Assembly (NCBI GenBank): GCA_025041175.1
Contig: JAKCFJ010000001.1
Coordinates: 2,435,526-2,499,525, forward strand
Origin: Halobacteriales archaeon YIM A00010
GTDB taxonomy: Archaea; Halobacteriota; Halobacteria; Halobacteriales; Haloarculaceae
Length of the DNA stretch: 64,000 nt
Reading direction: 5' to 3'
Below the pieces are notes generated by a model. The model was given only the letters and a program-made list of their open reading frames with translations. It was not told the DNA's origin and made no database searches. Of the stretch, positions 1-64,000 are shown piece after piece; positions within the stretch are counted from its first letter, which is position 1, and each line of letters starts with the position of its first letter. The translations under genes and the position numbers were made by a program.

Positions 1-511
1 GGACGCTGGGCATCAATCCAGCAATGTCGGATTTGACGGCCACATCGCCCATCAAGCTCAGCGCGCCGTTGGTCATTCCGTGGTAGCCCCCCTGAAACGC
101 CAACACGTTTTGGTTCCCGGTCGCGGTTTTCACCAGCTTCAGCGCCGCTTCCACGGCGTCCGTTCCCGCCGGGCTACAGAACTGGATCTTCGCCGAGGAG
201 GCAAACCGCTCGGGAAGGCTCTCGAACAACGCGTCCACGAACCGCTCTTTGATCGGCGTGGTGAGATCGAGCGTGTGGTGGGGCCGATCGTTGTCCAGCG
301 CGCGCTCGATCGCGTCGACCACCACCGGATGGTTGTGGCCCAACGCGAGGCTCCCCGCACCAGCGAGACAGTCGAGGTAGCTGTTGCCGTCAACGTCCTC
401 GACCGTCAGCCCCGAAGCCGACTCGATGGCGATCGGAATGTGGCGTGGATACGTCCGCGCATTCGATTCCCGATCTGCCTGCTGGGACAACAGCTCACTG
501 TTCCCGGTCAT
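1..511 (-). CDS. dat: Diaminobutyrate--2-oxoglutarate aminotransferase, N-terminal part (runs off left edge)
   Basis: This is the first 170 codons of a class-III PLP aminotransferase; the rest lies beyond the window. The segment reading LDCLAGAGSLALGHNHP and the later SPAGTDAVEAALKL and GGYHGMTNGALSLMG blocks are hallmarks of the Dat/EctB branch, which makes L-2,4-diaminobutyrate from aspartate semialdehyde. The ATG at 511 is preceded by a GGAGG-type ribosome binding site, and the upstream region holds two iron-box-like palindromes. In haloarchaea dat is known to sit at the head of hydroxamate siderophore clusters (dat, bdb, iucABC), so I infer a siderophore role. Ectoine synthesis is the alternative, but ectoine is not usual in haloarchaea and the iron boxes argue against it. 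Confidence 0.8.
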   Translation of the reverse strand, partial: MTGNSELLSQQADRESNARTYPRHIPIAIESASGLTVEDVDGNSYLDCLAGAGSLALGHNHPVVVDAIERALDNDRPHHTLDLTTPIKERFVDALFESLPERFASSAKIQFCSPAGTDAVEAALKLVKTATGNQNVLAFQGGYHGMTNGALSLMGDVAVKSDIAGLMPSV

Positions 512-582
512 CCGTTCCCTCCGTACGGCTGTCGTGGGTAACGACCACGCGCCGTCGAAACCTCGTTTCCTGCATACATCGG

Positions 583-598
583 TTTAGGTGGCCCTAAA
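583..598. promoter_or_regulatory. Palindromic iron-box-like operator 1
   Basis: The palindrome TTTAGG-TGGC-CCTAAA extends to perfect 8-bp arms as GGTTTAGGTGGCCCTAAACC (581-600). It matches the TTAGG-n-CCTAA half-site pattern bound by DtxR/IdeR/SirR-type metal repressors. It lies between the putative TATA box (TTTATG on the minus strand, about 602-607) and the aminotransferase start, where a bound repressor would block transcription. Confidence 0.65.
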
Positions 599-618
599 CC
601 ACATAAAGGCACTGATTT

Positions 619-634
619 TTTAGGACGGCCTAAA
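619..634. promoter_or_regulatory. Palindromic iron-box-like operator 2
   Basis: A second palindrome with the same half sites, TTTAGG-ACGG-CCTAAA, has its centre 36 bp from that of the first. The two sites bracket the minus-strand TATA-like element, the arrangement expected for metal-dependent repression of the aminotransferase promoter. Site 2 is also 32 bp before the TATA box of the divergent plus-strand transcript, so it might affect both directions. Confidence 0.6.
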
Positions 635-665
635 TCAAGTCGGCTGCGCGAAACGATCTAACGAG

Positions 666-677
666 TTTATATTTATA
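666..677 (+). promoter_or_regulatory. TATA box for the micro-ORF/flippase transcript
   Basis: The AT-rich run TTTATATTTATA is the only such stretch between the divergent genes. Its centre is about 30 nt before the ATG at 704, so a leaderless or nearly leaderless transcript starting at that micro-ORF is likely. Confidence 0.55.
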
Positions 678-703
678 CGCTATCCGCGCCCAGTACCGCG
701 GGT

Positions 704-790
704 ATGAACCCGTACCACGGCACCGCGATACCGGACGGTCCCACCGAAACAGTTCCAGTGACGCCCGATCGGCGCGGTCTCCCACGATGA
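704..790 (+). CDS. Micro-ORF 1 (28 aa) upstream of flippase
   Basis: This short frame (MNPYHGTAIPDG...) begins about 30 nt after a clear TATA box, as expected for a leaderless start, and ends in a TGA that overlaps the next ATG (ATGA at 787-790). The product has no membrane segment or recognisable domain. It may be a leader peptide for translational coupling rather than a functional protein. The coupling pattern is seen directly; translation is inferred. Confidence 0.4.
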   Translation: MNPYHGTAIPDGPTETVPVTPDRRGLPR

Positions 791-870
791 GTGCGGGGAG
801 TGTGGACAGCGCGGACTGGGCGCCGTGGGAAACGTGCGACCGCGACGCGGTGGCCACCCGACAGCGATGA
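787..870 (+). CDS. Micro-ORF 2 (27 aa), ATGA-coupled to flippase
   Basis: This second short frame (MSAGSVDSADWAPWETCD...) starts inside the stop of micro-ORF 1 and ends in a TGA overlapping the flippase ATG (ATGA at 867-870). It is mildly acidic, as haloarchaeal proteins are, but carries no known motif. Since the flippase ATG has no visible Shine-Dalgarno sequence, re-initiation from this frame is a plausible way for it to be translated. Confidence 0.4.
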   Translation: MSAGSVDSADWAPWETCDRDAVATRQR

Positions 871-2309
871 AGTATACGAAGATACTGCGATCGTCGCTCG
901 GAACGTTCGCGACGAGAATCGGCCTGTCGGTGGCGATCTTCTTGGGCACCTTCTATCTCGCGGTGGCGACGGGACCGCGGGTGCTCGGGATCTATTCGCT
1001 GTTCGTCGCTGTCGTCCGGATTTTCGATCTCGTGACCAATGCCGGAGTCGTCGAGGCAGCACAGAAACGAATCAGCGAGGGAACGGATACAGCGGCGTTT
1101 CTCACCGCCGCGCTGTTGGTCCGGCTCGCGTTGTTCGCCCCCGTTGCGCTCGCCGTCCTCGTTTTCCACCGAGAGATCGCCGCGTACGTCGGTCACGAAG
1201 CGGTGGTGGCGTTCTTGCTCGCCGGATCGTGTGGCCTTCTCGTCCGGAAGATCATCGAATCGGGGTTGGTCGGCGAGAAACGGGTTGCACAGGCGGGCTT
1301 GCTCCAGTTCGTGTTCGCCACGGGGCAGTTGGTTTCGTGGGTTGTCCTCGTCTCGCTCGGTTACGGACTGTTCGGTGTTCTGGTGGGGTACGTCGTGGGT
1401 CAGGTGCTCGCTATCGGGGTGGGCGTGGTGCTGTTCCCGCCGCGGTTGCAACGGCCATCTCTCTGGCATTTCCGGAGCCTCTTCCGGTTTGCCAAGTACG
1501 GCTGGATCGGCAGCGTGACCACCCAGCTGTGGGTGTGGACGGACACTCTCGTCCTCGGGTTGTTCGTCGTCCACGCCTTCGTGGGCGTCTACGAGCTGAG
1601 CTGGCAGATAACCGGCGTGCTCTTTTTGCTCGCGTCAGCGATCAGCACCACGTTGTTCGCCAACGTCAGCGAGCTCGCCGCCCAAAACGAGACCGACCGG
1701 ATAACGGACCTGCTCGAACGCTCGCTGGTCTACACCGGCATTCTGGCGATTCCGGGGCTCGTGGGTGGTACCATCCTCGCCGAACCGCTCCTTTCCATCT
1801 TCGGCGAGGAGTACCGGATCGGCGCCACGGTGGTCGTGGTCTTGATCCTCGCGCGGGTGTTCCACAGCTACGAGGTGGTCTTCGGAAAGGTGATCAACGC
1901 GCTCGACCGGCCGGACCTGATGTTCCGGACGAACACCGTGTTTATCGCTCTCAACGTCGTTTTGAACCTCATCGCCGTTGGGACCATCGGGTGGATCGGC
2001 GCAGCGATCGCCACCAGCTTCGCGATGATACTCAAAACCGGACTCACGTTCTACTACATCCGCTCGTTGCTCGAGTTTTCCGTGCCGATCAAAGAGATCC
2101 TCATGGAGGTGGTGTCTGCGCTGCTAATGGGCGTCTGCTTGTGGCTCCTCGTCCCGAACACGTCGGCAGGGCCGCTCGAAACCGTTCTGCTCGTCGGGCT
2201 TGGCGCGGCGATCTACGCGGTGGCGGTGCTCGTGTTGGTCGAGCGAATCCGGATTGCCTCGGTGCGCGTGGGCAGAAACCTGCTGTCGAGAAGTAAGTCA
2301 TTATTTTGA
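867..2309 (+). CDS. Wzx-like polysaccharide flippase (MATE/MVF superfamily)
   Basis: This 480-aa, very hydrophobic protein has about 12-14 predicted membrane spans and the N-terminal pattern of polysaccharide/lipid-linked oligosaccharide flippases (KILRSSLGTFATRIGL, then alternating helices). Such proteins move lipid-linked glycans across the cytoplasmic membrane. I chose the ATG at 867 because it overlaps the stop of the preceding micro-ORF; an in-frame GTG at 825 would add 14 arginine-rich residues that do not look native. It lies at the edge of a surface-glycan gene cluster, which supports the role. The exact substrate cannot be told. Confidence 0.8.
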   Translation: MKYTKILRSSLGTFATRIGLSVAIFLGTFYLAVATGPRVLGIYSLFVAVVRIFDLVTNAGVVEAAQKRISEGTDTAAFLTAALLVRLALFAPVALAVLVFHREIAAYVGHEAVVAFLLAGSCGLLVRKIIESGLVGEKRVAQAGLLQFVFATGQLVSWVVLVSLGYGLFGVLVGYVVGQVLAIGVGVVLFPPRLQRPSLWHFRSLFRFAKYGWIGSVTTQLWVWTDTLVLGLFVVHAFVGVYELSWQITGVLFLLASAISTTLFANVSELAAQNETDRITDLLERSLVYTGILAIPGLVGGTILAEPLLSIFGEEYRIGATVVVVLILARVFHSYEVVFGKVINALDRPDLMFRTNTVFIALNVVLNLIAVGTIGWIGAAIATSFAMILKTGLTFYYIRSLLEFSVPIKEILMEVVSALLMGVCLWLLVPNTSAGPLETVLLVGLGAAIYAVAVLVLVERIRIASVRVGRNLLSRSKSLF

Positions 2310-2399
2310 TTGTCGAGTGCCCCGCTACGCACTGCGACGCTGCCGATCGGGCCAACGTGGTCGAACGCACCGAGAGCGTAACCAGGGTGTTTGAGAGAC

Positions 2400-2890
2400 C
2401 TCCTCTGGGAGTGGTTCGCCCAGGCTGCCATTCAACGTACTGCAGCGAGATCGCGGGGAGATTATACTCGGCTGGCGTGAAGGCCGCATCGTTCGTGAGC
2501 ACGCTGGGCTCGTGCGTGTAGAATTCGTATGCGTAGACCAGGATCGGCACGTCTTTCGGTTGGATGTCACACACCTGTGCGAGCAGAGCGATCGCGGTGC
2601 GATTGCGCTGGGTATCGAGGAGCGTCTGCTGGTGGGCCGCGTTGGGTTTGCCACTGGGGGACCTCACGGAGTCCCTCCATGGTGTGCAGTCGTTGGAGAA
2701 ACGCTGTCAGCACCTGCTCGTGCTGGTGGCCCGTGAGAACGCGATCGAAGGCCGCTAGTGTTTCTGCAAGAATATACTCGTTCATCGCGGTCATGATCTG
2801 GCCGTCTTCGACCGCCTCAAGCAACTCAACGGCGGTTTGATTCGTTTTGAGGGTCCCTTTGACCCAGAGATTGCTATCGAGAATCTTCAT
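2400..2890 (-). pseudogene. Frameshifted PIN-domain toxin (VapC)
   Basis: The frame starting at 2890 reads like a PIN ribonuclease (MKILDSNLWVKGTLKTNQ, then MNEYILAETLAAF with the acidic E of the active site). Near 2660 homology jumps to another frame, which carries the C-terminal half (QQTLLDTQRNRTAIALL, VPILVYAYEFYTHEPSVLTN, then YNLPAISLQYVEW). One small indel therefore breaks the gene. No clean stop follows the C-terminal part, so the 3' boundary is approximate. The gene overlaps its antitoxin by ATGA. The toxin is probably inactive, although the antitoxin gene remains intact. Confidence 0.75.
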
Positions 2891-3231
2891 TCATCGTCTG
2901 CGTGGTCACCGAGGACGGCCGCTGCGACTTCCTCTTCAGCTGCTTGGAGCGCCGCGTCAACTGCCTCGTCATCAATGTCGTCTCCGATCGCATCAAGTGT
3001 CCTGTGAATCTCGGCTTGCTCACGGTCGCTGGGGCGATCGGCGCGAGCCAGCGCTCGTCGTACACGCAGCGCCATGATTCCTGCATCGGTGTGGAGGTCC
3101 TGGAGGTGGGTGCGCACTGCCTCCCGGATGAACTCGCTTTTACTCGCGTAGATTCCGGTGTCCTCGACGAACCGATTAACCTCTGCATCGAGGTCCGGTG
3201 GGATTCGAATACTCTGCGGTGAACTGGCCAT
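2887..3231 (-). CDS. vapB: VapB-type ribbon-helix-helix antitoxin
   Basis: The 114-aa product starts with a ribbon-helix-helix fold (SIRIPPDLDAEVNRFVED, then SKSEFIREAVRTHLQDL), the DNA-binding module of type-II antitoxins, and ends in an acidic helical tail typical of the toxin-neutralising part. Its stop overlaps the start of the PIN-domain gene (ATGA), the usual VapBC layout. A TATA-like sequence lies about 35 nt upstream. Such antitoxins repress their own promoter. Because the toxin frame is broken, this may be a relic antitoxin or a free-standing regulator. Confidence 0.75.
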   Translation of the reverse strand: MASSPQSIRIPPDLDAEVNRFVEDTGIYASKSEFIREAVRTHLQDLHTDAGIMALRVRRALARADRPSDREQAEIHRTLDAIGDDIDDEAVDAALQAAEEEVAAAVLGDHADDE

Positions 3232-3443
3232 TGTGGTAATACGTATGTAGTACGCCCCTATAACTGTTCGTCACGGCAACGAATCGAGGCTGGGGAGCAT
3301 CGGGCTGTCCCGACGGTTATCATACAACTTCCATTCGGCAAGCAACAGGGATCTCTGAAACTGTGTGAGCGTTCCTCTGTGATCAGTACTCGCCAGCTCA
3401 CGCTCGACCGGTTCGCATCACGAGTTCCTTTTGCAGTATCCGA

Positions 3444-4694
3444 TCACTCGCCGGCGATCTCCCCGGTCGGTCGATCACCGAACGGTAGCTGATTGAGAAC
3501 GCCACGAACGAACGGACCGGGATCGTCGAGGTGGACGAAGTCGAAGTTCGGGTGTTCGTAGCACGAAGAAAGCACGTCCCACACGGCGCGCCGGAGCCTC
3601 GGTCGTTCGACGAGCGGATACTCATCGCGGAGCACGCTCCACAGATACTGCAGTTCCCCCACGAGGAGGTGGTTGCCGGCACCCAGTTCGTACGCCGCGT
3701 CGATGCGGTCCGCGTTGCCGGTGGCCAGCAGCCAGTGAGCGTACGGAAAGTCCGCTCCTGCGAGCACGTCCATCTCGAGCGACGCCCAGACGCGCGGGTT
3801 GATCTCGGTGAATTTGTACGTCCCTGTCGGATCCCGGAGGAACTGTACCGAAGCGAGCCCGTTCCAATCGAGATGGTCGAGCAGCCGGCGGCCGAGCGAT
3901 TCGATTTCGGGGTCGCGCATCGTCTCCCGGAAGACGCTTGCACCGCCGGCGTACGACGTGCCCCGCAGCTGCCGTTTTTGACACGTCAACACCGATTCAC
4001 CCTTCTCACACAGCCCCCGAAAGCCGTATTCGGTGGTGGTGTCCCGAACCAGTTCCTGGACGACCGGGACGTGATCCGGGATTTCGCGGCCGCTCTTGTG
4101 CATCGTCTCTTGGATCGTTTCTAGCTCCGGCTCAGTGCCCGGCGGGATGTACACCGGCTCCATTTTCCCCTCGCAGTCGCGCGAAGAAAGCGAGTCCACG
4201 TAGTCGCCCGTGAGGATCGAGTACCGGGGCTTGACGATCAGCTCCCGGTCCCAGTCCTCGACCGCATCGAACGACCACGTTTCCGGGATCGGAACGTCCG
4301 CCGCCCTCGCGGCGTCGGCCATCCGGAGGCTGTCGTGCACCGTCCGGACGTTCTCGAAGGACGGCCAGAGGGCGACGACGTGCTCTTCGAACTCGGCCCG
4401 ATACTTCGATAGGACATAGCTGTCCATCTCCCGGTGGGGAATGATCGTGTACACGTCCGGTCGCTCTGCGGCCGCGAGCAGGGCGTCTTTGTACGCGATC
4501 AGGTCGTCGTACGGCGAGGGTGTGGTGATCGTCTCGTCGCAGTACCGCGACGCAAAGGCCGGCCTGTCCCGGTGTTCGGAGATGGCGATCGTGTGAATCC
4601 CGCGCTTGCCGAGCGATCGAACGCACGAGACGCTGCTCCCCGAGTCGTTGACCGGGAGGAGCACCGACCGATCGGCTGCGTTTCGTTTGGTCAT
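3444..4694 (-). CDS. ATP-grasp enzyme (carbamoyl-phosphate-synthase-like, surface-glycan cluster)
   Basis: The 416-aa protein has the layout of ATP-grasp ligases: an N-terminal pre-ATP-grasp domain (VLLPVNDSGSSVSCVRSLG), a central lid and a metal-binding region with the FTEINPRVWASLEMDVLAG block near residue 310. These enzymes join a carboxylate to an amine or other nucleophile through an acyl-phosphate. The ATG at 4694 starts in the conserved N-terminal region; a longer frame to 4784 adds unrelated sequence. Related proteins occur in prokaryotic glycan clusters next to FkbM and FemAB genes, as here, so amidation of a sugar or lipid carrier with an amino acid is a reasonable guess; the substrate is unknown. 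Confidence 0.75.
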   Translation of the reverse strand: MTKRNAADRSVLLPVNDSGSSVSCVRSLGKRGIHTIAISEHRDRPAFASRYCDETITTPSPYDDLIAYKDALLAAAERPDVYTIIPHREMDSYVLSKYRAEFEEHVVALWPSFENVRTVHDSLRMADAARAADVPIPETWSFDAVEDWDRELIVKPRYSILTGDYVDSLSSRDCEGKMEPVYIPPGTEPELETIQETMHKSGREIPDHVPVVQELVRDTTTEYGFRGLCEKGESVLTCQKRQLRGTSYAGGASVFRETMRDPEIESLGRRLLDHLDWNGLASVQFLRDPTGTYKFTEINPRVWASLEMDVLAGADFPYAHWLLATGNADRIDAAYELGAGNHLLVGELQYLWSVLRDEYPLVERPRLRRAVWDVLSSCYEHPNFDFVHLDDPGPFVRGVLNQLPFGDRPTGEIAGE

Positions 4695-4787
4695 GGATTG
4701 TGGTGATGTGGTACTGTCATAACTATGTACCCGTGGAACGCCCGGCAGAGAGCGTGGGCGCGAAAACGAACAAACGCTCCGCACCGC

Positions 4788-5687
4788 CTACCGGCTCGCA
4801 CAAACGAAGTACACCCCGGATCGACGGTTCGTCGGTTCGCCCAGAGACGCCACCGAAAACCCCGACGTACGGAGAAACGACTCGATCTCCTCGGCTGTCG
4901 TTCCGTACCGCCGGCATTTTTCCGAATGAACTTCGAGGTAGATCGACCTGGCGTCTTCGAGCACTCCGCTCAACCCGCGCAAGACGGGTAGTTCTGCGCC
5001 CTGAACGTCGATTTTGATCACATCCGGAGTGGGGTAGCCCGACTCCTCGATCAGCTCGTCCCCCCGTCTCGTTTCGACCGCAGGGCCACGCCCGTCGGGC
5101 GCGAGATAGTGGTGGCCCGCGCCGGCTTCCACGAACTCCGAGGCGAGCGTACACGCCCCGGATTCGTCTGACAACGCGAACGGGGCGACCGTCCAGCTGT
5201 CGGTGGGCGCGTTCCGTTCGAGATTCGCCCGGAGCCGCGACCGATTGGTCGGCTCCGGTTCGAACCCGACGACGCGCCCCGTTGGGAGGGCGCGCGCGGC
5301 GAAGCACGAATACGTTCCCACGCACGCACCGATGTCCCAGACGGTCTCGGACCCCCGCAGCTCCGCCAGAAGCGACTCGATCACGGCGCGTTCGCCGCCC
5401 AGATCCGTCGCCCGGCGGTACTCCCAGCGGGTCGACAGACCGAACCGGGCGGCTGTCTCCGCGATCCGCGCGTCCGTCTCCCCACCCATCATCGCTATCC
5501 GGGCCGAGCAGTACGCCCTGTCGAGCTCCCAGTAGATCCGACCGACGACCGGCGATACGCCACAGCGATCGGCCAGCCCGGACACGGCGTTCAGGATCCG
5601 GTGTTTGGCCGGCTCGTTCCGTGCGGATTCGCTGGGGGTGGCACTCGTCGCGCCCGCGTTTCGTTCGGGCTCGTCCGTCGAGGTCAC
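4788..5687 (-). CDS. FkbM-family SAM-dependent methyltransferase
   Basis: This 299-aa protein has SAM-binding motif I (VWDIGACVGTYS, residues 117-128) and the FkbM signature VIKIDVQGAELPVLRG, followed by YLEVHSEKCRRYG. FkbM enzymes O-methylate sugars and polyketides. It starts with GTG overlapping the stop of the upstream gene (GTGA), so it is translated as part of the same operon. The first 30 residues are polar and probably disordered. Its place next to glycan enzymes suggests methylation of a surface sugar. Confidence 0.85.
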   Translation of the reverse strand: MTSTDEPERNAGATSATPSESARNEPAKHRILNAVSGLADRCGVSPVVGRIYWELDRAYCSARIAMMGGETDARIAETAARFGLSTRWEYRRATDLGGERAVIESLLAELRGSETVWDIGACVGTYSCFAARALPTGRVVGFEPEPTNRSRLRANLERNAPTDSWTVAPFALSDESGACTLASEFVEAGAGHHYLAPDGRGPAVETRRGDELIEESGYPTPDVIKIDVQGAELPVLRGLSGVLEDARSIYLEVHSEKCRRYGTTAEEIESFLRTSGFSVASLGEPTNRRSGVYFVCASR

Positions 5688-6364
5688 GGTTCGGGGGATC
5701 CCTCCGAGTCGCCGGCTCGGACCGCATCCGACCGGCGTAGCGCTGTTTCGACGCGGCGACAGGCCGCCGGGAGGTCGCCGGTCGCGCCGCCGCCGGTCGC
5801 CAATCCGTCCGTGCCGCCCGCACCGCCGCCGACCGACTCGGTGATTCGGGTTGCGATTTCGGACGCGCTGAACTCCGCTCGCAGCGACTCGCCGACCGCG
5901 ACGCCGAACGAGTCGTCACCCAGAGCGACCACGACGGTGATGCACTCCTCTTCCATCGCGCGTTTGGCGAACGCCCGCGCGTCGGGCAACTCCCACCGGT
6001 CGAACGCGACCACGCGGACGGGTGGCTCGGCGCTCCCCGTCGTCGCTTCCCGAGAGACCCACCACGAATCGGCCCACCGCTCCCTGACGGCGTCGAGTTC
6101 GCGGCGCAGCTCCCGGCGCTCCGAATCAAGCGCTTCGACGCGTTCTGGAATGTCTGTGACGGCCGCATCGAGCTGTCGAGCGGCGTCCGCTGCCGCCCGT
6201 CGTTCGGCCCCTGTGGCGGCGTTCGTGTTCGTGGCTGTGTTCTGCTCCCACTCGCGGCTGACGGTCAGGCTCTCGCGCACGATCCGCTCCCGTCGCCGCC
6301 AGTACAGCGTCGTTACGGCGAGAGCGACGACCGAGACGAGTCCGACGAGGAGTGCGTTATTCAT
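5684..6364 (-). CDS. Membrane-anchored DHHA1/C-Ala-like protein
   Basis: The 226-aa protein has three parts: one N-terminal membrane span (residues 3-21), a basic-acidic coiled coil (about 22-100), and a C-terminal domain (about 117-210) resembling the DHHA1 (C-Ala) domain that ends alanyl-tRNA synthetase. The match includes a strand-rich part (ITVVVALGDDSFGVAVGES) and the glycine-rich VGGGAGGTDGLATGGG loop; the alaS product in this same window ends with [16 protein letters not shown]. In AlaRS this domain binds the tRNA elbow. Its start overlaps the end of the upstream FemAB-like gene by 8 nt, and its stop overlaps the FkbM gene. FemAB enzymes can use aminoacyl-tRNA, so a tRNA-presenting role at the membrane is an attractive inference but unproven. 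Confidence 0.7.
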   Translation of the reverse strand: MNNALLVGLVSVVALAVTTLYWRRRERIVRESLTVSREWEQNTATNTNAATGAERRAAADAARQLDAAVTDIPERVEALDSERRELRRELDAVRERWADSWWVSREATTGSAEPPVRVVAFDRWELPDARAFAKRAMEEECITVVVALGDDSFGVAVGESLRAEFSASEIATRITESVGGGAGGTDGLATGGGATGDLPAACRRVETALRRSDAVRAGDSEGSPEP

Positions 6365-7385
6365 GGATCAGTTTTTTGAGCTGCGGTCCCACGGTGGGAT
6401 GGGTGATGATCGGTGCGAGATGGGTGGTGATCGAGGACAGCCGGTCGTACCCCTCGAGCGAGGCGCGACCGGCGCGGTGTGGGGGCGCGACGAAGCTCGT
6501 CAGCGGGTGGGCGAAACCGCCGAACTGGGCTTTGAACCCGTGGACGCTCGATCCCCGCCGCGACCGCCCGAAGTCGACGGTAGAACGCCCGGCTGCACAG
6601 GCCCGCTCGATCGCCTCGACGTAGAGCAGGTGGTTCGGTCGGTGCTCCCAGTGAGCGCGCCGCGAGGCAGGCGTCCAGACGATCGTCGTCTCTCCCCACT
6701 CGAACAGGAACACGCCGGCGATCGGTTCGTCCCCGCGGTGAGCGAGCAGGACCGCGACCGAGTCGCCGAGCGCATCGGCGAGCGCCGAGAAAAACCGCTC
6801 GGGGAACTGCGGGCTTCCGAGCCGTTTCATCGTGTCGAGATAGAGCGGGTAAAACTCGGAGACGGTGCCCTCGGTCACACTCACGCCGTGGTCGCGTGCG
6901 GTCCGAACGCACCGGCGCACGTCCTTTTCGAAGGTCGACTCCCAGAGCTCCGAAAACGGCCGGTCGAGCGACAGCCGGATCGACGTGCCGGTCCGAACCC
7001 CGCCGTACCCAGCGTGGTTGTACCCCCTGACGCCGCTCCAGCCGGCGTCCTTGACGATGCGCGTTCCACCGGCGTCGCGCAGAACAGACAGCACAGCCGC
7101 GCTCTCGACACTCGCCTCGATCAACGGAAAGCCGTACTCACAGAAGGGGTTGAGCACGCTGTTGCCCACCCCTTCGGATGCGAGAACGCCCGGAACGACC
7201 GCCCGCACCGTCCCGGAATCGTCGGTGATGCGGACGTGGCGAGGGTCGTACCCGAACGCCGTTTCGACGCCAGACAGCCACTCCGCTGTGTGAAACACCG
7301 TTGCGTCGTGGTGATTCTCGACGAACTCGCTCCACTCGGACGACCGATCGGGGACCACCGCTTGTGCCGTGAGCGCCCGGCTCAT
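6357..7385 (-). CDS. FemAB/GNAT-fold transferase (BioF2-like)
   Basis: The 342-aa protein shows the FemAB/'GNAT_acetyltransf_6' pattern: an N-terminal FHTAEWLSGVETAFGYDP block, a middle KDVRRCVRTARDHGVSV block, and a C-terminal GVFLFEWGETTIVWTPAS followed by NHLLYVEAIERACAAG and VDFGRSRRGSSVHGFKAQFG. Family members transfer aminoacyl groups from tRNA to peptidoglycan precursors, or acyl groups to exported polysaccharide building blocks. Since archaea lack murein, the target here is probably a surface glycan or its lipid carrier. It overlaps the DHHA1-like gene downstream by 8 nt and the deacetylase gene upstream by 1 nt (TGATG), so all are one operon. Confidence 0.8.
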   Translation of the reverse strand: MSRALTAQAVVPDRSSEWSEFVENHHDATVFHTAEWLSGVETAFGYDPRHVRITDDSGTVRAVVPGVLASEGVGNSVLNPFCEYGFPLIEASVESAAVLSVLRDAGGTRIVKDAGWSGVRGYNHAGYGGVRTGTSIRLSLDRPFSELWESTFEKDVRRCVRTARDHGVSVTEGTVSEFYPLYLDTMKRLGSPQFPERFFSALADALGDSVAVLLAHRGDEPIAGVFLFEWGETTIVWTPASRRAHWEHRPNHLLYVEAIERACAAGRSTVDFGRSRRGSSVHGFKAQFGGFAHPLTSFVAPPHRAGRASLEGYDRLSSITTHLAPIITHPTVGPQLKKLIHE

Positions 7386-8281
7386 CAGCCATTACCCCAC
7401 GGAGTCGACGTGGCCGCCGGATCGCGCTTCCGGTCGGAATGCTGGCGTGCGACCGAGCCGGCCGTCGTGAACGCGAACGATTCGATCAGCGTTGCGAGCT
7501 TCTCCCGGAGCCGGGAGAGACCGGTGAAGCTGACCAAGCGTTTGTGTGGCGGAACGGCCGCGGTCTCGACAGAGGGGTTGAACTCCCACGGGTGGAAATA
7601 AAGCGTCGCCGGGAGTCCGCGCGCGTTGAGGCTTCGTATCCCGTGGTGTAACAGCCGCGTGGGCAACAGCCGGGCGTAAAAGCCCCCAGCGACCGGCAGC
7701 CTGAGCCGGGGATGGAAGACGGCCAGCGGGAGTTCGACGAGCGATCCGTCGGTCTCCCGCTCCTCGAACGGCGCGTTCGGGTCGAGCGGATACGGCCGAA
7801 TCGGCGCGCCGGAAACGCCGTACATCGGCGTTCGAACGGGGAACACGCTCGAATCGTACCGGTACTGCGTCGCGTCGAGCGCTTCGACGGCCCAGTGGGT
7901 GCGGGGAGTCACGGAGAAATTCGGCGCGCGAAAGCCGACAGGCGTCGTTCCGGTGGCGTCGCGGATCGCCGCTGTCGACCGGGCGAGTTCGGCCGCAAAC
8001 TCTTCCGGGGTGAGTTCGAACAGCGGCCTGTGCGTGTCGCCGTGGGAGCCGATCTCGTGGCCCTCGGCGGCGATCCGTGCGACGAGATCGGGGTGGGTGC
8101 GGGCGACCTCGCCGACCACGAAGAACGTCGCCCGCACGTCGCGGTCAGCGAGGAGATCGAGGACGATCTCCACGGAGTCTTCGATGTGGTCTTCGGGATC
8201 GGTCACCGCATCGCGGACCAGCGTGGCCGAATGCCAGTGCTCGACGTCGAACGAGAGAACGTTTTCGACCGTCGATTTCAT
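7385..8281 (-). CDS. Polysaccharide deacetylase (NodB/CE4 fold)
   Basis: The 298-aa protein has the CE4 motifs in order: catalytic base region SFDVEHW (D12), metal-binding HGDTH (H80, H84), the FRAPNFS arginine motif (R118), and a late FHPWEF histidine motif. This layout fits the haloarchaeal/PEP-CTERM type of XrtA-system deacetylase that removes N-acetyl groups from exported polysaccharide. The start at 8281 overlaps the upstream glycosyltransferase stop (ATGA); a longer frame would enter that gene. No signal peptide is seen, so it probably acts on the cytoplasmic side, on lipid-linked intermediates. Confidence 0.85.
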   Translation of the reverse strand: MKSTVENVLSFDVEHWHSATLVRDAVTDPEDHIEDSVEIVLDLLADRDVRATFFVVGEVARTHPDLVARIAAEGHEIGSHGDTHRPLFELTPEEFAAELARSTAAIRDATGTTPVGFRAPNFSVTPRTHWAVEALDATQYRYDSSVFPVRTPMYGVSGAPIRPYPLDPNAPFEERETDGSLVELPLAVFHPRLRLPVAGGFYARLLPTRLLHHGIRSLNARGLPATLYFHPWEFNPSVETAAVPPHKRLVSFTGLSRLREKLATLIESFAFTTAGSVARQHSDRKRDPAATSTPWGNG

Positions 8282-9432
8282 CGGAACTGCCCCCTCCGTA
8301 TTCCGGTGTTGGCGAAGTAGGTGCTCAGCGCGTGGAGAACGATCGCGGTGAAACACGCGAAGATCCCGACCAGCATGAGAAACGCGGCGGTGAGCGCCAG
8401 CCCGACCGGAAACGTTCCCGATTGGAGGTAGTTACTCAACGCCCAGTAGCCAAAGCCCACACCGCCGAACGTGAGACCGAATCCCGGAACGGCAAGCGCC
8501 GTCAGGGGACGTTCGCGCTCGATCGTTTTCAGGATGTTCCGCACGAGGACGACCCCGTGGGACAGCGGTGGCTGGGTGCTCGCGTTCGCCACGTCGTAGG
8601 ATACCGCGATCGGGACCTCCTCGATGGTGTAACTGTGGTGGTGGGCGTGGTACAGGATGTCCGTGCTCGCGTCCATCCAGTCTCCGATCGTTCTGTCGGT
8701 GGCGAGCGTCTCGATCGCCTCCCGGTCGTACGCGCGAAAGCCGCTCTGGGTGTCGCTCACCCGCGAGCTAGCACGCACGACGCCGAGGCTCAGGTTGGTG
8801 AGAGCGTTGATCGTCCGCAGCCCGATCCGGCGGTACAACGGGGCGTTCGACGGTGCGCCGTCGGTGAACCGACTGCCGATGACGACGTGTGCGCCGGTGC
8901 GCCGTTGGGCCGCCACGAGCCGCGGAACGTCGGCAGGATCGTGCTGGCCGTCGCCGTCGAGAACCACGAGGTGGCGGGCGCGGTGGCGGCGTGCCACCCC
9001 GAACGCCGTCTTGAGGGCGGCTCCGTACCCCTGGTTTCGCTCGTGCTCGACGACCGTCGCACCCGCTGCTGTGGCCCGTGTGGCCGTGTCGTCGTCGCTT
9101 CCGTCGTCGATCACGATCACGTGATCGGCGTGCTCGCCAGCCCCCGCCACGATCTCACTGATGGTGGTGGCTTCGTCGTACGCGGGGATTGCCACGAGAA
9201 CGGTGCAGTCCGACGCCGGTGGTTCCGGTCGTGGCGTTACCCCGGCGTCGCGTTCGTGACTGCGTTCGGTCGGCGGTGGGTCGTTGACGCCGATGGCGTC
9301 TATGGAGTGAGTCCCAGCGCGAGCACGGGGACTGCCGTCGTCGTCGCGTTCCCCGTCACCGTTCCCGATCGCTCCCGCCCCATCATCCGCGGAAGCGATC
9401 CCTGTGTTCCCTTCGTTCAGTCGGTCGGTCAT
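8278..9432 (-). CDS. GT2 glycosyltransferase with two C-terminal membrane spans (DPM-synthase-like)
   Basis: This 384-aa protein carries the GT2 core: VAIPAYDEATTISEIV (80-95), VIDDGSDDDT (108-115) and VVLDGDGQHDPAD (156-168) with the metal-binding acidic triad. Two hydrophobic helices follow near residues 310-332 and 343-372, as in polyprenyl-phosphate glycosyltransferases. About 75 acidic, glycine-rich residues precede the catalytic domain and look disordered; a shorter start is possible. It is the first gene of a tightly overlapping five-gene minus-strand operon (GT2, deacetylase, FemAB-like, DHHA1-like, FkbM), with the ATP-grasp gene following after about 90 nt. Confidence 0.85.
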   Translation of the reverse strand: MTDRLNEGNTGIASADDGAGAIGNGDGERDDDGSPRARAGTHSIDAIGVNDPPPTERSHERDAGVTPRPEPPASDCTVLVAIPAYDEATTISEIVAGAGEHADHVIVIDDGSDDDTATRATAAGATVVEHERNQGYGAALKTAFGVARRHRARHLVVLDGDGQHDPADVPRLVAAQRRTGAHVVIGSRFTDGAPSNAPLYRRIGLRTINALTNLSLGVVRASSRVSDTQSGFRAYDREAIETLATDRTIGDWMDASTDILYHAHHHSYTIEEVPIAVSYDVANASTQPPLSHGVVLVRNILKTIERERPLTALAVPGFGLTFGGVGFGYWALSNYLQSGTFPVGLALTAAFLMLVGIFACFTAIVLHALSTYFANTGIRRGQFR

Positions 9433-9870
9433 CGTCTCTATTGGCTGGAAAATGGCTACGACGGGTAGTAAATATCAAGTAGTTAGACGAATAGAACGAT
9501 GGATTACGTCACCGACTGCTGGTGCGTGCGGGTGCTATTCTGCGGTTAGGTGGACCGGTCCCGGGGAAGCCGATCGCGTTCGCGTAGCGGGACGCCGAAC
9601 GGGATGCGAGAGATGAAACACAGCGGATGATAATGGGTCGATTGAAGTCGCAGACGTGTCAACTATCGTTTTCGTGATCGCTTCGTTTTCGAAACGCGAC
9701 GCGAGTGGTCCGATTATCGGGGTCGTATCGACGGGAGCGCGAGGTATCGGACAGGAGCACTGGGCGTGTGGCGTCACGACGCTATTATATCTGGAAATCA
9801 TCACGATGTGGCAGGATAACGCACCAATAACAATGTTCGTTGATAGTTGTACAGAAACCAACCGACTACC
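9433..9870. promoter_or_regulatory. Divergent promoter region, 438 nt
   Basis: No gene is visible. It separates the minus-strand glycan operon from the plus-strand GNAT gene. A minus-strand TATA-like GATATTTAC lies about 40 nt before the GT2 start (near 9468-9476), and an AT-rich TATTATATC run lies near 9782-9790 on the plus strand, about 85 nt before the next start. Confidence 0.4.
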
Positions 9871-10872
9871 ATGCAGGTCACGAGACTCACCCTCGCGGAA
9901 TGGGGCGACGTGCTGCCGGCGACCGGCTTCGAGTGGGCGCACACGCCCGAGGCGCTCCAGGTCCTCGATAGGCACGTGAGGGGCGAGCTACAGCTGTACG
10001 GCGGCTTCAACGGGGAGCAGTTGGTCGGCTTGCTCCCGGTCGTAGTTCGTCACGAGCTGTTCGCAACCGCGGTCGTTTCCCCTCCGCCCGGCGTCGCAAT
10101 CCCCCGGATGGGACCGATCCTGTTGCCGTCGAGTCCCAAACAGCGCAAGCAGGAGAAAGTGAACCGGGAGTTTACCGCCGCTCTCCTCGAAACAGTGGCG
10201 GCTCACGAGCCGCTCACGCTGTTCGGGCTGTCCTGTAGCCCAGAGTACGCCGACCCGCGCCCGTATCGGTGGGCCGGATTCGATGTCGAGACGCGCTTTA
10301 CCTACCGGCTCGCGCTCGGCGCGACGACGCCCGAACGCGTGTTGCAGTCGTTCAGTCGGGAGGCCCGACGCGGGATCCGCGACGCGGAGGACGCGGGCAT
10401 CATTGTAACGCTGCAGGATCTTTCGGGCGCGCGCTCGGTCTACGACGCGTACGAGGCCCGCCGCAACGAGCAGGGCGACAACTACCCGGTGTCGTGGGAG
10501 TACGTCCGCGATCTCGTGGCGACGCTCGGGGAGCGCGCCCGGGTGTACGTTGCAGAAACCGCTGCGGGGGAGTTTCTCAGCGGCATCACAGTCGTCTATT
10601 CGAACGACGAGGGGTACTGCCTCCAGGGCGGCGCGCGCGTGAGCCACCACAACGGAAGCGCAAACGAACTGTTGCACTGGCGCATCATCGAGGACATCCT
10701 CACGGATCCCGCGCTGGCTTCGATCGACCGGTACGACCTCGGAAACGGCAATATGGAGCCTCTCGCCTACTACAAGAGCAAATACGGCGCCGAACCCGTT
10801 CCGCATTACCGAATCAAATCGGGCTGGCTGATGGATCTTGCACAGAAAGCCTACGAGCTGATCGTCTACTAG
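9871..10872 (+). CDS. FemAB/GNAT-fold transferase, second copy
   Basis: This 333-aa protein belongs to the same FemAB-like GNAT superfamily as the gene at 6357-7385 but to a different branch. Blocks include WAHTPEALQVLDRH, an SFSREARRGIRDAEDAG helix-turn segment, a SGITVVYSNDEGYCLQGGA strand pair and the NELLHWRIIEDIL then DLGNGNMEPLAYYKSKYGA end block typical of the family. The ATG at 9871 is used because the only longer in-frame start is a TTG eight codons upstream. It is likely to modify surface glycan or its precursor, given the neighbours; the acyl or aminoacyl donor is unknown. Confidence 0.75.
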   Translation: MQVTRLTLAEWGDVLPATGFEWAHTPEALQVLDRHVRGELQLYGGFNGEQLVGLLPVVVRHELFATAVVSPPPGVAIPRMGPILLPSSPKQRKQEKVNREFTAALLETVAAHEPLTLFGLSCSPEYADPRPYRWAGFDVETRFTYRLALGATTPERVLQSFSREARRGIRDAEDAGIIVTLQDLSGARSVYDAYEARRNEQGDNYPVSWEYVRDLVATLGERARVYVAETAAGEFLSGITVVYSNDEGYCLQGGARVSHHNGSANELLHWRIIEDILTDPALASIDRYDLGNGNMEPLAYYKSKYGAEPVPHYRIKSGWLMDLAQKAYELIVY

Positions 10873-11008
10873 GACTGAAAGCAATTGATATTTGTTATGA
10901 AACGGTCGCGGCGCTCGCCACACCCAGTGTTTAACGACCCAATACGCGACCGTTTCGCGCTCCGAACGACACAATAGCCAATCCGATCGGCACAAAACCA
11001 CGCTGTGA

Positions 11009-12337
11009 ATGACCGACGAGTCGGTACCGATCCAACGACGGACGTTCTTAGCGATCGCGGCTGCTGGGAGCGCCGTCGTCGCCGGCTCATCAGCGAACCG
11101 ATCGGACGCCCACGGCAACGCGAACGAACCGATAATGACCATCGATCACGTCTACCAGATCGCACCACAGTACTACGTTGGACCGAAACGAGAACGACCC
11201 CCAGCGAGCGACGCCGAGGGGACGGTGTGGGAGGTGACCACCCCGAACCCGGCCGAAGCGACCCGGCGGACGCTCTCTGACGGCGAGCAGTGGATCACGC
11301 TGTCCATCGAATCGGGTGGTCTCGATTCGTCGACGCGACCGGGGGAGTACTATCTCACGCCCGACGACGGGGTCGAGGGGATTCAGGCCGTGATCGATCG
11401 GACGGGCGGAAACGTCGTGATCCGGCTCGCGCCCGGGCAGTACGTCGGCAGCGAGCTCACGCTCGCCCACGGCGTCGTGTTGTGGGGAGCGGGTCCCAAC
11501 GCGACCACGATCGAGCTCGCAGCGGGAGCGAACACGGACCTGGTAACGACGCCCGATCCGCCGCGGAACAACGTGATGTCGTGCACCGTCCGAGACCTCA
11601 CCCTCTACGGGAACAAGGAGAACAACACGGCCGGCAACGTCGTCTACGGCGCGTTCTGGAACAGCCGGTTTCGAAACTGTCGGTTCCACGCCGCCCCCGA
11701 GAACGGGTTCTGGCTGGCCGGCTCGGACGCGAGCACCGACGACAACTACTTCGACGGCTGTCGGTTCACCAACAACGACGGGACGGGGCTTCGGGGCGGT
11801 GCCAACAAGGAGTCCCACCCCGCTGTCGGGGTCGTGCGGGTCGATACGAACTGGTTCGGTCACAACGGCGGTCCCGCGATCGTCGCCCGGGGGAACTCGT
11901 GGAAGATCACCAACGCCAAGCTCTACCACAACGCCACACGAGGGGGTGCGTCGATCGAGCTGGACCGGTGCAGCTACTCGGCCGTCAGCGGCTGTGACAG
12001 CCACGTGGACCGCTCGAATCGGGATCACGTCTCGATCCGCGCTGCCAAAGGAGTCACCAGCGTGGGCAACCGGATCGTACACAACGACTTTCGGGGCGAC
12101 TATCGGGCAGCGGTACGGTGTCGTGCCGAGGGAAACGACGTGACGGCCCTCCACGTCCGCGGAAACACGGTCGAGACCGACGGATCGGTTCAAAGCGGGA
12201 TCATCGCCCGCAGCACGGAGGGGGGTTCGTTCGACAACTGTTCGTTCTCGGACAATATTTTCACCGGCACGGTCACCGGTTCGAAAACGGTTCTGCCCGA
12301 GGGGTGGGTCAGTCGTGGCAACGCGAACGCCGAATGA
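11009..12337 (+). CDS. Tat-exported right-handed parallel beta-helix protein
   Basis: The 442-aa protein starts with a twin-arginine signal (QRRTFLAIAAAGSAVVAGSS, residues 9-28) and is therefore exported folded. The rest is a pectate-lyase/NosD-like beta-helix: repeated short strands with stacked asparagines, e.g. GVEGIQAVIDRTGGNVVIRL, then NRIVHNDFRGDY and FDNCSFSDNIFTG. Such proteins bind or cleave polysaccharides outside the cell. It sits between a FemAB-like gene and a large membrane protein in the glycan region, so a role on surface glycan is likely; no catalytic residues can be assigned with confidence. Confidence 0.8.
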   Translation: MTDESVPIQRRTFLAIAAAGSAVVAGSSANRSDAHGNANEPIMTIDHVYQIAPQYYVGPKRERPPASDAEGTVWEVTTPNPAEATRRTLSDGEQWITLSIESGGLDSSTRPGEYYLTPDDGVEGIQAVIDRTGGNVVIRLAPGQYVGSELTLAHGVVLWGAGPNATTIELAAGANTDLVTTPDPPRNNVMSCTVRDLTLYGNKENNTAGNVVYGAFWNSRFRNCRFHAAPENGFWLAGSDASTDDNYFDGCRFTNNDGTGLRGGANKESHPAVGVVRVDTNWFGHNGGPAIVARGNSWKITNAKLYHNATRGGASIELDRCSYSAVSGCDSHVDRSNRDHVSIRAAKGVTSVGNRIVHNDFRGDYRAAVRCRAEGNDVTALHVRGNTVETDGSVQSGIIARSTEGGSFDNCSFSDNIFTGTVTGSKTVLPEGWVSRGNANAE

Positions 12338-12366
12338 ACACTGGGTATCGACGCCCGCTGTGTTGG

Positions 12367-14520
12367 CTACTCGTCCGAAACGTAGTAGATCGTCACGTTC
12401 TCGTTTTCGTAGACGACTTCGGCCGTCGAGAGCGTTTGCTCGTAGAACGGCGTCTGTCGAGCGTCGATGTACTCCGAATCGCTGTTCAGTTTCTGCATCG
12501 GTTTGTGACTCACGTAGACGTACGCGCTGTGGTTGAGCGACGTTCGTTCCAGCCAGATCGGTTCCAGCTCCTCCGCAGGGACGACCTCGCTCACCAGCAA
12601 CCCGTCCCTGCTTTTGATGTGATCCCACTCGTTGTACACCGCAACGGTGTCCGTGCGATCGGTGTGGTCCGCTAACCACTGCGTGGCGTCGACCTCGTTT
12701 TGTGTGTACACCGGCCAGCCAGCGTCCTTGTCGACGTTGATGTTGTAGGGAGGAACCTGTTCGCCACCGACCGCAAAGACGGTGCCCGAGCTGAACAGGA
12801 ACAGCACGGCGAGAAACACCGCAAACAGACCGTCGATCGGGACGCCGTCGATGGATTCGCGGAGACCGCCCTGTGGCAGGCGGGCGGCGAGCTGCGAGGC
12901 GGCCGAGACGGCAGCCCGTGCGCCGACGATCGCAAACGGCGACACCACGAACAGGGCGATTTGGAGCGTTCTGTCGAAGCCCATCCCGAACGTGAACGCG
13001 ACCGACGCAACCAGAAAACAGAACACGACGCCCGAAAACAGGGTGTACTCCCCGGATCGGTCCCTGTCGCGGTCGGTGACGACCGCATACAGCGAGCTCG
13101 CCACCCCGAGACCGACGAGTCCCACCAGTCCGACGTAGAGGAATTTATAAACCATCCAGTAAACCGACTCGAACCCCGTCGTCGCGTAGTCCGCGCCGCT
13201 CCGTTCGGCCATCGGAAACGGCAGCGCGTCGATGAGTTGGAGTCCGACCCCGACGATGCGGTAGAAGTTCACGCCGGAGGCGGTGAGCAGGTACCAGGCG
13301 ACCCAGAACGCACCCAACAGGACCACGAGCCGTGGTCGCGTGATCCGGTCTTCGATGTCGACCGCCCGCACCGTCTCCAGCCCGTAGCGAGCGAGGAACC
13401 CACCGACGAGGAACGCGACGAACAGTAGGCTGACGCCGTAGTGTGACACCGTCAGCGATGCGGCGAACGCGGTACCGAGGATCCACCGCTGGGCAGCAGA
13501 AAGTTCCTCATCGAGCACGACGACCAGCAATAACACGGCGAACAGCCCCGCAACCAGTTGTTTGTCGGGCATGTCTTTGAAAAAGCCGTAGTAGAACACG
13601 AGGACGAACGGGGCCAGCGTGGCGATCGACCGATCCCGGAACGCAGTTCGAGTGATGTACCAGATGCCCAGCGGCAGGAGCGAAACGAGCAACGGGTAGA
13701 CGAACTTGTACACCCAGACGAGTTCCAGCCCGGTGACCATCGAGTAGACGGCACCCAACAGCGTGACCGTTGCCAGCGAGGTGCTCGGATTCTGCCGTGT
13801 GGGATCCCAATACCCGTCGTGGTAGACGTTCGCGGCGGTAAAGTACTCGAAGTGGATGTCAAAGCCCCACAGGTGGCCCGAGACCAGTGTCATCTGGAAC
13901 AACACGGCCGCCGACACCGCCCAGATCGCGTAGGGAGGGACTGCAGAGGATCCCTGCCACCGCCAGAGCAGGATCGGGACGACTGAAATCGAGCACAACA
14001 GCGCGAGGAGCAGCCAGTCGAACCCCGACGCGTTCGCGAACAGGGTTATGAAAATCGACGCGACTGGTAAGCAGCTCACGACCACGAGTGCGACCCAGTC
14101 ACGAACGGACAGCGTCAGGTGGTGTAACGGCGACCGGGTGGCTGGTCCCGATCCACTGCGGGCGTACCGAACGGCGCTCGATCCGAGGACACAAACCGAC
14201 ACGGCCACGATCACGCTCACCGGAGAGAGCGGTCGATCGGCACCCAACACCCCCAACGCGACGTTGAGACCGATCGAGACGAGGACGACGAGTGTCAGGC
14301 TGAGCCCGACGGCGTAGACCACGACGCGACCGGGCGGTCGATCACCCAGCCCGAGCAGTCTGACGAGCACGTAGCCCGGTACCACTGTGAGGAGAAAGAA
14401 TCCGAGAACGGGTCGGAAGAACGGGCTGCCCGGCAGCCCACCACCGAGAACGGCGTCGGTGAGGAGCGCGAGGAGTAGTGCGAGCAATACCGATTTCGTC
14501 CGGTTCGAGTGGAGATCCAT
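12367..14520 (-). CDS. DUF2206-type polytopic membrane protein
   Basis: This 717-aa protein has more than a dozen hydrophobic spans and ends in a soluble C-terminal domain of about 110 residues (from about WPVYTQNEVDATQWLADH to TIYYVSDE). The arrangement resembles the DUF2206 family found in archaeal glycan clusters, and GT-C-like glycosyltransferases in general, where a long membrane part is followed by an extracytoplasmic domain. The ATG at 14520 begins a MDLHSNRTKSVLLALLLALL membrane start; the frame open to 14667 adds arginine-rich sequence that is not membrane-like. It is convergent with the beta-helix gene, with only 29 nt between the stops. Confidence 0.7.
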   Translation of the reverse strand: MDLHSNRTKSVLLALLLALLTDAVLGGGLPGSPFFRPVLGFFLLTVVPGYVLVRLLGLGDRPPGRVVVYAVGLSLTLVVLVSIGLNVALGVLGADRPLSPVSVIVAVSVCVLGSSAVRYARSGSGPATRSPLHHLTLSVRDWVALVVVSCLPVASIFITLFANASGFDWLLLALLCSISVVPILLWRWQGSSAVPPYAIWAVSAAVLFQMTLVSGHLWGFDIHFEYFTAANVYHDGYWDPTRQNPSTSLATVTLLGAVYSMVTGLELVWVYKFVYPLLVSLLPLGIWYITRTAFRDRSIATLAPFVLVFYYGFFKDMPDKQLVAGLFAVLLLVVVLDEELSAAQRWILGTAFAASLTVSHYGVSLLFVAFLVGGFLARYGLETVRAVDIEDRITRPRLVVLLGAFWVAWYLLTASGVNFYRIVGVGLQLIDALPFPMAERSGADYATTGFESVYWMVYKFLYVGLVGLVGLGVASSLYAVVTDRDRDRSGEYTLFSGVVFCFLVASVAFTFGMGFDRTLQIALFVVSPFAIVGARAAVSAASQLAARLPQGGLRESIDGVPIDGLFAVFLAVLFLFSSGTVFAVGGEQVPPYNINVDKDAGWPVYTQNEVDATQWLADHTDRTDTVAVYNEWDHIKSRDGLLVSEVVPAEELEPIWLERTSLNHSAYVYVSHKPMQKLNSDSEYIDARQTPFYEQTLSTAEVVYENENVTIYYVSDE

Positions 14521-14921
14521 CACGGCTACCCGGCGTTTCGAACCTCTCACTGATAACCAATGAGTGAATAGACCCACCAATACGCTGGCTGTATCAATCG
14601 TATTAGGATTTCGGCCCAACCGCCGCCCGTGCGCTGTCGATCGTCGCCCACTGTGTCGGGGCCACAAAATTTATTATATAGATATACAATAGAAGATGCA
14701 CAACATGTATAACAATTTCCGATTAAGAAATCATCACGAATGCCATGGGGTTCGGCCATGGCAGCAGTGACGAGCTGCATCAAATATCTGTCTGAAAGCC
14801 GTCTTTCGGGATCGTTCGTCGGGTGGACACAGGGGTGGCAGGGACCACAACGAACCCGTCCGACGGCGATTACACTGAGAACGGGCGAGCGGGCGCTACT
14901 GACCCTGTGGAGGGCTTGCTG
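14521..14921. promoter_or_regulatory. Divergent intergenic region, 400 nt
   Basis: It separates the DUF2206 gene (minus) from the winged-helix gene (plus). The AT-rich run near 14667-14690 (TTTATTATATAGATATACA) is the best promoter candidate and could serve either direction. A 60-codon open frame from 14740 ends in a TGA overlapping the next ATG (TGATG at 14920-14924), but its composition is not haloarchaeal-protein-like, so it is not called. Confidence 0.4.
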
Positions 14922-15476
14922 ATGGGGGTTAGCGAACGAACAGCGATGCCGGGCGCACAGTCCTCCCGGCTAACGAAGTACGAGATCCACGACGTGCTGC
15001 GGAACAAACGTCGAACGTGGGTGTTGGAACACCTCCAGCAGACGCGAACCCCGGTGCCACTCCGGGAGTTGTCCGAGCAGTTGGCGGCGCTGGAAACCGG
15101 TGAGACGCCACCGCCCCGAAACATCAGAGAGAGCGTTTATAACTCCTTACACCAGACCCACCTGCCGAAGCTCGACGATCTGGGGATCGTCGAATACCAG
15201 GTCGACCGGAAGCTGGTCGCACAAGCCGACGGGTTCCGTCAGGTCACCCTCTACATGGAGGTGGTGACGGCTGACGACGTCACGTGGGCCACCTACTACC
15301 TGTCAGTCGGTGTGGCGGCGTTGGTCGTAACCGCGCTTTCGGGCGCGGGGCTGCCCGTGTTTGCTGTGCTTCCAGTGTGGCTGTGGTCGACGGTGTTTTT
15401 CGCCCTACTTGCCCTCTCTGCGTTGTATCAACGAATAACGAACGAGTCGGTCCACATCGACGCCCGCCCGAAATAA
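14922..15476 (+). CDS. Membrane-bound winged-helix regulator (haloarchaeal DUF7344-like)
   Basis: The 184-aa protein starts with a winged-helix domain (YEIHDVLRNKRRTWVLEHL, then VPLRELSEQLAALE and VYNSLHQTHLPKLDDLGIVEY) followed by two membrane helices (about 130-172). This layout is common among haloarchaeal membrane-tethered regulators, often found next to glycan genes. The ATG at 14922 is preceded by GGAG about 10 nt upstream; an open frame to 14823 would add low-complexity sequence. It probably senses an envelope signal and binds DNA near the membrane; the target is not known. Confidence 0.75.
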   Translation: MGVSERTAMPGAQSSRLTKYEIHDVLRNKRRTWVLEHLQQTRTPVPLRELSEQLAALETGETPPPRNIRESVYNSLHQTHLPKLDDLGIVEYQVDRKLVAQADGFRQVTLYMEVVTADDVTWATYYLSVGVAALVVTALSGAGLPVFAVLPVWLWSTVFFALLALSALYQRITNESVHIDARPK

Positions 15477-15522
15477 AACGCTTCGACGGCGCTGGAATCA
15501 TCGATCGAGCGGTGTCTCTCTG

Positions 15523-15554
15523 ATACTGTCGGCCCTGCGGACGGAGTGCGACGG
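15523..15554 (+). repeat. Miniature element copy A (solo left end)
   Basis: This 32-bp stretch is identical to the left end of copy B (17256-17287), starting ATACTGTCGG. No matching right end follows, so it is a truncated copy. It lies between the convergent stops of the winged-helix gene and a small membrane-protein gene. Confidence 0.7.
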
Positions 15555-15559
15555 AATAT

Positions 15560-15730
15560 TCACCGGACGGGAACGACGTTGGACATGACCGCCAGGGAGA
15601 CGAGGACGCCGAGTACGAGCAGATAGAACAGCACCACGAGCACATTTCGCTTTATCGCCTCCGGTTTGATGCCCGGGAAGGACAGGAATACGTGCTGTAT
15701 AGCCTGTAACGGAGTCCAGTTGTCGGTCAT
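15560..15730 (-). CDS. Small single-span membrane protein (56 aa)
   Basis: The frame encodes MTDNWTPLQAIQHVFLSFPG followed by a basic stretch (KPEAIKRN) and one hydrophobic helix of about 20 residues (from LVVLFYLLVLGVLVSLAV), then a short tail. It has the positive-inside pattern of a type-I membrane microprotein, and codon choice is haloarchaeal. It is divergent from the glycosyltransferase gene at 15989 and convergent with the winged-helix gene. Function is unknown. Confidence 0.65.
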   Translation of the reverse strand: MTDNWTPLQAIQHVFLSFPGIKPEAIKRNVLVVLFYLLVLGVLVSLAVMSNVVPVR

Positions 15731-15957
15731 GATGATTGCTTAGTGACTGTCGCTGCTGTTTTCCCGCTCGGTGGTTGTGCGTGGTACCGTCATTGGTGCG
15801 ATCACGCCGAGGGAGTGGCCCCGGGGAGATGCTATCTCTATAGAGGCGACGTATATAGGTATGCACTTAAAGTGGTGGCTTCAATCAGTGATTAGCTTCG
15901 TTGAACGAGACACACAATCGAAGATGGACGAACCACAAAGAAGTCAACAAACTGTGG

Positions 15958-15964
15958 TTTATAA
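15958..15964 (+). promoter_or_regulatory. TATA box of the GT4 glycosyltransferase gene
   Basis: TTTATAA is centred about 28 nt before the ATG at 15989 and only 13 nt before the in-frame ATG at 15974. The spacing decides the start in favour of 15989 and implies a leaderless transcript. Confidence 0.6.
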
Positions 15965-15988
15965 GTCAGTTGGATGGCTCCCCCCGCT

Positions 15989-17218
15989 ATGAAGGTTGCG
16001 TACGTTCTCTCTCAGAATAAGGGCGGGCTGCCTCACTACGCTGCGGAACTCGCAAACGCGGTCGCTGCCCACGCCGAGGTTGTCGTGTTCAAACCGGCGG
16101 AGACGACCGCCGACGACGTTTTCTCGGACGATGTCGAGACAGTAGACGCATTCGGGAATATGAACATATCCATCCCGGACATGTACACGCTCAATTTCGA
16201 CGTTGCGAACAACGTCCGCGCGCTGTTTTCCTACCGGAATCTCGACCGCGTTCGAGCGTTCGATCCGGACATCGTTCACGACCCGACCGATTTCTTTCCC
16301 CAGGTGAAGTTCTTCACCAAGTACCACCGGTTGGACGCCCAGTATCCGTTCGTGGTGACCTACCACGAAGTACCACCGCCAGTCACCTCGCTGTCGAATC
16401 CGCTTGGTGCGGTCGAAGAGCTCCTGAACGTCGCAATTCCTGACGCCGACCGCGATCAAATCGTCGTCCACAGCGAGCAACAGCGGACGGCGTTCGCCGA
16501 CCGGCTCGGTCGTTCTGCTGGTATCGAGGTCATCCCGCACGGTGTGTACGACTTCTTCACGGACCACGATTATCGACACCGTCCCGAAGAAGCGCACACG
16601 CTGCTTTTTTTCGGAAACATCTTTCCGGGGAAAGGCTTGGACGTGCTGGCCGAGGCCGTCAGATTGGTTCGCCGGGAGATCACCGACGTAACGCTTCTCA
16701 TTGCCGGCGACGGTCGGCTCTCCGCCGAAACGAAACGGATCATCGACAGCGCGGACGACCATTTCGAGGTGCACAACTACTTCATCCCGAACGAAACGGT
16801 GGGCGAATTCTTCTCGCGGGCCGCCCTCGTCGCGTTACCGTATCGGGAGGCACACGGCGACGGGATGAAAGGCCACAGCGGCGCGCTGTCGACGGCCCAC
16901 GCCTTCGGAAAACCCGTCGTGACCACTTCGATCGGGGACTTCCCCGCGCAGGTCGGTGAGACGGGTTCGGGAGCGGTCGTTCCCCCGGACGATCCGGCAG
17001 CGCTAGCCGACGCGATCGTCGAACTCCTCGAAGACGACGAACGACGGGCCGAGATGGCCGAGAACAGCACGCAGCAGGCCGAACGGCTGTCGTGGGAGAA
17101 CATCGCCGAGCGACACATCGGGGTGTACGAAGCAGCGATCGAGGCGTTTCACGCGGAGGGACCCTCCGACTCCGGCGTGCAGTCGCTCGACGCCCGTTCT
17201 TCGAGCGATGGCCGGTGA
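15989..17218 (+). CDS. GT4-family glycosyltransferase
   Basis: This 409-aa GT-B protein starts with MKVAYVLSQNKGGLPHYAAE (glycine-rich acceptor loop), has a donor-domain start at LLFFGNIFPGKGLDVLAEAV and the late ALVALPYREAHGDGMKGHSG...FGKPVVTTSIGDFP block with GVPPDDP-like donor-binding features (SGAVVPPDDPAALADAI). These fit retaining GT4 enzymes that use nucleotide-sugar donors. Placement near a sugar nucleotidyltransferase gene fits surface-glycan assembly. The acceptor and sugar are unknown. Confidence 0.85.
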   Translation: MKVAYVLSQNKGGLPHYAAELANAVAAHAEVVVFKPAETTADDVFSDDVETVDAFGNMNISIPDMYTLNFDVANNVRALFSYRNLDRVRAFDPDIVHDPTDFFPQVKFFTKYHRLDAQYPFVVTYHEVPPPVTSLSNPLGAVEELLNVAIPDADRDQIVVHSEQQRTAFADRLGRSAGIEVIPHGVYDFFTDHDYRHRPEEAHTLLFFGNIFPGKGLDVLAEAVRLVRREITDVTLLIAGDGRLSAETKRIIDSADDHFEVHNYFIPNETVGEFFSRAALVALPYREAHGDGMKGHSGALSTAHAFGKPVVTTSIGDFPAQVGETGSGAVVPPDDPAALADAIVELLEDDERRAEMAENSTQQAERLSWENIAERHIGVYEAAIEAFHAEGPSDSGVQSLDARSSSDGR

Positions 17219-17255
17219 TCGGCCGCACGAACGGAGCAGCGGCTGGTTCGGTCTC

Positions 17256-17352
17256 ATACTGTCGGCCCTGCGGACGGAGTGCGACGGACTAGCCGTCTGC
17301 TGTGTGGCGGTTTGCCAGCAGCCGATACGCGATCATCCCCGTCCGACAGTAT
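17256..17352. repeat. Miniature inverted-repeat element copy B
   Basis: The 97-bp element is bounded by ATACTGTCGG and its inverted copy CCGACAGTAT. It lies between the convergent stops of the GT4 gene and the zinc-ribbon regulator. Its left 32 bp equal copy A. The interior differs from copies C-E, so it is a separate subfamily. Confidence 0.75.
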
Positions 17353-17361
17353 CAGTCGGTG

Positions 17362-17652
17362 TCAATCGATCGTGAACACGGGTTCGTCGACGCTTTCGCT
17401 TTTGCACTCGGGACAGCGCGACGGGCGGTTGATGAGGTCGTCGAACCCCGAGAAGCCGCACTCGCGGCACTCGGGTGGTGCGACGAGCAGTTGCTCGTCG
17501 GTGGATTGGAGGGATTTAGCGAGGTGTTCGACGTGTGAGAGCACCTCACTGCTCCGGATGCCGAACTCGGTTGCGAGCGTACCGGGTGGTGTCGGGGTGT
17601 TTCGGAGGTGGGTTGCGATCTGCTGGCGCGTCGTTTCGCGCTCACCCTGCAT
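17362..17652 (-). CDS. HTH plus zinc-ribbon regulator (96 aa)
   Basis: The N-terminal half is a winged helix (TTRQQIATHLRNTPTPPGTL, then EVLSHVEHLAKSLQ) and the C-terminal half a zinc ribbon with two cysteine pairs (CRECGF and CPECKS). Small proteins of this type are common in haloarchaea as predicted transcription regulators. It is divergent from the nucleotidyltransferase gene, with 85 nt between the starts, so it may regulate itself or that gene. Confidence 0.75.
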   Translation of the reverse strand: MQGERETTRQQIATHLRNTPTPPGTLATEFGIRSSEVLSHVEHLAKSLQSTDEQLLVAPPECRECGFSGFDDLINRPSRCPECKSESVDEPVFTID

Positions 17653-17737
17653 ACATCTCGTATCGGTTCATCGCCCAAACGACTATCGGAGGATCGAAGC
17701 CGCAATGGCTATACCTCCGCGTTGAGTGGCAGCGATT

Positions 17738-18694
17738 ATGCACGCAGTCGTCCTGGCCGGTGGTTATGCTACCCGATTGTGGCCGATCACCCGGCACCGT
17801 CCCAAGATGCTCCTTCCAGTCGGTGAGACGACCGTCATCGATCGGATTCTCACGGAGCTCGAGGAGGATGACCGCATCGAACACGTTTACCTGAGCACGA
17901 ACGAGAACTTTGCCGACGACTTCAGATCTCACATCGAAGACGAGAAGTACGAGAAAACGACGCTCTCGATCGAGGATACGACCGAAGAGAGCGAGAAATT
18001 CGGTGTCATGGGCGCGTTGGCCCAACTGGTCGAGCGCGAAGGGATCGACGACCGGCTGCTGGTCGTCGCCGGTGACAACCTCATGGGCTTTGAGATGTCG
18101 GAGTTCATCGATTACTTCGAAGCGCGCGAGGCCCCGACGCTCGCGGCGTACGACGTCGGCTCCCGCGAAAAAGCGAAGTCGTACGGACTGCTCGCGCTCG
18201 ACGGGGAACAAGTCGTGGACGTTCAGGAGAAACCCGAGGATCCAAAGAGCACGCTCGTCTCGATCGCCTGTTACGCGTTTCCCGCACAGTCGATCCGGTT
18301 CGAGGAGTATCTGTCTGGAGACAACAACCCCGACGAGCCGGGATGGTTCATCGAGTGGCTGCAGGATCGTGAGAGCGTGTACGCCTACAGCTTCGACGAG
18401 GCGTGGTTCGACATCGGTACGCCCGAAAGCTACCTCGAAGCGCTCGCGTGGGCGCTCGATGGGGAGTCCCTCGTTCACGACGACGCCGAGATCACGAGCT
18501 GCGAGGTCGGCGAGAACGTTCAGATCATGGCCGATGCGGAGCTAACGGACGTAACGCTCTCGAACACTGTGGTCTTCCCGAATTCGGAGCTTTCCAACGC
18601 GGATCTCACCGATTCGGTCGTCGACGAACACGCCACGATCGACGACGTGGTGCTTTCGGATGCTCTCGTCGGCCCGTACTCGCGGCTGACGTGA
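17738..18694 (+). CDS. Sugar-1-phosphate nucleotidyltransferase
   Basis: The 318-aa protein begins MHAVVLAGGYATRLWPITRH, the nucleotide-binding signature (GG-x-x-T/ARL...P) of glucose-1-phosphate thymidylyl/uridylyltransferases, and continues with KMLLPVGETTVIDRIL, a VVAGDNLMGFEM metal-binding block and a C-terminal left-handed beta-helix of hexapeptide repeats. It makes NDP-sugar from sugar-1-phosphate. A TATA-like CTATAC is centred about 27 nt upstream, fixing the ATG at 17738 as a leaderless start. It probably feeds the surface-glycan glycosyltransferases. Confidence 0.88.
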   Translation: MHAVVLAGGYATRLWPITRHRPKMLLPVGETTVIDRILTELEEDDRIEHVYLSTNENFADDFRSHIEDEKYEKTTLSIEDTTEESEKFGVMGALAQLVEREGIDDRLLVVAGDNLMGFEMSEFIDYFEAREAPTLAAYDVGSREKAKSYGLLALDGEQVVDVQEKPEDPKSTLVSIACYAFPAQSIRFEEYLSGDNNPDEPGWFIEWLQDRESVYAYSFDEAWFDIGTPESYLEALAWALDGESLVHDDAEITSCEVGENVQIMADAELTDVTLSNTVVFPNSELSNADLTDSVVDEHATIDDVVLSDALVGPYSRLT

Positions 18695-18704
18695 ACCGGG
18701 TCTC

Positions 18705-18813
18705 ATACTGTCGGTCATCGGTCTGTGAACACTCGGTCGCCGGTTCAGTCAGCAGCGCGCTCCATGCTCTCGAAACGTCCACTGCCGGTGTACGTACGTA
18801 TGACCGACAGTAT
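18705..18813. repeat. Miniature inverted-repeat element copy C
   Basis: This 109-bp element has 14-bp perfect terminal inverted repeats (ATACTGTCGGTCAT and ATGACCGACAGTAT). It aligns without gaps along its full length with copy D. It lies between the convergent nucleotidyltransferase and Dph6 genes, and the Dph6 stop codon starts in its last base. Confidence 0.8.
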
Positions 18814-19532
18814 CAGGTCTCCCGAAGCCACGCGTCGGTGACGCGCAGCCGGCCGCGCTGTCCGTCCCACTGGGTGTCGTGTTCGAGTTCGATCGGGGCG
18901 TCCATGTGTGGCCCGTCGGTGACGATCGTTTCGAACTCTCCACCTTCCCCGAGCACGTGAACGCCGTACCGGTCGTTGAGGGCCTGGAGTTCGTGTAGCG
19001 CCTGCTCGTCCAGCGTTCGGCCCAGCCACGATTCGTCCAACCCGGCGGCGGCAACCTGCACGATCCGGATTTCGAACCCGGCGTCGAGCATCGATCGGGC
19101 GAGTGAAGCGGGTGGATGGTGCCACAACGGCGCGAACAGCTCCGCACCGAGCCGGTCGCACATCGCTGCCACGCGCGAGTTCTGGTAGTCACTCTCGACT
19201 GCTCCGGCCGTGACGCCTCCGATCCCGTGCTCCTCGCTGAGGGCTTCGAGTGCGCGTTCGAGGGGCTGGATCTCCCGGTCGCCCTGCTCGCCCACGTCGG
19301 TCACAGCCTCGGTGTCGAACGCCTCCGGACGGACGTTCAGGAGGGGGATCCCGATGCTTTCTGCGGCCAGCGCCGCGAGATCGGTCGCCGGTACGTGATA
19401 CATGTACGAATCGCCCTCCGGATGAACGGTAACGAGTCGCTCGACGGGATGACCGGCTTCGAGCGCCCGGTAGAGCGCCCACGAGGAGTCCTTCCCGCCC
19501 GAAAAGAGACTCACCCACGGCGTTTCGGTCAT
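18813..19532 (-). CDS. Diphthine--ammonia ligase (Dph6-like PP-loop ATPase)
   Basis: The 239-aa protein has the PP-loop motif SLFSGGKDSSWALYRAL (8-24) and the later GVTAGAVESDYQNSRVAAMC and GEGGEFETIVTDGPHM blocks of the Dph6/MJ0570 family, which forms the final amide of diphthamide on elongation factor 2. The ATG at 19532 is placed just before the conserved TPWVSLFSGGKDSS region; a longer frame adds unrelated residues. Diphthamide synthesis is universal in archaea, so this is a housekeeping gene. It reads toward the sugar nucleotidyltransferase gene, with element C between. Confidence 0.85.
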   Translation of the reverse strand: MTETPWVSLFSGGKDSSWALYRALEAGHPVERLVTVHPEGDSYMYHVPATDLAALAAESIGIPLLNVRPEAFDTEAVTDVGEQGDREIQPLERALEALSEEHGIGGVTAGAVESDYQNSRVAAMCDRLGAELFAPLWHHPPASLARSMLDAGFEIRIVQVAAAGLDESWLGRTLDEQALHELQALNDRYGVHVLGEGGEFETIVTDGPHMDAPIELEHDTQWDGQRGRLRVTDAWLRET

Positions 19533-19620
19533 TACGTCCGCTACCGCGTTGATGGATAAACGAACTGCGATCCACAGTGTCAACTTCTTCCTACCCGAAC
19601 CACTCTGGTGACATCGTCAC

Positions 19621-19917
19621 TCAAAGGAAATCAACGAGGAAATTCGAGAATGGACCATTCAGTGGGATGAAAGCGAACTCCCCTTGGACTAAAGTAGGGT
19701 GGGGGGGAGTACCCCCTCTTGGCGTACCATCTCCAACAGGACGCCAACAGAACAAACGCTCGGCCCGGACAAACGCTTTCTGGTCATCCTTGTCTTTCAG
19801 GATCTCGTTGAGCGGTTCGAATCCTTTATCGATGGATCGTATCTGTATTTCGAAAATTTTCTCAGCGATGTAACTATTTGGGCGGACGTTTCCGTGTTTT
19901 GCGCACCGCTCGCGCAA
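19621..19917 (-). CDS. Possible 98-aa hypothetical protein (TTG start)
   Basis: The frame is open from a TTG directly after the stop of the upstream same-strand gene. It is richer in Lys, Ile and Phe than its neighbours (FEIQIRSIDKGFEPLNEIL) and lower in GC, which suggests transferred DNA. A G/C hairpin (GGGGG-AGTA-CCCCC near 19698-19711) lies inside it. No family is recognised, and the second half looks less protein-like. It could equally be non-coding. Confidence 0.25.
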   Translation of the reverse strand: MRERCAKHGNVRPNSYIAEKIFEIQIRSIDKGFEPLNEILKDKDDQKAFVRAERLFCWRPVGDGTPRGGTPPHPTLVQGEFAFIPLNGPFSNFLVDFL

Positions 19918-19926
19918 AAGCGCGCG

Positions 19927-20505
19927 TCAGAACTGACAGCTCACGGAGTCATCGCTGTGGAGATCGATGATCCCGTCGAACAGCTCGCGGTAGTCGTCGA
20001 GCACGTCTTGGGAGTGGACCGATCGGGCGACGTGGAAGAGTCCGACAGCGTCGTGTGCGTCGACGAGATCAACGATCCGCTCGACCGCATCGCGCGTTCG
20101 ATCCTCGTCGGCGTAGTACGCCATCTCCGTGACGGAGTCGATGCTGATGCGGAGCTTTCCGTCGTGCGTTTCGAGGAACGTCCGAATGGCGTCGATCATT
20201 CCGTCGAGATCCTCCGGCGATGGGACGTACCGGACGTTGCTGCTCGACCGCCGGGAGTAGCCCCGTTCGATCGACAGTGTATCGAGGATGACGGCTTTCG
20301 ACTCGTCCACGTCGTAGTGGTCGAGTTTCTGTTTGACCTCGCGCGCGGTGGTCCGCGTCGAGAGGATGAACAGGTGGTCCGTATCGGTTTTGAAGAAATC
20401 AGTGTCGAGTCGGTCGGTTGCTCCGGTGCTCGTGTGCAAAAGCATGAAGCAGGTTCCGGCTGGAATGGTCTCGGGTGCGTTCTCGATCGCAAGACGATAA
20501 TCCAT
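19927..20505 (-). CDS. Haloarchaeal RecA/KaiC-like protein without P-loop (DUF7504/HTR-like)
   Basis: The 192-aa protein looks like the haloarchaeal 'HTR-like' family: a strand-helix pattern (GTCFMLLHTSTGATDRLD, then HLFILSTRTTAREVKQKL, ILDTLS, LRISIDSVTEMAYYADE and VGLFHVARSVHSQDVLDDY) that follows the RecA/KaiC fold but lacks a Walker A motif. Members often sit near sensory genes, and an ATP-independent regulatory role is possible. Nothing in the neighbours points to a pathway. Confidence 0.6.
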   Translation of the reverse strand: MDYRLAIENAPETIPAGTCFMLLHTSTGATDRLDTDFFKTDTDHLFILSTRTTAREVKQKLDHYDVDESKAVILDTLSIERGYSRRSSSNVRYVPSPEDLDGMIDAIRTFLETHDGKLRISIDSVTEMAYYADEDRTRDAVERIVDLVDAHDAVGLFHVARSVHSQDVLDDYRELFDGIIDLHSDDSVSCQF

Positions 20506-20582
20506 AATATCGTACCCACTCGGCGCACTATTAACTGTTCAGGAAGCATCCAGCGCTCGCGAGGGAGGAACGAACCGACGCC

Positions 20583-21362
20583 TCACTCCGGAAGCTCCTC
20601 CAACGTCTTTTCAGCCCACACCACGGCGTACTCGGGACCGCCCTCCCGGTACGCCGCCGTATCGAGCGCACCGAACGGTGTCGGGAGATCACACCCGTGT
20701 TTCAGCGCGTTACAGGCGAGCTCTGCCGCCGCCGCGAAGCTCGTCTGGCCGGTTGCGACCTCCGACGACAGCCCGGAAAGGCGGGGAACGAGTCGCTCGC
20801 CCGCATCGCTCCACGCGGCGTGGAGGTCCGGAGCGGTGTCCGCCCACGACTCGAAGACGGGACGGGTGTAGAGTCCGAGGTAGGCCGCGTACAGGGCGGT
20901 CGCCAGCTGGTAGGTGTCGGCCGGAGAGAGCGGCGTTGCGTCGTCGAGAACAGGGTACTGCGCCCGAAAAAAGCCGATGAACTGCTCGGGGACGCCCAGA
21001 CCGGCCTCCACCATCGCCTCCGCGATGAGAAAGTCCACGAACGCCTCCGGCGATCCGTCCATCCGTGCCTTGACGAACACCGTGGGAGGCGTCGTCTGTG
21101 TCGTCCACGCCACTCCCCCATCACCGGGCAGACCGACCGTGAAGTCGCTGCCCACGTACGCGCTGAGCTGGGACGGACAGTCCGCGGGCAGCCAGTCGTC
21201 GGTGTGGGTGACCGGATCGAGCGCGTCAGCGACCAGCCCGAGCTCCTCCGCCTGTGACGGCGGAAGCGTCTGGAAATCGGAGGCGTCAACGACGATCGCC
21301 CCCGGTGCGTGCTCGTCCCGGATCGCCGTGAGCGATTCCGAGAGTTCTCGACGGGTGAACAT
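20583..21362 (-). CDS. Haloarchaeal hypothetical protein (259 aa)
   Basis: The protein is acidic and soluble, with no recognised motif. A segment (VFVKARMDGSPEAFVDFLIA) and an alpha-helical middle (YQLATALYAAYLGLYTRPVF) suggest a mixed fold. The ATG at 21362 overlaps the stop of the upstream 28-aa membrane peptide (TGATG), so the two are translated together. The long AEAMVEAGLG region suggests a conserved haloarchaeal family, but I cannot name a function. Confidence 0.65.
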   Translation of the reverse strand: MFTRRELSESLTAIRDEHAPGAIVVDASDFQTLPPSQAEELGLVADALDPVTHTDDWLPADCPSQLSAYVGSDFTVGLPGDGGVAWTTQTTPPTVFVKARMDGSPEAFVDFLIAEAMVEAGLGVPEQFIGFFRAQYPVLDDATPLSPADTYQLATALYAAYLGLYTRPVFESWADTAPDLHAAWSDAGERLVPRLSGLSSEVATGQTSFAAAAELACNALKHGCDLPTPFGALDTAAYREGGPEYAVVWAEKTLEELPE

Positions 21363-21448
21363 CACACGACAGTTGCCGCAACGACCGCGAGCGCGACCAG
21401 TGTGGAGCCACCGACGGTGCCAATGACGATTTTCGTTGCACTGCTCAT
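21362..21448 (-). CDS. 28-aa single-span membrane microprotein
   Basis: The frame encodes MSSATKIVIGTVGGSTLVAL and then AVVAATVV: almost entirely one transmembrane helix, with one lysine near the N-terminus. Its TGA overlaps the ATG of the 259-aa gene. An AT-rich ATTAAA sits about 28 nt upstream, consistent with a leaderless start. A partner-subunit or leader role for the downstream protein is possible. Confidence 0.55.
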   Translation of the reverse strand: MSSATKIVIGTVGGSTLVALAVVAATVV

Positions 21449-21666
21449 GCGTCTTCCTCTCACCGTCGAACGTTTAATCTTGCGCAAGGAGAACAGTCGA
21501 TCCGGGCCGAATGCCGCTCCCAAATCCTCTCCACTAACCTCATAACAGAAGATTTATTACTATGAAAGCACACTATTATGGAAAATATTACCAACGATAG
21601 CGCCTTTTGAAGAAAAAAGTTTATCAATATCTGCCTTCCTTGAACTAGTAACTTCAGTGTCGACCA

Positions 21667-22803
21667 ATGGCAGAAATGGAAACCACGGGGTTCGAGACGG
21701 AACTCAGTCTGTTCAAATACGACAATCTCGAACGCCTCCCGCCGGCGTACCGTGATCTGTCCGAGAGTGAGCGGACCGATCGCATCGAGACGGCTCGTTC
21801 ACAGTTGGGTGACGACGTCATCATCCTCGGGCACAACTACCAGCGCCGAGAGATCGTCGAGCACGCCGATTTCATCGGCGACTCCTATGAGTTGAGCAAG
21901 CGCGCAGCGAATGCAGACGCGCCGTACGTGGTGTTCTGTGGCGTGACGTTCATGGCCGAAAGCGCCGACATCATCACCGACAGCGACCAGACCGTTGTGT
22001 TGCCGTCGATGGAGGCGTCCTGTCCGATGGCGGGGATGGCAGAGGCGCTGCAGGTTGATTCGGCGTGGGCGAAGATAACGGAGGCGGCACCCGACGCCGA
22101 CATCATCCCGATCACGTACATGAACTCGTATGCGGATCTGAAGGCGTTCTGTGCCGAGCAGGGCGGACTGGTGTGTACCTCCTCGAACGCACACCACGCC
22201 TTCGAGTGGGCCTTAGAGCGCGGCGACAAGGTGCTGTTTCTGCCGGACAAACACCTCGGGGAGAACACCGCCCACCGGATCGGGCTAGAGGACGGCCTCG
22301 TGGAGTGGGATCCGTGGGACCCGGACACTGTGACAACCGACGCGGAGATCGAAGCGGCCGACGTGGTTCTCTGGGACGGCTACTGTCAGGTCCACGAACG
22401 CTTCCGCGTCGACCACGTCGAGAGCGTGCGCGAGGAACACCCCGACGCGAACGTCATCGTCCACCCCGAGTGTCGCCGGGAAGTCGTCGAGGCCGCCGAC
22501 GTTGCGGGGAGCACGTCGACGATCTGTGACGCGGTGGCCGACGCCGACGCCGGCGAAACGTGGGCCATCGGGACGGAGATCCACCTCACAAACCACCTCC
22601 GACGGTGGCATCCGGATGTGAACGTGGTGCCGTTGTGTGGGGATGCGTGTATGGACTGCAACGCAATGCGCCAGATCGATCCCAACTACCTGACGTGGGT
22701 GCTTGAGGAGCTGGTGGCGGGCCGCGAGCGAAACGTCATTTCGGTCGCGCCCGAGGAAACCGAGCTGGCACAGGTCGCGCTCGACCGGATGTTGGAGGTG
22801 TGA
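21667..22803 (+). CDS. nadA: Quinolinate synthase
   Basis: NadA condenses iminoaspartate with dihydroxyacetone phosphate to quinolinate, using a 4Fe-4S cluster. The 378-aa protein shows the family blocks ILGHNYQRREIVEHADFIGD, VVFCGVTFMAESA (C91), PDKHLGENTA, VIVHPEC and LCGDACMDCNAMRQI, which hold the cluster cysteines. A TATA-like TTTATC lies about 45 nt upstream after an AT-rich spacer. It is the first of three nad genes: nadB follows after 6 nt, then nadC. The set makes NAD from aspartate. Confidence 0.95.
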   Translation: MAEMETTGFETELSLFKYDNLERLPPAYRDLSESERTDRIETARSQLGDDVIILGHNYQRREIVEHADFIGDSYELSKRAANADAPYVVFCGVTFMAESADIITDSDQTVVLPSMEASCPMAGMAEALQVDSAWAKITEAAPDADIIPITYMNSYADLKAFCAEQGGLVCTSSNAHHAFEWALERGDKVLFLPDKHLGENTAHRIGLEDGLVEWDPWDPDTVTTDAEIEAADVVLWDGYCQVHERFRVDHVESVREEHPDANVIVHPECRREVVEAADVAGSTSTICDAVADADAGETWAIGTEIHLTNHLRRWHPDVNVVPLCGDACMDCNAMRQIDPNYLTWVLEELVAGRERNVISVAPEETELAQVALDRMLEV

Positions 22804-22809
22804 GCGTCT

Positions 22810-24312
22810 GTGACGACGGACTCAGAAACGGAAACGACGACCGGCGTGTTGGTCGTCGGCAGCGGGATCGCGGGGTGTGCGACGGCGCTCGCGGCCGCAC
22901 GCGAGGGTGCTCGCGTGACCCTCGCCACGAAGGCCACCGAACCCGAACACGCGTCCTCGTGGTGGGCACAGGGCGGAATCGCCGTCACCCGCGATGATCC
23001 CGAGTCGTTCAAAGACGACATCCTCGCCGCGAGCGACGGCACCGCCGATCCCGACGCGGTCGACGTGCTCGTCGAGAACGCCCGCACTGCGGTCGAGGAC
23101 GTGTTGTTCGAAACGCTCGGTGTGTCGTTCGACGCCGCGGGCGAGGAGTACGAGTACGGGCGCGAGGCCGCCCATTCAAAGCGGCGCATCCTCCACGTCG
23201 ACGCGAGCACGGGCCGACACATCCTCGGGCCGTTTCTCTCCCACCTCGCGTCGATCGATGCGGTTACCATCCGCCAGGACACGGCCGCGCTCGAACTCAT
23301 CACCCACGAGGGGCGCGTCCACGGCGCGCATCTCGAATCCGACGGCGAGGTCGAGCCGGTGTTCGCCGGCACCACCGTTCTGGCGACGGGCGGCGTCGGC
23401 GCGCTCTACCCCCAGTCGACGAACCCCGACGGCGCGACCGGCGACGGGATCACGATGGCAGCGCTGGCGGGCGCGGACGTACAGGACATGGAGTACGTGC
23501 AGTTTCACCCGACGGTCTGTGTCGAGAGCGATCCGTTCCTCGTGAGCGAGGCCGTTCGCGGGGAGGGGGCACTCTTGCGAAACGGGGATAGCGTGCGGTT
23601 CATGCCCGACTACCACGAGGACGCCGAGCTCGCGCCGCGGGACGTGGTCGCCCGCGCCGTCGCCCGCGAGCGCGAGCGGACGGGATCCGTTACGCTCGAC
23701 GTGTCGCCGCTCGCCTTTGCAGAGATGTTCCCCGATCTCGCGGGGATGTGCGAGTCTCGGGGGATAGGGTGGCAGTCGGGAATCCCGGTTGCGCCCGCGG
23801 AACACTTCCTCTGTGGCGGCATCGCCGTCGACAGCGAGGGGCGAACGTCGCTCGACCGTCTGTTCGCGGTGGGCGAGTGCTCCCGAACCGGCGTACACGG
23901 CGCAAACCGTCTGGCGAGCACGAGCCTGCTCGAGGGGCTGGTGTGGGGCTTGCGCGCCGGCCGCGCCGCAACCGGGGTCGATCCCGAGCCGATCGAAGCG
24001 CCCGACCTGCTCGACAGGGATCCGGCGCTCCCCGAGCGGTTCGGAGCGGAGAAGTCGGTGCGCCTCCACCGGGTGATGGCCGAACACGTGGGGCTCGAAC
24101 GGACCCCCGAGGGACTCCGGCAGGCGACAGCGGTGCTACGGCGGCTGAAAGGCGAGGTCGACGCGTACACCCGGACCCGAACGTCTCGGGATCTGTACGA
24201 ACTCCGGGGCAAAAGCGTGACCGCGCTGCTCATTGCGCGCGCCGCTGCCGACAATCCGTCGTCGACCGGCTGTCACTACCTCAGCGAGGAACCCACCGCC
24301 CATGCTGATTAG
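22810..24312 (+). CDS. nadB: L-aspartate oxidase
   Basis: This flavoprotein oxidises aspartate to iminoaspartate for NadA. The 500-aa protein begins at a GTG six nt after nadA and has the FAD-binding VLVVGSGIAGCATALAAA, the ASSWWAQGGIAVT signature, a FHPT motif with the substrate-binding region, and the C-terminal GVHGANRLASTSLLEGLVWG block. Its last 11 nt overlap nadC. Family length is about 500-540 aa, so it is complete. Confidence 0.95.
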   Translation: MTTDSETETTTGVLVVGSGIAGCATALAAAREGARVTLATKATEPEHASSWWAQGGIAVTRDDPESFKDDILAASDGTADPDAVDVLVENARTAVEDVLFETLGVSFDAAGEEYEYGREAAHSKRRILHVDASTGRHILGPFLSHLASIDAVTIRQDTAALELITHEGRVHGAHLESDGEVEPVFAGTTVLATGGVGALYPQSTNPDGATGDGITMAALAGADVQDMEYVQFHPTVCVESDPFLVSEAVRGEGALLRNGDSVRFMPDYHEDAELAPRDVVARAVARERERTGSVTLDVSPLAFAEMFPDLAGMCESRGIGWQSGIPVAPAEHFLCGGIAVDSEGRTSLDRLFAVGECSRTGVHGANRLASTSLLEGLVWGLRAGRAATGVDPEPIEAPDLLDRDPALPERFGAEKSVRLHRVMAEHVGLERTPEGLRQATAVLRRLKGEVDAYTRTRTSRDLYELRGKSVTALLIARAAADNPSSTGCHYLSEEPTAHAD

Positions 24313-25132
24313 ACGAAGCCGGATCGAGGCGTGGCTGGCCGAAGATCTCGGCCACCACGACGTGACCAACGATGTGCCCGGCGAGACGACCGGCCGTCTG
24401 GTTGCGACGGAACCGGGCGTCGTTGCCGGCTTGGACGCAGCAATTGCCGTGTTCGACGTGCTCGACGACGGACTCGATGTCCGGTCTATGGTCGAGACGG
24501 GCACAGCCGTCGATCCGGGTACCACCGTGTTGACGGTGTCGGGATCGGCGACGGAGGTGCTCCGGGGCGAGCGCACCGCTGTCAACGTCGTTTCCCACGC
24601 GTCGGGCATCGCAACGCGGACCCGCGCGGCCGTCGACGCCGCCCGGGACGTGTCGTCGTCGGTCCGGATCGCTGGCACCCGAAAGACCACGCCCGGCCTG
24701 CGCGGACTGGAAAAACGCGCCGTGGTCGCCGGCGGTGGTGATACCCACCGCCTCGATCTCTCCCACATGGCGATGGTGAAAGACAACCACATCGCTGAGC
24801 TTGGGCTGGAGCAGGCGATCGAACGGGTGAGCGAACGGGCGTCGTTCGCCACGAAGGTCGAGGTGGAGGTCGAAACACCCGACGATGGCGCGCGCGCCGC
24901 CGATGCCGGTGCCGACATCGTTCTGTTCGACAACATGTCCCCCGAGCACGTCGAGCGAGGGGTCGGGGCGTTGCCCGAGAACGTGGTGAGCGAGACCAGC
25001 GGCGGCATTACGATCGACGACGTGCCCGAGTACGCGTCGACAGGCGTCGACGTCATCTCTATGGGTTCGCTGACCCACAGCGCGCCCGCCCGCGATTATT
25101 CGTTCCGGACCGATGGGTCGGATCGGTCGTGA
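24302..25132 (+). CDS. nadC: Nicotinate-nucleotide diphosphorylase (quinolinate phosphoribosyltransferase)
   Basis: NadC converts quinolinate and PRPP to nicotinate mononucleotide. The 276-aa protein has AEDLGHHDVTND near the N-terminus, GIATRTRAAVDAAR, the RKTTPGLRGLEKRAVVAGGG signature with HRLDL, and the barrel-end DIVLFDNMSPEHV and SETSGGITIDDV blocks. The ATG at 24302 sits inside the 3' end of nadB; a longer frame in the nadB region is not native. The three genes are one operon. Confidence 0.95.
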   Translation: MLIRRSRIEAWLAEDLGHHDVTNDVPGETTGRLVATEPGVVAGLDAAIAVFDVLDDGLDVRSMVETGTAVDPGTTVLTVSGSATEVLRGERTAVNVVSHASGIATRTRAAVDAARDVSSSVRIAGTRKTTPGLRGLEKRAVVAGGGDTHRLDLSHMAMVKDNHIAELGLEQAIERVSERASFATKVEVEVETPDDGARAADAGADIVLFDNMSPEHVERGVGALPENVVSETSGGITIDDVPEYASTGVDVISMGSLTHSAPARDYSFRTDGSDRS

Positions 25133-25198
25133 AGCGCTAGTCCCTTGCTCGAAGTTACCGTCAGTATCCTTTTCGTATCGGCTGAGAGTACTACACGT

Positions 25199-26434
25199 AT
25201 GGCCGAGAATCGGGACGAAAACGGGGATCGAGCCGGCGTCGAGCCGGGCGCGGTCGAGTACGAGCCAGTGGGTGTGAAGGATCTGCTTTCGGAGATGAAA
25301 GACACGGCGGAGCTGCTGATCGATCTGTCGTACTCGTCGGTGTTGTTCGGGAGCCAGTCGGTCGCTCGGGAGGTGTTGGCGCTCGAACGGCGGATGGACG
25401 TGCTCCAGTTGAAAGCGCGGATGAGCCTCCTTATGGCGGCTCGAAACCCCTCCGACGCCGAGGCGCTTGCGCCGGTGCTCGGCGTTGTGGCGGCAACAGA
25501 GAAGATCAGCGACGCCGCGGGGGACATCGCAAAGATCGTTACCGAGGAGATCGGGCTGCCCGACGCCGTTCGTGGGGCGCTGCCCGAAGCGCTCGAAACG
25601 CTGGTCAGCGTGGAACTCGCGGACGATTCGGCGCTCGTCGGGCAGACGCTGGGCGATCGCAACCTCGAAACGGACACCGGCGTGCGGGTCATCGCTCTGC
25701 GCCGCCAGGGCGAGTGGCTGTTGAACCCCGACCGGGAGACGATACCCGAAACGGGTGACGCGCTGTTGCTCCGCGGGCCCGAGGAGGGGATCGACGCGGT
25801 GTACACCGAGGCAACCGACGAGGAGTACCCCCGTCCCGACCCCCCCGAGACGGAGATCGAGGACGTCGAGCGCGCCGTCGACTCCATCGTGCTCATGAAG
25901 AACATGAGCGAGCTCGCGGTCGATCTGGCCTACGGGGCGGTGCTGTTTGACAACCAGGCGGTTGCCAAGGAAGTCCGAGAGCTCGAAATCGAGGTGGATG
26001 CGCTCCAATCCCGGTTCGAGGCGTGGACGCTCCGGGCAGGGGGTCGGGTCGAGGATCCCGTCAGCCTCCGGGGGCTGGTCCAACTCGCCCAATCCACGGA
26101 GGTCATCTCCGACGCAGCACTCGAAATCAGCGACGGTGTGCTGCGGGGGCTGGGCACCCACCCGGTGGTCGCCGCTGCCGTCGAGGAGAGCGTCGAGATC
26201 ATCATCCGCACGGAGATCGACCCCGACAGCGTGCTCGCGAACGCGACGCTCGGCCAGCAGAAGGTGAGCACGAAAACCGGGATGCGGGTGATCGCCGTCC
26301 GGCGCGGAACGGGCGAGGACGCCGACTGGATCGTCTCCCCCGGTCCCGACACCCGACTCAAAGCCGGCGACGTGATCATCGCCAAAGGAACGCGCGCCGG
26401 CTCCGAGCGGCTGACGGAGATGGCGGACGGCTGA
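25199..26434 (+). CDS. Tandem PhoU/TrkA-C protein (K+ transport regulator family)
   Basis: The 411-aa soluble protein contains two copies of the same unit: a PhoU-like helical domain (about 35-130 and 225-320) followed by a TrkA-C (RCK-C) domain (about 140-195 and 330-408). The repeats share phrases such as DLSYSSVLFGSQSVAREV and DLAYGAVLFDNQAVAKEV. RCK-C domains bind small ligands and gate cation channels; related archaeal proteins accompany potassium or other ion transporters. No transporter gene is adjacent here. The start at 25199 is chosen because upstream in-frame residues are hydrophobic and atypical. Confidence 0.8.
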   Translation: MAENRDENGDRAGVEPGAVEYEPVGVKDLLSEMKDTAELLIDLSYSSVLFGSQSVAREVLALERRMDVLQLKARMSLLMAARNPSDAEALAPVLGVVAATEKISDAAGDIAKIVTEEIGLPDAVRGALPEALETLVSVELADDSALVGQTLGDRNLETDTGVRVIALRRQGEWLLNPDRETIPETGDALLLRGPEEGIDAVYTEATDEEYPRPDPPETEIEDVERAVDSIVLMKNMSELAVDLAYGAVLFDNQAVAKEVRELEIEVDALQSRFEAWTLRAGGRVEDPVSLRGLVQLAQSTEVISDAALEISDGVLRGLGTHPVVAAAVEESVEIIIRTEIDPDSVLANATLGQQKVSTKTGMRVIAVRRGTGEDADWIVSPGPDTRLKAGDVIIAKGTRAGSERLTEMADG

Positions 26435-26501
26435 TGGGGACTGTTGTAATTCCATACCGCTGTGGCGAAACAGAACGGTTCGTGAAACCCTAGAGCAGTC
26501 G

Positions 26502-26700
26502 TCAGTCAACGACCGTGCCGAAAATACTCACAACAGTTCCTATGAGGCGATCCGCAAGCGATGGAGCCGACTCGAAAGGAACCACGGACTCCGACGCCGA
26601 CGAAACGGACCATTTTTCCGATCCAGTTCGGTCATCCGGGATCACCAGCGGAGTGGTATCCGGCTCGTTGCTCCAGGTGAAGACGAGGTTGCTCTCCCGC
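26502..26700 (-). pseudogene. Open-frame remnant abutting element D
   Basis: A frame reading ...SNLVFTWSNEPDTTPLVIPD... to SIFGTVVD ends at 26502. Its only upstream start codons lie inside element D (a frame open to 26780), and the element's terminal repeat forms part of the open frame. The sequence may be the 3' end of a gene whose 5' part was lost when the element inserted, or chance. No family is recognised. Confidence 0.25.
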
Positions 26701-26702
26701 TC

Positions 26703-26811
26703 ATACTGTCGGTCATGGATCATTGCACACTCGATGGCCTGTTTAGCCAGGTACTTGCTCCATGCTTCCGACAACGCCACTACCGGTGTACGTAAGTATG
26801 ACCGACAGTAT
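26703..26811. repeat. Miniature inverted-repeat element copy D
   Basis: This 109-bp copy has the same 14-bp terminal inverted repeats as C and aligns with it end to end without gaps, with conserved inner blocks such as GCTCCATGCT and CCGGTGTACGTA. It lies 3' of both flanking convergent genes (the TrkA-C gene and the LpxC-like gene). Confidence 0.8.
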
Positions 26812-26833
26812 CAGCACCGATAGCGCCAGATAT

Positions 26834-27583
26834 CTACTCCCTTCGATCGATGACGCCGCGTTCGTGGGCTGCTCTCGGGAGACCGATGGTAAGTGTGTGG
26901 TAGCTGTCGTCGAGATCGACCGTGACACGGAGATCGTCGAACCCGCCGATAACGGCGATGTCGGACAGGAGATCGGCGAGCGAATGGGTGACAGCAGTTG
27001 TCGTGTCCGGACTGAGATAGGGGGTCGTGGCGCTCGTGATGTCCTCGATCAGCCCCGGATCGTTCGCCGCTTTCGGATCGATCTCTGCGGTGATCTCGGC
27101 GTCCTCGTAGGTTACGTCAAATCGGATGCCTTCACCGTATTCACGTGGTTCGACAGTGATCGAACCCTGCTCGGTCGTGACAGTGACTGGCTCGGACACG
27201 GTCGTCCGGGTCTCGTCCGCCGTCCCGACGATGTCGGCATCCGCGAGGGCTGTGGAGAGATCCGGATTCGGCAGACCAGCAGGATGTCCAACCACGCTCG
27301 ACGGTGGGAGACCGGCCGCGTAGCAGAATCGGTGCTCGGGGCGATCGAACGACCACTCCGAGACGCGACCGGTTACGGCGGCGGCTTCGATCCCGTGGAG
27401 GCCGAGGACGCCGAGGACGTGTTCGGTGATGAACGCTCGCTGTCGATCCGTGGCGAGATCGACGCGTACGTCGGCCTTTCGGGCGTGGTCGAGGTCGGCG
27501 GGAATCCCGTTGATCGTGATTCCGTCCGTCGCTGGCTTGACGGTGACTTCGGAGCCGACGATCGGTTCGGCGACGGTCCTCAT
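26834..27583 (-). CDS. LpxC-like zinc-dependent deacetylase
   Basis: The 249-aa protein is unlike any family common in haloarchaea, but follows the LpxC pattern. Residues 51-68 (FITEHVLGVLGLHGIEAA) match the TVEHLLAALxGLGIDN motif, giving catalytic E54 and zinc ligand H55. Residues 199-212 (THSLADLLSDIAVI) match HKxLDxxGDLxL, giving H200, D204 and the conserved D208. H229 in DDSYHT matches the SGH histidine. In E. coli LpxC the equivalents are E78, H79, H238, D242, D246 and H265, with similar spacing. LpxC removes acetyl from UDP-3-O-acyl-GlcNAc in lipid A synthesis; archaea make no lipid A, so the substrate here must differ, perhaps another acetylated sugar nucleotide. It starts ATGA-coupled to the upstream M20-like gene. 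The family call rests on motif matching only. Confidence 0.6.
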   Translation of the reverse strand: MRTVAEPIVGSEVTVKPATDGITINGIPADLDHARKADVRVDLATDRQRAFITEHVLGVLGLHGIEAAAVTGRVSEWSFDRPEHRFCYAAGLPPSSVVGHPAGLPNPDLSTALADADIVGTADETRTTVSEPVTVTTEQGSITVEPREYGEGIRFDVTYEDAEITAEIDPKAANDPGLIEDITSATTPYLSPDTTTAVTHSLADLLSDIAVIGGFDDLRVTVDLDDSYHTLTIGLPRAAHERGVIDRRE

Positions 27584-28443
27584 CGAATCCCCCCGAGCGT
27601 CTCGACGATGGCTGTCAGAACCTCCACATCCCGCTCGAACGTCGTTTCATCGTAGGGTGTACCGGTCGTCGCCATACCGAACGCGAACCGCGTTTCGTTT
27701 GCGAGGCTGGAGAACGTCCCCGGACCTGGGAGCCACTCGTACTGAGCGTCACCGAGCACACGACAAACGGCATCCTCGACCTGCGCCCGACACTCCTCGG
27801 TCGGTTCGGCAACCGACACGTCATCTGTGGGTTCGTAGTCGACGGCCGTGACCGCGTCGATGTCCTCGAACGTCGCTTCGACGCGGTCGGTGGTCGTCGC
27901 AGGCGTTATGGACACATCGAACGTGATATCGACGCCCAGTGCCGTCTCAGTCGCGCCGTTGAAATCGAACGTCGTCATACCGTTCGTGAAGACACCGGCG
28001 TCGTCCTCGGCAACCGGGTAGACGTCGTGGCTCGGCTGTGCGGCGGTCAATACCGCGTCGACGGCGTCTCGAACGTCACCGAGACGGGTGTGGACGTTCT
28101 CGTCCGACACCCCAACGCTGACGGTTGCGTGCCCGCTCCCTGTCGCCACGGTCGAGAGGTGGCCGGCGAGGGGTGCGACGACGAGCCACGGGCCGGTCGC
28201 TTCCGCTGTTGGATCCGAATACTGGAGGCGTGCGTTCTGGGATCCGGCGGCAACGGTGGTTGCAGCGGCTAAACAACCGGCTGCGGCCGCGTCTGCTCCG
28301 TGGTACGTCCTGTCCTTCACCGTGGCGTTTACGACAGCAACGGACGGCTCGACCACCAGATTCACGGGCTGATCGGAAGCCGTGCCAGCGGTATCCCGTG
28401 CCGTGTCCCCGAGTTCGTCCACGGGTGGAAGCGTTAATGACAT
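27580..28443 (-). CDS. Degenerate M20-like (ArgE/DapE-fold) protein
   Basis: The 287-aa protein shows traces of the M20 deacylase fold: a YHGADAAAAGCLAAATTVA helix block, a lid-domain pattern (WLVVAPLAGHLSTVATGSGH, then ATVSVGV, ENVHTRLGDVRDAVDAVL), a strand block VDITFDVSITPATTTDRVEA, and a C-terminal LPGPGTFSSLANETRFAFG. The N-terminal metal-binding region (GHxDxVP-type) is missing and later ligands are not evident, so it is probably not an active zinc hydrolase. It is the first gene of a two-gene operon with the LpxC-like gene (ATGA overlap). A substrate-binding or scaffold role is possible. The fold call is tentative. Confidence 0.45.
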   Translation of the reverse strand: MSLTLPPVDELGDTARDTAGTASDQPVNLVVEPSVAVVNATVKDRTYHGADAAAAGCLAAATTVAAGSQNARLQYSDPTAEATGPWLVVAPLAGHLSTVATGSGHATVSVGVSDENVHTRLGDVRDAVDAVLTAAQPSHDVYPVAEDDAGVFTNGMTTFDFNGATETALGVDITFDVSITPATTTDRVEATFEDIDAVTAVDYEPTDDVSVAEPTEECRAQVEDAVCRVLGDAQYEWLPGPGTFSSLANETRFAFGMATTGTPYDETTFERDVEVLTAIVETLGGIR

Positions 28444-28600
28444 TCGAGTACCTGATAACTGTCCACAACCGCTATCGTCTTTGTGGCGGTGACAAGCCCT
28501 ACCTCGGGGTGGTGTTCGTTGCTCTTTCGAGGTTCGTGTCGGGCACGCCGTTCTCGACCGGTTCGACGGGCAGTATCGGCACGGATTCGTGACAAACAGT

Positions 28601-28690
28601 GGTCCCGGCACCCGGCTCAAAGCCGGCGGCGTGGTCGTCGCCAAAGCACGCGCCGGCTCCGAGCGGCTGTCCGAGACGGCGACGGGATGA
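28601..28690 (+). pseudogene. Decayed TrkA-C tail (duplicate of 26347-26434)
   Basis: The 30-codon stretch reads GPGTRLKAGGVVVAKARAGS then ERLSETATG and stop. It closely matches the last 30 residues of the PhoU/TrkA-C protein (GPDTRLKAGDVIIAKGTRAG...). No gene body precedes it. It marks either a lost second paralogue or a duplicated junction around the LpxC-like operon. Confidence 0.7.
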
Positions 28691-28774
28691 TGCCTCGATT
28701 CGAGACGCGTTTCACTTTACCCGCTCCTTCCGTCGACCGAAGCGCTTACACTATCGTCGCTGACACCAGTACAG

Positions 28775-30166
28775 GTGAGTCTTCGCGTCATTCACTACGC
28801 CGACATCGAGGCGACGTACGACGATCCCGAGCGGATCGCCCGCCTCGCCGGCGCTGTCGCCTCGCTCCGGGATGAGAACACCCTCCTCGTTGGAGCGGGT
28901 GATAACGTCGCTCCCGGCGCGCTCGCGCTCTGTACCGACGGCGAGCAGGCACTCACCTTTTTCGACGCGATCGAGCCGGCCGTCGATACGCTCGGCAACC
29001 ACGATTTCGACTACGGACGAGACGCGTTGTTGTCGGTGGTTCGTCAGTCGCCACAAACGTGGGTCTGTGCGAACGCGGACGCTGGAGCGGAGCGTTTCGG
29101 ACAGGACGCCGGGATCGTCCCGTGGACGGTGATCGAACGGGACGGCCACCGCGTCGGGCTGTTCGGACTGGCCCATCCACTGACGGACGAAAAATCCCCC
29201 GCGGCACAGGAACTGACGTTCACGGATCCGATCGCGGCTGCGACCGACGCTGTCGAGGCGCTTCGTGGAGAGTCCGTCGATCACGTCCTCTGTGTCTCCC
29301 ACCTCGGCGAGGCGGAAGGACACGGGCAGGGCGAGGTCGAGGATCTCGCGGCGGCCGTCGACATCGATGTCATCTGTGACGGACACACGCACGATCAGCC
29401 CCGCATCGACCGCGTCGCGGGCACGCTGGTGGTGCGAACCTCGGGCGAAGGGGTCGATCTCACCGAGCTACAGTACGACGGGGAGTGGACGGCCCGACGC
29501 CGCTCCGTCGCAGACGCGCAGCCAGAGCCAGCCGTCGAGCGCACCTTTCGGGAACTGCGAACCACCGCTGGATTGGACGAGGTCGTTGCGACGGTTTCGG
29601 AACCGATCGATCGCTCGACATCGGCACGGTTTCGCGGCGAGTCGCGGCTCGGAAACTTCGTGACCGACGCTTACCGGTGGGTGACCGACGCCGAGATCGG
29701 ACTCCAGCACAGTGCGGGAATGCGAGGGGGAACGGAGCTGTGCGGAGCGGTCACTGTCGCGGACCTCGTGAGCGTCGTGCCGTTCGATATGGACGTGGTA
29801 CGGACATCTGTTACAGGAAAAAAGATCCTCGAGATGCTCGCCGCCGGCGGAGAGATCGTCTATCCAGCACAGCCGGCGTTCTGGCACGTCCATCTGAGCG
29901 GGGGTTCGATCGTGTACGATTACGCCGAGAGGGAGGTAGAGACAGCGGCCGTCGACGGACAGCCGATCGATCCCTCCGCGTCCTACCGCGTCGCAGCCCC
30001 CGAAAATCTCTTGCGCTCGTTCGACATCGATCTGTCACACGACACCGGATCGTTCGGGCTACAGTACGAACTGCTCGCGGAGTACGCGCGGACACAGGGT
30101 ATTTCGCCGGCGCTCGACGGCCGGATCACGCGCAGGGGTGTCGAGTCGGGGAGCGACTCAGAATGA
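28775..30166 (+). CDS. 5'-nucleotidase / UDP-sugar hydrolase family metallophosphoesterase
   Basis: The 463-aa protein has the calcineurin-like phosphoesterase blocks: VIHYADIEATYDDPER at the N-terminus (the usual DxH motif varies here to DIE), GAGDNVAPGALAL, LGNHDFDYG, VCVSHLGEAEGHG and CDGHTHDQPRID. A second domain of the 5'-nucleotidase C-terminal type follows (FRGESRLGNFVTDAYRWVTD, GLQHSAGMRGG, VPFDMDVVRTSVTGKKILEML). There is no signal peptide, unlike bacterial periplasmic relatives, so it acts in the cytoplasm on nucleotides or cyclic nucleotides. The GTG start is set by the conserved N-terminus. Confidence 0.85.
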   Translation: MSLRVIHYADIEATYDDPERIARLAGAVASLRDENTLLVGAGDNVAPGALALCTDGEQALTFFDAIEPAVDTLGNHDFDYGRDALLSVVRQSPQTWVCANADAGAERFGQDAGIVPWTVIERDGHRVGLFGLAHPLTDEKSPAAQELTFTDPIAAATDAVEALRGESVDHVLCVSHLGEAEGHGQGEVEDLAAAVDIDVICDGHTHDQPRIDRVAGTLVVRTSGEGVDLTELQYDGEWTARRRSVADAQPEPAVERTFRELRTTAGLDEVVATVSEPIDRSTSARFRGESRLGNFVTDAYRWVTDAEIGLQHSAGMRGGTELCGAVTVADLVSVVPFDMDVVRTSVTGKKILEMLAAGGEIVYPAQPAFWHVHLSGGSIVYDYAEREVETAAVDGQPIDPSASYRVAAPENLLRSFDIDLSHDTGSFGLQYELLAEYARTQGISPALDGRITRRGVESGSDSE

Positions 30167-30172
30167 AGGACC

Positions 30173-30466
30173 TCACCCCCCTCGCTGGACGGCTCGATAC
30201 GCCGACACCGACGTGAGCACGATCGTGACGAGCACAGCGGTGCCAAAGGCGAGGACGAACGCGAGCGCGAGAAAGAGGACGGGACCACCGACGCCGTCGG
30301 GAGCCGGTCCGCGCAGCTCGAACACGCGGACAACGTACATCAGCGCGCCGAAGACGACGCCCACGGCTACACCGATCTTCGCGTTTCTGGCGACGCGAAG
30401 CGCATCGAGAAACGCCGCCGTTCCCGAGCGCTCGGCTGTCACGGACTCATCGACAGTGTCGTCCAC
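30173..30466 (-). CDS. Two-span haloarchaeal membrane protein (97 aa)
   Basis: A polar, acidic N-terminus (MDDTVDESVTAERSG) is followed by two hydrophobic helices (about AKIGVAVGVVFGALMYVV and VLFLALAFVLAFGTAVLVTI). The GTG at 30466 is preferred over a TTG at 30493 because the extra residues are not native-like. It is convergent with the phosphoesterase gene, 6 nt apart. Function is unknown. Confidence 0.6.
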   Translation of the reverse strand: MDDTVDESVTAERSGTAAFLDALRVARNAKIGVAVGVVFGALMYVVRVFELRGPAPDGVGGPVLFLALAFVLAFGTAVLVTIVLTSVSAYRAVQRGG

Positions 30467-30607
30467 AGCCGTAGATTGAGCGAGAGAGCACAAAGCGCCT
30501 TCGCAACAGGATGCCAGGAATGGATCAGATTCGATTCCGCCGACGGGGGGCGAAAATCGCCTCCGAAACCGAACGGTCTAAGAGGGTGGATTTACCGAAT
30601 ATACATA

Positions 30608-31564
30608 ATGACGACGCTCGGCACCGCGACCGCGTGTCCCGGCGAGATCGCAACGGGACGGCTGTCCGTCGGAGAGGCCCGTGACGGCAGCGACATCGGT
30701 CTCCCGGTTGCGGTGATCAACGGTACGGATGACGGCAAAACGCTGTACGTTCAGGCGGTGAGCGACGGTGACGAACTCAACGGTCTCGGTGTCGTCCGGC
30801 GGCTCGTGCCCCAGCTCGATCCGGAAGAGATCTCCGGTCGGATTCTCGTCGTGGGGATCGTCAACTACCACGGCTTTCACGCCGCCGAACACCGCAACCC
30901 GATCGACGACACGAAAACGAACCGGACGTATCCGGGCGATCCGAACGGGATGTCGACCGAGCGCATCGCTCACGCCACCTTCGACGCCGTGACGCGGGCC
31001 GATTTCGCGCTCGATCTCCACCAAGGCTCGACGAGCCGGATGATCGATGAGACCCGGGTCAGGTGTGGTTCGCGCCACCGGCTTCACTCGGCGTGTCTCG
31101 AACTCGCCAAGGTGTTCGACTGTGGTCACATCCTCGACCAGAAAGGTCCGGACGGACAGCTCGCGCGGACGGCTCCCGACGAGGGCGTTCCCACGATCGA
31201 TCCCGAACTCGGTGGCTCGGTCGGCTGGGATCACGAAAGCATCGAGCGCGGCCTTCGAGGGGTGTATCGGGTGCTCAAATACTACGGCTTTCTGGACGGC
31301 TCGGTCGACATCAATCCCCAGACGCGCGCGAACGGGTTCGAGCAGTACGCCTCGCCCGTCGGGGGGTTGGTGACGTTCCAAACCGATCTCGGAGATCGCG
31401 TCGAGAGCGGTGATCCCCTGTTCGACGTGACCGATCCGTTCGGTCGCGTCAAATCCACCGTGACCGCCGACTCGACTGGTGTGTTCTGGCGCACGCGCCG
31501 CCTGCCACAAGTCGCAACGGGAGAGTACGTCTGTTCTATCGGCACTAATCTCGATGAGTACTGA
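30608..31564 (+). CDS. Succinylglutamate desuccinylase/aspartoacylase-family hydrolase
   Basis: The 318-aa protein resembles the AstE/AspA metallohydrolases of the M14 fold: VVGIVNYHGFHAAEHRNPID near residue 80-100, NRTYPGDPNG, FALDLHQGSTSRM and a C-terminal beta domain (ASPVGGLVTFQTDLGDRV...VTADSTGVFWRTRRL) that resembles a biotinyl/lipoyl-like module. Such enzymes cleave N-acyl amino acids or unblock polyamine-like compounds. The start at 30608 begins after the TATA-like TTTACC...TATACAT. The next gene starts inside its last codons (31554), so the two are co-translated. Confidence 0.8.
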   Translation: MTTLGTATACPGEIATGRLSVGEARDGSDIGLPVAVINGTDDGKTLYVQAVSDGDELNGLGVVRRLVPQLDPEEISGRILVVGIVNYHGFHAAEHRNPIDDTKTNRTYPGDPNGMSTERIAHATFDAVTRADFALDLHQGSTSRMIDETRVRCGSRHRLHSACLELAKVFDCGHILDQKGPDGQLARTAPDEGVPTIDPELGGSVGWDHESIERGLRGVYRVLKYYGFLDGSVDINPQTRANGFEQYASPVGGLVTFQTDLGDRVESGDPLFDVTDPFGRVKSTVTADSTGVFWRTRRLPQVATGEYVCSIGTNLDEY

Positions 31565-32642
31565 AACGACCCTTCGGTGTTCGTCCTGTGGACGCACGTA
31601 CGTCGATCGCTGGCGGTGTGAGTGTGGACAGCCTCTCGATATCGACGCCTCGGAAACCGAGGCGGACGGGATCGATCCCGAAGTCGATCTCGGTGCCGGC
31701 CTGTGGGCGTTCGATGCGCTTCTCCCGGTCGATCCGGCGGTGCGTCTCGGAGCGGGAGCCACGCCGCTGGTGGACGCGCCCGACCCGTGGAACTGTGCGT
31801 TCGAGCTCGAATACGTTTCACCCACGGGGAGTTTCAAGGACCGGGGCGCGTCGACGCTGCTCGCGCGCGCGGACCAGCTGGGTGTCGAGCACGTGCTCGA
31901 GGACTCTTCGGGGAACGCGGGTGCAGCGGTCGCAACCTACGCAGCCCGCGCTGGGGTGGACTGTACCGTGTACGTCCCGGCGAGCGCGCCCGACCCGAAG
32001 GTGCGCGCCATCGACCGCACCGGCGCGTCGATCGTTCGCGTCGAGGGGTCGCGCCAAGACGTGACCGATGCGTGCGTCGAGGCCGTCGAACGGGGGGAAG
32101 GCTGGTACGCGAGCCACGCGTGGAACCCGTTCTTTTTCGAGGGGACTGCGACCGTGGCCTACGAGATCGCTGCCCAACGCGGCTGGTCGGTGCCCGATGC
32201 ACTCGTTATGCCACTGGGTCACGGCACGCTGTTTCTGGGCGCGTACCGGGGCTTTCGACGGCTGTGCAACGTTGGACTGATCGAGGAGCCACCGCGGCTG
32301 CTCGGCGTGCAGGCCGCCGGCTACGATCCCATCGCGCGCGAACTGCGGGACGGCGGCGCTACGGACGGCGACCCGAACGACGCCGCGGACGGCATCCACA
32401 TCCGTGAGCCGGTCAGAAAGGAGCAGATCATCGACGCGATCGACGCGACCGGTGGCGACTGCATCACACTCGGTTCGGAGGCTGTCGAAACCGAACTCGA
32501 CGCGCTCCACCGCCGCGGCTTCTACGTCGAGCCGACTAGCGCCGTTGCACCCGCCGCCCTCCACCGGTACCGCGAGCGCGGCGTGCTCGATCCCGAGGAT
32601 TCGGTGGTCGTGCCCCTGACCGGCAGCGGGTTGAAAAAGTGA
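31554..32642 (+). CDS. Threonine-synthase-like PLP enzyme with zinc-ribbon N-terminus
   Basis: The 362-aa protein begins with a zinc ribbon (RCSSCGRTYVDRWRCECGQP) and continues as a fold-type II PLP enzyme: the PTGSFKDRGAS lysine block, EDSSGNAGAAVATYAARAG phosphate loop, VMPLGHGTLFLGAY glycine loop and VVPLTGSGLKK end. These are typical of archaeal threonine synthase, which makes threonine from O-phosphohomoserine. Related cystathionine-synthase-like enzymes cannot be excluded. It overlaps the upstream gene by 11 nt. Confidence 0.8.
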   Translation: MSTETTLRCSSCGRTYVDRWRCECGQPLDIDASETEADGIDPEVDLGAGLWAFDALLPVDPAVRLGAGATPLVDAPDPWNCAFELEYVSPTGSFKDRGASTLLARADQLGVEHVLEDSSGNAGAAVATYAARAGVDCTVYVPASAPDPKVRAIDRTGASIVRVEGSRQDVTDACVEAVERGEGWYASHAWNPFFFEGTATVAYEIAAQRGWSVPDALVMPLGHGTLFLGAYRGFRRLCNVGLIEEPPRLLGVQAAGYDPIARELRDGGATDGDPNDAADGIHIREPVRKEQIIDAIDATGGDCITLGSEAVETELDALHRRGFYVEPTSAVAPAALHRYRERGVLDPEDSVVVPLTGSGLKK

Positions 32643-32846
32643 GTTGTCTCCTCGGAGCGCTCAGCGCAACCGCTCGGAGTCGTCAACACCGCTACGTCCC
32701 TCGTGGTCGCTGCTCTCGCGTTTCCATCCCTCGTGAATCTCTCTTACAGTCTCAGCTGTGTCGGCGTCGTCCCACGCGCCGAATCCCGCGAGGAGATTTC
32801 GGTTGTCATCGAGCAACCGCTTCGAAGATTGCACCGCTTTCGCATC

Positions 32847-33070
32847 TTATCGACCGATGATCAGTTCCAACGTCTCGAAAACGATCTTGTCAGTAAGATA
32901 TAACTTCACGACCGACTCGCGGAAATCTTCATCTGATTCGATGTCTTCTATATACTCTCGAATCGCCTCGATGAGAAGCTCAGTACGGTTTTTTGCATTA
33001 CTTCGCTCGCAACGTCGGCGTGGGTAATGAGTTTCTCCGGAAGCCGAACGATCACCTTTCTGGTGTCCAT
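32847..33070 (-). pseudogene. Frameshifted ribbon-helix-helix (CopG-like) protein
   Basis: The frame from 33070 starts MDTRKVIVRLPEKLITHADV, a typical RHH start. A one-base deletion near 33000 shifts the frame, and the rest of the domain continues as NAKNRTELLIEAIREYIEDI to LIIGR* at 32847. The restored protein would be about 74 aa. It could be a decayed antitoxin or regulator; no partner gene is visible. A sequencing error would give the same picture. Confidence 0.65.
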
Positions 33071-33152
33071 GTGTGTACATCGCATCCGCACTGCTAAACG
33101 GTAGTGGCGATCGAGCGTCCCGTGCTCGTGGTCGATACACTGAATCGTCAGT

Positions 33153-34523
33153 CTACCGCTCGGGGTGTGTGGGCGCGTCGAACCCGCCCCGGACGAGCGG
33201 TTTGGCGACGTGGCGGCGGGCACACGGCGGCACCTCATACCAACCAGATTCGAGATCGCGCTCGATCTCCCGTTCGACTTTTTCCGGGGCTTGCGTTCCA
33301 CAGTCCCGGCAGCGATAGCCCTGCTCTCGCCCGGCGCTTTCCATCCGCCGGTCACAGTCCGGGCAGGTCGGCGTGGCGCGCTCGGTCCGTCGCAGCGACC
33401 GGACGGCGAACTTCTCCAGTTTGAGCGTTCCGTCCGAAACCTCCCCGCAGACCGTGATGCGGTCGCCCGGCCCGAGCGCGCGAACGCGGTCACGGAAGCG
33501 CTTTGTCGGCTCGAACGCCACGCACTCGATCGCTCCCGAGTCGTCTTCGAGCGTCGTGAACACGTGTCCACCCCGCTTCGTTTCGGGTCGAGAGCCGATC
33601 GTTCCCGCCACCCGGTACGCGCGGCCGTCCGCGACGGAGTCGAGGTGCTCGGCGTCGTGGAGGTGCGCGTCGGTGCCCTGGTTCGTCACGAACGTTTCGC
33701 GCGTGGCGACCGGCTCGCTCTCGATCGCCCCGGCGACGGTCTCACAGGCGTCAGGATCGTCCCCCCGGACACCGTGTAAGATCGGACACGGCGTGTGTGG
33801 CACACACACCAGCTCGCGCTCGTCGCGGTCGACCGTGTCCCACACCGTCGGATATCCCTCCTCGGCCGCGCGGTACACCGATTCCTCCGCGACTTCGCGG
33901 GGCGTTCCCCAGCGCTCTCGTTGGCGGTAGGAAATGCACTCGTACGTCCAATCGGTAAAACCACCCCCAGTTCCCTCCCGATCCCCTGTGGTCGCGCTGG
34001 CGTCGGCTTCCAGCGCCCGTCGTCGTCCGATCCACGCGCCAACGGCGGCGAGCGCGCCGATCCGTCCGCGGCCGTTGCCCCAGCTCTCGGACTGGTAGCC
34101 GGTGACACCGAGAACGCGCTCGGCGTCAGCGATAGTCAGGTGATCCCACAGCGCCGCTCGGGCAAACGCGAGCACAGCGTCGTTGTCGTCGATACCGCTC
34201 CAACCGGCGTCGTCCGGCGCGGCAACCACCCCCGGATTCGTGTTCGGGTCGTCGGCTTCAGCCAGTCGATTGACGACCCTCCCCACGATCGACACCGCCT
34301 CGGCCGGGTCGAGCGTGGTGTGGAGCGCGACCGCAGCGTTCCCCCGCGTTTTGTGCTCGACAGCCGGGTTCAACCGGACGAGCAGCGGCTGTGGGGCCGG
34401 CGTTCCATCCGAGCGGCCGTCGCGTTCGCGGTCCTGAAGGCGTTGTGCGATCGTGTGAGCCACGTAGGTGGTACACATCCCTCTTTCACGCGAATCCGTG
34501 TCGTCGAGACCGATAACCGTCAC
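33153..34523 (-). CDS. tiaS: tRNA(Ile2) 2-agmatinylcytidine synthetase
   Basis: TiaS attaches agmatine to C34 of the AUA-reading isoleucine tRNA and is essential in archaea. The protein starts with the hallmark [20 protein letters not shown], has [19 protein letters not shown], the [20 protein letters not shown] block, an OB-fold ([20 protein letters not shown]) and a C-terminal zinc ribbon (TCPDCDRRM...[13 protein letters not shown]). The GTG at 34523 places the start exactly at the canonical TVIGLDDTD; a longer frame to 34595 adds foreign residues. Length 456 aa fits haloarchaeal TiaS. Confidence 0.93.
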
Positions 34524-34599
34524 AAGAGAGGGTTTTCGGGCAGCAACCAAACGGCTTTCGCCGGACGGTCGAGACAGATATCCACAGCGACACAACGCA

Positions 34600-34604
34600 T
34601 ATAT
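34600..34604 (+). promoter_or_regulatory. TATA box of the 320-aa regulator
   Basis: TATAT in the GCATATATGG context is centred 27 nt before the ATG at 34629, consistent with a leaderless transcript and supporting that start over an internal ATG at 34665. Confidence 0.65.
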
Positions 34605-34628
34605 GGGGCGAATCGCCTATGGCTATGT

Positions 34629-35591
34629 ATGTCTCGGTCTGCACTGGTCGGAAACGTGATAGCCATGCTTGAGGACGCGGGCTTTCTCGTGAGCGACCGG
34701 TGTGCTGTGCGTCCAAAGAGCTTCGACGTCGCGGCCCGTCGCGGCGAGGAGATCATCCTGGTGAAAATCCTCGGAAACATCGATTCGTTCGATACGGCCA
34801 TCGGGATGGAGATGCGCCGGCTCGGGATGTATCTCGACGCGACACCGCTCGTTATCGGCTTGCGGACCCGCGATGAACAGCTCGATCCGGGTGTCGTCTA
34901 CTTCCGTCACGGGGTCCCGGTGCTCAGCCCGGACACCGCGATGGATCTGTTCGTCGAAGAGGTTCCCCCGCTCATCTACGCCGCTCCTGGCGGGTTGTAC
35001 GTGAACATCGACGGCAGCGTGCTGGCTGGCCAACGCGAAAACCGCGAGTGGAGTCTCGGCCAACTCGCAACCGAGCTCGGCGTCTCCCGGCGCACAGTTT
35101 CGAAGTACGAAGACGGAATGAACGCGAGCGTCGAGGTCGCCATCCAGTTGGAAGAGCTGTTCGACGCGCCGCTCACGGACCCCGTCAACGTGTTCGATCC
35201 CGAGTCGGTCCACGATGACGACCCGCAGCCGGACGATGCGGAGGTCGATCCCGATGACGAACAGCTCGTCACCGTTCTCACGCGCGTCGGTTTCGACGTC
35301 CACCCGACGAGACGCTCGCCGTTCAAGGCGGTCAGCGAAGACGACCGCGAGCGGATGAAGATGCTCACCGGACACTCGGCGTTCACCCAAACCGCCGAAA
35401 AGCGCGCGAAAATCATGAGTTCCGTCGGGCACGTCACACAAACGACCTCCGTGTACGTGGTCGAGGACACCAACCGCGAATCGGTCGAAGAGACGGCGCT
35501 CATCCAACGAGAGGAGATCGAAGCCATCGACGACAGCGACTCGCTCAGGGATCTCGTCCGCGAACGGGTCGAAGAACAACAACCGGGCTAA
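34629..35591 (+). CDS. Archaeal HTH regulator with restriction-endonuclease-like N-domain (MJ1646/HVO-type)
   Basis: The 320-aa protein has an N-terminal nuclease-like fold ([20 protein letters not shown], then [15 protein letters not shown]), a middle XRE-type helix-turn-helix ([29 protein letters not shown]), an acidic linker (about 195-220) and a C-terminal domain ending in EEQQPG. This matches a broadly conserved archaeal 'putative HTH transcriptional regulator' family of unknown target. It is divergent from tiaS and convergent with minD. Confidence 0.8.
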
Positions 35592-35595
35592 CTGA

Positions 35596-36552
35596 TCAGT
35601 CGAAGATGCGCCGGAGCCGACCGAGCGCGCTCGCCCGCTTTTCTTCCTCGCGCTCCGCGCTGAAAAACGATTCCGTCTCCGCCCGGTCCTGGTCGTAGGC
35701 GGCCGTCGCCACCGGTCCGCTTTCCTCTTCGCTCTCCGAAGGCGTCTCCTCGGCGTCTGCGTCTGCTGGAGAGCCAGTGTCGTCCGCGTCGGCGCGAGCG
35801 TCTTCGCCGTCGCCTTCCGAGTCGGTCGGAGCCGCGGCGTACGCGCCGTCGATCTCTTCGAGCTGGTCGACGCCGATGAGGGTGCTTGCCAGGTCCGAAA
35901 AGGCGGTGGCGGCGGGGCTGGCGGTCCGCGCAACGATGTGTGTCATGGTGATCGCCTCGTCTTCGGGGATCGCAGCGAGCACCTCGTCTCCGAGTTCGTC
36001 GATCAGCTCCTGGGTTTTCTCGTCGTTGCGTGCCCGGTTGACGACGACGCCCTCGACGGTGCCCCCGACGCGGGCAGTGAGTTCGCCCGTCTTCGCCGCG
36101 TCCCTGATCGCCACAACGTCCGGCGTCGTGACGAGCACGACTCTGTCAGCGAGACGCAGCGGGGAGATCACCTCATTAGAGAGACCAGCGCTGGTGTCCA
36201 ACAGGATGATGTCGTACTCATCCGTTAGCGGTCCAGTCGCGTACTGCAATCGGGACGGATCGGCGTCTGCGTACTCATCGAGGGCTTGCGTGCCAGGGAT
36301 GACTGAGAACCCCCGATCCGTCTCGTACGTTGCTTCACTGATGCCTGCGTTTCCGGCAAGGACGTTGTGAATCGTCGAGCTACCGTCGGGTTGCACCCCG
36401 AGTACTGGCCCGAGATTCGCCATACCGAGATCGACATCAATGGCCACCACGTCGTGACCGGCGGCCGAGAGTGCGGTCGCAAGATTGGCGACGGTAGTCG
36501 TTTTTCCGACGCCGCCTTTCCCGCCCGCGATAGCGAAGACCCGCCCACTCAT
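35596..36552 (-). CDS. minD: MinD/ParA-family ATPase with acidic C-terminal tail
   Basis: The 318-aa protein has the deviant Walker A GGKGGVGKTTTVANLA (10-25), a VVAIDVDLGMANLGPVLG block and LLDTSAGLSNE switch, typical of MinD. After residue about 232 comes an acidic, low-complexity tail of about 85 residues ending in a basic helix (RASALGRLRRIFD), which could act as an amphipathic membrane-targeting sequence. Haloarchaea carry several MinD paralogues; at least one with a long tail affects placement of polar motility structures, not division. Which paralogue this is cannot be decided here. Confidence 0.85.
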   Translation of the reverse strand: MSGRVFAIAGGKGGVGKTTTVANLATALSAAGHDVVAIDVDLGMANLGPVLGVQPDGSSTIHNVLAGNAGISEATYETDRGFSVIPGTQALDEYADADPSRLQYATGPLTDEYDIILLDTSAGLSNEVISPLRLADRVVLVTTPDVVAIRDAAKTGELTARVGGTVEGVVVNRARNDEKTQELIDELGDEVLAAIPEDEAITMTHIVARTASPAATAFSDLASTLIGVDQLEEIDGAYAAAPTDSEGDGEDARADADDTGSPADADAEETPSESEEESGPVATAAYDQDRAETESFFSAEREEEKRASALGRLRRIFD

Positions 36553-36633
36553 ACATTCTCTCTCGGTGGGTGGGACACTAAACTCTTCCCTCGGTGCAAA
36601 GGGTACTTACGCCTCATCCGTCTATTCCCACCA

Positions 36634-37878
36634 ATGAATGACGACGACCAGTCGGATCGACGGAAATACGAATTCCGGAAGGTGATCGAAGAACTCACGG
36701 AATATTCCGGCTCTGGCACCCAGCTCGTCTCGATCTACGTTCCGCCTGATCGACAGATCAGCGACATCGTTGCCCACGCCACCCAAGAGCACAGCGAAGC
36801 CTCGAACATCAAATCGAAACAGACGCGAACGGCGGTCCAGGACGCCCTCACCAGCATCAAAGACCGGCTGCGCTACTACGACACGCCGCCGGAAAACGGA
36901 ATGGTGCTTTTTTCCGGCGCGATCGACGCTGGTGGTGGCCGAACTGATATGGTGACGCGGGTGCTCGAACACCCCCCGCAGCCGATCGAGTCGTTTATCT
37001 ATCATTGTGATTCTGCGTTTCTCACCGAACCGCTCGAAGAGATGCTCGGGGATAAGGGGCTGTTCGGGCTGATCGTCCTCGATCGGCGGGAGTCGAACGT
37101 CGGGTGGCTCAAAGGAAAGCGGGTCGAACCCGTCAAAAGCGCCACTTCCCTCGTCCCTGGCAAGCAGCGAAAGGGTGGACAGTCGGCCCAGCGGTTCGCC
37201 CGACTCCGGCTCGAAGCCATCGACAACTTCTATCAGGAGGTCGCAGGGATGGCAGACGACCTGTTCGTTCCCGAACGCCACGAGATGGATGGGGTGCTCG
37301 TCGGTGGTCCATCGCCCACCAAAGACGAGTTTTTGGACGGCGAGTATCTTCATCACGAACTACAGGATATCGTGCTCGGGAAGTTCGATGTGTCCTACAC
37401 CGACGAATCGGGGCTGTCGGATCTCGTCGACGCTGCCGGCGACGTGCTCGCCGAAACGGAGATGATGAAGGACAAATCCCAGATGGACGAGTTCTTCAAG
37501 GAGCTTCACCAGGGGGAGCTGGCCACTTACGGCTTCGAGTCGACCCGCCAGAACCTCGTGATGGGGGCCGTCGACCGGCTGTTGCTGAGCGAGGATCTCC
37601 GACAGGACGTGATCACCTACGTGTGTGCGAACGATCACGAGCAACGCGTGGTCATCAATCACCGCAAGAACACGACCGACCACGAGTGTGAGGAGTGTGG
37701 GGAGGTCGTTCCCGCCGAAGACGCCACCCGGGAGGACGTGATCGAACACCTGATCGACATCGCCGAACAGCGCGGCACTGAAACGAAACTTATCTCCACG
37801 GACTTCGAAGAGGGCGAGCAACTGATGAACGCCTTCGGCGGCGTCGCCGGCATCCTGCGGTACTCCACGGGGATCTAG
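36634..37878 (+). CDS. prf1: Peptide chain release factor aRF1
   Basis: aRF1 recognises all three stop codons and releases the finished protein. The 414-aa sequence has the stop-reading EASNIKSKQTR (NIKS) motif, the catalytic GKQRKGGQSAQRFARLR (GGQ) motif, and a C-terminal zinc-binding domain (YVCANDHEQR, HECEECGEVVP). Length and domain order are complete. It starts divergently from minD, with 81 nt between start codons. Confidence 0.96.
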   Translation: MNDDDQSDRRKYEFRKVIEELTEYSGSGTQLVSIYVPPDRQISDIVAHATQEHSEASNIKSKQTRTAVQDALTSIKDRLRYYDTPPENGMVLFSGAIDAGGGRTDMVTRVLEHPPQPIESFIYHCDSAFLTEPLEEMLGDKGLFGLIVLDRRESNVGWLKGKRVEPVKSATSLVPGKQRKGGQSAQRFARLRLEAIDNFYQEVAGMADDLFVPERHEMDGVLVGGPSPTKDEFLDGEYLHHELQDIVLGKFDVSYTDESGLSDLVDAAGDVLAETEMMKDKSQMDEFFKELHQGELATYGFESTRQNLVMGAVDRLLLSEDLRQDVITYVCANDHEQRVVINHRKNTTDHECEECGEVVPAEDATREDVIEHLIDIAEQRGTETKLISTDFEEGEQLMNAFGGVAGILRYSTGI

Positions 37879-37950
37879 ATGCAGACTCCCGCTGTGTCAT
37901 CTTATTCGATCGTCTGGAACCGAGAACCGTAATTTCCCAACCGTGGTCGA

Positions 37951-37990
37951 GAATCCCCGTCCTCAGCGAGCAGGGCGGGGAGGCGGTCAA
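37951..37990 (+). mobile_element. Solo IS200/IS605-like right end
   Basis: The stretch starts GAATCCCCGTCCT, forms a hairpin (CCCCGTCCT with AGGGCGGGG) and ends GGAGGCGGTCAA. It resembles the right end of IS200/IS605-family elements, which lies just after the TnpB gene in haloarchaea. No tnpA or tnpB is present: the aRF1 gene ends only 72 nt upstream. The stop codon of the TauE gene falls inside it. Confidence 0.4.
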
Positions 37991-38769
37991 AAGGCGATCA
38001 CGGGCGCGATCACCACGAGGACCACGCCGAGGACGATCCGCAGTCGTCTCTCCTCGACCAGGTGGGCGACCCGCCACCCGACGACGACGCCGATGAGCTG
38101 TGGAATTCCGACGAGGAGCGCGAGCGGGATCGACACCGCGTCTCCCAGAACGTACCCGGCCGTCGCAAACCCGGAGATGAAAATCGATTGGACCTGTGCG
38201 ACCGCCAGCGACGCGAGCATCGGCACTCCAAGGATGACGAGGATTGGAACCGCGATCACGGGACCGCCGACGCCGAGCAACCCGCCGACGAAACCGACGC
38301 CGAAGCCGATCGCCCCGAGCGTGAGGCGTCGTCGCCCCGCCGAAACGACCTGGAAGTGATTCGATGGCTCCAGCCCGACGAGTTCCCGGTAGATGATGAT
38401 CCCACCGACGGCGACGACGAAGATCGAGAGCAGGTAGCCGAAGATTATATCGGAGAGAACGAGGTTCGCCTGCGAGCCAGCGTAGGCACCGACGACGCTG
38501 AGTCCGCTCAGGATGATCGCCATCTCGCCGGCGAATCCCTCGATGAAATCCCCTGATCGCCGGAAGAGACCGGCAGCGAGCGCGCCGGTGAAGATGAACG
38601 TCAAACTCGCCGTGCCGGCGACCTCCGCCGAGGAGATCGGCGCCAGCAGGAAGAGTGCGATCGTAACGAAGATCCCTCCCGGTCCGAGCGCGCTGATCCC
38701 GATGCCGGCGAACAGAGCAAGGACGAAGAGAAAGACGATGACCTCGAGAGAGAGGGCGGCTACGACCAC
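37987..38769 (-). CDS. TauE/SafE-family sulfite or organosulfonate exporter
   Basis: The 260-aa protein has about 8 membrane helices and the two-repeat layout of TauE/SafE, with the glycine-rich ISALGPGGIFVTIALFLLA and GFGVGFVGGLLGVGGPVIAV blocks that mark each half. The family moves sulfite, sulfonates or similar anions. No sulfur gene is adjacent. Its stop lies inside an IS605-like end, suggesting that insertion remodelled the 3' end without harming the frame. Confidence 0.85.
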   Translation of the reverse strand: MVVAALSLEVIVFLFVLALFAGIGISALGPGGIFVTIALFLLAPISSAEVAGTASLTFIFTGALAAGLFRRSGDFIEGFAGEMAIILSGLSVVGAYAGSQANLVLSDIIFGYLLSIFVVAVGGIIIYRELVGLEPSNHFQVVSAGRRRLTLGAIGFGVGFVGGLLGVGGPVIAVPILVILGVPMLASLAVAQVQSIFISGFATAGYVLGDAVSIPLALLVGIPQLIGVVVGWRVAHLVEERRLRIVLGVVLVVIAPVIAF

Positions 38770-38957
38770 CGTGACCTCCCGACCGGGTGATCCGACCGGT
38801 ATCGCTCGCCGCGCCGTCGAGAACGGAACGGTCTCGCGGGGAGTGGGTCGTGTTGACTCATTTTCGCTACGGATGGTTTCCGTTTGTACATCGTTTACGA
38901 TACGACGAATGGACGACGGTTCGATGCTCGCTCATAGGCTCGACCGACGGCTGGAGG

Positions 38958-40331
38958 CTAGAAGATCACGAGGAGCGCGACCACAACGACAGTCACGTAA
39001 CCCGTAACGACGCCGGCGTACCGCACGAATTCGCGCCAGTCGAAGCCGTGTATCGTGAGGACGCTTGCGAACAGGAACGCGAGCCAGAGGTTGGAGACTC
39101 CGGCTCCGTACATCACCGAGACGAGCGACGTGACGAGATCGACGTCGGCAGCGACCATGGCGGGTCCCTGGATCACCCACTGGGAACCGGGATCGGGGAC
39201 CAGCAGACCGAGGACGAACGCGACGACGTAGGAGCTCACGTAGGGCAATCCGGTTCCGGCGATCGCGTCGCCGATCGTTCCGTACAGGTCGGCCTCCGAG
39301 AGCAATGCGAACACCGCCGCGTAGAGCAGAAACGGGATCGCCATGTGATTCGCCCACTTCGTCGCGTCCTCGGTCTTTTCCCGGAACGCCATCGGTGGTC
39401 CCTGGGCCAACAGCCCGAGGATGACCAGCGTGAACATGAGCCACGGGAGCGTCAACGCGCCGCCGCTGGCGAAGTACCAGGTTACCGAGGCGGCACCGAG
39501 AGCGACCGTAATCATCGTGATGAGAAGGGAGTTTTCGAGGCGATCACCCACCTCCCACTCCTCGCGTGGGAGGGGAATGTAGTGATCAAACGTCTCCGCG
39601 ATCGATCCCTGCAGGATCTCCTCCCGGTCGTCTAAGGGTTCGATTTCGGTCTCCTCGTCCGGTGCCAGATAGACGAGAACGAGCGGGAGCGTGACAACAA
39701 AGACGAAGCTCGAAACGAGGTTTGCCGAGTGGAAGAGGAACTCCGTCATCCCGATCGACCCGGCGTCGTCAACCATGAAGTTCGCCAGCCCGGTGTCGTC
39801 GGCCATTATCAGCCCGCCGGGACTCGAGAGCCCCTGGTTCATGAGAACGAGGGCGAGCAGGCCGCCCATAAGAACGAGGGGGTAGTGAACGGGCGTCCCG
39901 TTTGCCTTTGCCCGCTGACAGAGCCGCTGGCCGATGAAGATCCCCCCGATCAGCCCGAACGCCCAGTTGATCCAGCCAAAGAGCAACGAGACGAAGCCAG
40001 TGGTGTAGATGATTCCCGCCTGGCTCGTCGGTAGCACGTCGACGATGGAGTCGAGAAGCTGGCCAAACAGGGGGGACTCGACGACCGACGCTCCCAGGAC
40101 CCAAAAGAGAATCAGGAGCATCTGGACCGTAAAGAGCGGGAAGAATCCGGTACTGAACATCTCGATTTGGGTCCCCGTATCGAGATACGGGATGGTGACG
40201 ACGAGCGCGAGGACCGCGAGCAACAGCGCTGTCCCGAGCGACTCCGGGAAGTACTTGCCGAGTGTGGGGACGAACGAGTCCGGTCGGGCGTCGGTCTCGG
40301 GCGAGGAGGTCTCACCGGACATCGTGCTCAC
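38958..40331 (-). CDS. AtoE-type short-chain fatty acid transporter (copy 2)
   Basis: The 457-aa polytopic protein has the AtoE family pattern: VPTLGKYFPESLGTALLL near the start, ILFWVLGASVVESPLFGQLL, WINWAFGLIGGIFIGQRLC and the end block PDPGSQWVIQGPAMVAADVD. The family takes up short-chain fatty acids such as butyrate. It starts with a GTG that overlaps the upstream copy's stop (GTGA); an ATG three codons later is the alternative. The paired copies may form a heteromer or transport different acids. Confidence 0.82.
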   Translation of the reverse strand: MSTMSGETSSPETDARPDSFVPTLGKYFPESLGTALLLAVLALVVTIPYLDTGTQIEMFSTGFFPLFTVQMLLILFWVLGASVVESPLFGQLLDSIVDVLPTSQAGIIYTTGFVSLLFGWINWAFGLIGGIFIGQRLCQRAKANGTPVHYPLVLMGGLLALVLMNQGLSSPGGLIMADDTGLANFMVDDAGSIGMTEFLFHSANLVSSFVFVVTLPLVLVYLAPDEETEIEPLDDREEILQGSIAETFDHYIPLPREEWEVGDRLENSLLITMITVALGAASVTWYFASGGALTLPWLMFTLVILGLLAQGPPMAFREKTEDATKWANHMAIPFLLYAAVFALLSEADLYGTIGDAIAGTGLPYVSSYVVAFVLGLLVPDPGSQWVIQGPAMVAADVDLVTSLVSVMYGAGVSNLWLAFLFASVLTIHGFDWREFVRYAGVVTGYVTVVVVALLVIF

Positions 40332-41740
40332 CCGAGCACCCCCAAGAGGATCGCACCGATGCCCATCACGACGCCGCTGAAGACGAACAGCACGCCGACG
40401 TAGCCCATCATGTCACGGATGGAGAGACCGGCGATCCCGAGCACCGGGATGGCCCAGAACGGCTGAATCATGTTTGTCCACTGATCGCCCATTGCGAAGG
40501 CGATGAGCATGTGGTTCATCTCCGTCCCCTCGATCCCGAGAGTGGCTGTGGCGTAGATTTCGCCCATCACCGTCCACTGGCCACCCCCGGAGGGGACGAA
40601 GAAGTTGACGACACCGGCAGAGATGAACACCATCAGGTACCACGTCGTTTCCGTTGCGATGCTGGCTGCGGTCTCGGCGATCAGCTCGACCAGGCCGGAA
40701 AAAACCATGATCCCCAGAATCCCGCCGTAGAACTGAAACTGGATGATGATCTGGCTTGCCCCCCGGATCGCCTCGTAAAAGACCTCGATGTAGCTCCGCA
40801 GCGTCATGTGCGCGAGGAAGCCGAGCCCGAACATCATCGAGATGAAGATGTTGATGTTGAAGACATCGATCACCGGCTCCGTTGCGAACAGGTAGAGGAG
40901 TCCCGCCCAGATGAGAGCCCCGGTACCGATACAGACGGGCTTGCTGTCGAGAAGGAACTGCTTCAGCCTGCTCTCATCGAACTGGTGGGGCGGGACGCCT
41001 CCATCGGTCGTCACCTTGCGAGAGGCCCGAAGCTTCTCCTCTGGCACCGTCGTGACGTTTTCTCTGGTGGGGGCCATGAGCGGCATGACGATCACCACGA
41101 CGACCACGACGCTCGCCACGATGGCGATGTTGAACGGATTGAAGATCGTTTCGGAGACGGGCACGACGCCCATGGTTTCTTCGGCGAAGTGGTCCGGCGT
41201 GGCGACCAACAAGAGCGCCGCCCCCGAAAGCCCCTGGTGCCAGGGGAGGAGCCCGGCGTACGCCGCAGCCACCAGGAGCGGATAGTGAACTGGAATGCCC
41301 TTTTCGGACATCTCGATGCCGACCTCCCGCGCGAGAATGGCACCCGCGATGAGCACCACGCCCCAGTGAAACAGCCCGAGGAGCTGTCCACAGAGTGCGA
41401 CCACGAACACCGCCTGTAACTGGCTGGTGGGAATATCGGCTATCCGTCGAAGGGCGCGCTTTACCGGCGGCGAGTCGGCCAACGCCCATCCGGTCAGCAA
41501 GGCGAGAGAAGCCTGCATCGAGAACGCGAGGACCTCCCAGAACCCCAAACCCCAGTGAGTGGCGACACTCACCGGTCCTTCATCGGTGAAGACGACCGCG
41601 ACGATCATCGTGAGGAACGTCAACAGGAGAGCGAAGATGAACGCGTCCGGAAGGTACCGCTCGACGAGCGCGCTCGCGGCGTCCCCAAGATTCGTGAAGA
41701 ACCTGCTTACCGCACCCATCTCCCCCGTTGCCGAACTCAT
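40328..41740 (-). CDS. AtoE-type short-chain fatty acid transporter (copy 1)
   Basis: The 470-aa protein is the closer match to AtoE: RYLPDAFIFALLLTFLTMIV, GLLPWHQGLSGAALLLVATP, a long cytoplasmic loop (about 225-270) and FFVPSGGGQWTVMGEIYATA near residue 380, a signature of the family. It heads a two-gene operon with the second copy. No beta-oxidation or acyl-CoA gene is adjacent, so its physiological substrate is inferred from family only. Confidence 0.87.
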   Translation of the reverse strand: MSSATGEMGAVSRFFTNLGDAASALVERYLPDAFIFALLLTFLTMIVAVVFTDEGPVSVATHWGLGFWEVLAFSMQASLALLTGWALADSPPVKRALRRIADIPTSQLQAVFVVALCGQLLGLFHWGVVLIAGAILAREVGIEMSEKGIPVHYPLLVAAAYAGLLPWHQGLSGAALLLVATPDHFAEETMGVVPVSETIFNPFNIAIVASVVVVVVIVMPLMAPTRENVTTVPEEKLRASRKVTTDGGVPPHQFDESRLKQFLLDSKPVCIGTGALIWAGLLYLFATEPVIDVFNINIFISMMFGLGFLAHMTLRSYIEVFYEAIRGASQIIIQFQFYGGILGIMVFSGLVELIAETAASIATETTWYLMVFISAGVVNFFVPSGGGQWTVMGEIYATATLGIEGTEMNHMLIAFAMGDQWTNMIQPFWAIPVLGIAGLSIRDMMGYVGVLFVFSGVVMGIGAILLGVLG

Positions 41741-41887
41741 GGCTCATCATGCCAGGAGCGTCCCGACAGCCGATGACGAAGACGACTTCCCTTCACGGCG
41801 TTCGAGATCATGCTATATGGAAGCACACGACAAATAAACACATAAATCATGGGGCGAGCGGCGCGAAAACGTTCTCGAGCTTGTGGA

Positions 41888-43276
41888 TCACGCGAAGACA
41901 TCTTCGAGCAGGACCTCGGCGATCCGCTCGTTCGTTTCGGGGCTGTAGTGGCCGCCCTCGCCGCGCTCGACGTACAGCGACTCCACTCGCTCCGGATCGC
42001 CGGCTTCGTCGAACCGTTTCGGTAGATCGATCGTGATCAGGTCGTCGAACCGTGCGTCGAGCCGTTCGACCAGGTCGCCGTAGATCGGACCGTGATCGAC
42101 CTCGTAGGTCGCGTACCGTAACTGCCCGCCCATCGCGAACACCGGCGTGAACCCCGCCTCCTCGGCGAAGGAGACGAACTCCGCGATGATGGCGATGAAG
42201 AGGTCGTCCCACAGATCGTACAGTTGCTCGTGGTAGGCGACGCGGGGCTGATCCAGCCGAACGTCCGTCCGTGCCAGCCCTTTCCCGGCGTCGACGCCCG
42301 GGATCTCGAAGTCGTAGCCGGCCTCGAGTTCGAGGAGCGCCGAGTACACGGCGTATCTGACGTGGTCGGGAGTACCGAGGAAATCGACGGCGTAGGGGAA
42401 GCTAGCGAGGTGGGGTTTGAACCAGCGTTCGTAGTGGTAATCGTTGGCCCGCAGGAATCCAGCGTACTGCTCCAGATCGAGGAGATCCTCCTTTTCGGTC
42501 ACCGGGGTCTCGACGAGCGTTAGTTCGCCGTCCTCGAGCACGTATCGGGGTTTGACGGCGAGGACGTTCCCGAACTCCGAGTAGTGTTTCCAGACGCTCA
42601 GAATGCGCGCGATCGAGGAGGCGGTGACGAGCACGACGACGTACTCCGAGGGATCCTCCCGATAGGTTTGCTTCAGCCGCAGCAGCGCCTGATCGAGGCC
42701 GTAGTTGCCCCCGCCGTAGTTGCTCACGTGGGTATCGAGCTTCCTGGCGAGGTGGTTCTGGAAGGTCTCCCTGTCGTCGACCTCGCGACAGAAGCAGTAT
42801 GAATCACCGTACGTGGAGACGCTCATCCCGGCGGTCTCGTCGCGGTCGTTCACGCAGACCCGGCTCCCGTACTCGTCGGTCGAGTACGTCACGACGGTCT
42901 TGACTTCCTCGCCAGGAAGGTGATCGCCGGTGTCCTTTCGCTTCTTCCTGTTCGGTTGTGGGCACCACCCCAGCTCCGGATCGAAGCTCGTGAACTTTTC
43001 GAGCAACCGTCGGTCGATCTCCGGGAACTCTTCGAGAACGACCGTGGGAATGCTGTTGAGACCCTTTCCGTACCGTCTGAGAGCGGCGTACGAGCCCGTC
43101 TCGAGTCCGCCAGCGACTGCCGTTCCCGAAGCGATCATCTTCGGGAGCGACAATCGGTCCGGCTCCGAATCCGCTCTCATCTCGGCCGAACCGACGGTGG
43201 TGTCGGAAGCGTCGGTGTACGGAATGTGTTTTCTCCCGCTCGCTTTGAATAGACGATATAACTGTGTTGGTTTCAT
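41888..43276 (-). CDS. SGNH/GDSL hydrolase-like protein
   Basis: The 462-aa protein shows the SGNH pattern: block I SVSTYGDSYCFC (nucleophile S159), a glycine/asparagine block NYGGGNYGLDQAL (about 186-198), and a C-terminal ERGEGGHYSPETNERIA block (H443). These enzymes are esterases, often of O-acetylated sugars. The first 150 residues are an added domain with CPQPNRKKRKD. Two TATA-like stretches lie near the start (43255-43262 and 43283-43293), so the true start could be up to about 30 codons downstream. Function in glycan modification is likely but the locus gives no direct support. Confidence 0.7.
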   Translation of the reverse strand: MKPTQLYRLFKASGRKHIPYTDASDTTVGSAEMRADSEPDRLSLPKMIASGTAVAGGLETGSYAALRRYGKGLNSIPTVVLEEFPEIDRRLLEKFTSFDPELGWCPQPNRKKRKDTGDHLPGEEVKTVVTYSTDEYGSRVCVNDRDETAGMSVSTYGDSYCFCREVDDRETFQNHLARKLDTHVSNYGGGNYGLDQALLRLKQTYREDPSEYVVVLVTASSIARILSVWKHYSEFGNVLAVKPRYVLEDGELTLVETPVTEKEDLLDLEQYAGFLRANDYHYERWFKPHLASFPYAVDFLGTPDHVRYAVYSALLELEAGYDFEIPGVDAGKGLARTDVRLDQPRVAYHEQLYDLWDDLFIAIIAEFVSFAEEAGFTPVFAMGGQLRYATYEVDHGPIYGDLVERLDARFDDLITIDLPKRFDEAGDPERVESLYVERGEGGHYSPETNERIAEVLLEDVFA

Positions 43277-43470
43277 ATCTAAATAATAATTGTGTCTTTT
43301 CAGACTCGTTACTACCCTAGATGTACATGGTCAATTGTGATGTCTTTTGGGGGTTTCGGGGAGTGGTGTTTAGGTAAGCGTGAAACGGGAAGCGGTTGGA
43401 CACCGCGCCAGCTCGTGGCGTTCGGTGTTCGACGCCGTCTTGCTGGTCTGGGTTGGCGTCGGCGTTTCTC

Positions 43471-43576
43471 GTACTGTCGGTCATGATCCGTCGAACACGC
43501 AGTTTCCCATTCACCACGCGTCCCGTCTCCGCGACACAGACCACCGTCGACCGTACGTAGTTATGACCGACAGTAT
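43471..43576. repeat. Miniature inverted-repeat element copy E
   Basis: This 106-bp copy is bounded by GTACTGTCGGTCAT and ATGACCGACAGTAT (one base differs from copies C and D). It lies in the 493-nt gap upstream of the SGNH gene and downstream of the ferredoxin gene, the only copy not between convergent genes. The rest of that gap holds no clear gene. Confidence 0.78.
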
Positions 43577-43688
43577 CAGTCGCCGGCCGACAGGGCTGAT
43601 CGTCTTCTCCGGAACGGCAAAACAAGAGGCCAGATACTCGATAAACTCCCTCGAACAACGCATCGACCGGCTTCGAGAGCGGGAATAG
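43563..43688 (+). CDS. Possible 41-aa protein starting in element E
   Basis: The right terminal repeat of element E supplies an ATG (MTDSIS...), after which the frame continues out of the element as RRPTGLIVFSGTAKQEARYS to a basic-acidic helix ending RLRERE. The composition is plausible for a small protein, but no family is recognised and it may be chance. Confidence 0.25.
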   Translation: MTDSISRRPTGLIVFSGTAKQEARYSINSLEQRIDRLRERE

Positions 43689-43769
43689 CCCAACGACTCC
43701 GCAAACGACAGAAAGAAAACCGGCGTTTTCGATCGATGAGACGGACGTTGTACGGTGGCAACACCCCGA

Positions 43770-44162
43770 TCAGATGACGCGGTTCTGGAGGTAGTCGAGG
43801 TGCTTCGCGTTGTAGACGATCTTGACCTCGTCAGTGGCCGCCGATCCGATGCAGGTCAGCCGAACGTTGCGATCCTCGACCTCCTCGTCGGAGAGGATCT
43901 GTTGCATGTCCATCTCGATCTCTCCTTCTTTGATGATGGCGGCGCAGTTCGCACACGCCCCCGCCCGACACGAGAACGGCCAGTCGTATCCCTGTGCTTC
44001 TGCGGCTTCGAGGATGTACTCGCCCGCGTTCACCTCGAGCGTGCCGTAGTCTTCATCGTCGAAAGCCTCCTCCTCTGCAGCCTTCTCGAAGAGACCGCCG
44101 TCTTCGAGCGACCAACCCTGGTCGTCGAGCGCTTCGTAGTTTAGGTATTCGACAGTGGGCAT
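43770..44162 (-). CDS. fer: Haloarchaeal 2Fe-2S ferredoxin
   Basis: The 130-aa protein is nearly identical in layout to the Halobacterium/Haloarcula plant-type ferredoxin: an acidic N-terminal extension ([20 protein letters not shown]), an inserted acidic loop, the cluster motif [14 protein letters not shown] and the fourth cysteine in [10 protein letters not shown], ending [10 protein letters not shown]. It carries electrons for 2-oxoacid:ferredoxin oxidoreductases and other enzymes. The ATG at 44162 matches the family start; the longer frame is not native. Confidence 0.95.
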
Positions 44163-44379
44163 CATCGGCGGTTTGACGGCCACGATGTTAGGCCTTGCTG
44201 TTGCAACTTCAGCGTGTCTCACGGTCGAAAATGACGAATCTGTACGATCGGAAATCCGTTGCTCGTTAGCTGCTACGTGATAACGCAGCCGTGTACCGTC
44301 GTGAGTCGACAGCCGTTATTGGTGCTCGTTTCGCTACGACGACCGAGAGGACCGCCGATACGCCGCTCATTCCCGGGCA

Positions 44380-44501
44380 GTCAAGCCAGCGCCGAGCGCT
44401 GGCTGACTGCCTACACCGCCTACTACAGTTATCATCGAAGCCACCAAGTGCTGGAGAACCAGTTGCCGGTCAAAGCACTCGGACTGGAGGGCTCAATCTA
44501 G
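44380..44501 (+). pseudogene. Transposase C-terminal remnant
   Basis: The frame reads SASAERWLTAYTAYYSYHRS then HQVLENQLPVKALGLEGSI and stop. The 'W-YxxYYxxHRxHQxL' pattern is the usual end of DDE transposases (IS6/IS3/IS630-like). No start, no DDE core and no inverted repeats remain. The 503-nt gap around it is otherwise empty and becomes AT-rich after 44500. Confidence 0.5.
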
Positions 44502-44665
44502 TAGTGTAATATAACCGATAAATAATAAAAAATATATTATATTTATACCTGAGTGTTTCACGATCCGTGAATATAACGGCCAATTTATGTTGTTCCGTCA
44601 TCTAAAATGGAATAAGCACCTGTGACTGGGATGGACAGTGACACCACCACACGATTCATACGATC

Positions 44666-45094
44666 ATGAGACAGAAACCGGACCAATTCCCGGGGGACGA
44701 ACTGTCCTCCGAGACGGCAGATTCGGAGTACTACGTTCTCGGCGGCGGACACGTCGGTGTGTTCGTCGCGCGGCGGCTCCAGGCGGATGGCCACACCGTC
44801 AGCTTAGTGGATCCGTCACACTCACCGTCGGAGATCCCCGTCTTGCGCGGCGACCCGGCCGATATTCGGACGCTGAATAAAGCCGGAGTGTCGGACGCGT
44901 CGGCGGTCATCGTGGCGACATCGAACGACGGACGAAAACTCCTCATCGCACAGTTGATCTGTACCCATTTCGACGTTCCACGGATCATCGTGTTGGTTAG
45001 CGTTCCGCACCGGCTCGATCTCGTCGCAGAGGCTGGCCACGAACCAATCTGTGCGACGACCGCACTATCCGAAGCACTCGTAGACTCTGTATGA
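44666..45094 (+). CDS. TrkA-N-domain protein (142 aa)
   Basis: A Rossmann NAD-binding domain (YYVLGGGHVGVFVARRLQAD, then VSLVDPSHS, LRGDPADIRTL and SDASAVIVATSNDG) forms the whole protein. TrkA-N domains bind NAD(H) or nucleotides and regulate cation or amino-acid transporters. Its stop overlaps the permease ATG (ATGA), so it is translated with and probably regulates that transporter. Confidence 0.85.
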   Translation: MRQKPDQFPGDELSSETADSEYYVLGGGHVGVFVARRLQADGHTVSLVDPSHSPSEIPVLRGDPADIRTLNKAGVSDASAVIVATSNDGRKLLIAQLICTHFDVPRIIVLVSVPHRLDLVAEAGHEPICATTALSEALVDSV

Positions 45095-47268
45095 AAGAAC
45101 TAGAGCGCAACCTCGGCCTTCCCTCCGTACTCGCCATCAGTATCGGCGCGATGATCGGCAGCGGCATCTTCATTCTACCAGCGCTAGCGCTGAAAATCGC
45201 CGGACCTGCCGTTATCCTCGCCTATCTCCTCGCCGGGCTGCTCGTGGTGCCGGCCGCGCTCTCGAAATCGGAGATGGCGACCGCCATGCCCGAGGCGGGG
45301 GGAACGTACATCTACATCGAGCGTGGAATGGGTCCGTTGCTCGGCACGATCGCCGGCGTCGGAACGTGGTTTTCCCTCTCGTTCAAAAGCGCACTCGCGC
45401 TGGTGGGCGGTGTTCCCTACCTGCTGTTGCTGTTCGATCTTCCCCTCAAGCCGGTCGCAGTGGGGATTGCGACAGTCTTGATTCTGGTGAACGTCCTCGG
45501 TGCGAAACAGACGGGCCGGCTCCAGCTTGCGATCGTCGTCGTCATGCTGGCGGCGCTGGGGTGGTTCGCTGCCGGGAGTGCACCGGCTGTTCAGTCGGCC
45601 AACTACGCCGACTTCTTCGGGAAGGGGGTCGGGGGCCTGTTGGCCGCAACGGGGGTGGTGTTCGTCTCCTACGCCGGTGTCACCAAGATCGCCAGCGTCG
45701 CCGAGGAGATCGAAAATCCCGGCCGAAACATTCCGCTGGGCATCCTCGGATCGCTCGCGTTCACTACAGTGTTGTACGTCGCCGTCGTCGCGGTGCTGGT
45801 CGGGGGAACGAACCCCGGGAGCATCGCCGGCTCGTTGACACCAGTCGCGGACGCCGCCGAGACCACGCTCGGACAGGCCGGCGTCGTTGCCGTCATCGTC
45901 GCGGCCATCCTCGCGCTCGTCTCGACGGCCAACGCGGGAATCCTCTCCTCGTCGCGGTATCCGTTTGCGATGAGTCGAGACAAGTTGGTTCCCTCCTCGC
46001 TCTCGTCGGTCAGCGATCGCTTCGGAACGCCAGTGCCCGCGATCACGCTCACGGGCGGGGTACTGCTGGTGCTCATCGCGTTCGTCCCGCTCCTGGAGAT
46101 CGCAAAACTGGCCAGCGCCTTCCAGATCATGGTGTTCGCGCTGATCAACGTGGCCGTCGTCGCCTTCCGCGAAGGGAGCGTCGAGTACGAACCCGAGTTC
46201 ACGTCGCCGTTGTACCCGTGGATGCAGGGGTTCGGTGCGATCGCCGGGCTGTTCTTGCTCACCCAGATGGGAACGCTCCCGCTCGTCGGATCGGCTCTCA
46301 TCACGCTCGCGAGCGGGATCTGGTACTTCTTCTACGTGCAGTCTCGCGTGAGTCGAGAAGGCGCGGCAACCGATGCGATCCGGCGGCAGGTCGGAAGGGA
46401 CGCGCTCACGGAGGTCGAAGAACTCTCGGAAGACGAGACTCACGAGGTGCTCGTCGCGCTCACAAAGGACATCGATGAAGCCCGCGAGCGCTCGTTAGTC
46501 ACCTTGGCTGCCGATGTCGCCCGGCCACACGACGGCAGGGTGATCGTCGTCCGGTTCGAGGAGATCCCCGATCAGGCACCGCTCACCGAGCAGACCACGA
46601 TCCAGTCGTCGTCCGACATCTCCTTCGAAACGCGGATCGAAACCGACGCGGAGGAGTTCGACGTCGATATCACGGCCGAGGAGATCGTCAGCCACGACAC
46701 GAAACACGCGATCGTCAACTTCGCCGACCACCACGGGGTGGACACGATCGTGGCCGAACACGAGCCGCTTCGGCTTCGATCGCGGCTGTTCGGTGATCCC
46801 ATCGACTGGGTCGTTCGCCACGCCCCCTGTGACGTGCTTCTCGTGGACAACCTCGGCTACGACGCGCCCGAACGGATCGTCCTCTCGGAGGACGAGGGGC
46901 CGTACGCACCCCTCGCCGTGAGCATTGCGGAAGCCGCTGCACTGGCGAACGAGGGGAGCATCGCCCTCTGGTACCCCCTCGACCACGACCGCACTGACCA
47001 GCAGCAATGCACGATGGGCGATTACCAGTCCGATCTCTCTGAGATCCTTTCCGTTCCGGTCCACGCCGAGTCCGTTAGACCCGACGGTGGACAACTGACG
47101 CGCCCCGACCTGTTCATCCGTCGCGGGGCCGACTACAGGTTCCGAAACGTGCTGTTCGATGAACGTCCGTCGTTCCCGAGTCCGGGTTGTACGACTGTCA
47201 CCGTCTATCCCCGAGAATCCCGACAGCCAGCGCTCTGGCGCCGGCTGGTCGAACGATTTGTGTTCTAA
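45091..47268 (+). CDS. APC-family amino acid permease with C-terminal Usp domains
   Basis: Residues 1 to about 430 form a 12-span APC permease: GLPSVLAISIGAMIGSGIFI, MPEAGGTYIYIERGMGPLLG, TGVVFVSYAGVTKIASVAEE and STANAGILSSSRYPFAMSRD are all family signatures. Residues about 470-725 resemble two universal-stress-protein domains (AIVNFADHHGVDTIVAEHEP, DWVVRHAPCDVLLVDN). Fusions of cationic amino acid permeases with Usp domains are known in archaea, probably for regulation by nucleotide or energy state. Its stop overlaps that of hicA on the other strand. Confidence 0.9.
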   Translation: MKELERNLGLPSVLAISIGAMIGSGIFILPALALKIAGPAVILAYLLAGLLVVPAALSKSEMATAMPEAGGTYIYIERGMGPLLGTIAGVGTWFSLSFKSALALVGGVPYLLLLFDLPLKPVAVGIATVLILVNVLGAKQTGRLQLAIVVVMLAALGWFAAGSAPAVQSANYADFFGKGVGGLLAATGVVFVSYAGVTKIASVAEEIENPGRNIPLGILGSLAFTTVLYVAVVAVLVGGTNPGSIAGSLTPVADAAETTLGQAGVVAVIVAAILALVSTANAGILSSSRYPFAMSRDKLVPSSLSSVSDRFGTPVPAITLTGGVLLVLIAFVPLLEIAKLASAFQIMVFALINVAVVAFREGSVEYEPEFTSPLYPWMQGFGAIAGLFLLTQMGTLPLVGSALITLASGIWYFFYVQSRVSREGAATDAIRRQVGRDALTEVEELSEDETHEVLVALTKDIDEARERSLVTLAADVARPHDGRVIVVRFEEIPDQAPLTEQTTIQSSSDISFETRIETDAEEFDVDITAEEIVSHDTKHAIVNFADHHGVDTIVAEHEPLRLRSRLFGDPIDWVVRHAPCDVLLVDNLGYDAPERIVLSEDEGPYAPLAVSIAEAAALANEGSIALWYPLDHDRTDQQQCTMGDYQSDLSEILSVPVHAESVRPDGGQLTRPDLFIRRGADYRFRNVLFDERPSFPSPGCTTVTVYPRESRQPALWRRLVERFVF

Positions 47269-47516
47269 CGGCAGTCATCGATCCATTGACACCACTCATA
47301 AAAGCTGTCCGCACCGGATTGAGTGGCGATTTTTTGGAGGAGATCGACATCGATGCGGTCGTACTGCGGGACGGTCACGTTCCGAACGTCGCCGGTATTC
47401 GGGTCGACACGCCGGAGTTTGACGTGGCTCCCTGTCCGATCGACGAGTTTGAATCCGTGCCCGAGTAGGACTTTCACTATCTCACGGCCGGAGAAATCAG
47501 TCGCGGGCGTTCCCAT
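47265..47516 (-). CDS. hicA: HicA-type mRNA interferase toxin
   Basis: The 83-aa protein has the HicA double-stranded-RNA-binding-like pattern: FSGREIVKVLLGHGFKLVDR, the catalytic histidine in TGSHVKLRR and the NVTVPQYDRIDVDLLQKI end. It lies 3 nt after the antitoxin gene, the reverse of the usual toxin-first order. Active-site histidine and frame are intact. Confidence 0.8.
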   Translation of the reverse strand: MGTPATDFSGREIVKVLLGHGFKLVDRTGSHVKLRRVDPNTGDVRNVTVPQYDRIDVDLLQKIATQSGADSFYEWCQWIDDCR

Positions 47517-47519
47517 CGT

Positions 47520-47798
47520 CTACTCCTGCATGAACGCCGGAAGCGACTGATCACCATCAACCTCGGCCTGATCAATCCCCAGCTCCCGCAAGACAGCATC
47601 CTCGTCTGCAACCGGCTCAGTAGCGTCGTTGGTATGCAGGGCAACCGCCAGATCAAGCTCATCAAGTACGGCCGCACGGGTTGGGGCCTGTGCCCCTACG
47701 CCGGTCTCCTCGTGGATAGCGACCCAGTAGTCGGCGCGCTCTTTGAGAGTAATCGTTTGCTCTGGCGGTTCCGCCTGAATACCCATGGATATCGTCAT
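47520..47798 (-). CDS. hicB: HicB-like antitoxin
   Basis: The 92-aa protein carries a short HicB-like domain (TITLKERADYWVAIHEETGV, then APTRAAVLDELDLAVALH) and an acidic tail. No DNA-binding domain is present, unlike longer HicB proteins, so the adjacent HTH gene might supply that function. The start is either the ATG at 47798 or the one four codons downstream. Confidence 0.65.
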   Translation of the reverse strand: MTISMGIQAEPPEQTITLKERADYWVAIHEETGVGAQAPTRAAVLDELDLAVALHTNDATEPVADEDAVLRELGIDQAEVDGDQSLPAFMQE

Positions 47799-47831
47799 TA
47801 GTGGTTGTGAAATATAGGGTTTGTGCTCGAT

Positions 47832-48050
47832 TCAACTGTCACGAGGGTCCTCCACTAGTTCGTACACTCCTCGTCCGATGTTTCTGACGTAATCGGCTGT
47901 TTCGAGGAGCTTTATCCGTTGATGGATGTACTGACGCGACACGTCCAATTCGTCTCCGATGTTTGCCGGGACGTTTCTCCCCTCTGCAAGCATGTCTAGG
48001 ACGGCACGATCTGTGTCGTTGAGATCGGGTGCTGGCATTATGATAGACAT
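47832..48050 (-). CDS. Small winged-helix regulator (72 aa)
   Basis: The product is one winged-helix domain: LNDTDRAVLDMLAEGRNVPA, NIGDELDVSRQYIHQRIKLL, then DYVRNIGRGVYELV. An internal Met (48038) could be the start. It precedes hicBA on the same strand with 33 nt between, so it may be the regulator of that operon. The gene lies in an AT-rich island. Confidence 0.7.
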   Translation of the reverse strand: MSIIMPAPDLNDTDRAVLDMLAEGRNVPANIGDELDVSRQYIHQRIKLLETADYVRNIGRGVYELVEDPRDS

Positions 48051-48404
48051 TGCGACTTCATCACTTATACGTTGTAAACGAACGGTGTATAATTTACGAA
48101 GTTAGCCTACTATGTTAGTTGACTATGTGAATCTATACGTTGTGAGGATATAATAGATAGTAGTACTATCTGTAACAAGTGTTAAGAGATCAGGTCCGAG
48201 CACCAGTGTAGAGGTGGCGTTGAGCAGCGGCCAGTAAGCTTCTATTTTAATGAAGATAACGAAGAAAGCGTATATATCAAAAGAAAATAAATCCAACAGA
48301 AGGCGATCGAATGCATGGAATCATGGCTATCGAAGTTCTGTCTCCCGTCGGTCCACGACGGCCACATCCGACCTGTTTAGTCCGTTGCCCGCTGAGACGG
48401 GAGC
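48051..48404. other. AT-rich intergenic region
   Basis: This 354-nt gap is much richer in A and T than the surroundings (e.g. 48070-48190 and 48240-48300) and separates divergent genes. It probably holds promoters for the HTH gene and hisA. I see no gene or repeat in it; with hicAB it forms a low-GC accessory island. Confidence 0.45.
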
Positions 48405-49127
48405 ATGTTTCCGGAGTTCGAGGTCATTCCCGCGGTCGACGTTCGGGAGGGAAGCGTCGTGCAGCTCGTCGGCGGCGAGCGCGGGACGGGGCGCACGTAC
48501 GGCGAACCGTCCGATGCTGCGGCGCGGTGGATCGATGCCGGCGCGTCCACCCTGCATCTGGTCGATCTCGATGGGGCGTTTGAAGGGACCAGACGGAACG
48601 CCGAGGCGATCGAGGCGATCGCCGCCAACCCTGTTGACACCCAGGTCGGCGGCGGGATTCGCAGTGCATCGGACGCGATCGGACTCTTAGAGCGCGGGAT
48701 CGACCGCGTGATTCTCGGGACGGCGGCGGTCGAAACGCCCGAGATCGTCGCCACGATCAGCGAGGAGCATCCCGGGACAGTGATGGTGAGCCTCGATGCG
48801 AAAGCCGGCGAGGTCGTCGTCTCCGGCTGGACCGAAGGCACTGGACTCGATCCCGCGGCGGCGGCCCAGCGCTACGAGGAGCTGGGTGCGGGAGCGATCC
48901 TGTTTACCGACGTGGAGGTGGAGGGCCAGCTCGAGGGGGTGCGAACTGATCGGGCCGAACGCGTCGTCGAGCGCGTCGACATCCCGGTCATCGCAAGCGG
49001 TGGCGTCGGATCGACCGGGGACGTGCGCGCGCTCGAACGCGCGGGGGCTGCGGCTGTCGTCGTCGGCACGGCGCTGTACGAGGGTCGGTTCACGCTCGAA
49101 GCGGCGATAAACGCCGTGAACGGCTGA
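48405..49127 (+). CDS. hisA: Phosphoribosylformimino-AICAR ribotide isomerase
   Basis: HisA catalyses the Amadori-type step of histidine synthesis. The 240-aa TIM barrel has VIPAVDVREGSVVQLVGGER, LHLVDLDGAFEG, TQVGGGIRSASDAIGLLERG and PVIASGGVGSTGDVRALE, matching the two half-barrel phosphate sites. No other his gene is adjacent, as usual in haloarchaea, where his genes are scattered. Confidence 0.94.
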   Translation: MFPEFEVIPAVDVREGSVVQLVGGERGTGRTYGEPSDAAARWIDAGASTLHLVDLDGAFEGTRRNAEAIEAIAANPVDTQVGGGIRSASDAIGLLERGIDRVILGTAAVETPEIVATISEEHPGTVMVSLDAKAGEVVVSGWTEGTGLDPAAAAQRYEELGAGAILFTDVEVEGQLEGVRTDRAERVVERVDIPVIASGGVGSTGDVRALERAGAAAVVVGTALYEGRFTLEAAINAVNG

Positions 49128-49221
49128 CGCCGCTGGCTGCTGGGAAGGGAGCACATCCACCGACCTTTCATCCAGGAGAAGTATTTAACCCGGATGGGAC
49201 ACAATAGTTACTACCACACCG

Positions 49222-50178
49222 ATGACACAGATTCGAGACACCAGCCGAACGCACCGACTCGATCCGGAGTCGTTCGCGGGTGGGTACTTTCGAAACGCGG
49301 TGTACCGCCACTGGGATCCGTATGCGGACATCTCAGACGAACTCCTCGCACAGGACCGACGGCGGCTCATCGACAACGAGCCGGCCGAGCCGGAGTTCGA
49401 CGGGCTGCGCCGGACGCTCGCGCTGTTCGGGGCCGGCGAGGAGTCTGTCACCGAGGATCTCTCCCCCTTGTTGCTCGCTACCGACGACGTGAACAAACAG
49501 CTGTTTCTCACGTCGCAGCTGTACGAGGAGGCGAAACACACCCAGTTTTTCGACCGGTACTGGCGGAATGTGATCGATCCGGTCGCAAAAGAGCTGGGCT
49601 TTGAGGCGACCGCGCCGACGGATCAGCGGTATTTCAACGACGATTACGTCGCGCTGTTCGAGAAGACCGAGCGGGCGATGCGTCGACTCCTCACGGAGGA
49701 CTCGCCGACCAACCGGGCACAGGCGTACTGCCACTACCACCTCATCGTCGAGAGCGTTCTGGCCCAAACCGGATACTACGGCATCCAGTCGAGCTACAGC
49801 CCGACGGGGGCTGATCTCCAACCGGGCGAACCGATCCATCTCGAAGGACTCATCGAGGGCATCACCCGCATCCGGAGCGACGAAGGCCGACACGTCGGCT
49901 TCGGAATGCACGAGGTCCAGCGGCTCATCGCGGAGGAAGGCGTCGATCCCAACGTCGTGCGCTCGACGCTCGAAGAGCTGCTGGGACACGTCGCCGGCAC
50001 GCTCGATTACGGGGACATCGCCGGGGGGGACACCCCCATGGTCACACCGCTGGTCGAGTACGCCACCGAGAAGACCACCCGCCGCATCGAAATCATCACC
50101 GACACCGACGCCGATCTCCCGCCCGTCGAAGAACTCGTCCACGTCGAAGGCGGACGGGATCTCTCGAACGCGGACTGA
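49222..50178 (+). CDS. R2-like ligand-binding oxidase (R2lox)
   Basis: The 318-aa ferritin-like protein carries a full dinuclear metal site: E73 (GAGEESV), E103 and H106 (YEEAKHTQF), E177 (YHLIVESVL), E221 and H224 (DEGRHVGFG). V76 and Y172 fall at the positions that form the Val-Tyr ether cross-link in R2lox (three after the first ligand and five before E177). R2lox proteins hold a Mn/Fe site and bind a long-chain fatty acid; their reaction is not known. It is distinct from the radical-forming NrdB. A TATTTAA promoter element lies about 40 nt upstream. Confidence 0.82.
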   Translation: MTQIRDTSRTHRLDPESFAGGYFRNAVYRHWDPYADISDELLAQDRRRLIDNEPAEPEFDGLRRTLALFGAGEESVTEDLSPLLLATDDVNKQLFLTSQLYEEAKHTQFFDRYWRNVIDPVAKELGFEATAPTDQRYFNDDYVALFEKTERAMRRLLTEDSPTNRAQAYCHYHLIVESVLAQTGYYGIQSSYSPTGADLQPGEPIHLEGLIEGITRIRSDEGRHVGFGMHEVQRLIAEEGVDPNVVRSTLEELLGHVAGTLDYGDIAGGDTPMVTPLVEYATEKTTRRIEIITDTDADLPPVEELVHVEGGRDLSNAD

Positions 50179-50255
50179 CGAAGGGACCGAAAACGATTAT
50201 GAGACGATTACCAGTGATCATACCATACATGTATGTGGAACAACACACCTGATGT

Positions 50256-50645
50256 ATGGTCGATTGGAGCGTTCCAGCTGACGAAGCAAGCACCCGGCGG
50301 CTCCTTTATGACGTTGTCTTGGGATTTCTCGTCGTACTATCGCCGACCGCGTGGCTCATCGGCGAACAGACGGTCGTGTATCCATGGATCGGCTATGGCA
50401 TGGGAACCACTCTGGTTGCATACGCTGTCTCGCGGACGGCCATCGGCCACACGGCCGAGACGTGGTTCACACGGATCGGCACGGAAGGGCGGTTTCTCTG
50501 TATCATTGCCGCCGTAATCTGTATCTGGGGGGGTATATGGACGATCGAGCCACACATCCCGTCTCTGATGAGTTTCGTTTGCGGTTCTTCGATCCTTCTC
50601 CTCGGCGCATCCGTCTTTCGTCTCTGCAACCGGATTTTGGCATAG
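50256..50645 (+). CDS. Four-span membrane protein (129 aa)
   Basis: Four hydrophobic helices (about VVLGFLVVLSPTAWLIG, YGMGTTLVAYAVS, FLCIIAAVICIWGGIW, SFVCGSSILLLGASVF) follow a short acidic N-terminus (MVDWSVPADEASTRR). It resembles small haloarchaeal membrane proteins of unknown function. The ATG at 50256 is chosen because its product has a haloarchaeal-type acidic N-terminus. Confidence 0.6.
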   Translation: MVDWSVPADEASTRRLLYDVVLGFLVVLSPTAWLIGEQTVVYPWIGYGMGTTLVAYAVSRTAIGHTAETWFTRIGTEGRFLCIIAAVICIWGGIWTIEPHIPSLMSFVCGSSILLLGASVFRLCNRILA

Positions 50646-50730
50646 TCGTCGATACTGATCGAATATCGTAACTGCCAACAACATCGCCCCATTCATACAC
50701 GCTCACAATCTAGCCATACGTAACAAATAT

Positions 50731-51339
50731 ATGATAACCGATCGGCTGTGGCGGCTCACGCGCAACGAGTACGGGCGTGCAGTGTACGATGCGCTCGCAA
50801 AGCGGGGGGTGACGGGATCGCTGATGTACGCGTATGCGCGCTCGCTTCACGGCATCGACGGCAGCGAACACACTGATCCCGACGGAATCGCCCTCGAAGC
50901 CCGACGAGGGCGTGATCTCGACGCGAACGAAACGCCCAAACTGGCGTTCGATGGTCTCGATCCCACCGATGTCGTCGTTTTCGCCCGAAGCGACCGGATC
51001 GTGGGCCACGTCGTCCTCAGTTACTCCCGCCCAGTGTACGCCGGGGTGATCGAAACGACCGTCGGCGAGGCGATCGACACCGCGTACCTCTGGCGGTTAC
51101 ACGTCGACTCGGAGCACCGACAACGGGGAATCGGAACCGCGCTCGTCGATCGGGCGTGTCGGGAGGCGGCCCGAACGGACACGACGACAGCCACCGCGCT
51201 GGTCGCGGTCGATAACGTCCCCTCACGAGCGCTCTTCGAAACCGCTGGATTCGAGCGTCAGTCGCTCATCGTCTACGGACGCGCGTTCGGTTTGACGCAC
51301 AGAACGCGGTGGTCCCTCTCCGACACCGGCCGGGAGTGA
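50731..51339 (+). CDS. GNAT N-acetyltransferase
   Basis: The C-terminal half (from about residue 85) is a GNAT domain with the acetyl-CoA-binding LWRLHVDSEHRQRGIGTALV motif (R/QxxGxG/A) and the NVPSRALFETAGFER end. The N-terminal 80 residues (YGRAVYDALAKRGVTGSLMY) are an extra helical region. It acetylates an unknown amine or protein. No operon partner; the Rieske gene is convergent, 18 nt away. Confidence 0.8.
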   Translation: MITDRLWRLTRNEYGRAVYDALAKRGVTGSLMYAYARSLHGIDGSEHTDPDGIALEARRGRDLDANETPKLAFDGLDPTDVVVFARSDRIVGHVVLSYSRPVYAGVIETTVGEAIDTAYLWRLHVDSEHRQRGIGTALVDRACREAARTDTTTATALVAVDNVPSRALFETAGFERQSLIVYGRAFGLTHRTRWSLSDTGRE

Positions 51340-51357
51340 CGATCGATCGATGACCGG

Positions 51358-51825
51358 TCAAAATTCGACGTTCGAGGTGGAAGTGAGATCGATGTCGTCC
51401 GTTTCGGCGGGACCGACGCTGTCGAACCGGTAGTCGGGATCGGTGAGATACACCGCGCCGTCGGTGCTCCTCACGTCGAGCGCTTGTAGATACGCCCCAT
51501 CACACGGCCCGTATGTACATTGGCCCGTGTCGGCGTCGAACATCGCGCCGTGATTGGTACAGACGATCTCCTCCTCGCGCAGCCCCGCCCCTGATCCCTT
51601 GTCGAGCCGAACATGCGTGAAATGCTGACAGTAGTTCAACCACCCAGTGACAGAGCCGTTCGAACGGACCAGAATCCCCTCTCTCCGTTCGTCGGTCTCC
51701 GTCTCCCGAACGGTGAACAGAACCGTCGTGTCGTCCGGAACTTCATCCACCGACACGATGCGCTCACCCGCCATGGGAAACCGTTCCATCCGAGCAAATT
51801 TCAACGCTCCGTCTTGTCTGCGCAT
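51358..51825 (-). CDS. Rieske 2Fe-2S protein
   Basis: The 155-aa soluble protein has a Rieske cluster site: NYCQHFTHVRLD (C-x-H) and IVCTNHGAMFDADTGQCTYG (C-x2-H). The spacing fits the haloarchaeal free-standing Rieske ferredoxin type, which passes electrons to oxygenases, rather than the membrane bc1 type, since no membrane anchor is seen. The true start may be one of two Met codons up to 17 residues downstream. Confidence 0.85.
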   Translation of the reverse strand: MRRQDGALKFARMERFPMAGERIVSVDEVPDDTTVLFTVRETETDERREGILVRSNGSVTGWLNYCQHFTHVRLDKGSGAGLREEEIVCTNHGAMFDADTGQCTYGPCDGAYLQALDVRSTDGAVYLTDPDYRFDSVGPAETDDIDLTSTSNVEF

Positions 51826-51870
51826 TGGTTTGTGTGAGCACCCAGCACAGAATCATGACGCGGATTTGTA

Positions 51871-54354
51871 TCAGGCGGCCGCTTGTGTCTTCCACTCCCT
51901 GATCCGGTCAGCGCTCACACCGGACACTTCGCTCGCCACCTCGTCAGCCGCCGCCTCCCGAAGATCGTCGAGCGACGTGATGCCCGCCGATTCGAGCTTT
52001 TCGGCGGTTTTCTCGCCAATGCCGTCGATGTCGCGCAGCGTCGAAACGGCGTGTCGTTCCCGGTACTCCTCGTAGTTACAGATCGGACAGCCGAGATCCC
52101 ACGGTTCCTCGTCCTCAGCGTCCTCGTCGTGTATCTCGAGGTGCGGGAGATCGTGTTCTTCACACACGGTGTCGGTGACGACGATTTCGCCGTGGCGAGG
52201 CAGCGGCAGGGAGTACTCGCAGTCGGGATACCGGGTACAGCCCACGAGCCGCGAGCCCGAGCGGAGCTGCTTGATTGCAAGTTCACCCCCCTCTTCCTCG
52301 CCACACGCCGGACAGCCGCCGATGATCCGGTCTTCGGTCGCGTCGGCCGCGTCCGCAGCACACTGGGGACAGCCGTGAACGAACGTCTCCCGCCCGGCCA
52401 GCATCTTCACGCGGTGGAGATCGTGGTCCTCACACGCCTCGTCCATCACCAGCGGCTCACCCTTGTTCGGCAGCGGCAGCGTGTACTCACAGTCTGGATA
52501 GCCGTCACACCCGACGAAATACGACCCGTGTCGGGATCGTCGTACCAACAACGTTTCGCCACACACCGGGCACGGTCCTAACGCCTTGTCTGCCTTCAAC
52601 GCCCCGCGCAGGTGCGTGCCGATCTCTTCGTGTGAACCCTGTAGCTCCTCGAACACCCGCTGTAACATCTCCCGAGACTCGTCGGTCACCGCGTCCAGCG
52701 TCGCCTCCCCCTCCGCGATCGCCGTCATGTCCTGCTCCAACTGGGCGGTCATCTCCTCGCTCACGATCAAATCCGCGAACTCCTCTGCGGCCTCCACGAC
52801 GCCCTTCGCCAGCGCCGTCGGCCGCGGTGGATCGCCCTCGATATATCCCCTATAGTATAATTTCTGTAAAGTGTTATGTCTCGTAGACTTCGTCCCGATC
52901 CCAATGCCCTCCATCGTTTCGATGAGCCGGGACTGTCCCCGGCGTCTGGGTGGTTGAGTCTGTTTTGCCTCCAACTGAACGTCAGTGATGTCAAGCGCAT
53001 CGCCCTCCTCGACAGCAGGGACGTAGTTTTCGCTGGTGGAGTGGTAGGGGTAGACCTCGTGGTAGCCGGGATCGACGAGTCGCTTCCCGTTGGCTTTGAG
53101 GCGACAATCGTTTGCGATAGCGACGACTTTGAGGTGGTGCCACGTTGCGGGCTCGGCAAGGGTTGCGAAAAACCGCCGAACGACGAGTTCGTACACCTGC
53201 CACGCGTCCTCACCGAGATCCTCGGGGAACTCCCCGGTGGGATGGATCGGTGGGTGGTCGGTGGTTTCGGTGTCGCCCGCGGTGGGTTCGATCTCCTCCA
53301 GTTCGAGCAACGTCCGGGCGTCGTCCCCGAAGCTCGAGTGGTCGGCGAACGCATCGAGCAACGCCCGGTGGTCGAGATCGTCGGGGTAGACGGTGTTGTC
53401 CGTCCGCGGATACGTGATGTAGCCAGCCGTGTACAGCTCCTCGGCGAGGCTCATGGCGCGTTGGGCGGAGAACCCGATCGATCCCGCTGCGCGGATGTAC
53501 TGCGTGGTGTTAAAGGGAGCCGGCGGCTCGTCCGTCCGGGTGCGCCGCCGAACGGAATCGACGCGCGCGTGGGAAGCCGCGGTCAGCTGCTCGTCGACCG
53601 TCGTGGCCGTCTCCTCGTCCCAGACTCGTTCCTGTTCGGTTCCCTCTTCGCGGTAGAAGTATTGGGCTTGGAACGGTTCGTCGTCGGAGAGATCAGCGAA
53701 CAGCTCCCAGTACTCCTCGGGATCGAACGCCTCGATCTCGCGCTCGCGGTCCACGATGAGCTTCAGCGTCGGCGATTGGACCCGTCCGACGCTGATGAAA
53801 TCGTTGCCGAGCTGTTTGGCCGACAGAGAAAGAAATCGCGTGAGCGACGCGCCCCACAACAGATCGATGATCTGTCTGGCCTCGCCCGCCGCAGCGAGAT
53901 CGAAATCGATCTCTTCGGGGGATTCGAACGCCGATCGAACCTCCTCGTCGGTGATCGAGGAGAACCGAACGCGCCGGATCGGGCCACTGATCTCCTCTCG
54001 GACGAGTTCGTAGGCCTCCTTACCGATGAGTTCCCCCTCCCGGTCGTAATCAGTGGCGATGACCGCGGTTTCGGATTGCCGAGCGAGCGATCGGAGCGCG
54101 GCGACGATGTTCTCCCGGGTTTCGGTTTTCACCACCTCGGCGTCGACGAGTTCGACCGGTCGAACGTCTCGCCAATCGGAGTACTCGGAGGGGAAGTCGA
54201 TTCCAACCACGTGACCCGACAGCCCGATACAGCGGCGACCTCCCCACGAATACACGTTCACACCGCTGTGGCGCTCTGTCGATGCACTGCCGTCGCTCAA
54301 GATATCCGCGATGCGGCGGGCAGCGTTGTCCTTCTCGGTGATAATCAGTTCCAC
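51871..54354 (-). CDS. topA: DNA topoisomerase I (type IA)
   Basis: The 827-aa enzyme relaxes negative supercoils. It starts MELIITEKDNAARRIADIL (Toprim) with the metal site ATDYDREGE (100-108); the active-site tyrosine is Y315 in GYITYPRTDNTVYP. Three C-terminal zinc-ribbon repeats (CPVCGETLL, CPACGEEEGG, CPICNYEEY among them) and a helix-hairpin-helix end (LRDIDGIGEKTAEKLESAGI) follow. The region coding for TKSTRHNTLQKLYYRGYI (about 52845-52905) is strikingly AT-rich against a GC-rich gene. Confidence 0.95.
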   Translation of the reverse strand: MELIITEKDNAARRIADILSDGSASTERHSGVNVYSWGGRRCIGLSGHVVGIDFPSEYSDWRDVRPVELVDAEVVKTETRENIVAALRSLARQSETAVIATDYDREGELIGKEAYELVREEISGPIRRVRFSSITDEEVRSAFESPEEIDFDLAAAGEARQIIDLLWGASLTRFLSLSAKQLGNDFISVGRVQSPTLKLIVDREREIEAFDPEEYWELFADLSDDEPFQAQYFYREEGTEQERVWDEETATTVDEQLTAASHARVDSVRRRTRTDEPPAPFNTTQYIRAAGSIGFSAQRAMSLAEELYTAGYITYPRTDNTVYPDDLDHRALLDAFADHSSFGDDARTLLELEEIEPTAGDTETTDHPPIHPTGEFPEDLGEDAWQVYELVVRRFFATLAEPATWHHLKVVAIANDCRLKANGKRLVDPGYHEVYPYHSTSENYVPAVEEGDALDITDVQLEAKQTQPPRRRGQSRLIETMEGIGIGTKSTRHNTLQKLYYRGYIEGDPPRPTALAKGVVEAAEEFADLIVSEEMTAQLEQDMTAIAEGEATLDAVTDESREMLQRVFEELQGSHEEIGTHLRGALKADKALGPCPVCGETLLVRRSRHGSYFVGCDGYPDCEYTLPLPNKGEPLVMDEACEDHDLHRVKMLAGRETFVHGCPQCAADAADATEDRIIGGCPACGEEEGGELAIKQLRSGSRLVGCTRYPDCEYSLPLPRHGEIVVTDTVCEEHDLPHLEIHDEDAEDEEPWDLGCPICNYEEYRERHAVSTLRDIDGIGEKTAEKLESAGITSLDDLREAAADEVASEVSGVSADRIREWKTQAAA

Positions 54355-54399
54355 TGCGCTGTTCCCTCTCGTTGTTCCCCTGGTAGGCCGACCGCCGAC

Positions 54400-56046
54400 C
54401 TAACCGTTACGAACCTGTTCGACAAACTCGTTGGAAACCGAACGAGAGCGTTGATCAGTGGATTCGCCGGGGAACCGGGACGCGTGACGGAAACGAGCGG
54501 TTGGACGAGTGTCCTCGGATGCCACAGCCGCGCGTCGATCGACGGCTTGGGTGGCGTTCACCACGCCGTATCCGGATCGGGGATCGATCCCCTCCGAACC
54601 CACGTCGTCGGCCGTGCGACGCAGCAACGCCCGCACCTCGGTGGGGGAGAGATCGGGATGCGCAGCGAGAACGAGCGCGGCGGTGCCACCAACGTACGGC
54701 GTCGAAAAGGAGGTGCCGCCCTCGATTGTCATGCCGTCAACGGCCACCGAATCGGGGGCGACGACATCGGCTCCCCGGACGCTAAACGACTTCACGGAAC
54801 CGTCATCGATCGCTCCGACAGCGATCACCCCCTGAGCGGTGGCTGGGGCGGCCCGCCCGCCGTTCGATCGGTGCTGCAGCTCGTGGCTGGCAAACAGCTC
54901 GAGCCGGTTGTCCGTCGAGGAAGCCTCTGAGTCGGCCTTCTTGATCGAGACGTAGTACCGACCCTCGGGAACGGTCGTTTCGAGGTGTTCGAACGGTCGT
55001 CCGTCGTGGCCCGTGGCCCGCGCAACGACTGCATCGGTGCCGGGCTGTGCCCGAAAGAGATACAGATCGTAATCCTCTGTGGTGGTGGGCCAGCCGTCCC
55101 ACCGGAGGGTGAGCTGTACCGATCCACTGAACGGTTCGCCGTCATTCAAGAGGTTTGCTTCTGTGCCTTCCTCAACTGTCACCCACGTGCTCCCGGAGTG
55201 GTTGCCCGACCAGTACCGGCCGGCATGATTTCCCGCGGAGGTGACAAACACCGTCTCCGAGGCGGCGCTTTCCGCGATTTGAGTGATCTCTCCGCTTCCA
55301 TCTCCCGGGCTGGCGTAGTAACTGCCCGCATCGACGATGATGTCGGCACCCGAGCGTTGGAGCCACTCTACCGCAGACGCGTACTCTTGGGGCGTCGTCG
55401 TCGTGCCGACCGCAGCGAGCTGGAGCGTCGCGTTCGGTGCGGTGTCGACCACGACGCTTGCTACTGCTGTTCCGTGTGTTCCGTCGTCGTCGGAGTCGAT
55501 CGTGGTGTAGCCACGGACTTGTGACGCGATGGCTGGATGACTGGGACGGAAATCGCTGTCGATGATACCGACCGTGACGTTTTCACCCGCGTGTCCACGC
55601 TGGTGGAGGCGATCAGCACTGATATTGGTGGTGCCCGACGCCACACGCCCATCGCCGTCTGTATCCGTGTTCGTGATCTGAACACGGTCTGCGTGCGAGG
55701 ACTGGAGAAACGGCCGAATCTCCGACATCGATATCGAGCCGTGGGCGAACCGCTGGCCCTCCTCGGTGGACACACGATCGATCTCGAACGACTCAGCGTG
55801 GTTCCTGCCGGCCGCATTCGGTGTGGTTCCGTTCTCGACCGGCACGACGATATCTACCTTGCCATCGACCGACGGCGGAGACTGGTAGGGCTGGCGGTCG
55901 ATGTGATGCTTCACGTTCTCGACCACGTCGATCGAGGAGTCCGCTTCTCCATCGAGCGCGAGAGAGGAATGAGAGAACGAAAACACGAACGAAGTGCAAA
56001 GAAGCAGAGTAACCACGCCGACCACAACCACCACTCGTTTGGTCAT
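54400..56046 (-). CDS. Secreted subtilase (S8 protease)
   Basis: The 548-aa protein starts with a Sec signal (RVVVVVGVVTLLLCTSFVFS) and a pro-region of about 130 residues. The triad is complete: D163 (GIIDSDFRPSHP), H191 (DDGTHGTAVASV) and S446 (GGTSFSTPYVGG), with oxyanion N273 (TSAGNHAGR). Between N273 and S446 lies a domain of about 115 residues resembling a pre-peptidase beta-sandwich (SVQLTLRWDGWPTTTEDYDL). Most haloarchaeal halolysins use Tat; this one appears to use Sec. It is cell-surface or secreted. Confidence 0.87.
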   Translation of the reverse strand: MTKRVVVVVGVVTLLLCTSFVFSFSHSSLALDGEADSSIDVVENVKHHIDRQPYQSPPSVDGKVDIVVPVENGTTPNAAGRNHAESFEIDRVSTEEGQRFAHGSISMSEIRPFLQSSHADRVQITNTDTDGDGRVASGTTNISADRLHQRGHAGENVTVGIIDSDFRPSHPAIASQVRGYTTIDSDDDGTHGTAVASVVVDTAPNATLQLAAVGTTTTPQEYASAVEWLQRSGADIIVDAGSYYASPGDGSGEITQIAESAASETVFVTSAGNHAGRYWSGNHSGSTWVTVEEGTEANLLNDGEPFSGSVQLTLRWDGWPTTTEDYDLYLFRAQPGTDAVVARATGHDGRPFEHLETTVPEGRYYVSIKKADSEASSTDNRLELFASHELQHRSNGGRAAPATAQGVIAVGAIDDGSVKSFSVRGADVVAPDSVAVDGMTIEGGTSFSTPYVGGTAALVLAAHPDLSPTEVRALLRRTADDVGSEGIDPRSGYGVVNATQAVDRRAAVASEDTRPTARFRHASRFPGESTDQRSRSVSNEFVEQVRNG

Positions 56047-56178
56047 TTGTCAAACACGTTCCCGCGCCACCCGATCGTCCGAACGGCCAGGTTCGGAGGA
56101 TCGTAGCGCTCGTGGTGATAGCACTGGCTCGGTGCAGGAAACGCGCCCCGTCGGCGCGTCGGATCCAGCGCGTTCATC

Positions 56179-56805
56179 TCATTTCGGGAGCAGTCGGCGG
56201 ACGGCGTCTGTGTGTTGTGCTACGAACACCAACAGAATAACGAGAATTCCGCCGGCGAAAAAGATCACGCCCGGCGGAACGCCGAGCGGTGCGATCCCCG
56301 TCGCACCGGCGTTTCCCAGCGCATCCCCAACTCGTGGGAGCTGCCCGGAGGGAGTCCGATCGATCGTCGGCGTAACGACCCACTGAACGAGGAGGCTCAC
56401 GACGCCGAGCAGTCCAACGATCGGCATCAACCCCCGAAGCGAGTCGAGAAAGCTGTGTTTTCGCTCTTCTCGACCGACGAACACCACGAGCGGCTCCTCG
56501 CTCGGCGCATAGACGCTCATCTCCCGTCCTTTCTCCGAATAGCGCGTGTCGGCAACCCGGATCGCACCCACCTGTTCCAGCTTCGAAAGGTGGTGACGAG
56601 CGTTCTGTACCGAAGTGTCGACGCAAGTGGCCACCTCCGAGGCGGTTTGTGGCTCCTCGTGAAGCGCGGTGAGAATCGCACGGGCGGTGTCCGAAGAAAG
56701 CGAAGACAACAGGTCCCCTGTATCATCACTGTTCAGCCACAACGTCCGAGGCTCGCCGTTCTGCTCCGAACTAGCGCTCGTGCCAGTCGGCAACAGCCCT
56801 GACAT
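56179..56805 (-). CDS. ArsR-type HTH regulator with two membrane spans
   Basis: The 208-aa protein begins with an ArsR-like winged helix (SSDTARAILTALHEEPQTAS, then VQNARHHLSKLEQVGAIRVA), a wing with YSEKGREMSVYAPSEEPLVV, and two membrane helices (about 125-150 and 183-203). This is a common haloarchaeal membrane-tethered regulator type. It lies on the same strand upstream of the subtilase gene (about 130 nt apart) and could regulate it. Confidence 0.8.
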   Translation of the reverse strand: MSGLLPTGTSASSEQNGEPRTLWLNSDDTGDLLSSLSSDTARAILTALHEEPQTASEVATCVDTSVQNARHHLSKLEQVGAIRVADTRYSEKGREMSVYAPSEEPLVVFVGREERKHSFLDSLRGLMPIVGLLGVVSLLVQWVVTPTIDRTPSGQLPRVGDALGNAGATGIAPLGVPPGVIFFAGGILVILLVFVAQHTDAVRRLLPK

Positions 56806-56869
56806 TGCACCCCAATAATCGCTGCAAATACAAATAGTTGCGGTAAGTATTTCCGGCCGCGCCAGAGTG

Positions 56870-58345
56870 TTACTGAGCGAGTTCCGTTCGCAGCAGTTCG
56901 TTCACCGTCTGTGGGTCCGCGCTGCCGCCGGTGTCGGCCATCACTTGTCCGACGAGGTGGTTGAGCGCGCCGTCCTCGCCAGCGTGGTAGTCCGCGACCG
57001 CCTCGGGATTGTTCTCGATGGCGCTTTCGACGGCGCTCGCAACCGCATCGTCGTCTGTTTTCCCGAGCCCCTCGCGCTCGACGATCGCTTCGGGGGTAAG
57101 GTCCTCGTCCAGCATCGCCCGCAGAACGATTTCCTCCGCGTTTTTCTCCGTGATCTCGTCGGTCACGACGAGCTCCAGGAGGTGCGCGAACGCCTCTCGG
57201 TCGACCGACGACAGCTCCATATCCCGGTAGTTCAGCTCCCCGAGAAGCAGATCGGCGACCCAGGTGGCCACGAACCGGGGATCGAACGTATCGGCGAGCG
57301 ACTCGTAGAAATCGGCGATCCGCTTTGTGGACGTGAGCTTCGAAGCGGTCTCACTGCCGAGGCCGTATTCGGCCCGGAACCGCTCCCTGCGCGCGTCGGG
57401 AAGCTCCGGGATCTCGATCTCGTCTTTCCACGACGCGACGCGAAGCGGCGGGAGATCCGCCTCCCGGAAGTAGCGGTAGTCCTTTTCGGCTTCTTTCGAC
57501 CGCATCGACACCGTCACGCCGCGGTCCTCGTCCCAGTGGCGGGTCTCCTGTTCGACTGCTCGCCCGCGCTGGATCGCGTTGCGCTGGCGGGTGATCTCGT
57601 AGGCCAGCGCCTTCTCGGCTCCCTTGTGGCTGGAGATGTTTTTCACCTCCGTCCGGTTTGCCGATTCGAGGATTTCGTCGTCGATGTGGTCGTCGGACAC
57701 CTCCTCTGCTGGTATCATCGAGATGTTGGCGTCGACGCGCAGCGAGCCGTCGCGTTCGGCGTCGAACACGCCGAGGTATTCGAGCACCTCCTCCAGCTTT
57801 GCGAGAAACGCGCGCGTTTCATCGGGTCCGCGAAAGTCTGGCCGGGTGACGATCTCCATCAGTGGGATCCCGGCGCGGTTGTAGTCGACTTTCGTGTACT
57901 CCGCGCGGTCGATGCTCCCTCCTTCGTGTTTCAGGCTGCCGGGATCCTCCTCCAAGTGGGCGCGTTCGATCCCGATCACGCGGCGATCGCCCGAAACGGA
58001 GAGTTCGAGGCTGCCGTCCTGACAGATGGGGTTGTCGTACTGGGTGATCTGGAAGTTCTTCGGGAGATCGGGGTAGTAGTAGTTCTTCCGGTGGAACCGC
58101 GTCTCTTCGGGGATGTCGGCGTCAATCGCCTTCCCGACCTTGACGGCCATCTCGATCGCCTGCTCGTTCACCACCGGCAACGCCCCCGGCAGCCCCAGAC
58201 AGACGGGACACGTGTGCGTGTTCGGGTCGGCGTCGGCGGTGTCGGTCGAACAACCACAGAAGATCTTCGTCTCCGTCTCGAGCTGGACGTGGACCTCCAA
58301 CCCGATGACGGCGGCGAGATCGCGCGTTCGCGTCGCTTGGCTCAT
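56870..58345 (-). CDS. gatB: Asp-tRNA(Asn)/Glu-tRNA(Gln) amidotransferase subunit B
   Basis: GatB with GatA/GatC converts Glu-tRNA(Gln) and Asp-tRNA(Asn) to the amide forms. The 491-aa protein has VIGLEVHVQLETETKIFCGC, HTCPVCLGLPGALPVVNEQA, FHRKNYYYPDLPKNFQITQY and GIPLMEIVTRPDF, all family signatures, and a C-terminal YqeY-like tail. The ATG at 58345 starts the canonical region; a longer frame runs into a repeat. No gatA or gatC is adjacent. Confidence 0.95.
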   Translation of the reverse strand: MSQATRTRDLAAVIGLEVHVQLETETKIFCGCSTDTADADPNTHTCPVCLGLPGALPVVNEQAIEMAVKVGKAIDADIPEETRFHRKNYYYPDLPKNFQITQYDNPICQDGSLELSVSGDRRVIGIERAHLEEDPGSLKHEGGSIDRAEYTKVDYNRAGIPLMEIVTRPDFRGPDETRAFLAKLEEVLEYLGVFDAERDGSLRVDANISMIPAEEVSDDHIDDEILESANRTEVKNISSHKGAEKALAYEITRQRNAIQRGRAVEQETRHWDEDRGVTVSMRSKEAEKDYRYFREADLPPLRVASWKDEIEIPELPDARRERFRAEYGLGSETASKLTSTKRIADFYESLADTFDPRFVATWVADLLLGELNYRDMELSSVDREAFAHLLELVVTDEITEKNAEEIVLRAMLDEDLTPEAIVEREGLGKTDDDAVASAVESAIENNPEAVADYHAGEDGALNHLVGQVMADTGGSADPQTVNELLRTELAQ

Positions 58346-58388
58346 TGTTGAGTGCAATCGCCTGCGAGCGCTAAAGCCTATCGGGCCA

Positions 58389-58510
58389 CCACCTTTTTTC
58401 CGCTCGGGTGAGCAAAGCTCACCCTCGCGCAAAAAAGGTGGGCGAAAAAAAGCCGCTCGCTGGTTCCCGCTCGCGTTGCTCGCGGGAACTGTGCTCGCGG
58501 TGAGCGTACT
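58389..58510. repeat. Left arm of a long imperfect inverted repeat
   Basis: It contains three blocks that recur inverted and in reverse order at 59615-59832: a 22-bp block at 58389-58410, AAAAAAAGCCGCTCGCT at 58445-58461, and CTCGCGGTGAGCGTACT at 58494-58510. The first part also folds on itself: GGTGAGC-AAA-GCTCACC (58407-58423) inside a longer stem closed by CCACCTTTTTT and AAAAAAGGTGG (58389-58441). It begins 44 nt upstream of gatB. Confidence 0.8.
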
Positions 58511-58715
58511 TACCGCTCCGCCTTCGCTACCGCACTGCACCGCCACCGCTTGCGGAGGAGACACTCGTCCTTCCACCGCTTCGAAGTGATACTCGACTGA
58601 AATTCACTTCAGCAAGTAATAACATACGATGATGGCGGCTCGTTGCCACTCTCCGAGCAACTGCTGGAGCACCGAGTTGTTAGTACGATATAACATTGTT
58701 CGTTCCATCAGTACC

Positions 58716-58720
58716 TTTAT
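58716..58720 (+). promoter_or_regulatory. TATA box for the small-gene operon
   Basis: TTTAT in CCTTTATGTG is centred 27 nt before the ATG at 58745, as in leaderless haloarchaeal transcripts. Between this and the zinc-finger gene two hairpins can form (CGGGTG...CACCCG, about 58793-58811, and TGGGTTCTC...GAGAAACCCA, about 58816-58839). Confidence 0.5.
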
Positions 58721-58744
58721 GTGTGATGGGGCAAGGAACGATAG

Positions 58745-58867
58745 ATGAGGACGCCAGCGTGTGACGGCCGCGCGTTCACGTTTGAAACGCGCCGGGTGCT
58801 GAAGCCACCCGACGCTGGGTTCTCAGATCGAGAAACCCATGACAGGGAACGAATCAGAGACATGTAA
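58745..58867 (+). CDS. Possible 40-aa leader protein
   Basis: The frame (MRTPACDGRAFTFETRRVLK...) starts exactly at the expected leaderless position and ends 29 nt inside the next gene. It is basic and lacks a motif, so it may be a leader ORF whose translation affects the downstream start, or simply chance. It spans two hairpins. Confidence 0.3.
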   Translation: MRTPACDGRAFTFETRRVLKPPDAGFSDRETHDRERIRDM

Positions 58868-58985
58868 CGGTGTCGCATCGTACCAGAATAATAACCAGAG
58901 AACGCGCTGTCCGGTGTGTGGCCAGCCGGTTCGTACGCGTCTGGAACACCGCATCGGCTGTCCGTTAGGGCGGTGGTGGCGATGA
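58839..58985 (+). CDS. 48-aa zinc-finger microprotein
   Basis: The product (MTGNESETCNGVASYQNNNQ...) has a single CPVCGQPVRTRLEHRIGC motif that can bind zinc through C24, C27 and H37/C41, and ends GRWWR. Small CPxCG zinc-finger proteins are abundant in haloarchaea, and several are needed for stress growth or biofilm. Its TGA overlaps the ATG of the next gene (ATGA at 58982-58985), so the two are coupled. Confidence 0.65.
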   Translation: MTGNESETCNGVASYQNNNQRTRCPVCGQPVRTRLEHRIGCPLGRWWR

Positions 58986-59539
58986 GTTTGCCGCTGTTCC
59001 AGTTCCGGAATCAACGTGGGGAGGTCGTGAACCTCTCGGCCATCGAGGATCGGGACGTGGTGTCGAAAGCGGAGCTATACCACAGCATCGACGTGGGCGA
59101 AGGACTCTGGTGTAGACCCTGCCAGTCGACCGGCTGTGCGCACGCCACCCAGATCGAGCAGATACTCGCAACCGCCGGCCTTGGAGCGCCCCGAACGGGC
59201 GGCTACGACGAATTGCCCGGCATTGCGCGGTTCACGCGCTACTGCGCTACCGGCGAGACGATCATCGAATGCTGGTTCGACAATGGCGCGTGCGTGCGCT
59301 TTCACGAACAGCGCGATGGCACGGTGGTCCAATCCGTGTTCACACCCGAGGACTCGCGTGAACCCGCAGCCACGACCGAGAAGCCAGATACCGAGAGCGC
59401 GCCCGCGTGTCTGGTCGACACGCTGGTAACCTACTGCGAGTACCGCCAGCGCGGCGATCTCGACGGGTTGCGCCAACGCCGTCCCGAGCTGGCACACATC
59501 GTCGGTGAGACCGCCGTTGCATCCACCACCGACGACTGA
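58982..59539 (+). CDS. Haloarchaeal hypothetical protein (185 aa), coupled to zinc finger
   Basis: The protein (MSLPLFQFRNQRGEVVNLSA...) has a cysteine-rich stretch GLWCRPCQSTGCAHATQIEQ and later cysteines, a beta-rich middle (ETIIECWFDNGACVRFHEQR) and an acidic tail. I recognise no family. It is translated with the zinc-finger microprotein and lies between the arms of the inverted repeat. The two may act together, for example as a nucleic-acid-binding pair. Confidence 0.6.
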   Translation: MSLPLFQFRNQRGEVVNLSAIEDRDVVSKAELYHSIDVGEGLWCRPCQSTGCAHATQIEQILATAGLGAPRTGGYDELPGIARFTRYCATGETIIECWFDNGACVRFHEQRDGTVVQSVFTPEDSREPAATTEKPDTESAPACLVDTLVTYCEYRQRGDLDGLRQRRPELAHIVGETAVASTTDD

Positions 59540-59614
59540 CAGACAACCGTAGCGAGCGGTAGCGGTGGCGTGCGGTCGCGGTGCGGTAGCGAAGCGGTGG
59601 CGGTGCTGAACGTG

Positions 59615-59832
59615 AGTACGCTCACCGCGAGCGTGAGCGAGCGGCTTTTTTTGGTCCTCTCAGATGGACTCCGTCCATCTGGGAGCCTGCAAGAGCTTCG
59701 CTCTTGCAATGCAGATTTTTTGCGTTCCCGCGAGTCGTAGCGAGTGGGAACCAGCGAGTCGTAGCGCGAACGAAGTGAGCGACCGACTCGCCAGGCGAGG
59801 GTGGCGCAGCCACCCGAGCGGAAAAAAGGTGG
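59615..59832. repeat. Right arm of the long imperfect inverted repeat
   Basis: It holds the inverted counterparts of the left-arm blocks: AGTACGCTCACCGCGAG (59615-59631), AGCGAGCGGCTTTTTTT (59636-59652) and a 22-bp block (59811-59832). Extra palindromes such as AGATGGACTCCGTCCATCT and GCAAGAGCTTCGCTCTTGC lie between. It ends 88 nt upstream of rfcS. Confidence 0.8.
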
Positions 59833-59920
59833 TTCTGGAGAACCCTAACGCCGATGAGAGCCCATTCACTGGCGACGCGGACTGCAAGCCTGTTAAGTTC
59901 GGACGCTGTGTGGGAAGAGT

Positions 59921-60886
59921 ATGAGCGAAGCGCCACCACAGGGTCGGGAGGTATGGATCGAAAAGTACCGCCCCGAATCGCTGTCCGAGGTCGCCGGTCA
60001 CGAGACCATCGTGGAACGGCTCGAAAACTACATCGAACAGAACGATCTGCCCCACTTACTGTTTGCCGGCCCTGCAGGTGTTGGGAAAACTACATGCTCG
60101 GTGGCTATTGCAAAGGAGATCTACGGCGAGCAGTGGCAGGAGAACTTTCTGGAGCTGAACGCCTCCGACGAGCGGGGGATCGACGTGGTGCGCGATCGCA
60201 TCAAGAGCTTCGCCCGATCCAGCTTCGGCGGATACGATTATCGAATCATATTTCTCGATGAGGCAGACGCATTGACATCTGATGCACAAAGCGCGCTCCG
60301 TCGGACGATGGAGCAGTTTTCGCACAACACGAGGTTCGTCCTCTCGTGCAACTATTCGAGCAAGATCATCGATCCGATCCAGTCGCGGTGTACGGTGTTT
60401 CGGTTTTCGCCACTGGCGGACGACGCCGTGGCAGAGCAGATCCGCGGGATCGCCGAGGTAGAAGGGATCGATATCACCGAGGAGGGCGTTGAGGCGCTGG
60501 TGTACGCCGCCGGCGGGGACATGCGCAAAGCCATCAACGACCTGCAGGCGGCGGGCGTGCTGGGGGAGACGGTCGACGAGGATGCGGTGTACGGCATCGC
60601 CAGCACCGCCCGACCCGAGGAAATCGAGGAGATGGTTCGGCTCGCGCTCGACGGCGATTTCACGGCGGCGCGCTCGACGCTCGAAACGCTGCTCACCGAG
60701 GAGGGCATCGCGGGCGACGACATCGTCGATCAACTCCACCGGTCGGTGTGGGAGTACGGCCTCCCCGAGCGCGAGGCGGTACAGCTGATGGATCGCATCG
60801 GAGAAACCGACTACCGACTCACTATCGGCGCGAACGAACGCGTGCAACTGGAGGCGTTGTTAGCAGGGCTTGCGCTGGAAGACTGA
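59921..60886 (+). CDS. rfcS: Replication factor C small subunit
   Basis: RfcS forms most of the clamp loader that places PCNA on DNA. The 321-aa AAA+ protein has EVWIEKYRP-type start ([20 protein letters not shown]), Walker [12 protein letters not shown] (49-58), Walker [21 protein letters not shown] (111-130), SRC motif (QSRCTVFRF) and the C-terminal collar. It has no intein. The segments coding for Walker A and Walker B are AT-rich and use unusual codons. A GTTAAG promoter element sits about 28 nt before the ATG. Confidence 0.95.
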
Positions 60887-61057
60887 CCGATACAGCCGCC
60901 AACGTGGCTCGAATGTGTGTTGAATATGATCCGAAATTAGTCACTAAATACAACTATCATATACATTCCGTAAAGCAGGTGGGAAATAAAATACAAATAA
61001 ACGACTCAGACCGGCGTTCGGAAGGGTTTTACTCGGTGGTCGGCCAAATGGAACGCA

Positions 61058-63886
61058 ATGAGTGAACTCGAGGAGGAGTATCAGCTCGATTACTTCGAGC
61101 AGGAGGGGTTCACACGAAAGGAGTGTGTCTCCTGCGGCGCGCATTTCTGGACCCGCGATGAGGCGCGTGAAACCTGTGGCGAACCACCCTGTGAACAGTA
61201 CAGCTTCATCGGTAACTCCGGGTTCGACGCGTCGTACACGCTCGAAGAGATGCGCGAGACGTTTCTCTCGTTTTTCGAGGAGCACGACCACGAGCGCATC
61301 GATCCGTATCCCGTCGCAGCCAACCGCTGGCGCGACGACGTGTTGCTCACCCAGGCGTCTGTTTACGATTTCCAGCCGCTCGTGACGAGCGGGCAGGCTC
61401 CTCCGCCCGCCAATCCCCTGTGTATCAGCCAGCCCTCCATCCGGATGGACGACATACAGAACGTGGGAAAGACCGGCCGCCACACCATGGCGTTCGAGAT
61501 GATGGCCCACCACGCCTTTAACACCCGTGAGGACGCAGAGGGCTACGCCTACCACGGGGAAGTGTACTGGAAAGATCGAACAGTACAGTACTGCGATGCG
61601 TTTTTCGAATCGATGGGGGCGGCTCCCGAGGAAATCACCTACATCGAGGATCCGTGGGTCGGCGGGGGGAACGCCGGTCCGGCCATCGAGGTGATCTATC
61701 GGGGCGTCGAGCTGGCGACGCTGGTGTTCATGTCGATGGAACAGGATCCTGACGGCGACTACGAGATGAAAGACGGCAACCGGTACTCGAAGATGGACAC
61801 CTACGTCGTCGACACCGGCTACGGTCTGGAGCGCTGGACGTGGGTGAGCCAGGGAACGCCGACCGTCTACGAGGCCGTCTACCCCGAGATGATCGCGTTC
61901 CTGCGGGAGAACGCGGGGATCGATCTGAGCGAACAAAAGGAGTCGCTCGTTCACCGTGCAGCGACGCTTGCCGGGAATCTCGACATCGACGAAGCCGAGG
62001 ACATGGAGAGTGCTCGCGCCGACATCGCGGCCGAACTTGACGTCGATGTCGACCGGCTTCGAGGGCTGATGGAGCCGCTCGAAACGATCTACGCCATCGC
62101 GGACCATTCACGGACGTTAGCGTACATGCTCGGTGACGGTATCGTGCCGAGCAACGTCGAGTCGGGTTATCTCGTTCGCATGGTGCTCCGGCGAACGAAA
62201 CGGCTCGCTGACACCGTCGGAGTCAACGCGCCGCTCGACGAACTCGTCGACATGCAAGCAGAACGCCTCGGCTACACCAACCGCGATACTATCCGAGACA
62301 TTGTCCGGACGGAGCTGGAAAAGTACCGAGAAACGCTCGACCGGGGAGGTCGACGGGTCAGGCAGCTCGCCGACGAGCACGCGGAGAAAGGAGAGCCGAT
62401 TTCCACGGAGGAGCTCATCGAGCTGTACGACTCACACGGGATGCAGCCGGATATGGTCGCCGAGATCGCCGACGACTACGGCACGTCGGTCGACGTTCCG
62501 GACGATTTTTTCTCGTTGGTCGCCGCGCGCCACGAGGAGCAGTCCGGTGCCGTCGACGAATCAATGAGTGCTCAGGAAGCGGAAGAAGCGACGCCCCAGG
62601 AGGACACCACGCAGGGGACGCTCGAGGAACACATTGGGGAGCTTCCCCCAACCGAGCAGTTGTACTACGACGACCAGGACCGAATGGAGTTCGAGGCCAT
62701 CGTCCTCGACGTGATCGAGCGCAAGGAGGGGTTTGACGTGGTGCTCGACCAGACGATGTTCTACCCGGAGGGCGGCGGCCAGCCGGCCGACATGGGAACG
62801 ATCAGTACGGACGATGCGTCCGTCGACGTTCGTGATGTCCAACGACAGGACGGCGTCATCCTCCACCGGACCGACGACGACCCCGGAAAAGGCGAGTTTG
62901 TCCGGGGACAGATCGACGCCGATCGCCGAAAACGGCTGATGGCCCACCACACCGCGACCCACATCATCGGTCACGCGGCCCGGCAGGTGCTCGGTGAACA
63001 CGTCAGGCAGGCCGGTGCACAGAAAGGGACCGACAGCTCGCGCCTCGACGTTACTCATTACGAGCGGATCTCCCGATCCGACCGCCAACGGATCGAGCGG
63101 ATCGCAAACCAAATCGTCCGCGAGAACACGCCTGTCGTGCAGGAGTGGCCCGACAGGCACGTGGCCGAAGAGCAGTACGGCTTCGACATTTATCAGGGTG
63201 GTATCCCGCCAGGAACGAACATCCGGCTGATCCACGTGGACGACGATGTGCAGGCGTGTGCGGGCACACACGTCGGTCGAACTGGTGATATCGGCTGTAT
63301 CAAGATCCGCTCGACCGAACGCGTTCAGGACGGCGTCGAGCGGATCGTCTTTTCGGCCGGTGATGGGGCGATCGAGACCACACAGCGCGTCGAATCCGCG
63401 CTGTTTGAGACCGCAGAGACGCTCGACGTGTCGCCCGTGGAGGTGCCAGAGACCGCAGAACGGTTCTTCGAGGAGTGGAAAGACCGCGGGAAACGGATCG
63501 AAGCGCTGAAAGAGGAGATCGCGGAGATCCGAGCCCAGGGCGGTGCCACCGAGGAAATCGCCATCAACGGCAACGGGACGACAGCGGTGGTCGAACGGAT
63601 CGACGCTGACGTGGACGAACTCCGCGCGACCGCGACCGCGATCGCGGAGGAGGAGTCGGTTGCGGTGCTGGGAAGCGGCCGGGAGAGCGCCCAGTTTGTG
63701 GTCGCTGTGCCCGAGGGCGTGGACGTGAACGCCGGAGAGGTGGTGAGCGAACTCGCTGATCGCGTCGGCGGTGGCGGCGGCGGTCCACCGGATTTCGCAC
63801 AGGGCGGCGGTCCCGACGTCGATGCGCTCGATTCGGTGCTGGCGGACGCTCCGACGATCCTCCAACAGAAGCTGAACGCACAGTGA
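61058..63886 (+). CDS. alaS: Alanyl-tRNA synthetase (archaeal type)
   Basis: The 942-aa enzyme starts with the archaeal N-terminal extension containing a zinc site ([29 protein letters not shown]), followed by the class-II core ([40 protein letters not shown]), the editing domain with [11 protein letters not shown] and [13 protein letters not shown], a coiled coil and the C-Ala/DHHA1 domain ending [23 protein letters not shown] promoter element is about 28 nt before the ATG, so it is leaderless. The 171-nt upstream gap is AT-rich with no gene. Confidence 0.96.
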
Positions 63887-63931
63887 CGCAGGCGGCGAAA
63901 GCGTTGTCACCGGGTGGGTCCAACGGTGGGT

Positions 63932-64000
63932 ATGCCGGTCGTGTCCGCCGGGGACTGTTCGCTCTACTATGAGGCACGCGGCTCCGGCCAGACGGTGGCG
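63932..64000 (+). CDS. Alpha/beta hydrolase, N-terminal end (runs off right edge)
   Basis: Only 23 codons are in the window: MPVVSAGDCSLYYEARGSGQ then TVA. The 'GxxLYYExxGxG' start is typical of alpha/beta-fold hydrolases (esterase/epoxide-hydrolase-like). It begins 45 nt after alaS on the same strand. Confidence 0.55.
   Translation, partial: MPVVSAGDCSLYYEARGSGQTVA

Follow-up and report, generated by a model that had tools for sequence, protein, structure and literature searches.

LpxC, the UDP-3-O-acyl-N-acetylglucosamine deacetylase, is the zinc enzyme that starts lipid A synthesis in bacteria and a much-studied antibiotic target; to our knowledge, enzymes of its fold are known essentially from this pathway, and the relatives that have been characterised are UDP-sugar deacetylases. 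What, then, is a protein with the catalytic residues of LpxC doing in an archaeon? The question is raised by a gene of Halobacteriales archaeon YIM A00010, found in a stretch of 64,000 nucleotides that is called the window here. The initial annotation had read its product as an LpxC-type zinc deacetylase acting on an acetylated sugar nucleotide or a glycolipid. Our analysis retains one half of this proposal, the relationship to LpxC-type zinc hydrolases, and finds no support for the other, the sugar-nucleotide or glycolipid substrate.

A coupled gene pair in an apparently inserted segment

The gene, which we call LPXC-like, and the features around it are the following.

25199..26434, plus strand: PhoU/TrkA_C-domain gene, a flanking gene outside the system, its 3' end duplicated beyond the insert
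26834..27583, minus strand: LPXC-like, candidate zinc hydrolase of the LpxC fold, 249 aa, ATG start; predicted zinc ligands H55, H200 and D204, predicted general base E54, predicted catalytic or oxyanion residues D208, H229 and T187
27580..28443, minus strand: NBR, the partner gene, about 287 aa, with no match to any Pfam, PHROGs or NCBIfam family
28601..28692, plus strand: diverged copy, at 84-89%, of positions 26342-26436 (3' end of the PhoU/TrkA_C gene)
28775..30166, plus strand: 5'-nucleotidase-type gene, a flanking gene outside the system

The first reading had overlooked NBR, the translationally coupled partner gene that lies directly upstream of LPXC-like on the same strand; the NBR stop and the LPXC-like start overlap by 4 bp (ATGA). 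An overlapping ATGA or GTGA start was found in all ten copies of LPXC-like, and NBR is present upstream of nine of them, the tenth copy being at a contig edge.

At the syntenic position, the congeners used for comparison lack the pair. In four of these five, the PhoU/TrkA_C and 5'-nucleotidase genes adjoin each other without it, the spacer between them measuring 0.7-1.1 kb as against 2.35 kb here, and no trace of LPXC-like or NBR was found in these four spacers. The last ~95 bp of the PhoU/TrkA_C gene recur as a direct repeat in a diverged copy past the pair, and this duplicate marks the right edge of the inserted segment; a related donor could have supplied the repeat, or integration at the 3' terminus of the PhoU/TrkA_C gene could have produced it. 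Third-position GC is 0.73-0.74 in the pair, 0.84-0.85 in nadB and the PhoU/TrkA_C gene, and 0.76 in the 5'-nucleotidase gene. Given the pair-free spacers, the diverged 3'-end copy and the third-position GC, the earlier impression of an inserted segment is reasonable. Further along the window (30476-32642), a gene of the succinylglutamate desuccinylase/aspartoacylase family is followed by a PALP-family (threonine synthase-like) gene, and four of the five congeners show the same synteny.

A distant relative of LpxC in haloarchaea

Among 391 sampled genomes of the class, the LPXC-like family accounts for nine copies in eight genomes. A separate scan of named genomes identified it in Halorussus halobius, Halobacterium bonnevillei and Halorussus litoreus, the last two of which are also in the 391-genome sample. 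Ten distinct haloarchaeal sequences align readily, with 51-60% identity to the window protein and 43-91% among themselves, and dN/dS values of ~0.25-0.32 in four pairs of homologues indicate purifying selection in the relatives. Matches to the Pfam LpxC family (PF03331) in other haloarchaea and weak matches to the A1 profile (E ~1e-4) were short and partial; they fell within other reading frames, most of them longer, and were left out of the count. No relatives of LPXC-like were found in viral contigs, and the plasmid search gave a single match, sub-threshold and unrelated.

The relationship to LpxC becomes visible at the level of profiles. Searches of PDB and NCBIfam with the window protein alone gave nothing useful, PHROGs gave no match, and the family is not represented by a model in NCBIfam; against PF03331, the window protein scored 14.5 bits, under the gathering threshold of 27 bits. 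PF03331 was the only family to match more than one member (six of ten, best E 0.0012, all below the cut-off), and it had no match above the cut-off in any of 292 haloarchaeal genomes. The family profile ranked Aquifex aeolicus LpxC first among PDB sequences (E ~1), in an alignment that matched up the EH and HxxxDxxxD segments. When the family was compared by hhalign with a reference alignment of 11 LpxCs from Aquificota, Proteobacteria, Fusobacteria and Bacteroidota, the alignment was colinear over both domains and gave P 4e-4 in either direction, with every catalytic residue in register; unrelated families from the same loci gave P values of 0.03-0.94. None of 400 column shuffles of the family (mean 14.8, sd 2.4, maximum 24.3) reached the observed score of 34.4.

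In the joint alignment, E78, H79, T191, H238, D242, D246 and H265 of E. coli LpxC, of which H79, H238 and D242 are the zinc ligands, correspond to E54, H55, T187, H200, D204, D208 and H229 of the window protein. This set is invariant in both families, save that T191 is Ser in two LpxCs. The residues that the initial annotation had listed (E54-H55, H200, D204, D208 and H229) are thus at the positions given and kept in all ten homologues, T187 likewise, and the spacings also hold, at 145 residues from H55 to H200 and 25 from D204 to H229, compared with 159 and 23 in E. coli LpxC. Since these residues are invariant in ten homologues and all in register with 11 LpxCs, with a score above those of the shuffles, the pattern and its spacings are not a product of chance.

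Structural modelling points weakly in the same direction. Two AlphaFold2 models were built from four sequences only and reached low mean pLDDT values of 37.5 and 35.6, so the fold is not established structurally. When the first, template-free model was aligned to PDB chains with VIA-align, the 20 best matches were all LpxC structures (Z 6.7-7.7), with other S5-domain-2-like folds ranking next, and the LpxC match spanned ~105 residues within 124-249 of the model. Foldseek placed LpxC among its top matches at E-values that were not significant, with an unrelated kinase ranking higher. The structural re-alignment therefore supports an LpxC-type domain II in a protein whose fold is unproven. Could the protein have a different fold altogether and share the residue pattern with LpxC by coincidence? 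The sub-threshold single-sequence searches and the poor models would fit this reading, which we nevertheless regard as the least credible of those considered here, in view of the colinear profile alignment far beyond the shuffles, the consistent weak Pfam matches and the structural list topped by LpxC. Profile homology, catalytic residues conserved in ten homologues and the weak fold evidence agree with one another, and LPXC-like is thus supported as a genuine distant relative of LpxC.

Loss of the UDP- and acyl-binding parts

LPXC-like resembles LpxC in its catalytic residues, in profile homology over both domains and in a weak fold match of domain II, and differs from it in the parts that would hold the substrate. 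The N-terminal segment of LpxC with H19 and the GxGxHTG motif has no counterpart; the column of C63 is Arg and that of the DGS motif is replaced; the column of K239, which is K or R in the 11 LpxCs, is Ser, Ala or Trp in the haloarchaeal family; and the domain II insert from RTFGF to GGS is deleted, the Thr of RTF alone being left. K239 in LpxC is part of the UDP-phosphate pocket, and its role and that of the hydrophobic tunnel have been described (PMC10254716), while the acyl channel is made up of the insert of domain II together with that of domain I (PMC11877204). The haloarchaeal proteins further differ from LpxC in scoring under the Pfam cut-off, in their archaeal host, in their pairing with NBR and in their place in a catabolic operon (see below). 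On these grounds, LPXC-like is not LpxC itself and forms a separate branch of the same superfamily.

These losses bear directly on the substrate proposed in the initial annotation. A role in the synthesis of the archaeal envelope, with removal of the acetyl group from a sugar nucleotide or glycolipid, would be in keeping with the UDP-sugar deacetylase activity of characterised LpxC relatives and with a PMT-type mannosyltransferase gene beyond the operon in Halorussus halobius. This mannosyltransferase was seen at one locus only, and the operon is catabolic; no sugar or glycolipid genes were found in the operons of the relatives, K239, H19, the DGS motif and the acyl-channel insert that would bind a UDP-sugar and its acyl chain are gone, and no match to LpxB or LpxD was found in the window's genome, while control genomes were positive. 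We therefore consider such an activity quite improbable.

The loss of much of the LpxC substrate site could also be taken as a sign that the protein is not an enzyme at all, being a pseudoenzyme of the LpxC fold or a scaffold or regulator of a complex with M20A, the amidohydrolase of the operon. This seems to us still less probable, as all ten sequences share the predicted zinc ligands and acid/base residues without exception although their identity to one another is only 43-91%, and as two copies outside the operon also keep their catalytic residues.

A catabolic operon, probably for amides

NBR and LPXC-like close the operon in six sampled genomes and in Halorussus halobius, where they follow M20A, which encodes an ArgE/DapE-type M20 amidohydrolase (closest model PRK13013). 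M20A is preceded by a short-chain dehydrogenase/reductase (SDR) gene and, in most cases, also by an aldehyde dehydrogenase gene. Nearby in most loci are genes for an Lrp-type regulator, a class III aminotransferase, a CoA-acylating dehydrogenase of the methylmalonate-semialdehyde type (MMSDH) and an oligopeptide-type ABC transporter. In Halobacterium bonnevillei, LPXC-like is at a contig edge, and M20A sits next to these ABC transporter genes where a different contig ends. A second NBR and LPXC-like pair, solitary and with intact catalytic residues, occurs in the genome G191 (locus L024 on contig 3, 7998-9559), which also has the operon copy.

The operon recalls beta-alanine-type degradation, in that the class III aminotransferase and the CoA-acylating methylmalonate/malonate-semialdehyde dehydrogenase are kept in most operons, in both of the versions described below; it differs from it in that the haloarchaeal operons put amide hydrolases, an SDR and a second aldehyde dehydrogenase ahead of these steps.

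The pair and a second M20 amidohydrolase

A high-stringency search found M20A in 19 of the 391 genomes, including all eight with LPXC-like, a co-occurrence with a hypergeometric p of 6e-12 in which shared ancestry is ignored. In all 11 M20A genomes without the pair, a second M20 amidohydrolase, M20B, was present at 71-100% identity to the query. M20B adjoins M20A in the ten loci examined, most of which also have a sodium:solute symporter gene and about half a third M20-type hydrolase. Conversely, a close M20B is missing from seven of the eight LPXC-like genomes, among them G191, which has a 59% M20B paralogue elsewhere; the exception is the window's own genome (G000). The exclusion, for which Fisher's test gave p 1.6e-4 with shared ancestry again ignored, is thus not strict. 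LPXC-like and NBR appear to fill the pathway slot that corresponds to M20B, likely with the same chemistry, zinc-dependent amide hydrolysis.

Neither protein of the pair resembles these M20-type hydrolases in sequence. Neither has a Pfam M20 match, and hhalign comparisons of LPXC-like or NBR with M20A, M20B and the third M20-type hydrolase gave probabilities of 0-1.6% (P 0.03-0.94). The C-terminus of NBR had suggested a degenerate M20 enzyme, which hhalign rules out; that NBR is a paralogue of LPXC-like was rejected by profile comparison, and it matched no LpxC profile either.

The exchange of hydrolases goes together with one of transporters. The gene for the oligopeptide-binding protein SBP5 is present in six of the eight LPXC-like genomes and in none of the 11 others, and this coincidence may mean that the substrates of the two versions differ and that there is no true replacement. 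It is accordingly possible, though on balance unlikely, that the pair works in the same pathway without substituting for M20B, on another starting compound brought in by the oligopeptide ABC transporter, possibly peptide-like or N-acylated, and that it may even cut a bond other than an amide. The co-variation of the pair with the SBP5 transporter, against that of M20B mostly with the sodium:solute symporter, speaks for this, as does the presence of both the pair and an M20B-type cluster in the window's genome; against it, two of the eight carriers (G088 and G000) have no close SBP5, and the chemistry of the M20B hydrolase is of the same general kind as that of the LpxC fold.

In the window the pair is solitary, and the M20B-type cluster of the same genome is on contig 3 (441000-460000), where it is complete, with MMSDH, aminotransferase, Lrp, M20B, symporter, Zn-hydrolase, M20A and SDR genes. 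With a solitary pair and a complete cluster on another contig, the pair may be redundant in this species, or serve an additional substrate. A plasmid of Halocatena marina (L032, 9278-13077) carries an M20A cluster without LPXC-like that has, at the same site, genes for a hydantoinase/carbamoylase-type M20 hydrolase, a C45 acyltransferase/hydrolase and a symporter-like protein; it is a further rearrangement of amide-hydrolase genes.

A model for LPXC-like and NBR

We consider it moderately likely that LPXC-like and NBR form a zinc amidohydrolase of amide catabolism that stands in the place of M20B. LPXC-like would be a trimmed-down LpxC relative in which the catalytic zinc site is retained, whereas the lysine that binds UDP and the channel for the acyl chain are gone. 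By analogy with the chemistry of LpxC, H55, H200 and D204 would bind the zinc ion and E54 would activate water, with D208, H229 and T187 assisting, and the co-translated NBR would act jointly with LPXC-like. From the gene context, the pair is predicted to cleave the amide bond of a small compound, imported in most carriers by the oligopeptide-type ABC transporter, whose products would enter a pathway of SDR, aldehyde dehydrogenase, M20 deacylase, class III aminotransferase and CoA-acylating semialdehyde dehydrogenase. The pair would thereby take the place of the second M20 amidohydrolase of other haloarchaea.

The aminotransferase and MMSDH point to an intermediate of the omega-amino acid type, beta-alanine for instance, and the SDR and second aldehyde dehydrogenase to an alcohol part. 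Our best guess, weakly held, is that the substrate is an amide of an omega-amino acid, for example of beta-alanine. Pantothenate-like compounds would fit, and pantothenate catabolism was considered in view of the SDR, the aldehyde dehydrogenase, the class III aminotransferase, MMSDH and a match to a PanF-like symporter. The literature searched has nothing on this pathway in haloarchaea and no direct evidence of it was found, and we think these substrates improbable. Stated in full, and only tentatively, our proposal is that LPXC-like and NBR make up a new family of zinc amidohydrolases with two subunits. This catabolic branch of the LpxC fold, confined so far to a patchy set of haloarchaea, would have displaced an M20 amidohydrolase in a pathway for an omega-amino acid amide, which may resemble pantothenate or pantetheine.

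Implications for the LpxC fold

Archaea probably put the LpxC fold to a second, catabolic use. We found no mention of an archaeal or non-lipid-A relative of LpxC in the literature searched, nor a description of the pathway encoded by the LPXC-like operon, and we regard the system as a known catalytic fold whose substrate site is trimmed and which occurs with a new partner and in a new pathway. If this is true, an archaeal lineage that has the zinc site without the UDP- and acyl-binding parts would mean that the LpxC fold supports a general amide-hydrolysing chemistry, and LPXC-like would provide a minimal version of the enzyme for studies of mechanism and inhibitor selectivity. The operon would in turn point to an apparently undescribed catabolic pathway of haloarchaea that exists in two interchangeable versions.

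Divergent paralogues of LpxC were also seen on plasmid pII of Paraburkholderia dioscoreae (L054) and plasmid p2 of Caballeronia insecticola (L053), with HR replacing HK after the zinc histidine. The Paraburkholderia paralogue lies directly 3' of a gene for a type I polyketide synthase, a position that hints at a further role of the fold outside lipid A synthesis.

Follow-up and report, generated by a model that had tools for sequence, protein, structure and literature searches.

A haloarchaeal gene pair encoding an M20-fold protein without metal ligands and an LpxC-like protein, candidate subunits of one amidohydrolase

LpxC is an enzyme of lipid A synthesis and an antibiotic target. In the Pseudomonas aeruginosa protein, H78, H237 and D241 sit on the zinc, E77, T190 and H264 lie in the centre, and Insert II forms a hydrophobic channel, according to PMC5454807. 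A second described group is that of the M20 deacylases of the ArgE/DapE/LysK type (PF01546/PF07687), whose fold consists of a core and an inserted lid domain. A third is that of the pseudopeptidases, peptidase-family proteins that have lost their active site and probably serve a partner. The cases in the passages of PMC11266112 considered here are M14 carboxypeptidases, and none is an M20 pseudoenzyme coupled to an enzyme with a different fold. Among the literature matches listed for LpxC in archaea or haloarchaea, titles and the opening lines of abstracts mention no archaeal relative of LpxC.

Here we describe two genes that combine features of these three groups. They lie on the minus strand of a 64,000-nucleotide stretch, hereafter the window, of contig C1 in the 5.97 Mb genome of Halobacteriales archaeon YIM A00010. 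P1 (27580-28443) encodes 287 aa and P2 (26834-27583) encodes 249 aa; the start codon of P2 overlaps the stop codon of P1 in an ATGA (27580-27583, minus strand), and both open reading frames and their overlap are confirmed as first called. The initial annotation had suggested that the two products make up a complex, in which the LpxC-like protein is the catalytic subunit and an M20-like, apparently inactive protein binds the substrate. Overall, this interpretation is partly supported: the nature of both proteins is borne out by the results below, while binding of P1 to P2 and of substrate to P1 is putative. Our best explanation, to which we give a probability of about one half, is a hetero-oligomeric zinc amidohydrolase composed of P1 and P2 and acting in a catabolic island; P2 would be its catalytic subunit and P1 the pseudo-M20 partner, and the pair would replace a second M20 enzyme.

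P1 has eight further homologues at 35-41% identity, and purifying constraint was seen in all 36 pairwise comparisons (pN/pS 0.46-0.87); given these homologues and this constraint, P1 is a gene kept by selection and not a chance open reading frame. Pfam and NCBIfam hold no family for it. None of the nine P1 homologues matched the M20 models PF01546 and PF07687, a search of PDB sequences with P1 returned no M20 chain, and profile comparison by hhalign gave a probability of 0.1 against the active M20 of the island and 0.1-3.1 against the M20 sets c1, c5 and both joined, which amounts to no link. No match was found between the P1 and P2 profiles by the same method. The picture from structure prediction differs. 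An AlphaFold2 model built from the nine homologues (pLDDT 86.6, pTM 0.80) found DapE as its best Foldseek match (E 1.9e-12), and the best 50 rows are all enzymes of M20 type. Superposition of the model on the N-acetyl-ornithine/lysine deacetylase 4q7a with VIA-align gave Z 19.9 and rmsd 3.8 over 276 of 286 residues, and the model shows both the core and the inserted lid domain. The M20 likeness of P1 is visible in predicted structure, over the whole length of the protein, and not in sequence. The lid and core patterns that had been reported from the sequence are thus found in the model (Z 19.9), but not in the sequence comparisons.

Compared with M20 deacylases, P1 is about 70-100 residues shorter, has no detectable sequence similarity to them and lacks their metal motifs. 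GHxD, DxKGG and HxxDE occur in none of the nine homologues, and an EE[TE] string occurs in only one of them, at its N terminus. GHxD, DxKGG and HxxDE were found, by contrast, in all 18 c1 and all 10 c5 proteins, the active M20s called in the same islands. The only H, D, E or C residues invariant in the nine P1 proteins, a count that needs no alignment to M20, are H139 and E204; these are too few for the two-metal M20 site, which is gone from P1. The absence of an N-terminal metal motif noted by the initial annotation is therefore real and extends to the whole site. A separate observation concerns the second P1 of Halorussus litoreus (L028, 9729-10712, minus strand), which can begin with a twin-arginine-like leader in which RRFALK precedes a hydrophobic segment. 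The P2 of that locus has no such leader, and the true start of P1 may lie further downstream; export of P1 alone would clash with a cytoplasmic P1-P2 complex.

The P2 model retrieved 43 LpxC rows at Z 13.8-15.5, with the next fold at 7.4, and adopts the LpxC fold, at the low confidence of pLDDT 62.5 and with residues 53-106 below 50. Sequence scores were weak. PF03331 reached 14.5 bits with the P2 of the window (E 0.025), below its cut-off of 27; 7 of 10 P2 homologues matched it weakly (E up to 1, best 0.0012), and the P2 family profile matched Aquifex LpxC at E 0.012. Against the single E. coli LpxC, hhalign with the P2 profile aligned only a 20-residue stretch around H238-D246 (probability 0.2), and a search of PDB sequences with just the C-terminal part of P2 returned no LpxC. 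Because of Insert II, MAFFT misaligns the C-terminal half of P2 to E. coli LpxC; pairwise alignment was used instead. It placed E54, H55, H200, D204, D208 and H229 of the window protein on E78, H79, H238, D242, D246 and H265. All six were placed in this way in 6 of 10 P2 proteins (that of the window and five of the nine others), not in the remaining four, and the alignments scored modestly against shuffles (z 2.9 for the window protein, 1.1-3.4 over the 10 homologues). In the P2 family's own alignment, these six residues and T187, the counterpart of E. coli T191, are invariant in all 10 proteins, and the gene is under constraint (pN/pS 0.34-0.73).

The weak scores, the modest z values, the partial placement and the low pLDDT would fit a P2 that is functionally no relative of LpxC, sharing a distant fold while its conserved residues serve otherwise. 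We regard this as improbable, given the gap in Z between LpxC and the next fold and the invariance of all seven positions of the catalytic set. Model and alignment mark P2 as a relative of LpxC whose active site is conserved, and the catalytic role first suggested for it agrees with its LpxC fold (Z up to 15.5) and with the conservation of the putative zinc ligands and catalytic residues.

P2 nevertheless departs from LpxC in several respects. T187 and H200 are separated by 12-13 residues in all 10 proteins versus 47 in E. coli LpxC, so that Insert II, the passage for the acyl chain, is missing. The position of Lys239 holds S, A or W in all 10. Past the E54-H55 helix, P2 has an extra stretch in which R81, E83, H84, R85, H100 and N106 are invariant. 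P2 is moreover archaeal and encoded in a catabolic gene string beside P1. A bacterial-derived LpxC of the lipid A type, still deacetylating UDP-acyl-GlcNAc, would explain the conserved catalytic set, but the absence of Insert II and Lys239 and the catabolic operon context speak against it, and haloarchaea are not known to contain lipid A; we consider it extremely improbable. Canonical LpxC was found above cut-off in none of 294 genomes of the phylum. A single weak LpxC match, in G092, was discarded, as it overlaps an open reading frame on the opposite strand that resembles a MaoC-type gene.

The two genes keep together. Ten pair loci were found, nine of them complete and the tenth cut by a contig end, and homologues of P1 and P2 were never found apart. 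With this result and the M20 fold of the P1 model, neither of the two outcomes named by the initial annotation as refuting its reading occurred. The junction is an ATGA or GTGA overlap in eight of nine homologous loci, that of Salinigranum being different. The pair is rare: of 293 genomes of the order, 6 have strong matches to P2, and these six also have the matches to P1. In one of the six, G165, the P1 match consists of a tail only (E 0.0017), as the contig ends there. Scanning genome contigs with the P2 alignment yielded seven loci, of which four were already among the hits in the order and three were new. The named relatives carrying the pair are all haloarchaea and include Halorussus halobius, Halorussus litoreus (two copies), Halobacterium bonnevillei and Salinigranum salinum. 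Among 392 genomes drawn from the phylum, strong matches to either profile occurred only in G094 and in the genome of the window (G000), and P2 is present in one of seven genomes of the window's genus. Weaker matches comprise six for P1 (E 0.002-0.009, besides the G165 tail), five for P2 (E 4e-4 to 0.006) and three partial ones in the phylum scan (2e-4). P1 and P2 distances are correlated (Mantel r 0.67, p 0.0018), a result that also follows from shared descent. The pair occurs twice without an adjoining active M20, in the window and in L028, and P1 and P2 therefore move as one unit. Neither plasmids nor viral contigs gave a match to the pair, and an origin from either was dropped as an explanation.

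In the window's genome, the active M20 gene c1 and a gene for a short-chain dehydrogenase/reductase (SDR) lie on another contig, C3, and the pair stands alone, as it does in L028. It is flanked by a PhoU/TrkA-C-type gene and a 5'-nucleotidase gene, as judged from their sequences. In two congeners (G605 and G606), both flanking genes align, 0.7-1.1 kb apart, and the pair is absent. The PhoU/TrkA-C-type gene (25145-26434, plus strand) has its 3' end, at 26342-26436, repeated beyond the pair at 28601-28692, with 84-89% identity in two blocks. The pair thus seems to lie between the gene and a copy of its tail. Owing to this repeat and to the congeners without the pair, the pair appears to have been inserted in the lineage of the window; its loss in other lineages is a possible alternative. 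Just downstream of P2, an 18-base inverted repeat (26699-26716 and 26798-26815, 94%, arms 81 bases apart) falls in a local GC dip to 0.57. Further along, an AstE/aspartoacylase-like open reading frame (30476-31564, plus strand) adds one more gene of deacylase type, the third, to this neighbourhood; in the other pair loci, no clustered relative of it was called.

Most relatives show a different arrangement. An active ArgE/DapE-type M20 gene, c1, lies directly upstream of the pair in 7 of 10 loci, preceded by the SDR gene in six of those seven, and the pair forms the last part of this SDR-M20 gene string in 7 of 10 loci. The c1 copy tested, that of L026, scored above the cut-off of TIGR01910. 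Neighbouring genes, not all present at each locus, encode aldehyde dehydrogenases, a class III aminotransferase, an Lrp-type regulator and an oligopeptide-type ABC transporter. c1 was found in 18 of 293 genomes, including all six that bear the pair (hypergeometric 2e-8, a value that assumes independent genomes, which these are not).

Since most relatives have an active M20 directly upstream, P1 gains a second possible partner. It could be a regulatory or lid-donating partner of c1, in a hetero-oligomer formed via the lid domain, with P2 acting independently as the enzyme of a different step in that pathway. The complete M20 layout of the P1 model, lid included, is consistent with such a role, as are the position of c1 and its presence in all pair-bearing genomes. 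The c1 and P1 genes overlap in five of six measured junctions, which would also suit P1 as a partner of c1, and at 35-41% identity P1 evolves faster than expected for a tight substrate-binding subunit of a P1-P2 enzyme. On the other hand, the constant neighbour of P1 is P2 and not the M20, the pair stands alone in the window and in L028, c1 occurs without P1 in 12 of its 18 genomes, and c1 is conserved at 70-89% identity, far above P1. We see in a P1 that serves the upstream M20 the main competitor of the P1-P2 enzyme, and hold it to be possible, though only at low odds.

Two island types emerged when 21 stretches around c1, each at most 20 kb long, were compared. Seven carry the pair and lack both the sodium symporter c3 and the second M20, c5; the 13 that carry c3 and c5 (64-100% identity to the queries) all lack the pair. 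In the remaining island, in G165, the contig stops less than 100 bases after c1, and the pair is found at the start of another contig. The exclusivity of 7 versus 13 islands gives a Fisher value of about 1.3e-5 (4.9e-6 with G165 counted; 0.002 at the level of genera, with 6 and 5 genera), values that are too small because of relatedness, as 7 of the 13 c3-c5 islands come from one genus (g37). Halorussus (g29) has both island types. A close relative of c5 is absent from the pair genomes G161, G094, G237 and G165 (best 34-36%) and present in G058 (59%) and in the window's genome (78%). The latter holds both types, with c5 in the island L046 and the pair on the chromosome, so that replacement of c5 by the pair is not strict at the level of the genome.

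L046 (contig C3, 440000-459999), which houses the active M20 of the window's genome, is a dense cluster for amide or amino acid breakdown. It also contains two HyuC-like M20 amidases, a D-aminoacylase-like gene, several sodium symporters, an aminotransferase and a methylmalonate-semialdehyde dehydrogenase-like gene. Pantothenate breakdown would fit the island gene list, with the M20 as amidase, the SDR and aldehyde dehydrogenase for pantoate and the aminotransferase for beta-alanine. The literature matches listed for pantothenate breakdown as the island pathway held nothing to the point, and this pathway is not claimed.

The orphan pairs outside islands (in the window and L028) and the fast evolution of P1 could also be explained by a sensor or modifying module with no breakdown step, in which P2 might, for instance, remove an acyl group from a signal or protein while P1 binds the ligand. 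This is unlikely, as the pair ends the SDR-M20 gene string in most loci and alternates with an enzyme gene, c5.

For the P1-P2 amidohydrolase that we favour, the following course may be proposed. P1 and P2 would be made together from their overlapping genes. P2 may bind zinc via H55, H200 and D204, with E54 activating the water and H229 protonating the leaving amine. Because the acyl-chain passage and Lys239 are absent, the substrate should be smaller than UDP-acyl-GlcNAc. P1, keeping the two-domain M20 scaffold of core and lid, would grip or position the substrate, or lend stability to P2. The pair would act in the island around the active ArgE/DapE-type M20, the SDR, the aldehyde dehydrogenases and the class III aminotransferase, and would take the place that c5 has in the alternative island. 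It likely acts on a small compound of N-acyl or amide type, and the amine released may pass to the aminotransferase. The pair probably serves nutrient breakdown and not lipid A synthesis.

As to how such an enzyme arose, we tentatively put forward a scenario that is more speculative. The ancestor of P1 may have been an N-acyl-amino-acid deacylase belonging to the same island, from which P1 would have kept the scaffold and the grip on the substrate but lost both metals. The cut would then be made by a subunit of LpxC fold recruited outside lipid A synthesis, and the pair would have displaced c5 in several haloarchaeal lineages.

An archaeal LpxC relative that keeps its active site within a catabolic gene string would show this fold working outside lipid A. 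A deacylase built by coupling an M20 pseudoenzyme to an enzyme with a different fold would be unusual, and the existence of two alternative island types makes the role of the pair testable by gene removal in a laboratory haloarchaeon.
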